From assembly GCA_022826005.1 (NCBI GenBank), contig JAJDVT010000068.1, positions 1 through 43,496 of the forward strand: DNA of 43,496 bases. The letters run 5' to 3'. The notes beneath the pieces are model-generated. The model worked only from the letters and a program-made list of their open reading frames with translations, was not told the origin of the DNA and did no database searches. Position 1 is the stretch's first letter. Each line of letters opens with the position of its first letter. A program made the translations under genes and the position numbers. The stretch comes from Gemmatimonadota bacterium (GTDB lineage Bacteria; Gemmatimonadota; Gemmatimonadetes; Longimicrobiales; Gaopeijiaceae). Of the stretch, positions 1 to 43,496 are shown piece after piece.

Positions 1-1
1 G

Positions 2-424
2 GGTGCGGCGCCGGCCGCGGCCCCGGGCCAACGAGCCGGGCGAACCGCCGCCATCCCCGTGTGGTTCAGCTTCACCTGCCGCGACGAGGGGCACCTGAGC
101 GACGGCACGCCCATCGGCGAGGTGGCGGCCTGGGCCGAGGAGTGCGACGTGGTGGCGGCGGTGGGGGTGAACTGCACGGCGCCCCGGCTCCTTCCCGCGC
201 TGATCGCGGCGCTGGCGGCGGGGACGCGCAAGCCGATCCTCGCCTACCCGAACGCCGGGGGCGACTGGGACGCCGGGGCGAAGCGGTGGGGGCGCGCCGA
301 GGGGGAGGCCGACTGGGGGGAAGCGTGCCGGGCGTGGATCGCGGCAGGGGCGGCGGGGGTGGGGGGGTGCTGCCGTGTCGGCCCGGACAAGATCCGGCGG
401 ATGCGCGCCGCGCTGCCCGCCTGA
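2..424 (+). CDS. Homocysteine S-methyltransferase, C-terminal part (partial gene)
   Basis: The gene enters from the left edge, so its start and N-terminal half are missing. The reading frame is open from base 2 and ends with TGA at 422-424. The visible part holds the family signature: a beta strand ending in SFTCRDEGHLSDGTPI, the VGVNCT cysteine, and the GGCCR cysteine pair near the C-terminus. In this family (Pfam S-methyl_trans, MmuM/BHMT type) these three cysteines bind the zinc that activates homocysteine. The enzyme transfers a methyl group, usually from S-methylmethionine, to homocysteine to make methionine in the cytoplasm. The methyl donor cannot be told from this fragment. A GTG at 59 is an internal codon, not the start, because the homology extends upstream of it. 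Confidence 0.88.
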   Translation, partial: GAAPAAAPGQRAGRTAAIPVWFSFTCRDEGHLSDGTPIGEVAAWAEECDVVAAVGVNCTAPRLLPALIAALAAGTRKPILAYPNAGGDWDAGAKRWGRAEGEADWGEACRAWIAAGAAGVGGCCRVGPDKIRRMRAALPA

Positions 425-485
425 GCCGCTCCGCCACCTCTCCCCGCTTCCACTCGGACCCGCGAAGCCTTAGCTTCCTCGTCCA

Positions 486-559
486 CGGGACGTGGCGCAG
501 TCCGGTAGCGCACCTGAATGGGGTTCAGGGGGTCGCCGGTTCGAATCCGGCCGTCCCGA
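486..559 (+). tRNA. tRNA-Pro (anticodon GGG)
   Basis: A complete cloverleaf can be drawn. The acceptor stem CGGGACG (486-492) pairs fully with CGTCCCG (552-558), with discriminator A at 559. The D arm carries GCGCAGTCCGGTAGCGC. The anticodon stem CCTGA/TCAGG (513-517/525-529) encloses the loop ATGGGGT, giving anticodon GGG at 520-522. The T arm GCCGG-TTCGAAT-CCGGC lies at 535-551. CCA is not encoded, since the bases after the discriminator are CTG. The gene sits 60 bases after the methyltransferase gene and faces the end of the metallopeptidase gene. Confidence 0.97.
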
Positions 560-565
560 CTGTGG

Positions 566-605
566 GGTCAGCCGCTGGCGCTAGCGTGGCAGCCCCTCGC
601 TGACC
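566..605. terminator. Possible hairpin at the convergent tRNA/peptidase 3' ends
   Basis: GGTCAGC (566-572) and GCTGACC (599-605) are a perfect 7-bp inverted repeat, with a smaller GCTG/CAGC stem nested inside. It lies just after the tRNA and overlaps the last codons of the minus-strand peptidase gene. There is no T-tract on either strand, so a role as terminator is only suggested by position. Confidence 0.25.
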
Positions 606-2410
606 AGGATTGTGGCTTCACCCGGCGCGAGGTCCAGCCCGGGCAGCTCACCGCCGGTCCAGCCGCGCACGATCGCGCGCACCCGCCCGCTGCTCCGCTC
701 GGTGACAATCGCCATCGGCGCCGATCCGAACGGCTCCAGGGTGAACTGCTCACCGGGGCCGGACAATACCACCTGGCCCAGCTCCCCGTCCGTCGCGGGA
801 TCGTAGGGCACCGCGAAGAGGAAGGCTCCGCCGCCCGTGGCCACCGGGCGGGGCTCGAACCCGAATCCGAAGCGCTGCTGGCCCGCCGGGCCGAACCCCT
901 CCAGCCGGTACGGGCCTTCGACCGCCGGCAGCGTGACCGGCAGGTCGACCAGGAAGGCGGGGTCCAGCGCGAGCTGTCCCGGGCCCGTCCTGCCCCAGAG
1001 CAGCAGGGTGGAGGAAGCGGTGGCGCCCGCCGTGGCCACGGAGCCCGACACGAGCGCAGACTCCTCGTTGAGCCGAAAGTCCATGGCCTTCACGAAGTGG
1101 TAGTCGCTGACCCAGCTGGGGCTGCAGTATCCCATGAAGTCCCTGTAGAGCGTAGCACTTACCAGCCGCTCGCCGTGAAAATCGTAGCCCCAGACCCCGA
1201 TCGAGCCGCCCGAGTACGGGAAGCCCATATCGGGCGCGATCGCTCCTCCGCAGGGAGCGTGGTGCAGTCCGAGATTGTGCCCGATTTCGTGGGCCAGCGT
1301 CTCGGGGTCGGCCCGTCCGACCGCGACCGGATGCCCGATGAAGCCGAGCCCCCGCGCCGTCGTCCCGTAGTCCACGCTCACGGCCCCATAGTAGTAGCCA
1401 CGCTCGCCCTCCGTAACGCGGAGGAAGGTCAGTTCGCCGAGCAGTTCGGACCAGCCGGCCGCCGTCGTGAGGTCCGCGGTGGTCGTGAATCCCTCGTGGA
1501 CGGTCACGGTCATCTCGTTGATGGGCAGCACAGCCCGCGCATGCCGCAGCTGCTCACCCCCGGGCGTCATTCCCTCGGTCCAGTCGTAGACCGCCGCACC
1601 GTTCGGCGAGGCCGTCACCACGGGCACCACCGTCAGGTCGAACCGCGGAACCGCCTGCACCTCGACGGGCAGCCATCCCGTTTTCGGAACCCTGGGACGC
1701 TCCCCCGATCCCACCGGCACGGTGCGCTCCGTGTCCACATCGATGGCCATCTCGGTCCCGGGTCGCATCAGCGAACCCGGGATCACCGCGTCGTAGGACC
1801 AGTCCAGTCTGCCTTCGTCAACTTCCGAAGGCAGGATCTCAGCTTCGGGGTTCATGACGAATGTGCGCACCAGGGTGCTGTTCCGGTAGAACGAAGCCTC
1901 CACGACCGGCTGGTAGTAGCTGTCCCGGTCCCCGGTCACGAAGACCCGCAAGAGCGCCGGGCGCCCCGCGATGAGAGGCACGTCCCCCGAACTGTTCTGA
2001 ACAGCCTGCGTGAAGTAGTAGCCTTCAACGGAGAGACCGACCATCGCCGGGTTGGCCCGCACCCGGGCGTGTTCGGTCAGTCCGGCGTAGGACACCGACA
2101 ACATGGTTTCCCCGAAGCGGACCGCTTCTGCCTTCCCGTCCGGCAGCATGTGCACGATCCGCTGGTCCTCGCTGCTCCATACCGGGCGCGCCCAGGAAGG
2201 CGGCTCCTGAATCAGCTGCCGGTTCTGGTCCACCACCGAGACGGAAAAGCGGGCCTCGTCGCCGATGGTCACCATGGTGTCCGCCGGAGAGACCCGCAGG
2301 TCGGACGGCACCGCGCCGGCCTCCATCCCCAGATCGCCACACCCGGCCAGCACCGGTACCAGGAGCGGGACGCCGCAAGCAGCAAGGGACCTGATCACGC
2401 TCCTATCCAC
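581..2410 (-). CDS. Metzincin-like zinc metallopeptidase lipoprotein, copy B
   Basis: This 609-residue protein looks like an exported peptidase anchored to a membrane by a lipid. The N-terminus has a short hydrophobic stretch and a lipobox LAGC (Cys24). Residues about 35-125 resemble a bacterial Ig-like domain. The catalytic region carries HEIGHNLGLHH, so His374, Glu375, His378 and His384 fit the metzincin HExxHxxGxxH zinc site, with a likely Met-turn at MGYC (Met426). Cys387 and Cys429 could form a disulfide. The family may be close to M66 (StcE-like), but I cannot confirm that. The start is GTG at 2410, which overlaps the stop of the upstream barrel gene by 8 bases; a second in-frame GTG four codons later is possible. 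It is the last gene of the long minus-strand run and is a clear paralogue of the product of 2975-4795. Confidence 0.82.
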   Translation of the reverse strand: MDRSVIRSLAACGVPLLVPVLAGCGDLGMEAGAVPSDLRVSPADTMVTIGDEARFSVSVVDQNRQLIQEPPSWARPVWSSEDQRIVHMLPDGKAEAVRFGETMLSVSYAGLTEHARVRANPAMVGLSVEGYYFTQAVQNSSGDVPLIAGRPALLRVFVTGDRDSYYQPVVEASFYRNSTLVRTFVMNPEAEILPSEVDEGRLDWSYDAVIPGSLMRPGTEMAIDVDTERTVPVGSGERPRVPKTGWLPVEVQAVPRFDLTVVPVVTASPNGAAVYDWTEGMTPGGEQLRHARAVLPINEMTVTVHEGFTTTADLTTAAGWSELLGELTFLRVTEGERGYYYGAVSVDYGTTARGLGFIGHPVAVGRADPETLAHEIGHNLGLHHAPCGGAIAPDMGFPYSGGSIGVWGYDFHGERLVSATLYRDFMGYCSPSWVSDYHFVKAMDFRLNEESALVSGSVATAGATASSTLLLWGRTGPGQLALDPAFLVDLPVTLPAVEGPYRLEGFGPAGQQRFGFGFEPRPVATGGGAFLFAVPYDPATDGELGQVVLSGPGEQFTLEPFGSAPMAIVTERSSGRVRAIVRGWTGGELPGLDLAPGEATILVSEGLPR

Positions 2411-2990
2411 CGGTCAGCTTGATCCCCAATCCAAGTTGCATGGACAGCGCCACGGCGTGGGCCGACCTCGATGTGGTGTTCGCGCTGAGCCATCGATACG
2501 AAACACCGGGGAGCAGAAGCAGCCGCCCGAACGACACCACCGCCCCCGCCCCGACATCGATCCCGGGGCCGAACTGGGGCGCGTCGCCACCCATGCCCGC
2601 TTCCGTTGAACCGAAAAGCACGCCGCCCCGGGCCCAGGGTTGGCCCCGCAGCCCCGGCACGTCCGGTGCCCACTCCGCACCGAGCACCGCGTGATTCCCG
2701 ACGATGGCGGGATCGAGGCCGGTACAGAACCCTTCTTCACAGCCGAAGGCGGTGCGGTAGTAGCCCCCGAACGCCGCCCAGGACGAATTGACTCGACGCT
2801 TGAAGACCACATCCACCGAGATCTTCGGAACGATGTCCAGCGCGGCCCCCGAAGCCGAGTGGCTCCCGACGCTGAGCCCCGTGCGCACCTCGGCCTCGGA
2901 ATCCCCCAGCCACTCCGTCCACTGCCCGGCCAGGGGCCCCGGGAGAAGCGCGGCGCAAGCCGTCAGGACCACCGTCAGCGGGCGCGCCAC
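2403..2990 (-). CDS. Small exported beta-barrel-like protein, copy B
   Basis: This 195-residue protein has no name I recognise. It begins with a cleavable signal peptide (hydrophobic core, LAGQ) and continues as alternating short strands rich in Gly and aromatic residues, as in small outer-membrane barrels. Near the middle is CEEGFCT with Cys84 and Cys89, and then GVSYRW. The protein from 4850-5434 has the same length and layout, with CEEGFCT at the same residue numbers, so the two are paralogues. The start is GTG at 2990: it has GGAG five bases upstream and overlaps the end of peptidase copy A by 16 bases. Its stop overlaps the start of peptidase copy B, so translation is probably coupled on both sides. 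A role as partner, anchor or exporter of the peptidase is inference only. Confidence 0.75.
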   Translation of the reverse strand: MARPLTVVLTACAALLPGPLAGQWTEWLGDSEAEVRTGLSVGSHSASGAALDIVPKISVDVVFKRRVNSSWAAFGGYYRTAFGCEEGFCTGLDPAIVGNHAVLGAEWAPDVPGLRGQPWARGGVLFGSTEAGMGGDAPQFGPGIDVGAGAVVSFGRLLLLPGVSYRWLSANTTSRSAHAVALSMQLGLGIKLTGG

Positions 2991-4795
2991 GGCACTCCGT
3001 CGCTGACCATGACCTCCGTATCTCCGTCTGCGAGCGCCATCGATCCGTTCCAGTCGCGCAGTATCGCACGCACCTGCCCTGAACTCCGGTTGATGACGAT
3101 CGCCATCGGGCTTGTGCTCGATGGGCCCAGAACGAATTCGCCCTCCGGGCCCGACAGAACCACCCTGTCCAGCTGTCCGTCCCGGTCCGGGTCGTAGGGG
3201 ACGTGGAAGTGGAAGTGCCGGCCGCCATGCTCCACGGGCAGGGGCGTGAAGTCGAAGCCGAACCTGAGCACGCCGCCGGGACCGAATCCCTCCAGCCTGT
3301 AGGGACCTCCCTGGACGGGGACGCTGGGCCTGGCGTCGACCAGGAAGGCGGGCTCGATGACCATTTCCCCCTCGCCGACGCCCCCCCAGAGCATGATCGT
3401 GCTCTCCTCGGGGATGGCCTCCCAGGCCGCGCGGGCCGGCGCGGACTCCACGAGCAGCCGCCGGTTGAGCGCGATGCGGAAGCTGTAGTCGCTGATCCAC
3501 GCCGGGTCGCAGTAGGTCATCAGGTCGTGGTAGCCGGGGTGGATGACCGCACCCGCCTCCACGTCGAAGCCGTGTATGCCGATGGTGCTGGGATCGTACG
3601 GGTAGTTGAAATCCAGACCACCCGGGACGCCCAAGGGACAATTGACGTGCCGAAGACTCATGTTGTGGCCGATCTCATGGGTGTACGTGCCGGTACTGTT
3701 GGTCCCGACGCTCACCGGAATCGTGAAGTTGCCGAGACCCCGAAGCCCCCCGCGATACGGCAGTATGGTGGTACCGTAGTAGTAGCCCTGGCGTCCCTCG
3801 AGTTCCCAAATGGCCGTGACCTCCCGGTGCCAGAGGGTAAATCCCGATACTTCTCTCAGATTCACCGAGGTGTAGACCGGCTCATGAACGGTGACCTTCA
3901 TCTCGCCGATCGGCATGACCTTTTTTGCAAACCGGAAGAAGGCGTGGTCTTCCGTCATCCCATCCGCCCACTCGAGCACGCCCTGGCTGGAGGCGTAGAG
4001 GGTCTGAATCATCGGAACGATGGTCTGATGGTACAGCGGCATTTCCACCACGTTGAAGCTCATCCTGCCCTCGGCCGGGAACCTGAGCTGGCTGCCCGGG
4101 GCATGCGGCACGATACCGTCCGGGTCGAGCTCCACCACCATCTCGACCCCCGGCTGAATCACGGATCCGGGGATGGCTGCATTGTTCGTCGCGCCCAGAA
4201 TCCCTTCCTGCGGTTCCGTAAAGACCTTTCCTCCCAGCGGGCTGAGGGCGGCGGTGTGGACGACTTCGCCGTCGAGGTAGAAGGTCGCGCGGGCGCGGGG
4301 CTCGAAGAAGCCGATCTCGTCACCCACGGGGAAGACCCGCAACGCGGCGTCTCGTCCTGCGATCAGCGGGATATCTCCACGCATGTTCTGGGCACCCTGG
4401 GTGAGGTACGCAGCAGCAGCCGACAACTGGAGGTCGAGCGGGTTGGTGCGCACGAATACCGAGCCGGTCACCCCGGCCACCTCGGCGGATACCCGCACCT
4501 CGGCACCACCCAACGCGGTGAAGGTGCCGTCGGGCTCGAGTTCGATGCTTCCGCGGGGCGCGACCACCCAGGTTGCCGGCGCCCAGTCCGGCGGCCCCGG
4601 GATGACGTTCCTGTCTTCGTCCAGTACCGTGATCCTCAGACGGGCCTGGTCCCCCTCGGTAACGATTGTGTCGCGCGGCGCGATCAACAACGTCTCCGGC
4701 ACGACCGCAACGCTGGCGAGGTCGTCGCAGCCGACCAGCGCCAGGGCGGCCAGACACGCACCTGCCCGGCAGTACCTGCTAAACAGTTCCGACAT
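2975..4795 (-). CDS. Metzincin-like zinc metallopeptidase lipoprotein, copy A
   Basis: This 606-residue lipoprotein (lipobox LVGC, Cys23) is a full-length paralogue of copy B, with the same Ig-like region after the lipobox and the same middle domain (AQNMRGDIPLIAGR versus VQNSSGDVPLIAGR). The zinc site reads HEIGHNMSLRH (His373, Glu374, His377, His383), so the usual Gly of HExxHxxGxxH is Ser380. The Met-turn MTYC (Met426) and the cysteines Cys386 and Cys429 are kept. I chose ATG 4795 because it has a strong GGGAGG site and puts the lipobox at a normal distance; an ATG at 4846 would add 17 residues. Exported peptidase activity is predicted; the substrate is unknown. Confidence 0.82.
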   Translation of the reverse strand: MSELFSRYCRAGACLAALALVGCDDLASVAVVPETLLIAPRDTIVTEGDQARLRITVLDEDRNVIPGPPDWAPATWVVAPRGSIELEPDGTFTALGGAEVRVSAEVAGVTGSVFVRTNPLDLQLSAAAAYLTQGAQNMRGDIPLIAGRDAALRVFPVGDEIGFFEPRARATFYLDGEVVHTAALSPLGGKVFTEPQEGILGATNNAAIPGSVIQPGVEMVVELDPDGIVPHAPGSQLRFPAEGRMSFNVVEMPLYHQTIVPMIQTLYASSQGVLEWADGMTEDHAFFRFAKKVMPIGEMKVTVHEPVYTSVNLREVSGFTLWHREVTAIWELEGRQGYYYGTTILPYRGGLRGLGNFTIPVSVGTNSTGTYTHEIGHNMSLRHVNCPLGVPGGLDFNYPYDPSTIGIHGFDVEAGAVIHPGYHDLMTYCDPAWISDYSFRIALNRRLLVESAPARAAWEAIPEESTIMLWGGVGEGEMVIEPAFLVDARPSVPVQGGPYRLEGFGPGGVLRFGFDFTPLPVEHGGRHFHFHVPYDPDRDGQLDRVVLSGPEGEFVLGPSSTSPMAIVINRSSGQVRAILRDWNGSMALADGDTEVMVSDGVPWRAR

Positions 4796-4849
4796 TCCCG
4801 CCTCCCTTTTCCTGCGTTCCATCGCACCTGGCTTCGCGGTGACCATGCC

Positions 4850-5434
4850 TCAACCCCCCCACAGCTCAATGGCGATTCCGAGATGGCCCGACAGCGCGAC
4901 CGCGTATGCGGTACTCGCGGGCTTGTTCGCCTGCATATAGCGGTAGGACACTCCCGGGAGGGCCGACACCCGGCCGAAACCCAAGCGGAGACCCGCGGCG
5001 ATGTCGTAGCCGAACCCGGTTTCGGGGTCCGCGCCCAGTGTGCCCGCCCGGGTTGTCCCGACGAGGAGTCCGGCGCGAAGCCACGGCCCCACGGCCACTC
5101 CGAGGTCCGGTACCCACTGCGCACCGAAGGCTCCGTGGTTCCCCACGATCGTAATGTCACGATCGGTGCAGAATCCCTCCTCGCACCCGAAGGTCGTCCG
5201 GTAGAATCCGCCGAAGACCGACACGGTGGGGATCACTTCCACTTTCAACACCGCATCGAAGGACGGCTTCGGAACTACGTCCAGCTTTGCAGCGGACTCC
5301 GAATGGTTGCCGACGCTCATCCCCCCGCGCACCTCTACCGCAATCCGGCCCGGAAAACCGGGCATCTGGGCGGCTGCCGACCCCTGGATCAGCGCACAAC
5401 CCGCAATAGCTACAAACAAGGCCCGCCCGATCAT
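4850..5434 (-). CDS. Small exported beta-barrel-like protein, copy A
   Basis: This protein of 194 residues has a signal peptide (core ALFVAIAGCALIQG, likely cleavage near AAAQ), followed by repeated short amphipathic strands. It is the paralogue of the product of 2403-2990: the strings SVGNHSES, LDVVPK, FGGFYRTTFGCEEGFCT and LPGVSYRY line up with no large gaps, and Cys84/Cys89 are at identical positions. The ATG at 5434 forms an ATGA overlap with the stop of the DUF1080 gene, so this gene is coupled to the sugar operon. It ends 54 bases before the start of peptidase copy A. I predict a small outer-membrane barrel. No known family name can be given from sequence alone. Confidence 0.75.
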   Translation of the reverse strand: MIGRALFVAIAGCALIQGSAAAQMPGFPGRIAVEVRGGMSVGNHSESAAKLDVVPKPSFDAVLKVEVIPTVSVFGGFYRTTFGCEEGFCTDRDITIVGNHGAFGAQWVPDLGVAVGPWLRAGLLVGTTRAGTLGADPETGFGYDIAAGLRLGFGRVSALPGVSYRYMQANKPASTAYAVALSGHLGIAIELWGG

Positions 5435-6285
5435 CGTTCGCTCCACTCCCGAATCTTGATGTTCCGAAACCACACCGGGTCTCCGTGGTCCTGAAGCCCT
5501 ATGTGCCCGGCGGGGGCCATTCCGTACCCCGGCCATTCACCAAATTTACTGCGCTGAACCAGCGCCCGCCACTCGTCGCTCCACAGCTCGTAGGCCAGGA
5601 TGCGGACGCCGTTCATCCAGTGTTCCACCTGCGCGCCCCGCACCATGATCCTCACCTGGTTCCATTCGCCTACCGGCCGGGTGACGTCCTCGCTCGGGGC
5701 GTGAAGCGCGTAGTTGGACCCCGCCGAGGTCTCGGGCGTGGACCCGTCGCGGTGGCCGGCGTTGTCGAGAACCTGCATCTCCGGTCCCGTCCAGTAGGGC
5801 TGGACCTCCTCCTCCGTGACCCGGTAGAAGATGCCGCTGTTGCCGCCCTCCGAGACCCTCCACTCCAGCGCCAGCTCGAAGTCGGCGTACTGGTCGACCG
5901 TGATGATCGTACCACCGCGGCCGCGTGGGGTGAACACCAGCGCCCCGTCCCGCGCCTGCCAGCCGGGGGGGACATCGTCGCGCCGGTAGCCCCGCCAGCC
6001 CTCGAGAGTACCGTCGAAGAGCAGCTTCCATCCGGCCGCCTCCTCTTCCGCGGTCAGGCGGTTCGGCGGGGGGTCCTGGGCCGCTGCGCCAAGAGACTCT
6101 CCGGCCGCCCGCTCCTCAGCCATGGCGCTCGCGTTCGGTGTGCCGCCCATCGGGCCGCATCCCTGCAAGGCACCGGTCCACGCCAGCACCATCGCCGGCA
6201 TCAACCCGGCGAGCCAGGCCTGCTGGAGGCGTGGCACCCGTTCCCGCGTCGAGCCAGGGACCGAAGAATCCGAAATCGAGGGCAT
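5431..6285 (-). CDS. DUF1080 family 3-keto-glycoside hydrolase lipoprotein
   Basis: The 284-residue product matches the DUF1080 (3-keto-disaccharide hydrolase) family: GWKLLFDGTLEGW at residues 85-97, then GGNSGIFYRV and GPEMQVLDNAGH, and a C-terminal GHIGLQDHGDPVWFRNIKI that is highly typical. These proteins have a concanavalin-like jelly-roll fold, and characterised members cleave glycosides already oxidised at C3. A hydrophobic stretch followed by LQGC (Cys43) suggests a lipoprotein. The ATG at 6285 has GGAGGAGG just upstream. It lies 24 bases after a sugar isomerase-like gene and overlaps the next barrel gene by ATGA. Together with the Gfo/Idh/MocA oxidoreductase and the TIM-barrel isomerases it points to a 3-keto-sugar catabolic operon. 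Confidence 0.88.
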   Translation of the reverse strand: MPSISDSSVPGSTRERVPRLQQAWLAGLMPAMVLAWTGALQGCGPMGGTPNASAMAEERAAGESLGAAAQDPPPNRLTAEEEAAGWKLLFDGTLEGWRGYRRDDVPPGWQARDGALVFTPRGRGGTIITVDQYADFELALEWRVSEGGNSGIFYRVTEEEVQPYWTGPEMQVLDNAGHRDGSTPETSAGSNYALHAPSEDVTRPVGEWNQVRIMVRGAQVEHWMNGVRILAYELWSDEWRALVQRSKFGEWPGYGMAPAGHIGLQDHGDPVWFRNIKIREWSER

Positions 6286-6309
6286 CGTGCCTCCTCCGTT
6301 TCCAGCGCC

Positions 6310-7317
6310 TCACTGGTCGCGGCCCGCGAAGGCCGCGTCAAAGGCTGTGTCCGACGGCGGAAAGGCAAGCTTGCGCACGAACGCGCACGCTTCCTCCGCT
6401 CCGTGTTCCCTGTCCATTCCCGCATCCTCCCACTCGACCGACAGCGGGCCCCGGTAACCCGCGCGGTTCAGAGCCCGCATTACCGCTTCGAAGTCCACCC
6501 GGCCCCGTCCGAGCGACCGGAAGTCCCAGCAGCGCCGCGGATCTCCGAAGTCCGTGTGGCCGCCGAAGAGCCCGGCCTCCACCGGTCGCCGGGACCACCA
6601 CACATCCTTCATGTGGACATGATGGATGCGGTCCGCAAATCTCCGTATGAAGTCGACGTAGTCCACCCCCTGGTACGCAAGGTGGCTGGGGTCGTAGTTG
6701 AGTCCGAAGGCAGGGTGCTTGTCAAGCCGTTGCAGCGCCCGCTCGGTCGTGACGATGTCGAAGGCGATTTCGGTGGGGTGGACCTCCAGGGCGAAACGCA
6801 CCCCTTCGGCCAAGAAGGTGTCCAGTACCGGACGCCAGCGGTCCGCGAATTCACGAAAACCGTCGTCGATCCGCTCGGGCGGGACGGGAGGGAAGGAATA
6901 GAGCAGGTGCCAGATCGGGCTGCCGGTGAAGCCATTCACGACCTCCACGCCGAGCCGGGCCGCCGCCCTCGCGGTGTCTTCCATCTCGCGGGCCGCGCGG
7001 TGGCGGACCCCCTCCGGGTCGCCGTCGCCCCACACCCGCGCCGGGAGGATGGCCTGGTGGCGCGCGTCGATCCTGTCGCACACGGCCTGGCCAACCAGGT
7101 GATTGCTGATGGCGTGAACGGCGAGGCCGTGCCGGGCGAGCAGTTCGTGGCGGCCGTGGCAATAGGCCGGATCGGCGAGGGCGGACTGAACGTCGAAGTG
7201 GTCGCCCCAGCAGGCGAGTTCAAGGCCGTCGTAGCCCCAGGCGGCCGCCTTCGCCGCGAGGACCTCCAGCGGCAGATCGGCCCATTGGCCGGTAAAGAGG
7301 GTGACGGGACGGGTCAT
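6310..7317 (-). CDS. Sugar phosphate isomerase/epimerase (AP endonuclease 2-type TIM barrel)
   Basis: This 335-residue protein begins [29 protein letters not shown], the usual opening of xylose isomerase-like TIM barrels. Likely metal ligands are Glu178 ([11 protein letters not shown]), Asp209 and His212 (NYDPSHL), His235 (HHVHMKD) and a Glu in SVEWED near residue 283. No signal peptide is seen, so it should act in the cytoplasm, probably isomerising or epimerising a keto-sugar. Its ATG overlaps the stop of the Gfo/Idh/MocA gene as ATGA, which indicates translational coupling between the oxidoreductase and the isomerase. The exact sugar is unknown. Confidence 0.88.
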
Positions 7318-8558
7318 GGGCGCGCTCCGGGGTTGTCGGCCCGGTCTTCGACTGCACCCGCGGCGGGCGCGACCGGGACATCCGCCGCTCCCGGGTGCGC
7401 CAGCTCGGTCCAGCGCCCCCGCGCTGCCGCCTCAAGCACCCCGGCGATGAATCGAAGTCCGCGGAGACCATCGTTGTGGTCGGGGAAATCGCGGTCCAGC
7501 GGATCAGGCTCGGCCCCGGCAACGCCGGCACCGATCACCCGGCCCGCGGACCGGTAGATGTTGGCGAACGCTTCGATGAAACCCTCGGGGTGCCCTGGCG
7601 GAAGGCGGGTCGCGTGCCCGGCAGCCGCACACAGGTACCCGCTCCCGCGGGTCAGCCGCTGGCGGGGTGCTTCAGGAAAGAGCAGGTCGAGCACGTTGGG
7701 ATCCTCCTGCCGCCAGACCAGCCCCGCCCGCTCCCCGTAGACCCGCAGCGCCAGCCCGTTTTCCTCGCCGGCCGACACCTGGCTGGCGTAGCAGACCCCC
7801 CGCGCGCCCCCCGCGAACCGCACGAGGATGCCCGCGTCGTCCTCCATCACCCGGCCCGGCACCAGGCTCGCGAGGTCCGCGAAAACCGCCTCGGTCTCCA
7901 GGCCGGTCGCATAGCGCACGAGGTTGTGCAGGTGCGATCCGATGTCGCCGAGCGCCGAGGAAGGCCCCGCCTGCGCCGGATCCTGCCGCCAGCCGGCCTG
8001 CTTGTGGCCGGTCCCCTCCAACCGGGTGGAGAGCCATCCCTGCGGGTACTCGGCGACGACCTTGCGCACCGCTCCAAGCTGGCCCGACCGCACCAGGTGG
8101 CGGGCCTCCTTGACCATCGGATACCCGGTGTAGTTGTGGGTAAGCGCGAAGGTGAGCCCGGTGCGCTCCACCTCGCGGCAGAGCGCCTCCGCACCGGCCA
8201 CGCTCCTCGTCATCGGCTTGTCGCAGACGACATGGATGCCCCGCCCCAGAAAGGCGAGCGCGACCGCCCGGTGCAGATGGTTGGGGGTGACGATGGTCAC
8301 TGCATCGATGCGACGATCCGCGCCCAGCGCGGCCTCTGCTTCCGCCATCTCCTCGAAGGTGCCGTAGACGCGTCCCGCATCCAGCCCCAACGCCCGCCCC
8401 TGTTCCCTGGAACGCTCAGGGTGCGACGCGAAGGCGCCCGCGACGAGTTCCCACTCCCCGTCCAGCGCGGCAGCCATGCGGTGCACCGCCCCGATGAATG
8501 CACCGGGGCCGCCGCCCACCATGCCGTAGCGGAGCTTGCGTCCGAGGTGAGGGTTCAC
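7314..8558 (-). CDS. Gfo/Idh/MocA family NAD(P)-dependent oxidoreductase
   Basis: This 414-residue protein has a Rossmann fold with GGGPGAFIG (residues 15-23), the strand VTPNHLH, the family Lys in CDKPM (Lys114, the EKP motif as DKP), and GDIGSHLHN (Asp205, His209), which supplies the other usual catalytic residues. Family members oxidise or reduce sugars and cyclitols at a ring carbon, often at C3 in glycoside degradation. It has no signal peptide, so it is cytoplasmic. The start is GTG at 8558 with a GGGGGTG upstream. It sits between an MFS transporter and a TIM-barrel isomerase, which fits uptake followed by oxidation and isomerisation. Confidence 0.9.
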
Positions 8559-8595
8559 GCTGGCACCCCCTTTCGCAGGCCGGGGCCGGGGCCCC

Positions 8596-10077
8596 TCAGG
8601 ACAGCCGCTCCGCCCGGTACCCGCCCGAGCGCCGTTCTTTCAGGTACAGCACGCCGAAGACCAGCACCAGAAACCCGCTCAGCGGAACTATGTAGCGGAA
8701 CGAGATCAGTCCCCCACGGTTCTCGGCGGGACCCAGAATCCCCTGCGCCCGGTCCGCGGCCGGCGAGGTGGACCCCGACGCGATGATGCCCCGCAGCGCG
8801 TTGGCGGTCTCCACCGGAGGGAGGGCTTGCCCGGCCTCGTAGCTCTCCAGCACTCCGGTGACCAATCCCAGCGCCGACCGCAGGTCGTCCCCCTCCGGAC
8901 CTGGAGTCCTCAGCGACTGCGAGTCCAGCGCGCCCTCCGCTTCCGCGAGCACCGCGACCACCTGGTCCTCATCGAGATCCGCGTGTGCGGCCCGGTCAGC
9001 GATCTCCCCCATCAGCGGCGAAGTGACCAATCCGACCACCGCCATCCCCACCGTCCCCATGAGCCCCAGTCCGAGCGCACCGCTCCTCGGGATCCGCTCA
9101 GAGACGAAGCCGAGCATCGTGGGCCAGAAGTAGCACACGCCGACCGCAAATACCGTCGCCGCCGCGATCACCGTCGCGGCCGAACCCCCGTAGCTGAGCC
9201 AAAGGAGCCCGGCACCGGAGAGTACCGCGGAAGCCAGGAGGATGCCCGTGGGCGACAGACGGTGGACGACCGGGCCGGCGCAGAGGCGCAGGACCGCCAT
9301 GATTCCGTTGATGTAGACCAGCACGAGGATGCCCAGCATTCCGCCCGCCTCCAGCACCGCAGGCAGCCACCGGTTGGGGCCCAGCTCGAGCGAGGCCGTC
9401 ATCGCCATGCACAGGAGCATGAGCAACATCAGCGGCGTCATCAGTGTGGCACCGAACATCTGCCCCATCGATACCCCGGAGCGGACTCCTTCGGTGACGG
9501 GGAAGCGTTGCCCCAGCAGCAGCAGACCGTACGCGGCAGTCGGGATGACGATGAGCGCCACCTTGACCTGCCAGGAGGGCACGCCAACTGCATCCAGTCC
9601 CCATGCCGCCAGTCCGCCGAGGACGATCCCGCCCGGGAACCAGACGTGGAACTGGTTCAGCTTGACCGTCTTGTTTTCCGGGTAGAGCGCGGCCACCAGG
9701 GGGTTGCAGGCGGCTTCGACCAGTCCATTGGCCATGGCGATGATCAACGCGCCCGCAAAGAGCGTCCAGAAACCGGTGGCAAGGATCAGAATCAGCGCGC
9801 CGGCCAGGTGGCCGACAAAGGCCATCCGTACCAGAAAGCGCATCCCCAGCGTGTCGCAGAAGGGCGCAAAGAAGACCTGGGAGACCGCAAATCCCCAGAT
9901 CGCCGCGCCGCCGATCCACCCCACCTGCGCGTTGTTGAGGACGAACTCTCCCTTGAGGTCGAACATGATCGCGCCGATGGTCGCAAAGGCCACCGAGGTG
10001 GCGATCAGCGCCACGCAGCTGCCGAGGAAGAGTCGGCCGGCGTGCACTCCGCCGTTCCCGCCGGGTCCGCCATTCAT
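8596..10077 (-). CDS. MFS transporter with a long soluble segment before the last helix
   Basis: This 493-residue protein carries about 12 hydrophobic helices. The first eleven are closely packed. Between the eleventh helix (VGMAVVGLVTSPLMG) and the last (YIVPLSGFLVLVFGVLYL) lies a hydrophilic stretch of roughly 100 residues rich in Ala, Glu and Asp, which is unusual for MFS carriers. The ATG at 10077 has AAGGAG nine bases upstream. It is 37 bases from the Gfo/Idh/MocA gene, and by position is likely the sugar or sugar-derivative importer of this operon. The substrate cannot be read from the sequence. Confidence 0.85.
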   Translation of the reverse strand: MNGGPGGNGGVHAGRLFLGSCVALIATSVAFATIGAIMFDLKGEFVLNNAQVGWIGGAAIWGFAVSQVFFAPFCDTLGMRFLVRMAFVGHLAGALILILATGFWTLFAGALIIAMANGLVEAACNPLVAALYPENKTVKLNQFHVWFPGGIVLGGLAAWGLDAVGVPSWQVKVALIVIPTAAYGLLLLGQRFPVTEGVRSGVSMGQMFGATLMTPLMLLMLLCMAMTASLELGPNRWLPAVLEAGGMLGILVLVYINGIMAVLRLCAGPVVHRLSPTGILLASAVLSGAGLLWLSYGGSAATVIAAATVFAVGVCYFWPTMLGFVSERIPRSGALGLGLMGTVGMAVVGLVTSPLMGEIADRAAHADLDEDQVVAVLAEAEGALDSQSLRTPGPEGDDLRSALGLVTGVLESYEAGQALPPVETANALRGIIASGSTSPAADRAQGILGPAENRGGLISFRYIVPLSGFLVLVFGVLYLKERRSGGYRAERLS

Positions 10078-10149
10078 CGATTCGCACTCCTTGGATTCAT
10101 GCGGTTGAAGTCGTCTTCCTGTGGCCGAAGGGCGGCGAGGCGCCTCACC

Positions 10150-11001
10150 TCAGGTCCCGGACAGATAGCGGTAGCTGGCCTCGATCGATGCCAGCGCGTC
10201 GCCGGGCCGGTCGTGTTCCACGAAGTAGTGCCGAAGGCCCGCGGTGCCGGAGAGGGCGAAGAGCGCGGCCCAGTCGATCTCGCCCGCGCCCACATCGGCC
10301 ATCTCCCCGTCCGCGGACAGGTCCTTCACATGACAGAGGGGGAAACGGCCCGGGTTGTCCCTCAGCAGCGCGGCCGAATCCGCGCCGCCCACCGCTGTCC
10401 AATGGAAGTCGATTTCGAGGTCAACCAGGGAGGGATCGAGGTGCCGTAGGAGGAGGTCGTACCCGGTCGCGCCATCCTCGCCGACGGGGTCGAACTCGAA
10501 GGCGTGATTGTGGTAACCGATTCGCAGGCCGGCTTCGGCGGCGGCTGCACCGGCAGTGTTGAGCAGTTCGGCGGCCTCCCTGTAGCCATCGGCGGTCTGC
10601 ATCTCGCCGGGCAGAGAGGGCAGGACGAGCCACCGCTGCCCCAGGGTGCGGGCCGTTTCGATGGAGGCTTCAAGGCCCGAACCCGTGAGCTCCGGTATGC
10701 CTACATGGGCCGCCGGCGAAACCAGACCGGCCGCATCCATCCACTGCCTCACCTCGGCGGGCGAATGGCCGAAGTACCCGGCGAACTCCACCTCGCGGTA
10801 CCCGATCGCGGCCACGGCGTCCAGCGTCCCGGCAACGTCCTCACTCATCAGCGAGCGCACCGTGTACAGCTGCACCCCGATCACGTCCAGCGGCGGCTCG
10901 AGCCCCGTCCGGCCACCATCCCCTGCCGCTGGCGCCTGCTCCCGGGCACACCCGGCAAGCACACCCAGCCCGGCCACGCGCAGGAAGTCCTTCCTGTCCA
11001 T
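10150..11001 (-). CDS. Sugar phosphate isomerase/epimerase-like TIM barrel, lipoprotein
   Basis: This 283-residue protein starts MDRKDFLRVAGLGVLAGC, which is a short signal with lipobox LAGC (Cys18), so the enzyme is probably exported and lipid-anchored. The rest is a xylose isomerase-like TIM barrel: IGVQLYTVRSLM, GYREVEFAGYFG, YHNHAFEFD, DLEIDFHW, CHVKDL and YFVEHD contain the expected metal and acid residues. I chose the ATG at 11001 because it has GGGAGG five bases upstream and puts the signal at the N-terminus. An exported enzyme of this kind fits action on 3-keto-sugars outside the cytoplasm together with the DUF1080 lipoprotein. The gap to the dehydratase gene upstream is 147 bases, so it may have its own promoter. 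Confidence 0.85.
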   Translation of the reverse strand: MDRKDFLRVAGLGVLAGCAREQAPAAGDGGRTGLEPPLDVIGVQLYTVRSLMSEDVAGTLDAVAAIGYREVEFAGYFGHSPAEVRQWMDAAGLVSPAAHVGIPELTGSGLEASIETARTLGQRWLVLPSLPGEMQTADGYREAAELLNTAGAAAAEAGLRIGYHNHAFEFDPVGEDGATGYDLLLRHLDPSLVDLEIDFHWTAVGGADSAALLRDNPGRFPLCHVKDLSADGEMADVGAGEIDWAALFALSGTAGLRHYFVEHDRPGDALASIEASYRYLSGT

Positions 11002-11148
11002 TGTCCCTCCCGGTGAGATCATCCGGCTACCTCCAGGCTGCCATGTTAGGCGCTCCGCCCGGCGACCGCCACCTGCGTCCCACGCGGCCATCGACCCGCT
11101 CGCCAGGGTGTCCGCGCCCATCCGGCCATTGCCCCGCCCCGCCCCCCA

Positions 11149-12162
11149 TCACCGCACGGTGAAGCCCCCGCGCAGCGGGTCCCCCTCCTCCCCCCGGAAG
11201 CACGCCTCGCCCGTGTAGTGTGCTTCGCCCCCCACCAGCACCGTCACGGCCTCGTGCTCCCCCACCATCGTCTCCTCGATGATGCACCCCGTGAACACCG
11301 AGCCGGTCACGCTCGAGAACCGCCGCTCCTCCCCCACCCCGGCGACTCCCCGCACCCGCTGGATCGCCATCCGGGCCGTCACCCCGCTCCCCGTCGGGCT
11401 GCGGTCCACCTGCCTGTCGGCGAAGACGCAGACGTTCGCGCTGGGGCGGTCGTCGCCGATGCCCCCATCGGTGAGGATCGTACCGTACAGGAACGCCAGG
11501 TCGGGGTGGCCGGGATGGTCGAGTTCCAGCTGCGACTTGGCCGCGCAGGTGACCGCCCACGCGGCATCGACCAGCGCCCGCGCCGGCGACGCTCGCACAT
11601 CCAGCCCGAACCGCGCGGCCGGAACGAAGGCGTAGAATGCGCCCCCGTACCCGATGTCGACCTCGACCTTCCCCGCGCCCTCCACCTCGATCGCCGCGTC
11701 CAGAAGCGGAGCGAAGGCGCCCACGCTCTCGAAACGGACCATCCCGGCGCGCCCGTCACGGCACTGCACGTGTGCGATGACGAGCCCGCACGGACACTGG
11801 ATCCGCACCGTCGCGCGCGGCTCCCGCGCCGCCACCACCCCCGAATCCACCGCCCACCGGGCCATAGCGATGGTCGCGTGCCCGCACATCGTCGAATAGC
11901 CCTCGTTGTGGCAGAAGAGCACCGCCAGATCCGCATCCGGGTGGTCCGGCTCCACCGGGATCACCCCGTACATGTCGCTGTGGCCGCGCGGCTCATGCAT
12001 CAGGAAACGGCGCAGATGGTCCAGCCGCTCGCGCGCGTACCGCCGCTTGTCGAGGATCGTGGCGCCGGGGATCGGCGGGTAGCCCGAGGTCACGATCCGG
12101 ACCGGCTCCCCGCCCGTGTGCATCTCGCAGGTGCGGATTTCGGAAGGAAACCGGGATCTCAT
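11149..12162 (-). CDS. Proline racemase family, trans-3-hydroxy-L-proline dehydratase type
   Basis: The 337-residue product begins with CEMHTGGEPVRIV, the hallmark of the proline racemase superfamily. Of the two catalytic residues, the first is the cysteine of TMCGHATIA (Cys93). The second is threonine in DRSPTGSGV (Thr257), where racemases and 4-hydroxyproline epimerases have cysteine. A Cys/Thr pair is the signature of trans-3-hydroxy-L-proline dehydratases, which release water to give pyrroline-2-carboxylate. No pyrroline carboxylate reductase gene lies nearby. The upstream neighbour is a sodium:solute symporter. No good ribosome site precedes ATG 12162; instead an AT-rich direct repeat abuts it. 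Confidence 0.88.
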   Translation of the reverse strand: MRSRFPSEIRTCEMHTGGEPVRIVTSGYPPIPGATILDKRRYARERLDHLRRFLMHEPRGHSDMYGVIPVEPDHPDADLAVLFCHNEGYSTMCGHATIAMARWAVDSGVVAAREPRATVRIQCPCGLVIAHVQCRDGRAGMVRFESVGAFAPLLDAAIEVEGAGKVEVDIGYGGAFYAFVPAARFGLDVRASPARALVDAAWAVTCAAKSQLELDHPGHPDLAFLYGTILTDGGIGDDRPSANVCVFADRQVDRSPTGSGVTARMAIQRVRGVAGVGEERRFSSVTGSVFTGCIIEETMVGEHEAVTVLVGGEAHYTGEACFRGEEGDPLRGGFTVR

Positions 12163-12170
12163 CGCCAGAC

Positions 12171-12209
12171 TGTCATGTTTACATTACATTGTGACATGTT
12201 TACATTACA
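12171..12209 (-). promoter_or_regulatory. AT-rich direct repeat, likely operator or promoter of the dehydratase gene
   Basis: CATGTTTACATTACA occurs twice, at 12174-12188 and 12195-12209, exactly 21 bases apart, which is two DNA turns. The region stands out as AT-rich in GC-rich surroundings and ends about 10 bases before the dehydratase ATG. A related AT-rich site precedes the S9 peptidase gene (28395-28435). I read it as the binding site of an unknown regulator. Confidence 0.5.
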
Positions 12210-12347
12210 CTTCCGATGCTGGGTAACTAAGGCGCTCGTGCGCCGCGGGCCCGGCCATTGTGCGACGCAGGTCTTGCCCCTGGTACGCCGCGGGCCGCTC
12301 CTGGTGCCCGGCGCCTCGCGCACCGCCACCTCGCGCCCGGCCCCACC

Positions 12348-13754
12348 TCAAGCGGCGCCAGCCCTGCGCCCCCGCACCACCATCCGCCCGGCGAAGAATA
12401 CCCCGTACGCCACCGCCGCCGCCAGCAATCCCCACGCGGGCGGCACCATCCACCCACCCCCGTCCGGAGCCGACCGGGCCACCAGCAGAACCACCACCCC
12501 GGCCGCCGCCGCCGCGAGCGCTTCCCCCGACGCGGGCCTGCGCGAATGCAGCCCGGCCACAATCGGCACGAAGAGGCTGACCCCGAGCAGCGAGTAGAAG
12601 ATGCTCAGGTTGTCGACGACGCTGGGCAACAGCACCGCAAGCACCACACCGCCGACGCCGCCCGCCACCGCCGCCCCTCGCGCCACCCTGAGCACCCGCT
12701 TGTCGCTGGCCTCCGGATTCACGAAGCGCTTGTAGAGGTCCCTCGAGAGCGAGGTGGCAAGCATGAAGAGGATCGCGTCCGCTGAACTGATCTCCGCCGA
12801 CAGCACCGCCGCCAGCCCCAGCAGCCCAACCCACGCGGGAACCCCCTCGGTGAGGATCACGGGCAGCGCCGTCTCCGGGTTCTCCATCCCCGGCGCCACC
12901 GCGCGCGCGACAATCCCGAGCGCCGGCGGCAGCAGCGCGAAGAGCATCAGGGCGGCCGCGCAGGCCCCAAGGCCGATGCGCACCGTCCGCACGTCCCGGG
13001 CCCCGAACACCTTTTGCAGAATGCCGGGCGACACAATGAACGCCGGGGCAAGCAGCATCAGGTACATCCACCCCGAGCTGCCGTTGCTCATGAAGTCGAG
13101 GTGTCCGGGGACGTCGCGGGCGGCGTCGAGCACCGCCGACACGCCCCCCGCGCCGTGGACCGCCAGAGGCACCGCGACCAGGAACCCGCAGACCAGCACG
13201 ACAAGCTGCACCAGGTTGACCCAGGCTGAGCTGAGCAGGCCCCCCGCGACGAAGTACACGGTCATCACGGCACCGCCCGCCATGGCTCCCAGCCACGGAG
13301 GCACCCCGGCGACCACCTCCAGGATCCAGGCCATCGCGATCAGCTGCGCCGCGAGGATGGCCAGCGTTCCGAGCCAGAGCAGGATCGCGATCGCCGCCCG
13401 TACCGACGGCCCGTAGCGGTATTCGAGGTAGTCGCCGACGGTCAGCAGGGAGTTGTCCCGGGCGACCCGCCAGATGCGCGGGCCCAGCCACAGCGCCAGC
13501 ACCAGGGTGCCGACGCCGGCCGAGCCCACCCACCACCACGCCGCAAGCCCGTTCTCGTAGCCGAGCCCGGCCGCGCCCACGGTAGACCCCGCGCCGATGT
13601 TTGCCGCCAGCAGCGTCGCGAAGAGCAGCACGGGGCCGAGCGCGCGCCCCGCGACGAAGAAGTCGCCCGTGCCCGTGACCCGCCGGCCGATCGCCAGACC
13701 CACCACGGTGATGAGCACCACATAGAGGAGGAGCCCCGCGAGGGTTGCGTTCAA
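12348..13754 (-). CDS. Sodium:solute symporter family transporter (SSS)
   Basis: This 468-residue membrane protein has about 13 hydrophobic helices and typical SSS elements: FFVAGRALGPVLLFATLLAANIGAGST early on, LTVGDYLEYRYG, and SAEISSADAILFMLATSLSRDLYKRF in the eighth-to-ninth helix region. It should import a solute with sodium. The start is TTG at 13754, overlapping the stop of the P1 peptidase gene as TTGA; a GTG at 13778 is an alternative. Being coupled to a peptidase and followed by a hydroxyproline dehydratase, it may import an imino acid or a product of peptide cleavage, but this is inferred from context. Confidence 0.88.
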   Translation of the reverse strand: MNATLAGLLLYVVLITVVGLAIGRRVTGTGDFFVAGRALGPVLLFATLLAANIGAGSTVGAAGLGYENGLAAWWWVGSAGVGTLVLALWLGPRIWRVARDNSLLTVGDYLEYRYGPSVRAAIAILLWLGTLAILAAQLIAMAWILEVVAGVPPWLGAMAGGAVMTVYFVAGGLLSSAWVNLVQLVVLVCGFLVAVPLAVHGAGGVSAVLDAARDVPGHLDFMSNGSSGWMYLMLLAPAFIVSPGILQKVFGARDVRTVRIGLGACAAALMLFALLPPALGIVARAVAPGMENPETALPVILTEGVPAWVGLLGLAAVLSAEISSADAILFMLATSLSRDLYKRFVNPEASDKRVLRVARGAAVAGGVGGVVLAVLLPSVVDNLSIFYSLLGVSLFVPIVAGLHSRRPASGEALAAAAAGVVVLLVARSAPDGGGWMVPPAWGLLAAAVAYGVFFAGRMVVRGRRAGAA

Positions 13755-14929
13755 GTTCCCGGACTCCGGGCGGAGGGCCACGCCACGGCGGACGAGCGAG
13801 CCGCGCGGAAGGCACTCGGCGTCCCGGCGGACTCGCGGCCCGCGCCTCCCTGCAGATCCCGCGCGGCCGGAATGCCGGGCAGGCTGCGCGCCGCCCGCAC
13901 CGCGCGCAGGATCGCCTCGGCCATGACTTCGGCAGCCAGCGCGCCTACCTGGCCGGTGTCGAAGCCGTCTTCGAGGGCGCCGGTGGCGAGGGCGAAGACT
14001 GCGTCGCCGTCCGATGGGGTGTGGGCCGGGTAGATGGCGCGGGCCAGCCCGTCGTGGGCCATCTGTGCGACCTTCGTGGCCTGGACCTTGGTGAGGCGGG
14101 CGTTGGTCGCGACCACCCCGATGGTGGTGTTTCTCAGGGGCGCCGCCGGGGGCAGTTCGCCGCGCAGGAGGCGCCGCGCGTCGAGGAGGTCGCCGCCGGG
14201 GCCCCGCACGCCGGCGATCACGCGCCCCGTCGCCGGGTCGACTACGTCGCCGACGGCGTTGACCACGACGATCGCGCCGACCACCAGGCCGCTCGGGAGG
14301 GTGATCGAGGCCGTGCCGGTGCCGCCCTTCATCGCCGAGGCCATTCCGCGCAGCTTGCCCACCGTGGCGCCGGCGCCCGCGCCCACATTCCCCTCCGCGA
14401 CCGCCCCGGTGGAGGCGCCGGAGGCGGCTTCGTACCCGCAATCGGGGCCGGGCCGGACGCCGCCCGCGACGCGCAGGTCGAAGATGATCGCCCCCGTCAC
14501 GATGGGGACGACCAGGCCGCCTCCCACCGCGTAGCCCTCGCCGCGCTCTTCCAGGTAGCGCACGATGCCGTCCCGCGCGGCGAGGCTGAAGGCGCTCCCC
14601 CCGGAAAGCACGACCGCGTTGGCCCGCTGCACGGTGTTGACGGGATCGAGCAGGTCGGTTTCCACCGTGCCAGGGGCGCCGCCCCGCACGTCCACGCCAC
14701 CCACGGCGCCCCCGTCGGCAATCACGACGGTGCAGCCGGTGGGGGCGTCAGGGTAGGTGTAGTGGCCAACCCGGATCCCGGGCACGTCGGTGATGGTCCC
14801 CGTCTGGGGGCGGGCCGGGGTGGCGGGGGCGTGCCGGAGCGCGGATTCCGGCATCGGCCCGGGCAAGGGCCGCACGACGACAAGCGCGAATGCGACCACG
14901 CCCGCGGCAATCAGTGACTTGATGGCCAT
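13751..14929 (-). CDS. P1 family peptidase (DmpA/BapA-like aminopeptidase)
   Basis: The 392-residue protein has the P1 family layout: ITDVPGIRVGHYT at residues 46-58, AVVLSGGSAFSLAA at 105-118, and RNTTIGVVATNARLTKVQATKVA at 266-288. In characterised members the precursor splits itself before a Ser or Thr that becomes the N-terminal nucleophile; here Thr268 or Thr269 in RNTTIG is the likely one. A hydrophobic N-terminal helix suggests export or membrane attachment. I chose ATG 14929 because GGGAGG lies 5 bases upstream. The last 40 residues look like a low-complexity tail. Its stop overlaps the start of the symporter gene, so cleavage and uptake are probably linked. Confidence 0.87.
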   Translation of the reverse strand: MAIKSLIAAGVVAFALVVVRPLPGPMPESALRHAPATPARPQTGTITDVPGIRVGHYTYPDAPTGCTVVIADGGAVGGVDVRGGAPGTVETDLLDPVNTVQRANAVVLSGGSAFSLAARDGIVRYLEERGEGYAVGGGLVVPIVTGAIIFDLRVAGGVRPGPDCGYEAASGASTGAVAEGNVGAGAGATVGKLRGMASAMKGGTGTASITLPSGLVVGAIVVVNAVGDVVDPATGRVIAGVRGPGGDLLDARRLLRGELPPAAPLRNTTIGVVATNARLTKVQATKVAQMAHDGLARAIYPAHTPSDGDAVFALATGALEDGFDTGQVGALAAEVMAEAILRAVRAARSLPGIPAARDLQGGAGRESAGTPSAFRAARSSAVAWPSARSPGT

Positions 14930-15095
14930 GATACCTCCCGCTGGGATTGGCAGGCCGGACTCCACCGGGGACCTCGCCCCGGAAACCACCTCAAGATAAC
15001 GACCGTGAATCAGGGCGGACCGAACTCCCGTAGTGGAGGATGAACCGGCTCGCGGGCCACCGGGCAACCTTCTCGCCCCGCGGGCTGTCGAAGAG

Positions 15096-15101
15096 AGTAT
15101 A
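15096..15101 (-). promoter_or_regulatory. Possible -10 element for the P1 peptidase operon
   Basis: On the minus strand this reads GGTATACTC, a good -10 hexamer TATACT with extended GG. A convincing -35 was not found. It lies 167 bases before the P1 peptidase ATG and only 20 bases from the divergent sigma-54 site, so the two promoters would share one short control region. Confidence 0.3.
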
Positions 15102-15120
15102 CCGGGCGCTATTGAAGGAT

Positions 15121-15136
15121 TGGCACAAAAATTGCT
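15121..15136 (+). promoter_or_regulatory. Sigma-54 (-24/-12) promoter
   Basis: TGGCACAAAAATTGCT matches the sigma-54 consensus TGGCACG-N4-TTGCW at every conserved base but one, with the correct GG-to-GC spacing. Transcription would start at about 15146-15148, leaving a 45-base leader before the ATG at 15193. No sigma-54 activator gene is in the window, and an activator-binding repeat is not obvious upstream. Confidence 0.7.
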
Positions 15137-15192
15137 GTTCGGTGTATACAGCGAGCAACCGAGGGGGTGCTCAGAAACCGTGGGAGGGAAGA

Positions 15193-15438
15193 ATGACGAG
15201 GCTACACTTGAAACGACGGTCGAGCCGGCGAACCTCGGCACTGGGACTGGTCCTGTCTCTGGCGCTGATCTTCAGCGCGAGCGGGATCATCGGCGTCAAC
15301 GCAGCCGAGCCCGAGTCCCCGTGCCCTCAGACTCGGGAAACCGCAGGGTCCGAAGCGACCGATAGGCGCACGGACTCCTATACGGTGTCACCCGACGTCC
15401 GTGGAGAGGGACACCGGGAGGGTCACTACCACCTGTAG
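15193..15438 (+). CDS. Small exported peptide of unknown function, sigma-54 driven
   Basis: An 81-residue protein of no family I recognise. It has a strongly basic N-terminus (KRRSSRR), a hydrophobic core of about 20 residues and a likely cleavage site near VNAAEP, leaving a mature peptide of some 44 residues. The mature part is hydrophilic, has one cysteine (PCPQ), and ends with a His-rich GEGHREGHYHL. A strong GGGAGGGAA site sits just before ATG 15193, which makes this start better than the longer frame opening at 15040. The sigma-54 site and the short leader support expression. The peptide could be a secreted signal, toxin or metal-binding factor; the sequence does not decide. Confidence 0.65.
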   Translation: MTRLHLKRRSSRRTSALGLVLSLALIFSASGIIGVNAAEPESPCPQTRETAGSEATDRRTDSYTVSPDVRGEGHREGHYHL

Positions 15439-15479
15439 AGCCGGGGCTGCGGCCTGCTCGCAATGGCGAGATCCGCCCC

Positions 15480-15507
15480 GCGGCGCCATGATCCAGGATG
15501 GCGCCGC
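15480..15507 (+). other. Perfect 10-bp hairpin between the peptide gene and the membrane gene
   Basis: GCGGCGCCAT (15480-15489) and ATGGCGCCGC (15498-15507) pair perfectly around an 8-base loop. It falls 42 bases after the peptide stop and before the next gene. There is no T-run, so it may act as a transcript 3'-end stabiliser or weak terminator that favours the peptide message. It also contains an ATG at 15498 that would be buried in the stem if used as a start. Confidence 0.45.
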
Positions 15508-15584
15508 CGCTCCAGGGCGCGACGCTGATCGTCGCTAACGCTAACGGTCCCTCCGACCCCTCACGGGACCACCCCAGGCACGGC

Positions 15585-16427
15585 ATGCAATCCCTTCTGA
15601 AGCGCTTCTCCGGCCGTTTCACGCTTACCCTTCTCCTCGTCACCCTGGAGTCCGCCGGCTGGGTCTTCTTCCCCCTCTTCATCGGCCGTGCGATCGACAG
15701 CGTGCTCGCCGAATCCGTCCGCGGCCTCTACGAACTGGCCGGGCTGGGGATCATGGCCATGGGCATCGCCGTCGTCCGCCGCCTGGTCGACAGCCGCGCC
15801 TACGCCGGGATCTACACGACCCTGGGCGAGGAAATGGTCGCCCAGGACAGGGAAAGCAGCACTTCCACCAGGACGGCCCGCCTCGGGATGCTCAAGGAGA
15901 TCGTCGAATTCTTCGAAAACTCGCTTCCCGAGCTGATCGTCAGCGTGGTCGGGCTCGCAGGCACCCTGCTGATCCTGTCGGCGCTGAACTTCCCGATCTT
16001 CATCGGATGCCTGATAGTGACCGCCGCCACCGTCACCCTGTACGCGCTCACGGGCAGGCTCACCACCCGCTATAACGAAGGCCTCAACGACGAGCACGAG
16101 CGGCAGGTCGACGTCGTGCATACGGGCAACCCCGCCCGCGTGGCGCGTCACCTGCGCCGCATGATGCGCTGGAACATCCGGCTCTCCGACCTCGAAGCCG
16201 CCAACTTCGGCGTCAACTGGCTCTTCATGATCGCGCTGATGGTGTACTCGGTCGCCGCGGCCGCCGAGCGGACTGTCGACTACGGCACCGTCTTCGCCGT
16301 CGTCATGTACGTCTTCCAGTTCATGGAGTCGATGATGATGCTCCCCTTCCACTACCAGGAGTGGCTGCGCCTGCGCGAGATCTCGGGGAGGCTCAGGGCG
16401 GCAGCTGCGGAGCCCCAGCCGGGTTAG
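15585..16427 (+). CDS. ABC-transporter-type six-helix membrane protein without an ATPase domain
   Basis: This 280-residue protein resembles the membrane domain of exporter-type ABC proteins: RFTLTLLLVTLESAGWVFFPLFIGRAIDSVL covers the first helix and coupling region, and helices follow through YSVAAAAERTVDYGTVFAVVMYVFQF. The usual nucleotide-binding domain (Walker A, signature, Walker B) is absent, and the gene ends normally. Stand-alone six-helix proteins of this kind are known as a family. I prefer ATG 15585, which puts the first helix at a normal distance; an in-frame ATG at 15498 lies in a hairpin. It follows the exported peptide gene, so a link to its export or sensing is possible but unproven. 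Confidence 0.7.
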   Translation: MQSLLKRFSGRFTLTLLLVTLESAGWVFFPLFIGRAIDSVLAESVRGLYELAGLGIMAMGIAVVRRLVDSRAYAGIYTTLGEEMVAQDRESSTSTRTARLGMLKEIVEFFENSLPELIVSVVGLAGTLLILSALNFPIFIGCLIVTAATVTLYALTGRLTTRYNEGLNDEHERQVDVVHTGNPARVARHLRRMMRWNIRLSDLEAANFGVNWLFMIALMVYSVAAAAERTVDYGTVFAVVMYVFQFMESMMMLPFHYQEWLRLREISGRLRAAAAEPQPG

Positions 16428-16430
16428 GCG

Positions 16431-16796
16431 TCAGCGCCCTCCGCCGCCACCTGCGCGCCCCTGACCGAGCCCGCCGTCCCATGCGACGCGTTCGAGGTTG
16501 GCCTGCATCGCCTCCTGAAGTGGACGGATGAGCGTGTACGTGTGGACACCTGTGATCAGGAAGACCTCGGGTTCAGTGCGGGTCATCTCCGCGGCGCCGG
16601 CCGCGATGTCGAGGATCCACTCGTAGTTCTCCTCGACGGCGCCGCGGTTAGTGTCGCGGACGCAGTACCACACCCGCGGGTACTCCGGTACCACGTTGGG
16701 ATCGTCGCCCGCGTTGGGGATCACGTGCAGAAGACGGTTTCCCGAGCAAGTGGTGCGGGCGAACGGGCGCGCCATCACGTATCTTGCCATCAGCTC
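16431..16796 (-). pseudogene. Remnant of an AbgB-like M20 family amidohydrolase gene
   Basis: About 120 codons on the minus strand match the C-terminal dimerisation region of M20 peptidases of the p-aminobenzoyl-glutamate hydrolase B type: HVIPNAGDDPNVVPEYPRVWY, EENYEWILDIAAGAA, MTRTEPEVFLITGVHTYTLIRPLQEAMQANL. The metal-binding N-terminal half is missing: upstream the frame runs into the opposite strand of the NHL gene promoter and coding region. The part before the match (ARPFARTTCSGN) is already altered. No complete start or ribosome site is seen. I read this as a truncated, non-functional remnant. From 16797 to 16914 I see nothing else but the ribosome site of the next gene. Confidence 0.75.
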
Positions 16797-16914
16797 GGGC
16801 GGAAGGCTGATCCGGACAACGGCTGCCAGCACCGGCAGTTCCTCGGACTCCACCGGCCGGCCTCTGAATCCACCGACGCGGCCCGGGGCCGTGTCGCCGA
16901 AAGACGGAGGAACC

Positions 16915-18111
16915 ATGACAGGCTCCAGGAAGCGCTCCCTCTTGGCAGCGGCAGGCCGCCCACATGCCGGCAGCCGCCTCCTTTCCAGTCTGCTCCCGTG
17001 CCTGTTGCTCGTCGCGGCCTGCACCGCCGATTCCGGCCCGCCGGAAGGGGATGCCGGGGCATCCACCGCCGCCGGGATGCCCACCGGCGTCCCGCCCTCC
17101 TTCCAGGTGGACCCTTCCTGGCCGCGCGAACTCCCCGACAACTGGATCCTCGGGTCGATCACCTCCCTGTTCGTGGATGCCCAGGACCACGTCTGGATCA
17201 CGCATCTCCCGGAAACGCTCACGCCCGAGGAGATCGCAGCCGTCCAGGACCCGCCGATGGGCGAATGCTGCGTGCCCGCCCCTGTGGTCATCGAACTCGA
17301 CCCGGACGGGAATGTGGTGCAGGCATGGGGCGATCCGGCCACCCAGGACGTCTCCGAGTTCCCCCGCAACTCGCACGGCCTCTTCGTCGACCACAACGGT
17401 CATGTCTGGATCGGCACCTACCGCCACCACCGCGTCATGAAGTTCACGCGAAACGGCGAGCACCTCATGACGCTCGGCCGATACGACGAAAACGGCGGCA
17501 GCAACGACACCGAACTCCTGGGCGGCCCGGCCGGAATCTGGGTCAATCCCGAGACCAACGATGTCTTCATCGCCGACGGCTACGCCAACCGGCGCGTCAT
17601 CGTCTTCGACGGCGAGACGGGCGCCTACATACGCCACTGGGGTGCCTACGGCGAGCCTCCCGACGACGAGGCCCGGTACGCCTACAACGTCCGCACGGCG
17701 GACAGCCCGCCCCCACCCCAGTTCTCCACCGTGCACGGCGTCGTCGGCTCCAGCGACGGCCTCCTCTACGTGGCGGACCGGCGCGGCAACCGTATCCAGG
17801 TCTTCCGGCAGGACGGCACCTACGTCACGGAAAAGACGATCGCGCCCCTGACCCGCGCCTCCGGTTCGGCCTTCGTGGTGGCGCTGTCCCCCGACGCTGA
17901 CCAGCAGTGGCTCTACCTCGCCGACGGCACCAATCACAAGGTGTGGATCCTGCGCCGCTCGGACCTGGAGGTGGTCGGCGAGTTCGGGCGAGGGGGCCGT
18001 CAGGCGGGCCAGTTCATCCGTCCCCACGGGATGGACGTGGACTCGCACGGCAACATTTACGTGGGCGAGGCGTCGACCGGAAGGCGGGTGCAGAAGTTCA
18101 TCCCCGGCTGA
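16915..18111 (+). CDS. NHL-repeat beta-propeller lipoprotein
   Basis: The protein of 398 residues has a signal and a lipobox (VAAC, Cys36), followed by NHL-type propeller blades. Examples are SLFVDAQDHVWITH, HGLFVDHNGHVWIGTYRHHRVMKFTRNGEHLMTLG, VFIADGYANRRVIVFDGETGAYIRHWG, LLYVADRRGNRIQVFRQDG and a final HGMDVDSHGNIYVGEASTGRRVQKF. The ATG at 16915 is preceded by GGAGGAACC, a near-ideal ribosome site. Such proteins are often annotated as peptidyl-alpha-hydroxyglycine lyase-like, but the fold alone does not show an enzyme activity. It ends tail-to-tail with, and overlaps by 14 bases, the TonB-C-like gene on the other strand. Confidence 0.85.
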   Translation: MTGSRKRSLLAAAGRPHAGSRLLSSLLPCLLLVAACTADSGPPEGDAGASTAAGMPTGVPPSFQVDPSWPRELPDNWILGSITSLFVDAQDHVWITHLPETLTPEEIAAVQDPPMGECCVPAPVVIELDPDGNVVQAWGDPATQDVSEFPRNSHGLFVDHNGHVWIGTYRHHRVMKFTRNGEHLMTLGRYDENGGSNDTELLGGPAGIWVNPETNDVFIADGYANRRVIVFDGETGAYIRHWGAYGEPPDDEARYAYNVRTADSPPPPQFSTVHGVVGSSDGLLYVADRRGNRIQVFRQDGTYVTEKTIAPLTRASGSAFVVALSPDADQQWLYLADGTNHKVWILRRSDLEVVGEFGRGGRQAGQFIRPHGMDVDSHGNIYVGEASTGRRVQKFIPG

Positions 18112-18385
18112 AGGTGACCGGCATCTCGATCCATATCCCGACCGGCCGGCCCTCGCACCTGGCGGGCTGGAAGCGCCCCCGGCCGATCACCCGCACCGCC
18201 GCACGGTCCCAGAAGTCCAGCTCCGAACTGGCCTTGACGACGGTTCTCCCAATGCGTCCGCGTTCGTCGATGAAGGCGTGCACAATCGTCTCGGCAAAGA
18301 ATGAACCGTTCGGCGGGATCCGTCCGTACTGGATCGCGCGCGAACCCTCCTCCCGGATCAGCCGATCGATAGTCTCCTGGTTCAC
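18098..18385 (-). CDS. TonB C-terminal-like domain protein, unit 1
   Basis: This short protein (95 residues) is essentially one TonB-C-like domain: VHAFIDERGRIGRTVVKASSELDFWDRAAVRVIGRGRFQPA, then a PVGIWIEMPVTF strand. The start GTG at 18385 overlaps the stop of unit 2 as GTGA, which suggests coupled translation. An ATG at 18430 would add 15 residues. It has no signal or membrane anchor of its own. It may act with unit 2 or be a leftover of domain duplication. TonB-C domains normally contact TonB-dependent receptors, but no receptor or ExbBD gene is nearby. Confidence 0.6.
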   Translation of the reverse strand: MNQETIDRLIREEGSRAIQYGRIPPNGSFFAETIVHAFIDERGRIGRTVVKASSELDFWDRAAVRVIGRGRFQPARCEGRPVGIWIEMPVTFSRG

Positions 18386-18816
18386 CAAACGGGGCCTTTC
18401 TCCATTCGCGCATGTGCGAGTGGAGTCCACATCTCCACCGGCTCACAGTTGACCGTGGCGGGCCGGAACTCCAGGCGCCGCGCGCCACGAATCGCCGCCT
18501 GGTCCAGGCTGCGCTGCCCCGAACTTGTTTCAACTTTCACCTCCGTGACCCGCCCGAGGGTGTCCACCAGCAGCAGCAGGTCGACCGGACCCCTGGGAGG
18601 AGGCTGGACGCCCAGGCGAGGGTCCTTGATGAGAAAGATGGTTTTCGGTAAGGGCAGCGGCCTGTCCGTCGGGGCCTGCGGATCGCAGGGGGCTTCTTCC
18701 AGCCGAAATGCTGCGTCGGCGCCCGGCGGCGTGGTGGCGCACCCGGCCGTAACGGCGGTGACACCAAGCCACATGGCCGCGCTGGTCAGTTGCGGGCGAT
18801 TCCCCATTCGATCCAT
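18382..18816 (-). CDS. TonB C-terminal-like domain lipoprotein, unit 2
   Basis: The 144-residue protein starts with a signal and a lipobox (VTAGC, near residue 26) followed by a Pro-rich linker. It then carries one TonB-C-like domain: VDLLLLVDTLGRVTEVKVETSSGQRSLDQAAIRGARRLEFRPATVNCEPVEMW. The ATG at 18816 overlaps the end of the decayed unit 3; an ATG at 18807 is an alternative. A lipid-anchored TonB-C domain is not a standard energy transducer, so a binding role is more likely than energy transfer. The units lie in the order 3, 2, 1 on the minus strand. Confidence 0.65.
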   Translation of the reverse strand: MDRMGNRPQLTSAAMWLGVTAVTAGCATTPPGADAAFRLEEAPCDPQAPTDRPLPLPKTIFLIKDPRLGVQPPPRGPVDLLLLVDTLGRVTEVKVETSSGQRSLDQAAIRGARRLEFRPATVNCEPVEMWTPLAHARMEKGPVW

Positions 18817-18966
18817 AGCTCCACCGGTTTGCAGTTCACCGTCGCAGGCCGGAACCGGGCAAGTCGAAACGCGCGGAGGACAGCCTGATCCATCCGGGAC
18901 TGGCCGGTAATGACCTTGAACCTTCGAGTCCTTTACCCTGCCGCGCTCGTCAACGAGGAGCAGCAT
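18786..18966 (-). pseudogene. Frameshifted TonB C-terminal-like domain, unit 3
   Basis: The frame from ATG 18966 reads MLLLVDERGRVKDSK and then goes wrong. Leaving out one base near 18921 restores KVITGQSRMDQAVLRAFRLARFRPATVNCKPVELWIEW up to the TGA at 18786-18788. The corrected product aligns without gaps to unit 2 (GRV...GQ...DQ and FRPATVNC.PVE). So this is a third copy broken by a one-base insertion, or a sequencing error. No signal peptide or ribosome site was found upstream of 18966, which points to decay. Confidence 0.7.
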
Positions 18967-18998
18967 GGTTGCGTCGCGTCTGCGCTTCCGGCGCCATC

Positions 18999-19030
18999 TT
19001 GACAGATTGCTCGTTACAATCGGGTATACT
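18999..19030 (+). promoter_or_regulatory. Possible sigma-70-type promoter of the sortilin-like gene
   Basis: TTGACA (18999-19004) and TATACT (19025-19030) are both close to consensus, but the 20-base spacing is longer than the usual 17. The site lies 69 bases before the ATG at 19099. The same GGTATACTC string is seen in the minus-strand site at 15096. Confidence 0.35.
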
Positions 19031-19098
19031 CCCTCCTGAAGCAACCCGGGAACCCGCACCCGCGAACCCCCAACGACACTCTCCCAGGAACGAACCCC

Positions 19099-22290
<3,192 letters not shown>

Positions 22291-22332
22291 GGCCCCGCGG
22301 CCGGCGTCATGCAGCCGGGCTGCGGCGATACG

Positions 22333-23286
22333 CTATCCGGCCGACGGCAGCGCGTCCACGTACTCGACCATCCGCTGCTGCTCCTCCTCGTTCGGCATGC
22401 GCCCCAGTCCGGCGCCCAGATTGTCGAGCATGTGCTCGGGGTTGCTGGTGGCAGGCGTCACGCAGGTTACGGCGGGGTGGGCCGCCGCGAACTTGATGAA
22501 GAACTGCGCCCAGCTGTTGGCGCCGAACTCGCGCGCCCAGTCCGGCACCTCGCGGTCGCCGACGCGGTTCCACAGACGCGTGCGGCCGAAGGGCACGTAG
22601 ACCAGCACGCCGATCCCCCGCTCCTGCGCCAGAGGCAGCACCTCGTCGGCGGCGTCGGTGTTGTCCACCGCGTAGTCGACGCCGATGAAGTCGAGCGGGT
22701 AGTCGCGCATCGCCTGCATCAGCCCCTGGTACTGGGGACCCCGGGGCGTAAGCGTCGTGCCGATGTAACGGATGCGGCCCTCGGCCTTCAGCTCCTGGAT
22801 GATCGGCATCTGGACGGGCAGGTCGCCCAGGTTGTGGACCTGCATCAACTCCATCTCGTCCACGCCGAAGTACTCGAAGGAATTCTCGATCTGCGTGCGC
22901 GCCGCCGCCGGGTCCGCGCCTCCGCCCCGCCGGGCCACGTTGACCTTGGTCGCCCAGAAGATTCGGTCCGTGATCCCCAGCTCCCCCGCGAGGCGTCCGG
23001 CAACCTCCTCCGAGGTTCCGTAGCTGGGCGCGGTGTCGAAGACCGTGCCGCCGTTCTCCACGAGCGCGCTGAGCACATTGCGCAGCTGGGTTACATCGTC
23101 GCCCCGCGCAACCCGCTGGAAGGTGGCGGAGCTGCCCAGCCCCACGATCGGGACCTGCTCCCCCGTGGACGGGATCGCCCGGGTCATCATCTCCTGCCGC
23201 TCGAGGGCCCGCAGGATGTCGGGACTCAGGGTGACGGCCGCTCCGGCAGCCGCGGTGGTACGAAGCCAGTCACGTCTCGTCAGCAT
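22333..23286 (-). CDS. Tat-exported aldo/keto reductase, paralogue 1
   Basis: This 317-residue protein starts MLTRRDWLRTTAAAGAAVTLSP, a twin-arginine signal. The rest is an aldo/keto reductase barrel with the full catalytic tetrad: Asp84 and Tyr89 in FDTAPSYG, Lys114 in WATKVN, and His151 in QVHNL. The C-terminal region PATSNPEHMLDNLGAGLGRMP is typical of the cofactor-binding segment. Members reduce carbonyls with NADPH; a folded, cofactor-loaded enzyme would explain Tat use. The ATG at 23286 has GGAGGA eight bases upstream. It is a close paralogue of the product of 31807-32763. The substrate is unknown. Confidence 0.9.
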   Translation of the reverse strand: MLTRRDWLRTTAAAGAAVTLSPDILRALERQEMMTRAIPSTGEQVPIVGLGSSATFQRVARGDDVTQLRNVLSALVENGGTVFDTAPSYGTSEEVAGRLAGELGITDRIFWATKVNVARRGGGADPAAARTQIENSFEYFGVDEMELMQVHNLGDLPVQMPIIQELKAEGRIRYIGTTLTPRGPQYQGLMQAMRDYPLDFIGVDYAVDNTDAADEVLPLAQERGIGVLVYVPFGRTRLWNRVGDREVPDWAREFGANSWAQFFIKFAAAHPAVTCVTPATSNPEHMLDNLGAGLGRMPNEEEQQRMVEYVDALPSAG

Positions 23287-23437
23287 CGGGATTCCTCCTT
23301 CACGGGTGATGCGCCGGATCCTGTCCTCCGGCAGAGTGTCAAGGTCGTTGGCGCACGGGCGCCCCGCCACTTCAAGGACAGCGAAGGGGGCGTTTCTGTT
23401 GGGTGGAAGCATCGCACGCCGGGCCGTATCGCCGGGA

Positions 23438-23455
23438 CCGAAGGTTATATTTCGG
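23438..23455. promoter_or_regulatory. AT-centred inverted repeat
   Basis: CCGAA and TTCGG flank the AT-rich centre GGTTATAT. The TTATAT part could be a -10 or the centre of an operator. No partner site was found nearby. Confidence 0.25.
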
Positions 23456-23478
23456 ATGGGTGCGGGACCGCCCCATTC

Positions 23479-23537
23479 GGGCAACCCTGAGCAGCCGGGG
23501 CAACGTTGAGCGCCTGGGGCAACCTTGAGCGCCTTGA
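23479..23537. repeat. Three imperfect tandem repeats of 19-20 bases
   Basis: The core GGCAACSTTGAGC repeats at 23479, 23499 and 23518, with GCC-rich ends. The units differ at a few bases. The function is not apparent; it is between genes and not translated in a way that makes sense. Confidence 0.6.
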
Positions 23538-23691
23538 GGATGTTCTCATGGATTGACGGGTCGTGCAGCCGCGCCGCGTAGACCGGCGGACGCTGTATCG
23601 ACCAACCGAAACAACCGGCGCCGCTGAAGCGTAGTAACGGTACCGGTCGGCGGGAGGGGCCGGGCGTACAGACCTGCATTGGAGTGTCAGG

Positions 23692-24078
23692 ATGAGCATC
23701 AAGGAACGCTTCAGGAAATACATCCCCGATCAGGACAGGCGCTTTGCCACGATCATCCATGGGGCGTCGGCCGCGGCGGGCGCGGCGGCGGCGGGAGCGA
23801 TCGTTCCCGGATCCGACGCGGCTGCGATCATGCCCGTGCAGGTCGGCATGATCACCGCGCTGGCGGACGAGTTCGGTGTCCCCGTGACCGACGCCGCGCT
23901 CAAATCGACGCTCTACGCGACGCTCGGCACGATCGTCGGCAAGGGCGGCGCCAACATCGTGCTCCGGTGGGTCCCCGTTTACGGCAGCATCATCAGGGGG
24001 GTGGTCGCGGTGGGCGTCACGGAGGCGATGGGCTGGGCCGTGGTGCAGAAGCTGCGCACCGACGGCAAGCTGACCTGA
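23692..24078 (+). CDS. DUF697-like small protein
   Basis: The 128-residue protein matches the DUF697 pattern: a small-residue helix (HGASAAAGAAAAGAIVPGSDAAAIMPVQVGMITALADEFGVPV) followed by a Gly-rich helix pair ending PVYGSIIRGVVAVGVTEAMGWAV. DUF697 domains are usually fused to or sit beside small GTPases, and this one is free-standing with no GTPase gene nearby. Two hydrophobic Ala/Gly helices suggest membrane association. GGAG lies seven bases before the ATG. The function is unknown. Confidence 0.7.
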   Translation: MSIKERFRKYIPDQDRRFATIIHGASAAAGAAAAGAIVPGSDAAAIMPVQVGMITALADEFGVPVTDAALKSTLYATLGTIVGKGGANIVLRWVPVYGSIIRGVVAVGVTEAMGWAVVQKLRTDGKLT

Positions 24079-24144
24079 CGGGCGGGAACGCAAGCCGGAT
24101 CCACCCCACCTGGCCACCGAGGCGCCGGAGCGGCGCCCCCCAAC

Positions 24145-25980
24145 CTAGCGCGCCACCGCCGCGCTGTTGTTCCGGTTGTGTGATGCCGCCCGCAGTTCCC
24201 CCGTCTCCGGATCCCGGCTGACCGCCACCCACAGCCCTTCGCCCGCGAGCCGCGCTTCCGTTGGGTCCACCTCCGTGTAGGCGTAGCCGGCGCCGTCGAG
24301 CACCTCGCGGGGGAACATGCCCGCCGGAACCCGCGCCGTCAGTCCGAGCGTCGCGGGGTCGGTGGCGGGAATGAAGAAGTCGGGGGAGTTGATCGCCTCG
24401 TCCACCGTCATCCCGTAACGCATCACGTTGATCAGCGCCTGGAACGTGCGGTGGTGGAGCCCGGAACCCATGGACGCGAAGCCGAGGAAGGGCTCTCCGT
24501 CTCGGAACAGGATGCCGGTCTCGGTGGGGGCGGGCAGGCGGCCGCCGGGCTCGACGGCCGCGATCTGCTGCTGCTGGAAGGATGCCGGGTCGCCGATGGT
24601 GATCCCATCGACAACGATCGCGGTCTTGCCCCACATCACCGCGTTGATGCTGTGCGTGATGGCCGCGACGTTGCCATCGCCGTCGATCGCCACCACGTCG
24701 TCGGAGTGGCCGGGTCCCCGCGGCGTCCAGTTCGCAAACGGCATCCCCTGCTCCATCAGCGCCCACAGCCGTTCGGCGTGTTCCGGGGTGACGCGTGCTT
24801 CGTCCGTGAACTCGGAGGCCAGGAGCGTCTCCATGGTCCCAGTGGGCAGGAAGTCGAACATGTAGTTGCGGGTGATGTCGAGCGCCTTCCTGAGCGCGTC
24901 CGCCGACTCGGTCCAGTGACCGTCCCCGGCCAGCCCGGCCGCCACGGCCAGTCGCTGGGCCTCGATCAGGGCGACTCCCCCGTTGTTCGGAGGCGGATTC
25001 GTGTACACGGTGTAGCCGCCGCCCAGATCCGCCACGAGGGGCTCGTCCCAGATCACCTCGTACGCGGCCAGGTCCTCGACGGTCATCAGCCCCCCGTCCG
25101 CCTGGATGGCGGCGGCAGCCTTCTTCGCCCACGGGCCGCGGTACATGTAGTCGGTCCCCTGCTCCGCAACAGCCCGCAGCGTCGCCGCCAGCGCCGGCTG
25201 TGCGAAGACATCGTTTTCCAGGTAGGGCGAGCCATCCGGCTTGAGCAGCGTTTCGCGGGTTTCCGGAAGGCGCGCCAGATCGGCGGCCCTGACCTCCCAG
25301 TACCCGGCCACCTTCTTCGGAACCGGGAATCCCTCTTCGGCGACGTGGATCGCCGGCTTGAAGATCTCCGCCCACGGCAGGCGCCCGAAGCGGTCGTGGG
25401 CCGCTCCCACACCCTTCATGAAGCCGCCCACCAGCGCGGTGCGCCCGCCCACCTCGGTGCCGTACATGCCGTCGGGTGAGGACATGTCGATCCCGCCGGG
25501 AATGGACGCCGGGTCGTCCTCCGCGAGCACCGTGTTCCATTCCGCGTTCATCGTGTGCACCCGGCCCGTGTCCGCGTCGTAGTAGACGAGCGACATGATC
25601 CCGAAGTAGCTGATCGGCGCGCCCGCGGTCAGCGCAACCTGGGTGAGGGCGGTCGTGAGCGCGGCGTCGATCGCGTTCCCACCCTGCGCGAGGGCTTCGA
25701 GGCCGGCGCGGGCGGCGAGTCCGTTGTAGGCCACGGCCACCGCCCCATTCATCCCCGTAGCCACACCCGCTTCGGTGCGGTCCACGAGCTGCGCGGCCAT
25801 GTAGGTCTCGTAGTCGTCTGCCCACCGTTCGGGGGACAGGTCGGGCACTGGCGTTCCGGTGCAGGTCAGGAGGGCCAGGCAAACCACCGCGGCCAGGGCG
25901 GGCGCGCGGATACCCGAAGGCGCAGTCAGGCCAACCGGCCGCTCGATCCGGCTGACCTCCTGTGCGACCCGGCTGGTCAT
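24145..25980 (-). CDS. Gamma-glutamyltransferase family protein (lipoprotein), nucleophile Thr replaced by Ser
   Basis: This 611-residue protein has a signal and lipobox (LLTC, Cys40). It carries gamma-glutamyltransferase features: GVATGMNGAVAVAYNGLAARAGLEALAQGGNAIDAALTTALTQV, PPPNNGGVALIEAQRLA, GDGNVAAITHSIN and FQQQ. The family cleaves itself and uses the new N-terminal Thr as nucleophile. Aligned to the E. coli enzyme (TTHYSVVDKDGN), the position of that Thr is Ser426 in GHSDDVVAIDGDGN. Ser may still act as an N-terminal nucleophile, or the enzyme may be altered. ATG 25980 is 35 bases after the S9 peptidase stop, so the two likely form an operon for peptide breakdown outside the cytoplasm. 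Confidence 0.87.
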   Translation of the reverse strand: MTSRVAQEVSRIERPVGLTAPSGIRAPALAAVVCLALLTCTGTPVPDLSPERWADDYETYMAAQLVDRTEAGVATGMNGAVAVAYNGLAARAGLEALAQGGNAIDAALTTALTQVALTAGAPISYFGIMSLVYYDADTGRVHTMNAEWNTVLAEDDPASIPGGIDMSSPDGMYGTEVGGRTALVGGFMKGVGAAHDRFGRLPWAEIFKPAIHVAEEGFPVPKKVAGYWEVRAADLARLPETRETLLKPDGSPYLENDVFAQPALAATLRAVAEQGTDYMYRGPWAKKAAAAIQADGGLMTVEDLAAYEVIWDEPLVADLGGGYTVYTNPPPNNGGVALIEAQRLAVAAGLAGDGHWTESADALRKALDITRNYMFDFLPTGTMETLLASEFTDEARVTPEHAERLWALMEQGMPFANWTPRGPGHSDDVVAIDGDGNVAAITHSINAVMWGKTAIVVDGITIGDPASFQQQQIAAVEPGGRLPAPTETGILFRDGEPFLGFASMGSGLHHRTFQALINVMRYGMTVDEAINSPDFFIPATDPATLGLTARVPAGMFPREVLDGAGYAYTEVDPTEARLAGEGLWVAVSRDPETGELRAASHNRNNSAAVAR

Positions 25981-26015
25981 GCGCCTTATCCGGCTGACTC
26001 CCGCCGCGCCCGCGC

Positions 26016-28280
26016 TCACGATGCCGGCCGCCGTCCCAGCCACTCTTCCCACCACTCCAGCTGCACCCAGGTGCGGTGCACGGTGCGCCACGGGGTCCAG
26101 CCGCCGTGGTACGAGTCCGGGTACCGCACGAACCGCGCCGGCACCTGCTGCTTGCGCAGCGCAACGTACATCTGCTCCGCCTCCTCGATCGGGACGCGGT
26201 GGTCCGACTCGCCGTGCACGAACATGGTGGGGGTCGAGACGCCCTTCGCTTGGATGATGGGGGACGAGCGCATCAGGTTTTCCAGCCCGCGCTCCTCCCA
26301 GGGTGGGCCGAAGAACTCGCTCTCCTTGGTGCGGGGGATGTCGGCGACTCCGTAGTCGCTGACCCAATTCGAAATCGACGCGCCCGCGATCGCCGCCGCG
26401 AAGCGGTCGGTCTTCGTGATGACGACGTTGGTCATGTAGCCGCCGTAGGAGTAGCCGGTCACCCCCATCCGCTCGGTGTCGATGTCGTAGTTGGCGATCG
26501 CGTGGTCCACCCCGGCCATCACGTCCTCGTAGTCCTTGAAGCCCCAGCCGCCCCAGGTGCCCCAGCGGAAGTCCTCGCCGTAGCCGGTCGAGGCGCGCGG
26601 GTTGGTGTAGAGGACCATGTAGCCTTGCGCGGCCAGGAGTTGGCGGTCGAAGGAGAAGTCGTTGCCGTAGCTTCCGTGCGGTCCGCCATGGATGACGAGG
26701 ATGAGCGGGAAGGCGGCCTGCCCACCACCGCGCGCACCCGGGCCGATGGCTTGCCCACCGCCGGCGTACCCCCGGGCCGGGAGGATCCAGCCCTCGATCC
26801 CGGTGCCGTCCGGGCTGTTGAACAGAAGCCGGTCGGGGGCGGAGAGGGCCAGCTCGGCGAGCAGCTCCGCGTTCACGTCGGTCAGCTGCGACTCCGAGGC
26901 GCCGTTCGTGTCGGCGATCCAGATGTCGCCGGGTCGTACGGGGTCGGTGGCCCGGAAGGCCATCCGCGAGAAATCGGACGAGTAGGAGAAGCTGCCCAGC
27001 CGGCGGTCGCCCGATGTGACCTGTTCGACCATTCCCCCGCCCGCGGGGACGCGGAAGAGGTGCGTGTTCCCGCCGGTCCCGCCCGAGAAGTAGAGGTGGC
27101 TGCCGTCGGGAGACCAGGTGGGCGCGCTCGGAATCAGGTCCCAGTCCGCGGTGAGCGACCGGAGGCGCCGCCCGTCCGCCGCGTCGAAGACAAACAGTTC
27201 CGAAGATGCGCCCCGGTCGCGGGCCTCGCGGATGATCACGTCCAGGCCCTCGTTGCCCCGTACCACGATCTCCCGGCCGTCCGGCGACCACTCCGGGCTG
27301 GAGTAGTTGTACTCGTCGTCGGTCAGCCGGGTGACGGTGCCGTCGAGATCCACCACCCAGAGGTCGGAGCGCTCGTAGCTGTGCTCGTCGCGCTGGTGGG
27401 CGTCCGCGGTGAAGGCCAGCCGGCTCCCGTCGGGGCTCCACGCGACGCCGGACGCGTTCACGCCGATGGCGGTCAGTTGCCGGGGCTCGCCACCGGCGGC
27501 GGGGATGACGTGGATCTCGCGCGGGGGGGTGGCGCGTGGGTCGCGTGGGTCGGGCAGATAGCCGCGCCGGTCGAACCGGTAGTTCATCCAGTCGAAGTCC
27601 CGCCCGTCGAAGCGCTCGACGACCCGCCGTTCGAAGTCCGATTCATAGGTGCGCTCCGGCGCAGGTGGCGGACGCACCGCCATCGTGAACGCAATCCATG
27701 CGCCATCGGGACTGAAGTCGGGCGAGCCCCTGAGTCCCTCGATCTGGAAGGCTTCGCCGGAGGGGCGGTCCATGCGGAGAAACCAGGATCCCCCGCCACC
27801 GCCTCCGGCCGGCCCCGGCCTGCTGGAACTGAAGACCAGCAGCGACCCGTCCGGACTCCAGCGGGGGCCCGAGGCGCTGTGGCCAGGGCTCGTCACCCGG
27901 AAGGGCTCGCCGGAGCCGTCGGCGTTGGCTAGCCAGATCTCGCTGTGCCGCCGGTTCTCGTCCTCCAGCACTGTAGTCACCACGTACGCGACCCGCGATC
28001 CGTCGGGGGAAAGCGCCGGACTGCCGACGCTCTTCAGCCGGTAGTAGTCCTCGAGCTCGAGGGCGCGACGTTCACCGGGCCCGGCATCCCGTGCGGCCTG
28101 CGCCACCAGGTTGGCGGGGAGCAGGGTCAGGCCGGCGGAGAGCGCCGTCAGGCGGGCGACAACCCGCGCTCTGGTGGCGGCGCGTCCGCCCGGGGGCCGG
28201 GCTGGATGCCGCTTGTGCAGAATCGCGGGACCGGGGGCCGGGAGGTCGACTTGGGCGGACATGGTTTTCTGTCGGGACAT
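26016..28280 (-). CDS. S9 family peptidase (prolyl oligopeptidase-like, exported)
   Basis: The 754-residue protein has a long basic N-terminus and a hydrophobic signal ending LVAQA. A TolB-like beta-propeller follows (SPALSPDGSRVAYV, SGPRWSPDGSLLVF, ASGVAWSPDGSRLAF, SAPTWSPDGSHLYF). The C-terminal alpha/beta-hydrolase has the catalytic triad: Ser611 in GYSYGGY, Asp693 in HGESDHRV, and His725 in SYHGGW. Such enzymes cut short peptides, often with a preference for acyl-aminoacyl or prolyl bonds. The start is ATG 28280; ATG 28262 is possible and no strong ribosome site favours either. It probably leads the operon with the gamma-glutamyltransferase, and its upstream region holds an AT-rich palindrome. 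Confidence 0.9.
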   Translation of the reverse strand: MSRQKTMSAQVDLPAPGPAILHKRHPARPPGGRAATRARVVARLTALSAGLTLLPANLVAQAARDAGPGERRALELEDYYRLKSVGSPALSPDGSRVAYVVTTVLEDENRRHSEIWLANADGSGEPFRVTSPGHSASGPRWSPDGSLLVFSSSRPGPAGGGGGGSWFLRMDRPSGEAFQIEGLRGSPDFSPDGAWIAFTMAVRPPPAPERTYESDFERRVVERFDGRDFDWMNYRFDRRGYLPDPRDPRATPPREIHVIPAAGGEPRQLTAIGVNASGVAWSPDGSRLAFTADAHQRDEHSYERSDLWVVDLDGTVTRLTDDEYNYSSPEWSPDGREIVVRGNEGLDVIIREARDRGASSELFVFDAADGRRLRSLTADWDLIPSAPTWSPDGSHLYFSGGTGGNTHLFRVPAGGGMVEQVTSGDRRLGSFSYSSDFSRMAFRATDPVRPGDIWIADTNGASESQLTDVNAELLAELALSAPDRLLFNSPDGTGIEGWILPARGYAGGGQAIGPGARGGGQAAFPLILVIHGGPHGSYGNDFSFDRQLLAAQGYMVLYTNPRASTGYGEDFRWGTWGGWGFKDYEDVMAGVDHAIANYDIDTERMGVTGYSYGGYMTNVVITKTDRFAAAIAGASISNWVSDYGVADIPRTKESEFFGPPWEERGLENLMRSSPIIQAKGVSTPTMFVHGESDHRVPIEEAEQMYVALRKQQVPARFVRYPDSYHGGWTPWRTVHRTWVQLEWWEEWLGRRPAS

Positions 28281-28394
28281 GGCTAGTCGGTCGGTCGGAG
28301 GACGGGATCCGCGGATACCCAGCCGGGTATCGACCCCAATACTGGGGCCGGAGGCACTGCGGCGCCACTGAACGCCTCCCACTATCGCTCGCAC

Positions 28395-28435
28395 TGTAAT
28401 GCCAACATTACAAACTGTCATGTATGCTTTACATG
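28395..28435 (-). promoter_or_regulatory. AT-rich palindromes upstream of the S9 peptidase operon
   Basis: Two symmetric sites are adjacent: TGTAATG-CCAA-CATTACA (28395-28412), a perfect 7-bp inverted repeat, and CATGTA-TGCTT-TACATG (28419-28435), a perfect 6-bp one. CTGTCATGT at 28415-28423 and the CATTACA half-site also occur at 12170-12209 before the dehydratase gene, so the two loci may share a regulator. They lie 115-155 bases upstream of the S9 start and close to the end of the MATE gene. Confidence 0.5.
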
Positions 28436-28466
28436 TCCAGTGCGTAATGGATCGCTCCAGGGCGCG

Positions 28467-29777
28467 CTACCCGATGCCCACCTCGATCCCTCGCCAGTGG
28501 CCCTGCCGAAAGCGCCCGACGCTCAGCACTGAGCGGGTGACGTGCCCCAGCAGAATCGCGAGCCAGATGTGGTGCGCCTCAAGGCCCACCGTCGCCTGCA
28601 TCACCCAGCAGATGGCCAGCGGCAGCGCCAGTTGGGAGATGAGTGAGATGTAGAGCGGACCGCGGGTGTCGCCCGTCCCCTGCAGGGCCCCGGTATACGC
28701 CAGGGCGACGGTCACAAACACCCCCGAGACGCTCAGGAATGCCAGCAGCTGGCTGCCCAGCGCGGCGACCACGGGGTCATCCAGCCCAAATGCCTCGAGG
28801 AGTTCCTCCGGCGCGGCCAGGAAGACAGCACCGATCAACGCCGCAACCGCGATCCCGATCCACGATGCGACCCGGGCGCCCTGCACGGACCGCTCCGGCT
28901 TCCCCGCCCCAAGGTTCTGCCCCGCCACCGCCGCCGTCGCCCCCATGATCCCGACCGAGGTCCAGGTCACGAGCGAGAAGAGCTGCGTGTAGGCGACCGA
29001 GTAGGCCGCCTGTGCCTCGGCGCTCGCCTGCAGCGACCCTATGAACCGCAGCAGGATCACGCCGCCGATGTTCATCGCCACGCCCTGGATTCCCGTCGGC
29101 AGGCCGAAGCGGAAGAGCTGCCGGATCACCGCCGGATCCGGCCGCCATGGCCCGCCCCGTTGAACCTGAATCACCCACCGGCCACGCACCAGCGAGTACG
29201 CGGCCACAAGCATCATGATTCCGGCGGCGATCACCGTCCCCATGGCGGCCCCCAGCGTCCCGAAGCCCGGGATGGGACCGAAACCTCGGATCAGAACAAT
29301 GTTCAGGACCAGGTTGAGCACCGTCATCCAGATTCCGAGCCGCAGCGGCGTCCTGGCGTCCCCGGCCGAGCGCAGTGCCCCGCCCAGCATGAAGAAGACC
29401 ATCATGCCGAAGCTGAAGACGAACATCACGCGGATGTACGGCAGCGCCTCGGCCTGCACCGCCGGGGTGGCGTTCACCAGATCGAGGAGCGAGGGCGCCA
29501 GGAAATACCCGATCGGCGCGAGGATGCCGATCGACAGGATTGCCGCGGTCAGGAACGCCTGATAGACGACCCGGTTGACCACCTCGGGCTCGTTCCGGCC
29601 GGCGAAGCGCGCCACCAGCACGCCCATCCCGGTGAAGAGCGACCCGATGAAGACGTGCACCACCAGGAAGATCTGCCACGAGACCCCGATCGCCGCGTTG
29701 CCGGTGAAGCCCACGAAGTGCCCCACCATCGCGTGATCGACGAGTCCCTGCAGACCCCCGATGACGTTCTGGAGCAT
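28467..29777 (-). CDS. MATE family efflux transporter
   Basis: The 436-residue part from ATG 29777 has about 11-12 helices and typical MATE segments: GLQGLVDHAMVGHFVGFTGNAAIGVSWQI, GALRSAGDARTPLRLGIWMTVLNLVLNIVLI, AAVAGQNLGAGKPERS, and YTGALQGTGDTRGPLYISL. It should export drugs or metabolites with Na+ or H+. Coding similarity clearly starts earlier: the same frame upstream reads FDRSIVEGPIGRAVWKLAWPTM, the usual MATE N-terminus, back to a TGA at 29880-29882. But that stretch has no ATG, GTG or TTG. The true start may be a rare codon, or a one-base slip links it to GTG 29883. I give the first ATG as a conservative start. Confidence 0.85.
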   Translation of the reverse strand: MLQNVIGGLQGLVDHAMVGHFVGFTGNAAIGVSWQIFLVVHVFIGSLFTGMGVLVARFAGRNEPEVVNRVVYQAFLTAAILSIGILAPIGYFLAPSLLDLVNATPAVQAEALPYIRVMFVFSFGMMVFFMLGGALRSAGDARTPLRLGIWMTVLNLVLNIVLIRGFGPIPGFGTLGAAMGTVIAAGIMMLVAAYSLVRGRWVIQVQRGGPWRPDPAVIRQLFRFGLPTGIQGVAMNIGGVILLRFIGSLQASAEAQAAYSVAYTQLFSLVTWTSVGIMGATAAVAGQNLGAGKPERSVQGARVASWIGIAVAALIGAVFLAAPEELLEAFGLDDPVVAALGSQLLAFLSVSGVFVTVALAYTGALQGTGDTRGPLYISLISQLALPLAICWVMQATVGLEAHHIWLAILLGHVTRSVLSVGRFRQGHWRGIEVGIG

Positions 29778-29865
29778 GGTCGGCCACGCCAGCTTCCATA
29801 CCGCGCGGCCAATCGGTCCTTCGACGATCGACCGGTCGAAGGTCTTTCCCGGAGTAGAGGGCGTG

Positions 29866-30267
29866 TCAGTCGCCCTTGCTCACGAGCCGTGCTCCGACGT
29901 ACACGCCCACGGCCCCCAGAAGGGGGTTCAGCCATGCGAGCCACACGGGTTCCTCGGCCGCGTCCATGGCATCGGTCATGTCGGCTTCCGCCACCACGTC
30001 AGCCATCATGGGGCCCGCAATCGCAGCCAATACCCCTAGCACCACCACCGCCGCGATCAGGATCCACATGCCACCACTGTTCGCGGCCACCTTCGCGCAG
30101 ACCAACCCGCCGATAACCGCCGCCAGGAGGCTCACCACGATCGAAGCGGCGATCAGCCCCGCGCCTTCGCCGACAACGAACGCCAGGACCAGCCCCAGGG
30201 TCATGACAATGACTACCATCACCGCGTATCCCAATACCGCCGCTCCGAAGTTCCGCAAGTGAGTCAT
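29866..30267 (-). CDS. Small membrane protein with four helices, paralogue 1
   Basis: A 133-residue protein I do not recognise. It has four hydrophobic helices: the first and second start LRNFGAAVLGYAVMVVIVMTLGLVLAFVVG and LIAASIVVSLLAAVIGGLVCAKVAA, the third follows WILIAAVVVLGVLAAIAG, and the last is LAWLNPLLGAVGVYVGARL. The ATG at 30267 has GAGAGGACC upstream. Its stop lies inside the N-terminal region of the MATE frame. It is a paralogue of the next gene upstream: both begin LRN(F/L)GAA, have a Cys in GG(L/F)VC and an acidic loop before a final W. It is likely an inner membrane protein. Confidence 0.7.
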   Translation of the reverse strand: MTHLRNFGAAVLGYAVMVVIVMTLGLVLAFVVGEGAGLIAASIVVSLLAAVIGGLVCAKVAANSGGMWILIAAVVVLGVLAAIAGPMMADVVAEADMTDAMDAAEEPVWLAWLNPLLGAVGVYVGARLVSKGD

Positions 30268-30398
30268 GGTCCTCTCCCGATCAGAAGTTGATATCCACCC
30301 TCCGGCGAACCCCGGAGTCCGGCTACCATAAAGCCGCCGCCGCCAAACTGCAATGAAGGTACCGGCCCTGAACGCGTGGTCCCACCGCCGCGACCCGG

Positions 30399-30839
30399 TC
30401 AGCCGCCCTCCGCGATCCGGCCCCCGAAGAAGGCACCCAAAGCGGCCAGGGGCAGGTTCGTCCAGCCCATCCACGCAGGGCTCCGCGCGCTCCCCATGGC
30501 ATCGAACATGCCGACATCCGCGGGGCGCATCCCCTCGCCCGCCGGAACGTAGAACAACGCCGTCAGCGTGCCGCCCACCACCATCACGGCGATCAGGACC
30601 CACAGGCCGCGCCGGTCCGCGGCCACCCTGGAGCAGACGAATCCGCCCGCGGCAGCGCTCAGCACAGCCACGACGACCCACCCCGCGTTCCACACCGCGG
30701 ACGTATCCCAGCCATCGGCCCGGAACGAGCCCTCGGGCCCGAGCACCATCCACATTCCCAGCGGGAGGACGAAGGAGACGGCGGCCATCACCACCCAGCC
30801 CAACGCGGCCGCTCCGAGATTGCGCAGGAATGTCTTCAT
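30399..30839 (-). CDS. Small membrane protein with four helices, paralogue 2
   Basis: A 146-residue protein whose layout is that of paralogue 1: MKTFLRNLGAAALGWVVMAAVSFVLPLGMW, AVLSAAAGGFVCSRVAADRRGLWVLIAVMVVGGTLTALF, then an acidic loop and WMGWTNLPLAALGAFFGGRI. I chose ATG 30839 to match the start of paralogue 1; ATG 30848 is also in frame. The two genes are 131 bases apart on the same strand, with a small inverted repeat CTCCGG/CCGGAG (30300-30317) in between. They look like a tandem duplication that has diverged. The function is unknown. Confidence 0.7.
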   Translation of the reverse strand: MKTFLRNLGAAALGWVVMAAVSFVLPLGMWMVLGPEGSFRADGWDTSAVWNAGWVVVAVLSAAAGGFVCSRVAADRRGLWVLIAVMVVGGTLTALFYVPAGEGMRPADVGMFDAMGSARSPAWMGWTNLPLAALGAFFGGRIAEGG

Positions 30840-30957
30840 CACTTCCATTCCCTGTCCGGTTGTAGTCCGTTTATACGCGCGGGGATGTCCGGCTACGCAC
30901 CGCAGGAGGGTAGGCGGGCGGACAGGCGGCGGCAACCGATACAGGAGATGAACAGGG

Positions 30958-31758
30958 ATGACGAACAGCGAGGATCAGGGACGAGCCCCGGCGGTCGATC
31001 TCTCCACCCCGATCGCGGCCAGCGTGAATACGGTTTGGGGAATCCTCACCACCGCAACGGGATTCTCCGAGTGGATGGAGGGCAACGTCACCTTCGGGCC
31101 GCGCGCGGGGAGCCCGTTCCGGGCCGAATTCCCGGCCTACCAGATCGTGCTCGGCGGCAAGATCGTGGAGGTGGACCCGGGTTCCCGCCGCCTCGCCCTC
31201 ACCTGGGGCATCGAATCGGGTCCGGACGCCGAGGTGTTCCCGGCCGGGTCATCGCTCGTGGAGTTCCAGCTGCGCCCCGACGGGCCGGCGTGCCGCATCG
31301 AGCTGCGCCACACCGGCCTTCGCTCGCCCGAAGCGGCCGCGCAGCAGGAGGGCGGCTGGCGCTTCCAGCTCAGCAAGCTCGACCTCAAGGCGAACCGCGC
31401 CGACCTCGCCGCCGGCCTGGACCGCACCCTGCCCGAGTGGATCACCGCGTGGAACGAGCAGGACGCGGAGGCCCGCCTGGCCGCACTGGAGCGCTGCTGC
31501 CACGAAGACATCACCTTCCGCGACGAGTGGACCTCCCTGTCCGGCACCGGCATGCTCGCCTTGCACATCGGCAACTGTCATCACTACATGCCCGGTTACA
31601 CCCTTGAGCACACCGGCGACATCCGCATCTGCCGTGGCGAAGCGCTGGCAGGCTGGCGCGCCACCGGTCCGGCGGGCCAGCCGACGAAAGGGTTCAACCA
31701 CATCCGGGCGGACCCCGACGGGCGGATCCACCGCGTGACGGGGTTTCAGGCGGGATAG
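30958..31758 (+). CDS. SRPBCC (AHSA1-like) domain fused to a SnoaL-like domain
   Basis: The 266-residue protein seems to have two alpha+beta domains. Residues about 15-150 fit the SRPBCC/AHSA1 pattern: IAASVNTVWGILTTATGFSEWMEGNV, IVEVDPGSRRLALTWGI, and a C-terminal helix GGWRFQLSKLDLKANRADL. Residues about 165-265 look like a SnoaL/NTF2-like domain (AWNEQDAEARLAALERCCHEDITFRDEWTSLSGTGMLALHIG). Both folds bind small hydrophobic molecules. The fusion is uncommon, but I cannot say it is new. It has no signal peptide. The ligand or reaction is unknown. Confidence 0.75.
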   Translation: MTNSEDQGRAPAVDLSTPIAASVNTVWGILTTATGFSEWMEGNVTFGPRAGSPFRAEFPAYQIVLGGKIVEVDPGSRRLALTWGIESGPDAEVFPAGSSLVEFQLRPDGPACRIELRHTGLRSPEAAAQQEGGWRFQLSKLDLKANRADLAAGLDRTLPEWITAWNEQDAEARLAALERCCHEDITFRDEWTSLSGTGMLALHIGNCHHYMPGYTLEHTGDIRICRGEALAGWRATGPAGQPTKGFNHIRADPDGRIHRVTGFQAG

Positions 31759-31806
31759 CGGGGCACCGGCCGGCTGGACGGACCGGCCACCGGCGTCTTC
31801 CAGCCC

Positions 31807-32763
31807 CTACCCCCTCCGCCTCGGCGCCGGCGGCAGCGCGTCCACGACCTCGACCATGCGCGCCTGCTCGTCCTCGTCGGGCAGCCGGCCCATCGCGGCT
31901 CCGATGTTGTCGAGCATGTGTCCCGGATTGCTCGTCGCCGGGGTCACGCAGGTCACCGCGGGGTGCGCCGCGGCGAACTTGAGGAAGAACTGGGCCCATG
32001 TGGTGGCGCCGAACTCGCCGGCCCACTCCGGCAGCTCCTGGCCCGACGCGCGGGTGAAGAGGTTCCGCCCGAAGGGCACGTACACCAGGATGCCGATTCC
32101 CCGGTCCATGGCGATCGGGAAGATATCGTCGGCGGCGCTCGTGTTGTTGGCCGCGTAGTCGATGCCGATGAAGTCGAGCGGGTAGTCCCGCATCGCCTGG
32201 GCGAGCGCCGGGTACTGCTGCTTTCTCGTGCTGGTGATCCCAAGGTAGCGGATCCGACCCTCCTGCTTCAGCTCCTGAAGGATCCCGACCTGCGTGGGCG
32301 GGTCGCCCAGGTTGTGCACCTGGATCAGATCGATGGTGTCGACCCCGAAGTACTCGAAGGACTGCTCGATCTGTGCCCGCGCGGCGGCAGGATCGGCCGA
32401 TCCGCCTCTGGCCACGTTGACCTTGGTCGCCCAGAAGATCCGCTCGCTGAACCCCATCTGCGCGGCGAGCTCCCCGGCCACCTCCTCGGAGTCGCCGTAG
32501 CTGGGCGCCGTGTCGAACACCCGTGCACCCCTGTCGACGAAGTTCCTCAGGACCTCCCCCAGCGGCTCCACCTCACCGCTGCCCGCGACGCGGCGGAAGG
32601 TCGCCGAGCTGCCCAGGCCGATGATTGGCACCTCTTCCCCCGAAGAGGGGATGGCCCGCGAGATCAGCTCCTGGCGATGCAGGGCGCGAAGCAGCCGGGG
32701 GCTGAGTGAGAGCGCGGCGCCGGTGGCGGCTGTGGTTCGGATCCAGTCACGTCGAGTCAGCAT
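31807..32763 (-). CDS. Tat-exported aldo/keto reductase, paralogue 2
   Basis: The 318-residue protein has the same layout as paralogue 1: a twin-arginine signal (LTRRDWIRTTAATGAALSLSP), then the catalytic Asp84 and Tyr89 (FDTAPSYG), Lys114 (WATKVN) and His150 (QVHNL). Most of the barrel is nearly the same in both copies, for example RAIPSSGEEVPIIGLGSSATF. GGAGGA sits nine bases before the ATG. It precedes no obvious partner gene: the next minus-strand gene upstream is an exported amidohydrolase 79 bases away, so they could be co-transcribed. The two paralogues may differ in substrate choice. Confidence 0.9.
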   Translation of the reverse strand: MLTRRDWIRTTAATGAALSLSPRLLRALHRQELISRAIPSSGEEVPIIGLGSSATFRRVAGSGEVEPLGEVLRNFVDRGARVFDTAPSYGDSEEVAGELAAQMGFSERIFWATKVNVARGGSADPAAARAQIEQSFEYFGVDTIDLIQVHNLGDPPTQVGILQELKQEGRIRYLGITSTRKQQYPALAQAMRDYPLDFIGIDYAANNTSAADDIFPIAMDRGIGILVYVPFGRNLFTRASGQELPEWAGEFGATTWAQFFLKFAAAHPAVTCVTPATSNPGHMLDNIGAAMGRLPDEDEQARMVEVVDALPPAPRRRG

Positions 32764-32842
32764 TGCAGTCGTCCTCCGTTTGAGCGAAGCGCCGGCGCCG
32801 GTGCCGACACAGGGTCAAAGTGCATGGCGTTCCGCGGCCGCG

Positions 32843-34015
32843 CTACCCCGGAAACAGGCTCCGGTCGATTGCCGGCACCAGCTTCAGCGCGTTCCCGTAG
32901 TAGATCTTGCGCAGGACCTCGTCGGGCAGGTCCAGGCCGTACATCTGCCAGAAGGCGTGGTAATTGCGGTAGTAGTCGAAGTACTCGTCGGCCGTCTCGA
33001 AGACGCGGAAGTAGGTGTGGAACTCCTCCTGGTTGTAGGAGTCCTTCCCCATCAGCACGCGGTCCTGGTACCGGGTCAGCCATTGGCGCGCGAAGCGGGG
33101 CTGCCGCCCCAGTTCATAGATGACCGCGCCGAGGCCGACGTACATGTTCGGGATTTCGTCGAGGAGCTGGCCGAGGCGTCCCAGGTCGTGGCCGAGCCAG
33201 CCGAGGTGGGCGGCGATGAAGTTCGTGTTGGGGTGGTTGCGGAACAGGTTGTGCTGCTCGCCGATGATCTGCTCGAAGGGGGGGAAGCGGTCGGGCGGGC
33301 GGATGCGCCGGGGCCGCAGCCGCAGCTCCAGCCAGCGCTCGTTGAAGCGGTCGTGGGGCTGCCAGAATTCGGCGGGATCGGCGGAGTGGATCAGCACCGG
33401 GATGCCCAGTTCGCCGGCCTTGTCCCAAACCGGCGCCAGGCGTGGGTCGTCGACCGGGATCCGGTTGCCGTCCGTGTCCCGGTCGGCCATTCCGAGTCCC
33501 TTGAAGATCTTCAGGCCCGCGGCGCCGTTCCTCGCGTCCTCTTCCAGCTGCGCGGCGGCCGCCTCGCCCCAGCCGGGCTCGCCCACGCCGAAGAAGTTGA
33601 TGTTGGCAAAGAAGACGAAGCGCGACGGGTGCCGCCCGGCCAGGGTCTCGAGCCCCTCGACCAGCGAGATGCCGCTCCCGCCCGACAGGTTCACCATCAC
33701 CGCCATGTTCAGTTCGTCCATCTCCGCGATCAGGCGGTCCACCGCCTCGGGAGACATCCCCCGTCCGCGCTGGTGCCCGTGGATGTCCACGAAGGGGAAG
33801 CGGGCGCGCGTCACCAGATTCTCGGGGACGACCAGGGTGTTGCGCGGCTCGTACTCCACGACGGTGACGTCCTGGGCGGCGAGGGGGGATGGGGCCGGGA
33901 GGGTGGCCAGCACGGCCGCGGCGAGCAACGCAGCGGGCAGGGGGCCACGGGCGTCCGGCGTGGTGGCGCGGCCCGCGTGGGCGGCGCCCGGCCGGGGTGC
34001 AGTGAAGCGACGCAT
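32843..34015 (-). CDS. Exported amidohydrolase family protein (amidohydrolase 2 type)
   Basis: From ATG 34015 the protein is 390 residues. A hydrophobic segment ending PLAAQ looks like a signal peptide, though with a long basic lead; ATG 34111 has a purine-rich stretch upstream and would give 422 residues. The enzyme part holds FPFVDIHGHQ (metal-binding HxH-like), GIPVLIHSADP, NFIAAHLGWLGHD and VLMGKDSYNQEEFHTYF, which fit the amidohydrolase 2 (ACMSD/decarboxylase-like) TIM barrel. Family members hydrolyse or decarboxylate small ring acids. An exported form is unusual but recurs in Gemmatimonadota-like genomes as far as I know. The substrate is unknown. Confidence 0.82.
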   Translation of the reverse strand: MRRFTAPRPGAAHAGRATTPDARGPLPAALLAAAVLATLPAPSPLAAQDVTVVEYEPRNTLVVPENLVTRARFPFVDIHGHQRGRGMSPEAVDRLIAEMDELNMAVMVNLSGGSGISLVEGLETLAGRHPSRFVFFANINFFGVGEPGWGEAAAAQLEEDARNGAAGLKIFKGLGMADRDTDGNRIPVDDPRLAPVWDKAGELGIPVLIHSADPAEFWQPHDRFNERWLELRLRPRRIRPPDRFPPFEQIIGEQHNLFRNHPNTNFIAAHLGWLGHDLGRLGQLLDEIPNMYVGLGAVIYELGRQPRFARQWLTRYQDRVLMGKDSYNQEEFHTYFRVFETADEYFDYYRNYHAFWQMYGLDLPDEVLRKIYYGNALKLVPAIDRSLFPG

Positions 34016-34129
34016 GGCGTTTGGTCGGGGCGTTCCCGTGTGCGCTAGCGCAGGCGCACCCGCCCGGGGTGCGTGCCGCAGGCGGGGACGGGTTCCAGTG
34101 CTTGGGGACATCGCTCTCTCTTCCTTCCT

Positions 34130-35137
34130 TCAACTCCGGCGGATGGTCATGAGCAGGTAGTGCTTGTGCGCGGTGAAGCCGGCCGGATCGATGACGGCGG
34201 TGCTCTTGCGGGCGGCGGCGCGGATCCGCTCGGTGACGTTCTCGACAACGTAATGCACCGCGGGGCGTTTTGCCCGCAACTTGTCCACGGCGAAGTCCAC
34301 GGCAGGGAGGCCGATGCGGCTCGCCAGCAGGTGGGCGAAGCCGAGGGTGGGCAGCACGTTGGCGGTGATGTCGGTCTCGTCGGTGATCTCGAATCCGTTT
34401 TCGGCGAGCTGGGTGCGGAAGCGGTCGAGGCGCCAGCCGGAGCGTTCGCGGGGGGCCTGGCGAGGCCCTTCGGCGGCAGGCTGTCCGGTGCCCGCTTCCC
34501 CGTCCCGAAAGTAGTCCGCCACGATCCAGGTCCCGCCCGCTGCGAGGATTTCACGCATCACTGCGAAGACGCCGCGGGGCTGCATGTACTGGATGGACTC
34601 CGAATGGATGACGGTGCCGAAATGTGCCCGGAACCGGTCCGATCCCTCGTCCGCGAGCATGTCTTCGAAACGACAGTGAAGCACGGGGATGCCGGAGTAG
34701 TTGCGCCCGATGTGCTCCACCTGGAAGCGGTCGGGGGTCAGTCCGGTGACTTCGTGGCCGGCCGTTCGCAGGAGGCTCAGCAGGCCGCCCATTCCCGAGC
34801 CCGCGTCAAGCACCGGCTGGCCGGGGCGGTCGATCCGGTCCACCAGCTTTTCGGCGTAGCGGAGTTGGGCACGTTGGATATCCTCGAAGCTGATCGCCGC
34901 AGGCGGGGTCTCGGGATCGTCGAAGTAGCCGTAGTGGAGGAAATCGCCCGGAAGCATCCGGTTGTACAGGAGAAGCTGGGCGTTGGCATGCACGGTCGGG
35001 ACGCGCCGGTGTGTCCTGCGGCGGCGAAGCCAGCGGACGACATGGTGCGGCAGCAGGGTGCGCCCGAGGATCTGCCTGAGGATCCAGCCGCCCTGCAGGC
35101 GGGTGGGCGGGGCCGGGTCGGATGGTGAGCGATCCAT
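34130..35137 (-). CDS. Class I SAM-dependent methyltransferase
   Basis: The 335-residue protein has the SAM-binding motif VLDAGSGMGGL (residues 109-119), an acidic residue after the second strand (GLTPDRFQ), a post-motif HSESIQYM, and AGGTWIVADYF. The upstream LLLYNRMLPGDFLHYGYFDDP is typical of cyclopropane synthase-like or lipid/natural-product methyltransferases. It acts in the cytoplasm. The ATG is at 35137. It lies next to the amidohydrolase gene on the same strand. The acceptor is unknown. Confidence 0.85.
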   Translation of the reverse strand: MDRSPSDPAPPTRLQGGWILRQILGRTLLPHHVVRWLRRRRTHRRVPTVHANAQLLLYNRMLPGDFLHYGYFDDPETPPAAISFEDIQRAQLRYAEKLVDRIDRPGQPVLDAGSGMGGLLSLLRTAGHEVTGLTPDRFQVEHIGRNYSGIPVLHCRFEDMLADEGSDRFRAHFGTVIHSESIQYMQPRGVFAVMREILAAGGTWIVADYFRDGEAGTGQPAAEGPRQAPRERSGWRLDRFRTQLAENGFEITDETDITANVLPTLGFAHLLASRIGLPAVDFAVDKLRAKRPAVHYVVENVTERIRAAARKSTAVIDPAGFTAHKHYLLMTIRRS

Positions 35138-35252
35138 TCTGGTTTTCCGACGATACGGAAGGGTACTGCGTGGCGCAACCTCACTACCCGCCCCCGCTCC
35201 CAGCGCTTACAATAATCCCGATACCCTGTCCTCCCCACACCCGGAGACCCCG

Positions 35253-35879
35253 ATGAAGATCGCCCGTTCGCTCGGATTCCTTGCCCTGGCGCCCGCGCTC
35301 GCCCTGGCCGCCGCCACCACCCTCGACGCCCAGGAGCGGATCCCCAGCCCCCGCGGCGAAGCCGCAACCCAGTTCGGTGGCACCTACGAAGGCCGCAGCT
35401 ACACGGGCGGGTCGTGGATCGTCGTCGACTACGGCCGCCCGATCCTGCGGGGCCGCGACATGTTCGGTTCGGGCAGCGAGTACGGCCAGCGCATGCTCGC
35501 GGGCGCACCCGTCTGGCGGCTGGGCGCCGACAAGTCGACCCGCTTGATGACCGAGGCGGACCTGATGTTCGGGGACCAGCGGCTGCCGGCGGGCGAATAC
35601 AGCCTGTTCGCCGACCTGAGCGAAGACGAGTGGACGCTGATCATCTCGAACTGGGGCGCGTCGGACGGCTTCCCGCCGGATGATCCGGACACGCTTTGGG
35701 GCGCGTACAACTACACCCCCGACCGGGATGTCCTGCGAACCGCCATGAGTGTGCAAACGGTCGAGATGACTTCCGACCAGCTGGTCATCTTCTTCACCGA
35801 CATGACTGCGGACGGGGGCACGTTCGCGGTCTGGTGGGGCGACCAGGTGGCGATGACGCCGTTCTCGCTGGCGAGGTAG
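35253..35879 (+). CDS. Exported DUF2911 family protein
   Basis: The 208-residue protein has a signal peptide (core FLALAPALALAAATT, cleavage near LDAQE) and the DUF2911 pattern: VDYGRPILRGRDMFGS, APVWRLGADKSTRLMTEADLMFGDQRLPAGEYSLFADL, EDEWTLIISNW and a C-terminal FAVWWGDQVAMTPF. GGAG lies seven bases before ATG 35253. DUF2911 proteins are common exported proteins of unknown function in Bacteroidota and Gemmatimonadota. It stands alone between two divergent or convergent minus-strand genes. Confidence 0.88.
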   Translation: MKIARSLGFLALAPALALAAATTLDAQERIPSPRGEAATQFGGTYEGRSYTGGSWIVVDYGRPILRGRDMFGSGSEYGQRMLAGAPVWRLGADKSTRLMTEADLMFGDQRLPAGEYSLFADLSEDEWTLIISNWGASDGFPPDDPDTLWGAYNYTPDRDVLRTAMSVQTVEMTSDQLVIFFTDMTADGGTFAVWWGDQVAMTPFSLAR

Positions 35880-35907
35880 GGGCGGGGGCGCGCGAACGCT
35901 CCGGCTG

Positions 35908-37143
35908 CTACCGCCTCCCCCCGATCAGGAGCGGCCGCACCGGTACGTAGCGCGTGAGGCGCATCCGGTTGATCTCGCCGGCGTAGATGTTGCCGTCGAG
36001 GTCGACGCCGAGGAACTCGATCCCGGGGCCGACGTCCTCGTCGTGCTGCGGGATGAAGTAGGTGACCCAGGCCTGCTCGTTCTTCAGGTCGCCGATGCGG
36101 ATGCCCTTATCCCAGCCGAAGTTGCTGCGCCAGGGGTCGGGGGGGCCGGTGCGCGGGTCGCCCGAGAGGCCGTCGCCGGCGTAGAGGATGTCGTCGGGGT
36201 CGATGAAGAGGCCGCTGGGCTTGCCGTACTGGGTCCAGATGTAGAGGAGGTTTCCCTCGGAGTTGAAGACCTGGATGCGGCTGTTGCCGCGGTCGGCGAC
36301 GTAGACGCGGCCGCGGGAGTCGATCTTGATGTCGTGGGGGTCGCTGAAGCGGCCGGGCTCCCGGCTCTCCGAACCGACGCCGCCGCCGACCGCGCCGATG
36401 AAGGTGCCGTCGCTGGCGAGCCGGACGATGCGGTTGTTGCCGCCGCGGTGGCCGTCGGCGATCCAGATGTCCCCGTTCGGGGCGATCGCCACGCCGGACG
36501 GGCCGTTGAAGTGCGCCTCGCCGTCGCCGTACACCCCCGCCTCGCCGAGGCGCATGACGACCTCGCCCTGGCGCGTCATCTTCACGACCTGGTGCCCCAT
36601 GCCCATCGACTCGCCGAGCGCGGCACGGGCGTCGCCGTGCGCACCGCCCTCCGTGACCCAGAGGTAGCCGTCCGCATCGAGGGCGAAGCCGTGCGGGAAG
36701 GCGAAGAGGCCGCCGCCGTAGCTCGCGACCAGGTTGCCGTCGAGGTCGAACTTGAGGATGGGGTCGATGTCGGTGCCGGCGCACTGGTTCGCGCCGCAGC
36801 GCTCCAGGATCCAGATGTGCTCGCCGTCCGGATCCGGGATCGCCCCGCTCACGATCCCGAGGGTGCGGCCCCCGGGCAGCTTCTCCCAGCCCAAGGTGGC
36901 CCGGTAGGGGTTGGGGGCGAGGGTCTGGGCGCGGAGGGGGGGCGAGGGGTTGGCCAGCGGCGCCGTGAGGCAAGCCACCACAGAGGCCGCGAGTGTGATG
37001 GCCGCCTCCCGGACGGCTCGCGCGGGCAGTCCAGTCCCCGCTCGACTGGGCAGTCCGGTCCCCTCCTGTCCGGTTGGCGCCGGGTTCATGGCTTCCCTGC
37101 CGGGGGCCTTGCCGCGGTTCTGTTCGTGCGGTATCGCGTTCAC
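35908..37143 (-). CDS. Exported NHL-repeat beta-propeller protein
   Basis: The 411-residue protein starts at GTG 37143 with AGGAGG eight bases upstream. A basic, Pro-rich lead is followed by a hydrophobic signal (AAITLAASVVACLTAPLA). NHL blades follow: ILKFDLDGNLVASYG, HGFALDADGYLWVTEGG, SGVAIAPNGDIWIADGHRGGNNRIVRLASDGTFIG, HDIKIDSRGRVYVADRGNSRIQVFNSEGNLLYIW and a last FLGVDLDGNIYAGEINRMRLTRYV. A CGANQC pair could make a disulfide. The role is not known; such proteins may be exported lyase-like enzymes or binders. It diverges from the next gene with a 225-base control region between them, in which I see only a TTGACA at 37159 without a good -10. Confidence 0.88.
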   Translation of the reverse strand: MNAIPHEQNRGKAPGREAMNPAPTGQEGTGLPSRAGTGLPARAVREAAITLAASVVACLTAPLANPSPPLRAQTLAPNPYRATLGWEKLPGGRTLGIVSGAIPDPDGEHIWILERCGANQCAGTDIDPILKFDLDGNLVASYGGGLFAFPHGFALDADGYLWVTEGGAHGDARAALGESMGMGHQVVKMTRQGEVVMRLGEAGVYGDGEAHFNGPSGVAIAPNGDIWIADGHRGGNNRIVRLASDGTFIGAVGGGVGSESREPGRFSDPHDIKIDSRGRVYVADRGNSRIQVFNSEGNLLYIWTQYGKPSGLFIDPDDILYAGDGLSGDPRTGPPDPWRSNFGWDKGIRIGDLKNEQAWVTYFIPQHDEDVGPGIEFLGVDLDGNIYAGEINRMRLTRYVPVRPLLIGGRR

Positions 37144-37368
37144 CGATATGGCCTCCTGTTTGACATCCGACGACTCGCGCCGGAATCTGCTAACGACGAT
37201 CAGGATAGGTCCTTCGGGAGCTTCCGGGAAAGCCGCGCGGGACTTGCAGGCCGTACGTGAGCACCGTGGCTCAGCGCGGATGCATCGCCGCCCGATTGGA
37301 GCGGGGACCTATTCCACGGCCTGCTTGGGCCGGCCCCATCATGTCACCTGCAGGGAGTTGGAGAGACA

Positions 37369-38634
37369 GTGTCCAGACGCGCCTCGGCCTTCGCCATCGC
37401 GGCGATCAGCGCGACCCTTTCCTCGCCGGCCACCGCTGTCGCGCAGCAATCCACATGCGACGTGCCATGGCAGCTCGAGGAGACCCTGCGCCTGGGTTCC
37501 GTGGACGGAGAGGACGCCCTGAGTCCGGTGAGGGCGCTGGAGATCGGGCCGGATGGTCGGATCTACCTGCTCCAGAGTTGGGATCATCATGTTTCCGTGT
37601 TCCTGCCCGATGGGAGTCCGGCAGGTCGGATCGGGCGGGCCGGCAGCGGACCCGGCGAGTTCGCGTCCGATCCTCGCAGGATGGGATGGCGGGCGGACAC
37701 GCTGTGGGCCAGCGACCGGTTTGCCACGCAGTTCTACCGCACGGACGGCACGCCGGTTCGCCAGGTGAGTTTCCGTGTACCGATGCCGGCGGAGGGATCC
37801 AGATTCGCGCCCGGCACTCCGCTTGCGGACGGTACCTTTCTGCCCTACCGCACCGTCAACGAACAGTTGGAGCTCTTCATGCTGGCACGGCGAACTCCGC
37901 TCCGGCGGCTGTCCGCCTCCGGCGAGATCGTCGACACCATCGCAATGATCGATCGCCACCTGGCCGATCATGCGATCCACAGGGAAACGGACAGCAGGGG
38001 CTTCGGCATGATGCTCCCGCACCCGCTGGCGCCCTCCAATGGCGAGTCGCTGCTTCCGGTGGTTGCAGTGGTCGACGGCTCAGCGGTGGTGTTCGTCGGG
38101 GAGGTGCGCCCGGAGGACGAACCGCCGACCTTCGACCTTCTCAGGATCGGAATTGCAGGCGATACGCTATTGCACAGGGCCGTGCCGTACGTGCCGCTGC
38201 CGGTGACGAGGGATGAACGGGAGCTGATGCGCGAGCGATTCGCCGCGGGGCGGGCCGGCGACCTCACCCCTGAGCGGCTCAGACCCCCGTGGGGCATTCC
38301 GGACGCGGAACGCCGGAGGCGGATCGCCCGTGAGGCAATCACCTTCCCGGAATACCATCCACCGGTCCGGCGCATCCTGGCGGGACGCGACGGTTCGGTC
38401 TGGCTGCTGCGCGAGGCCTGGCCGCGGGACGCAAGCCTGTGGGAGGTCTATGACGAAGAGGGCAACCTGGAGGGAAGCGTGCGAACCTGGACGGCGTCCA
38501 CCGGGGACGCGGACTATCGGCCGTACATCTTCCAGGCCAGCCGGAGCGAAGTCTGGGCACAGATCCGCGGCGTGCTGGATGTGCCGTACATCGTCCGCTA
38601 CGAGGTTCGCCGGAGTTGCGGGCAGGCGGGCTGA
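37369..38634 (+). CDS. Exported 6-bladed beta-propeller protein
   Basis: The 421-residue protein begins at GTG 37369, with GGAG just upstream, and has a signal peptide ending ATAVAQQ. It resembles the 6-bladed beta-propeller family: VRALEIGPDGRIYLLQSWDHHVSVFLPDGSPAGRIGRAGSGPGEF, RRMGWRADTLWASDRFATQFYRTDGTPV and a later YDEEGNLEGSV. The first 200 residues show clear blades and the rest is less regular. A tyrosine-rich FPEYHPPVRRILAGRDGSVWLL precedes the end. No enzyme motif is visible, so a binding or recognition role is likely. Confidence 0.82.
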   Translation: MSRRASAFAIAAISATLSSPATAVAQQSTCDVPWQLEETLRLGSVDGEDALSPVRALEIGPDGRIYLLQSWDHHVSVFLPDGSPAGRIGRAGSGPGEFASDPRRMGWRADTLWASDRFATQFYRTDGTPVRQVSFRVPMPAEGSRFAPGTPLADGTFLPYRTVNEQLELFMLARRTPLRRLSASGEIVDTIAMIDRHLADHAIHRETDSRGFGMMLPHPLAPSNGESLLPVVAVVDGSAVVFVGEVRPEDEPPTFDLLRIGIAGDTLLHRAVPYVPLPVTRDERELMRERFAAGRAGDLTPERLRPPWGIPDAERRRRIAREAITFPEYHPPVRRILAGRDGSVWLLREAWPRDASLWEVYDEEGNLEGSVRTWTASTGDADYRPYIFQASRSEVWAQIRGVLDVPYIVRYEVRRSCGQAG

Positions 38635-38729
38635 ACAGACACCACTGCCCGAAAGCCGCGCGCGGGTTGCGTCCACAGCGACCTGTCCGCCGCCGACGGA
38701 CTCGCAAAGCGGGTTGCGTCCACGGACAT

Positions 38730-39707
38730 CTACCCGCCAACGGACTCGCAACGTCCGAGCCTGCAGCGAATCCCGGTCAGTTCCTCGCTCAGCTCCTTGA
38801 GCCGGGCGCGGGCTTCGGTGTCATACGCCTGGGCGTTGGCCCTCGCCTGCCTGAGGCCGCTGAAGTACTGCCCGCTCTCGAATTCGTCGGAATCGACCAC
38901 CTGCATTACCGCGTCGGCTCCCTCGGCAATCGTCGCGCGCGGGGTCACGCCGAGGCGCAGCACCATCCCGGTGGGCATGTAGGTCGCCGGGTGGAGCGAG
39001 CCGACCACCACGCCCGTCCCCTCGAGCTCCTCGGCCAGGTCGTGGGTGAACATGATCTGGGCGAGCTTGCTCTGCGCGTACGCGCGTCCTCCGCTGAAGT
39101 TGTTCTCGATCATGACGTCGTCGAAGTCGATCGGCCTCTGGGCACCCGAAGAGACGTTGACGATGCGCGATGGCGCGCTGTCGAGGACGCGCTGCATCAG
39201 CATGTGCGTCAGCAGGAAGGTCGACAGGTAGTTCACCTGGAAGCGGTACTCGTGGCCGTCCTCGGTGAGCAGCCGCTCGTCGGGCGCCGAGCCGAATCCC
39301 GCGTTGTTGATCAGGATGTCGAGGCGGTCGTAGTCGGCGAGCAGCGTCTCCGCGAAGGATCGGACCTGGGCCAGCGACGCGAAGTCCGCGCGGTAGAAGC
39401 GGGCGCTGCCGGGACCGGCCGCGTTGATGGCGTCCACCACCTCCGCCCCCCGCTCCTCGCTGCGCCCGTGCACGATGACGTGATCGCCCCGCGCGCCGAA
39501 CCGCATCGCGAGCTCCCGCCCGAGTCCCGAAGTGGACCCCGTGACCAGCACCACCTGCTGGTCCGGCGTGGGAACGGCGGGCGCCTGCGCGAGCGCCCCG
39601 GAGGCGAAGCCGGACGCGGCCACAAGGGCAAACCCGGCCGCAAGGGCAAACGCGCCCGTGAAGGCAGGCCCGTCAGCGATGAACAGAAGGCTTGTGAATC
39701 GTTTCAC
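38730..39707 (-). CDS. SDR family oxidoreductase with an N-terminal signal peptide
   Basis: The 325-residue protein starts at GTG 39707 with GGAG eight bases upstream. It begins with a hydrophobic signal (AFALAAGFALVAASGFASGALAQ) and then a short-chain dehydrogenase core: TGSTSGLG (residues 56-63), NNAG (134-137), catalytic Ser near 186 (NVSSGAQ) and YAQSK (Tyr210, Lys214). The final part resembles retinol-dehydrogenase-like SDRs (LHPATYMPTGMVLRLGVTP). SDRs need NAD(P), which is scarce outside the cytoplasm, so export would be unusual; the segment might instead be a membrane anchor. No twin-arginine is present. Confidence 0.87.
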   Translation of the reverse strand: MKRFTSLLFIADGPAFTGAFALAAGFALVAASGFASGALAQAPAVPTPDQQVVLVTGSTSGLGRELAMRFGARGDHVIVHGRSEERGAEVVDAINAAGPGSARFYRADFASLAQVRSFAETLLADYDRLDILINNAGFGSAPDERLLTEDGHEYRFQVNYLSTFLLTHMLMQRVLDSAPSRIVNVSSGAQRPIDFDDVMIENNFSGGRAYAQSKLAQIMFTHDLAEELEGTGVVVGSLHPATYMPTGMVLRLGVTPRATIAEGADAVMQVVDSDEFESGQYFSGLRQARANAQAYDTEARARLKELSEELTGIRCRLGRCESVGG

Positions 39708-39797
39708 GAGGCCGACTCCTTTCGATGGGACTGTACCTGGATCCGCATGCCAAGTTAGAATCGCCTGTGGGGAGGCGACAGATGCGGCCATTGCGGC

Positions 39798-39910
39798 TTC
39801 ACGCCCAACGGCTGGCTTGACGCCCGCTGGCTGGTCCGGATTGACGTCCAGCGGCTGTCCGGCTTCACACTCGCTGGCTGGTCCGGCCTGCCGGCCGCTG
39901 GCTGGTCCGG
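39798..39910. repeat. Degenerate tandem repeat of 23-24 bases
   Basis: About five units of 23-24 bases share the core CGCTGGCTGGTCCGG, exact at 39825, 39872 and 39896, with degenerate copies between. The array lies between the SDR gene and the divergent sugar dehydrogenase gene. It could arise by slippage or serve in regulation; nothing shows which. Confidence 0.75.
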
Positions 39911-39967
39911 CCGCTCGCCCGCCAGCCGACCCGGTTGCAGCGCCAAACCGACACTGTGGAGGAGACG

Positions 39968-41299
39968 ATGAAGACAATCCCCCCGGACATCAGAGGCACA
40001 CCCCGAGTCAACGCCCGGGCCGCCGCGACTGCCGCCCTACTTGCGCCGCTCCTGTTCGCGTGCGGCGGCAACGAGGATCCCACGCCGCCCGTGGTCGAGC
40101 CCCCGGACCCGCCTTCCGGCCCCCAATGCGACAATTCCATCACCGTTCCCGACGGCTTCTGCGCCATCCGCTTCCACAACGGCGTCGGTCCCGCGCGCAA
40201 TCTGGTGGTCGCCCCCAACGGCGACGTATTCGTCGCGATGCGGGCCCGGTCCGGCAGCCGCGGCGGGGTGGTCGCGCTGCGGGACTCCGACGGCGACGGC
40301 CGTGCCGACCGGACGCAGGCGTGGGGAGAGGGCGGCGCGTCGGGCATCGCGCTTCACGAGGGCTCGCTCTACCTGGCGACCGACAATGCCGTATTGCGCT
40401 ATTCCATCGCCCCCGGCTCCTTGACCCCCACCGGCTCCCCCGAGACCATCGTCGACGGCCTGCCCAGCGCCCGCAATCACGCCGCCAAGAGCATCGCCCT
40501 CGGCCCCGACGGCAGCATCTTCGTCGGGATCGGCTCCCCGGGGAACAACTGTCAATCCCCCGCACGCACCGCCGGCCTTCCCGGCAAGAACCCATGCGAT
40601 GAACTCGAGACCCGCGCGGGCATCTGGCGCTTTGCCTCCGATCGCACGGGGCAGAGCCAGTCGGATGGCGAACGCTTTTCGACCGGAGTCAGGAACGGGG
40701 CGGCGCTGGCGATTCATCCCGGCTCCGGGGCGCTCTACGCCGTCATCCATGGCCGCGACCAGCTCCGGGAGCTATGGCCCGGGCTCTATTCCCAGTCGGA
40801 GGGTTCGGAAAACCCATCCGAGGAGTTCGTACACGTCACGCAGGGGTCCGACTTCGGGTGGCCGTACTGCTACCACGACCCGGGCAGCAACCGGAAGGTG
40901 CTCGCTCCCGAGTACGGCGGGGACGGGGAAGAGGTGGGCCGCTGTGCCGATATGGACATGCCCGCGATCGGGCTGCCCGCGCACTGGGCTCCCAACGCCA
41001 TGACCTTCTCGTCCGGCGACGCCTTCCCGCAGGGCTATCGCAACGGCGCATTCGTTGCGTTCCACGGATCGTGGAATCGGACGCCGGTGCAGGCCGGCTA
41101 CAACGTGGTGTGGATCCCCTTCGACGGTGACGAGCCCACGGGCGAGTGGTCCGTATTCGCGGACCGCTTTGCCGGGGGACGGATCACTTCGTCGAATCAG
41201 GCCGACAACCGGCCGACCGGGGTGGCCGCGGGCCCGGACGGCGCGCTGTACGTGAGTGACTCGCTGCGCGGCAGAATCTGGAAGATCATTCTACTGTAG
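39968..41299 (+). CDS. PQQ-dependent sugar dehydrogenase family lipoprotein
   Basis: The 443-residue lipoprotein (lipobox LFAC, Cys32) has a six-bladed propeller of the sorbosone/soluble glucose dehydrogenase type: VAPNGDVFVAMRARSG, GIALHEGSLYLATDNAVLRY, HAAKSIALGPDGSIFVGIGSPGNNC, GVRNGAALAIHPGSGALYAVIHGRDQL, GSDFGWPYCYH and GVAAGPDGALYVSDSLRGRIWKI. The His in NHAAKS matches the usual catalytic His; Arg and Asn near it fit PQQ binding. Members oxidise aldoses in the periplasm with PQQ. GGAGGAGACG precedes the ATG. It lies 31 bases from the next gene, so they may be one operon. Confidence 0.88.
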   Translation: MKTIPPDIRGTPRVNARAAATAALLAPLLFACGGNEDPTPPVVEPPDPPSGPQCDNSITVPDGFCAIRFHNGVGPARNLVVAPNGDVFVAMRARSGSRGGVVALRDSDGDGRADRTQAWGEGGASGIALHEGSLYLATDNAVLRYSIAPGSLTPTGSPETIVDGLPSARNHAAKSIALGPDGSIFVGIGSPGNNCQSPARTAGLPGKNPCDELETRAGIWRFASDRTGQSQSDGERFSTGVRNGAALAIHPGSGALYAVIHGRDQLRELWPGLYSQSEGSENPSEEFVHVTQGSDFGWPYCYHDPGSNRKVLAPEYGGDGEEVGRCADMDMPAIGLPAHWAPNAMTFSSGDAFPQGYRNGAFVAFHGSWNRTPVQAGYNVVWIPFDGDEPTGEWSVFADRFAGGRITSSNQADNRPTGVAAGPDGALYVSDSLRGRIWKIILL

Positions 41300-41330
41300 A
41301 GGCGAAGTGGTCCTGTCCTGGAGGTGTTCA

Positions 41331-42629
41331 ATGCGTAACAACTGCTCTTCGAACTCCCGGTTGATGCCCGTTCCGGCAACCAGCGGCGACACCGCCTTCC
41401 ACTCGGCGCCGCGCCTGCCGGTTCCCGGCGCTTTCGTCGTGGCCTTCCTCGTTCTCGCCGCCGGCGCCTGTGGCGAAGCGCTCGGACCGCTGGTCGACAC
41501 CGGGCCGATCAGGGTGGTCGCGTCGGTTTCGCAGACCGGGCGGTTCGCCCAGCTCGGCACGGAAGTGGGGCAGGGCTATGAACTGGCCGTCGAAATGCTG
41601 AACGAGAGGGGCGGAGTCGGGGGCCGCGAAGTCGAACTCATCCTGCACGACGACCAGAGTGACGTCCAGACGAGTGAGAACATCTATGGCCGGTTCGCGA
41701 CGAGCGACGCGATGCTGGGGCCCTACAGCAGTCCGATTACGGAGATCGCGGTCGCCGTGGCCGAGGCATCCGGCGTGCCGATGGTGGCGCCCATGGCCGC
41801 GGCACCGGGCATCTGGGCCGGTCGGAACCGCCAGTGGAGCGTTCAGATGCTGAACCCGGGGCCGACCTACCTGCAGGGCTCGGTGGAGGTGGCCGCGCAG
41901 AACGGGGCGGCGAGCGCAGCCCTGGTGTACGAGGACAGCCAGTTCCCCGAGTCCGTGGCCGAGGGGATCCGCGAGGCCGCCCGGGCGCACGGCGTAGCCA
42001 TCGTACTGGATCGTTCCTACCCGGTCGGCCAGGCGGACCATGAGGCGCTCGTGACCGCAGCCATGGAAGCCGACGCGGACCTCTTCATCGGAGGCGGCTA
42101 CTACGACGACGCCGTCGCCTTCACGAGGGCCGTCCACGCGGTCGGCTACAAGCCGATGATGGTGAGCCTCAACCTCGGCGCCGCGCAGACCGACTTCGCC
42201 AATCAGCTCGGGGACCTCGCGCGCTGCGTGGCCGGTAACGCGCCCTGGCTGCCGACGATCCGCACCTCGGGCTTTCTCGCGACGAGCGAGGAGTTCGTCC
42301 AGCGCTACCGCGCCGCTCATGGGTCGGACCCCAGCTATTACGCAGCGGGCGCGTTCGGCGCGGTGGAGCTGCTCGCCGAGGCGATGATCGCCGCGGGCGG
42401 AGTGGAGGTGCTCGACCGCCACGCCATCCGGGACCGTCTCTTCGCGCTGTCGAGGGAGACGGTGCTGGGGCCGTTCGGTGTGTATCCGCTGGGCGACCCC
42501 AACTCCGGAGCGCAGCGAGCACTCAAGGGATTGCAGGTGCAGTGGCAGGACGACGGGACGGGCGGCCTGGTCCGCCGGATCATCCATCCGCCCTCGGCGG
42601 CGAACGCGGATGCCTGTTTTCTGAGGTGA
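41331..42629 (+). CDS. ABC-type branched-chain amino acid/amide substrate-binding lipoprotein
   Basis: The 432-residue lipoprotein (lipobox AAGAC, Cys47) has the Leu/Ile/Val-binding protein pattern: VVASVSQTGRFAQLGTEVGQGYELAVEMLNERGGVGGREVELILHDDQSD, GPYSSPITEIAVAVAEASGVPMVAP and SDPSYYAAGAFGAVELLAEAMIAAGG. GGAGG precedes ATG 41331. No permease or ATPase gene is next to it, so it is an orphan binding protein that may share a distant transporter or act as a sensor. Its stop TGA overlaps a GTG of the next gene. The ligand is unknown; being after the sugar dehydrogenase does not define it. Confidence 0.88.
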   Translation: MRNNCSSNSRLMPVPATSGDTAFHSAPRLPVPGAFVVAFLVLAAGACGEALGPLVDTGPIRVVASVSQTGRFAQLGTEVGQGYELAVEMLNERGGVGGREVELILHDDQSDVQTSENIYGRFATSDAMLGPYSSPITEIAVAVAEASGVPMVAPMAAAPGIWAGRNRQWSVQMLNPGPTYLQGSVEVAAQNGAASAALVYEDSQFPESVAEGIREAARAHGVAIVLDRSYPVGQADHEALVTAAMEADADLFIGGGYYDDAVAFTRAVHAVGYKPMMVSLNLGAAQTDFANQLGDLARCVAGNAPWLPTIRTSGFLATSEEFVQRYRAAHGSDPSYYAAGAFGAVELLAEAMIAAGGVEVLDRHAIRDRLFALSRETVLGPFGVYPLGDPNSGAQRALKGLQVQWQDDGTGGLVRRIIHPPSAANADACFLR

Positions 42630-42634
42630 CCGCG

Positions 42635-43219
42635 GTGGCCAGGAACCCGAAGGTCGACGAATCACTCCCCAAATCCACGCGTTGGCGGCACGAAACGGAC
42701 GCGCTGAGGGAGATCCTCATGGAGTGCGGCTTGAGCGAGGAGTTCAAGTGGAGGAAGCCCTGCTACGCCCACGCGGGCAAGAACATCTGCATCATCCAGC
42801 CCATGAAGGACTTCCTCGCACTCATGTTTTTCAAGGGCGCGCTGCTGAAGGATCCGGACGGCTTGCTGGAACGGCAGGGACCCAATTCACGGGCCGGGTT
42901 CCGGATGCGTTTCACCAGCGTGCAGGATGTCGCGCGGACCGCGCGGAGCATCAGGGCCTGCGTGCGCGATGCGATCGAGGTGGAGAAGGCCGGCCTGAAG
43001 GTGGAGATGACGGCGACGGATATCGAATATCCCCGGGAACTCACCGACAGGCTGCACGAGGATCCCGAATTCAGGGCTGCGTTCGAGGGACTGACGCCCG
43101 GACGACGGCGCTTCTACGCGGTGCACTTTTCCAGCGCAAAGCACTCGAAGACGCGGGCCGCGCGGATCAAGAGGTGCCGGCCGAAGATCCTCGATGGGAA
43201 GGGGTTTCATGACCGGTAG
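42635..43219 (+). CDS. YdeI/OmpD-associated (DUF1801-like) family protein
   Basis: The 194-residue protein matches YdeI-type proteins almost throughout: RNPKVDESLPKSTRWRHETDALREILMECGLSEEFKWRKPCYAHAGKNICIIQPMKDFLALMFFKGALLKDPDGLL, then RFTSVQDVARTARSIRACVRDAIEVEKAGLKVE, and a C-terminal GLTPGRRRFYAVHFSSAKHSKTRAARIKRC motif. I chose GTG 42635 because GAGG lies eight bases upstream and homology starts there; GTG 42626 overlaps the preceding stop (GTGA) and is also possible. The function of the family is not settled. Confidence 0.87.
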   Translation: MARNPKVDESLPKSTRWRHETDALREILMECGLSEEFKWRKPCYAHAGKNICIIQPMKDFLALMFFKGALLKDPDGLLERQGPNSRAGFRMRFTSVQDVARTARSIRACVRDAIEVEKAGLKVEMTATDIEYPRELTDRLHEDPEFRAAFEGLTPGRRRFYAVHFSSAKHSKTRAARIKRCRPKILDGKGFHDR

Positions 43220-43260
43220 GGCGGGGTAAGGCGATCCCCGGGCCGGCACTCGCGTTCCCG

Positions 43261-43279
43261 CGGGTTCTTCGGTAACCCG
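43261..43279 (+). terminator. Possible hairpin after the YdeI-family gene
   Basis: CGGGTT and AACCCG form a perfect 6-bp stem around CTTCGGT, 41 bases after the stop codon. There is no T-run, so it is only a weak terminator candidate. Confidence 0.3.
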
Positions 43280-43367
43280 AACATTTCCCGAACTGTGGGG
43301 TATAAGAAGGTAGGGCAGCGAACCGCTCGCCCTCGACCACCGGCCCTTCAGACCCCGGGATCAGACC

Positions 43368-43496
43368 ATGATAGTCACCCACTCCCCCACCCCGACCTGC
43401 CCCGACGATCCCCTCGGCGACGAAATCGCCGCGCTCTGCGCCCATATCAGCGCCGCTACATACCGCCTCCTCACCCTGCTCCAGGTCTTCGACGAA
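43368..43496 (+). CDS. Start of a DUF222-like (HNH endonuclease-type) gene, partial
   Basis: The first 43 residues are open to the right edge. DDPLGDEIAALCAHISAATYRLLTLLQVFDE resembles the N-terminal helices of DUF222 proteins, which usually carry an HNH endonuclease domain further on. That C-terminal part is outside the window, so the name is tentative. A TATAAG string at 43302 could be a -10, about 60 bases before the ATG. Confidence 0.6.
   Translation, partial: MIVTHSPTPTCPDDPLGDEIAALCAHISAATYRLLTLLQVFDE

Follow-up and report, generated by a model that had tools for sequence, protein, structure and literature searches.

StcE-like metzincin lipoproteins genetically linked to a predicted eight-stranded outer-membrane barrel in Gemmatimonadota

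StcE, a mucin-type glycoprotease that enterohaemorrhagic E. coli secretes (MEROPS M66; PDB 3UJZ), is the closest described counterpart of the peptidases considered here. The small barrels that accompany them share their fold with the eight-stranded outer-membrane proteins, which include the OmpA transmembrane domain, NspA, OmpX/Ail, OmpW and PagL. Outer-membrane barrels also serve in export, and Slam-type exporters combine a large barrel with a periplasmic TPR region. Dedicated partners of StcE-like glycoproteases have been described as well, as in Acinetobacter, where CpaA is accompanied by the membrane-associated CpaB (PMC4713064, PMC7542363). While StcE-like metzincins, OmpA-like barrels and a protease with a dedicated partner are each already known, a literature search returned no description of a lipoprotein metzincin paired with a small barrel, nor of M66 peptidases in Gemmatimonadota, and the strict pairing reported below appears to be undescribed in the literature searched.

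The window analyzed is the whole of contig JAJDVT010000068.1 (43,496 nucleotides), part of a 4.85 Mb draft genome (GCA_022826005.1, hereafter G000), and the locus has its named relatives in Gemmatimonadetes and Longimicrobiales MAGs. On the minus strand, positions 581-6285 hold five close-set genes. In order of transcription, these encode a DUF1080/3-keto-disaccharide hydrolase (5431-6285; PF06439, E=2.7e-54), the small outer-membrane barrel protein B1 (4850-5434; 194 aa, with a signal peptide and a CEEGFC loop motif), the StcE/M66-like metzincin lipoprotein M1 (2975-4795; 606 aa), the second barrel B2 (2403-2990; 195 aa, GTG start) and a second lipoprotein of the M1 type, M2 (581-2410; 609 aa, GTG start). 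M1 is the "upstream" (M_U) and M2 the "downstream" (M_D) orthologue, and we use B and M for the two families. The DUF1080 gene overlaps B1 by four bases (ATGA), 54 bases separate B1 from M1, and the M1/B2 and B2/M2 junctions overlap by 16 and 8 bases. The reading frames of B1, M1, B2 and M2, with their coordinates, GTG starts and overlapping junctions, had been set out in an earlier note on this DNA and all agree with the sequence on re-examination. So do the features it gave as shared within each pair, namely CEEGFCT at identical positions in both barrels (within GCEEGFCT, from residue 83 on), and the lipobox, Ig-like region and zinc site in both peptidases. Resemblance within the pairs is far beyond chance, with B1 and B2 50% identical over 195 aa (E=1e-61) and M1 and M2 41% identical over 600 aa, their whole length (E=2e-146). 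On the same strand beyond the DUF1080 gene lie genes for a xylose-isomerase-like TIM barrel (6310-7317), a GFO/IDH/MocA oxidoreductase (7314-8558) and an MFS transporter (8596-10077), and this cluster (5431-10077) is syntenic in those congeners where the region is present. At the other end, a tRNA-Pro (GGG) gene occupies positions 486-560 of the opposite strand, 20 bases beyond the end of M2, and positions 59-424 appear by eye to encode the C-terminal part of a homocysteine S-methyltransferase, cut at the contig start.

The M1 model (mean pLDDT 90.3) contains two Ig-like domains (residues ~31-120 and 121-251) followed by a metzincin domain (~251-454). Its best PDB match in a Foldseek search is StcE 3UJZ (E=1.4e-12, 590 columns), to which it aligns with a VIA Z of 11.4 and an rmsd of 7.7 over 345 residues. 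M1 thus has a StcE-like overall fold, although the low global TM (0.34) indicates that the arrangement of the domains differs between the two proteins. The Peptidase_M66 profile PF10462 scores M2 at 33 bits (E=4.2e-8), above its cut-off of 20.6, and M1 at 13.5 bits, below it; the profile matches all 47 M proteins at E<=0.1 (best 7.9e-12), with the M1 and M2 matches covering the zinc-site region only. Searches against NCBIfam gave metzincin matches that were sub-threshold only. M proteins combine the zinc site and the Met-turn of the metzincins: the zinc-ligand histidines and catalytic glutamate of HExxHxxxxxH (H, E, H, H) are invariant in 47/47, and a Met-turn, D-x-M-x-Y-C, is kept in all 47 some 50 residues further on. 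The usual metzincin glycine position varies among Gly, Ser, Asn, Thr and Arg, and in M1 it is a serine (residues 373-383, HEIGHNMSLRH). As in bacterial lipoproteins, a signal peptide is joined to a lipobox cysteine, which is present in every one of the 47 (C23/C24 in the window) and mostly preceded by a small residue, with an aspartate at +3 in 42. Because the zinc ligands, catalytic glutamate, Met-turn and lipobox cysteine are kept throughout the family, M1 and M2 are probably active lipoproteins. M-like peptidases without B are very numerous, and outside the genus nearly all of these have another architecture. G000 itself carries about 14 M-like genes, about a dozen without a barrel (loci L179-L188), most of these in longer proteins; one 1966-aa frame (C79) has two catalytic domains. 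The StcE-like peptidases of this genome are a large lineage-specific expansion. In most other M-like proteins the resemblance is limited to the core (~residues 116-605), embedded in a longer protein. A deeper profile found no additional barrel next to any of the other peptidases of G000.

For B, an AF2 model built from 41 homologues (mean pLDDT 90.3) consists of eight long strands following the signal peptide, which places the family with the eight-stranded outer-membrane barrels of the OMP_b-brl clan. The model resembles OmpA and NspA (Z 17-18) and PagL (Z 14.8), and the Pfam outer-membrane barrel PF13505 matches 16 of the 41 members (best 3.5e-11). Structure prediction had been proposed in the earlier note as a check on the barrel assignment, and it returns a clear OmpA-like fold. 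By the usual topology of such proteins, the conserved segments H-S-x-S-A-A-x-L and GC-x4-C would make up the first two loops on the extracellular side. Outer loops vary more than any other part of most outer-membrane proteins. Here conservation in these two segments roughly equals that in the strands, whereas one periplasmic turn is variable. Such a conserved outer face suggests that B meets a fixed partner or ligand there. No histidine or serine is invariant among the 41 B proteins, H44 and H100 being missing in some, and we rejected a lipid A enzyme of the PagL/PagP type on the lack of invariant catalytic Ser/His residues. The Pfam matches of B include no Slam-type family, and a protein of 194 aa with eight strands and no extra domain does not have the build of one.

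A profile made from the two barrels of the window recovered members from 21 of 22 congeners and, sporadically, from other genera, and a 41-sequence profile was then run over 395 genomes of the phylum. Scores fall on two sides of a wide gap, with core barrels at 136 bits or more and all others at 78 or less. Given this clean gap, and with no M near any of the 10 generic barrels checked (45-76 bits), we rejected the idea that B belongs to a generic, widespread outer-membrane protein family. The linkage count covers the surroundings of 55 core barrel copies in 50 genomes. An M gene touches 54 of the 55, lying directly upstream on the same strand in 47 and directly downstream in seven. Three of the 47 upstream genes are incomplete: in G093 and G100 the contig starts within M, and because its C-terminus is there we rejected these two as barrels without M, and in G021 the gene is truncated. 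The G021 remnant (L107 10331-10915), in a single-contig genome, encodes the last ~190 aa of M and overlaps the barrel by four bases. All 11 barrels absent from the first search likewise adjoin M. The sole core barrel with no M nearby or anywhere in its draft genome is that of G063 (a MAG 89% complete). By eye, this barrel (L116 3383-3985) adjoins a divergently transcribed TonB-plug-like gene. B can thus outlast its partner, as G063 (no detectable M) and G021 (M truncated) show. Viewed from the peptidase, the single M of four genomes (G046, G049, G184 and G197) is the one beside B, and outside the genus all 22 of the top-scoring full-length M proteins (>570 bits) come from genomes that encode B and lie within the B cluster. 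Full-length lipoprotein M outside the genus is thus nearly confined to the barrel cluster, in a survey that is partly circular because its profile was trained partly on B-linked M. Hosts of the pair are marine, sponge-associated and other Gemmatimonadota, and no plasmid-borne copies were found. The suggestion that barrel and peptidase are working partners, made in the earlier note from the window, is strongly supported by this conserved neighborhood, where the barrel is almost never without its peptidase; the note had named a barrel usually occurring apart from the peptidase as grounds for refutation, and the genomes show the contrary.

The two genes are also closely joined. An upstream M usually meets B in a four-base overlap of stop and start (ATGA), and exact four-base overlaps make up 23 of 34 M-to-B junctions (with start codons chosen by script), from which we infer coupled translation of M and B. 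Across 15 genomes, distances between B proteins correlate with those between M_U proteins at r = 0.84, and the partial correlation controlling for the isomerase and oxidoreductase is 0.80, a value reached in 0 of 2,000 permutations. The partial correlation of B with M_D is 0.61, and with the DUF1080 protein 0.35. B therefore co-diverges more strongly with M than with the neighboring sugar genes, though with n=15 genomes such co-divergence between neighboring genes can also reflect shared recombination.

The order MFS transporter, GFO/IDH/MocA oxidoreductase, isomerase-like TIM barrel and DUF1080 gene, followed by the M/B block, holds throughout the genus and also in two other genera, represented by G044 and G047. 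The cluster is probably a 3-keto-glycoside catabolic operon, as DUF1080 proteins are 3-keto-glycoside hydrolases in other bacteria (PMC9007349), and it could be hypothesized that glycoprotein cleavage is linked to the use of 3-keto-sugars. This fixed order would also be expected if B and M were passengers in a sugar-degradation cluster with no functional contact, an explanation that we consider very unlikely and reject as a full account, because the pair is retained elsewhere with no sugar-cluster gene at all and because the co-divergence of B with DUF1080 is weaker than that with M. In those other genomes the pair sits among unrelated genes (cytochromes, S9/M14 peptidases, amino-acid genes), which indicates a unit of its own that became attached to the sugar operon in one lineage. 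The head-to-tail order in the window and the 50% and 41% identities between copies had been read in the earlier note as a tandem duplication of a barrel-peptidase unit. That reading is wrong, and a recent duplication that made both pairs is extremely improbable. In the M tree (a quick tree and a smaller, careful one), peptidases upstream and downstream of the barrel form two separate groups that both include other genera; M1 falls in the upstream group and M2 in the downstream one, and forcing M1 and M2 of the window sub-clade together lowers the log-likelihood by 134 units and is rejected under the model used (AU p = 0.00046). The two are ancient paralogues, and their clades both predate the genus. 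Throughout the genus, and in other genera as well, the genes occur in the order M-B-M. The barrels were duplicated later and in one sub-clade only (G000, G005, G008, G020 and G022), where G022 retains M-B-M-B-M with two upstream-type M genes. Given these clades and the arrangement in G022, the block most likely started out as M_U-B-M_D, within which M_U-B was duplicated; G000, G005, G008 and G020 then most likely lost the first M_U, which leaves the order B1-M1-B2-M2 seen in the window. Only a barrel-bearing unit was duplicated, and that unit was M-B instead of B-M. In the wider phylum, too, what is conserved is a peptidase gene followed by a barrel gene, with the M_U orthologues of M1 directly followed by a barrel, and M1-B2 is the ancestral peptidase-to-barrel pair of the window.

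Our preferred reading, which we hold to be probably correct, is that the locus encodes a conserved two-component outer-membrane peptidase module in which B and M form a complex and M cleaves cell-surface proteins. M would be a StcE/M66-type metzincin held by a lipid anchor, its two Ig-like domains leading into the zinc peptidase domain, and B, an eight-stranded barrel, would be produced in step with it by coupled translation. Within the outer membrane, B would act as the fixed partner and M as the tethered peptidase, with B either positioning M or docking its substrate; M may face the cell surface and cleave proteins, perhaps glycoproteins, there. The outer-membrane anchor envisaged in the earlier note may be the role of B, as one possibility among several. 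The strict pairing, the overlap of M with the B that follows it and the fact that M is a lipoprotein would also suit a B that delivers M, as a biogenesis or export partner in the manner of Slam or CpaB and not as a permanent companion, and CpaA/CpaB is a precedent for an exported StcE-like protease with a partner of its own (PMC4713064). We think this unlikely: many congeners have extra full-length M copies with one B, and a pure export role is made less likely by an eight-stranded lumen too narrow for a folded peptidase and by the comparable OmpA barrel, which was shown not to bring RcsF to the cell surface (PMC7553776). B might instead be a client that M processes, or a surface inhibitor or immunity protein that restrains M and protects the cell. 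Near-obligate adjacency and overlapping genes would fit this too, as would short loops with a conserved CxxxxC, but most M copies are tolerated without B, and the barrel persists both in G021, with its truncated M, and in G063, which lacks M, so that we find such a role quite improbable.

With the two-component module as the preferred reading, the B-M pair points to an undescribed surface peptidase system, strictly linked and co-diverging, across several families of a little-studied phylum that is frequent in sponges and sediments. It raises a testable question, namely what a barrel too narrow for a pore does for a lipid-anchored peptidase, and with the GC-x4-C barrel as a genetic marker, one functional class can be picked out of a very large expansion of peptidases. 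A more specific and doubtful proposal is that B is a new type of minimal, dedicated display partner, an eight-stranded barrel putting a single, specific lipoprotein peptidase onto the cell surface; if so, Gemmatimonadota would possess a self-contained surface-protease module independent of the Slam, type II and type IX routes.

Compared with known systems, M shares with StcE an Ig-like domain placed before the metzincin domain, but it is a lipoprotein with an additional N-terminal Ig-like domain and a barrel partner, has about 15% sequence identity to StcE, and often carries Ser, Asn or another residue at the usual glycine of HExxHxxG. Like CpaA with CpaB, it is a StcE-like glycoprotease relative with a dedicated membrane-associated partner; however, CpaA is released by type II secretion whereas M is lipid-anchored, and the literature describes CpaB as a chaperone associated with the membrane, not as a barrel of the outer membrane. 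B has 11-14% identity to the known eight-stranded barrels and differs from them in the GC-x4-C of its second extracellular loop and in being genetically bound to a peptidase, while, unlike PagL, it has no invariant His or Ser. The pairing of an outer-membrane barrel with a lipoprotein recalls Slam and its surface lipoproteins (PMC5449769, PMC7857515), from which B is set apart by its far smaller size, its eight strands and its lack of a periplasmic domain.
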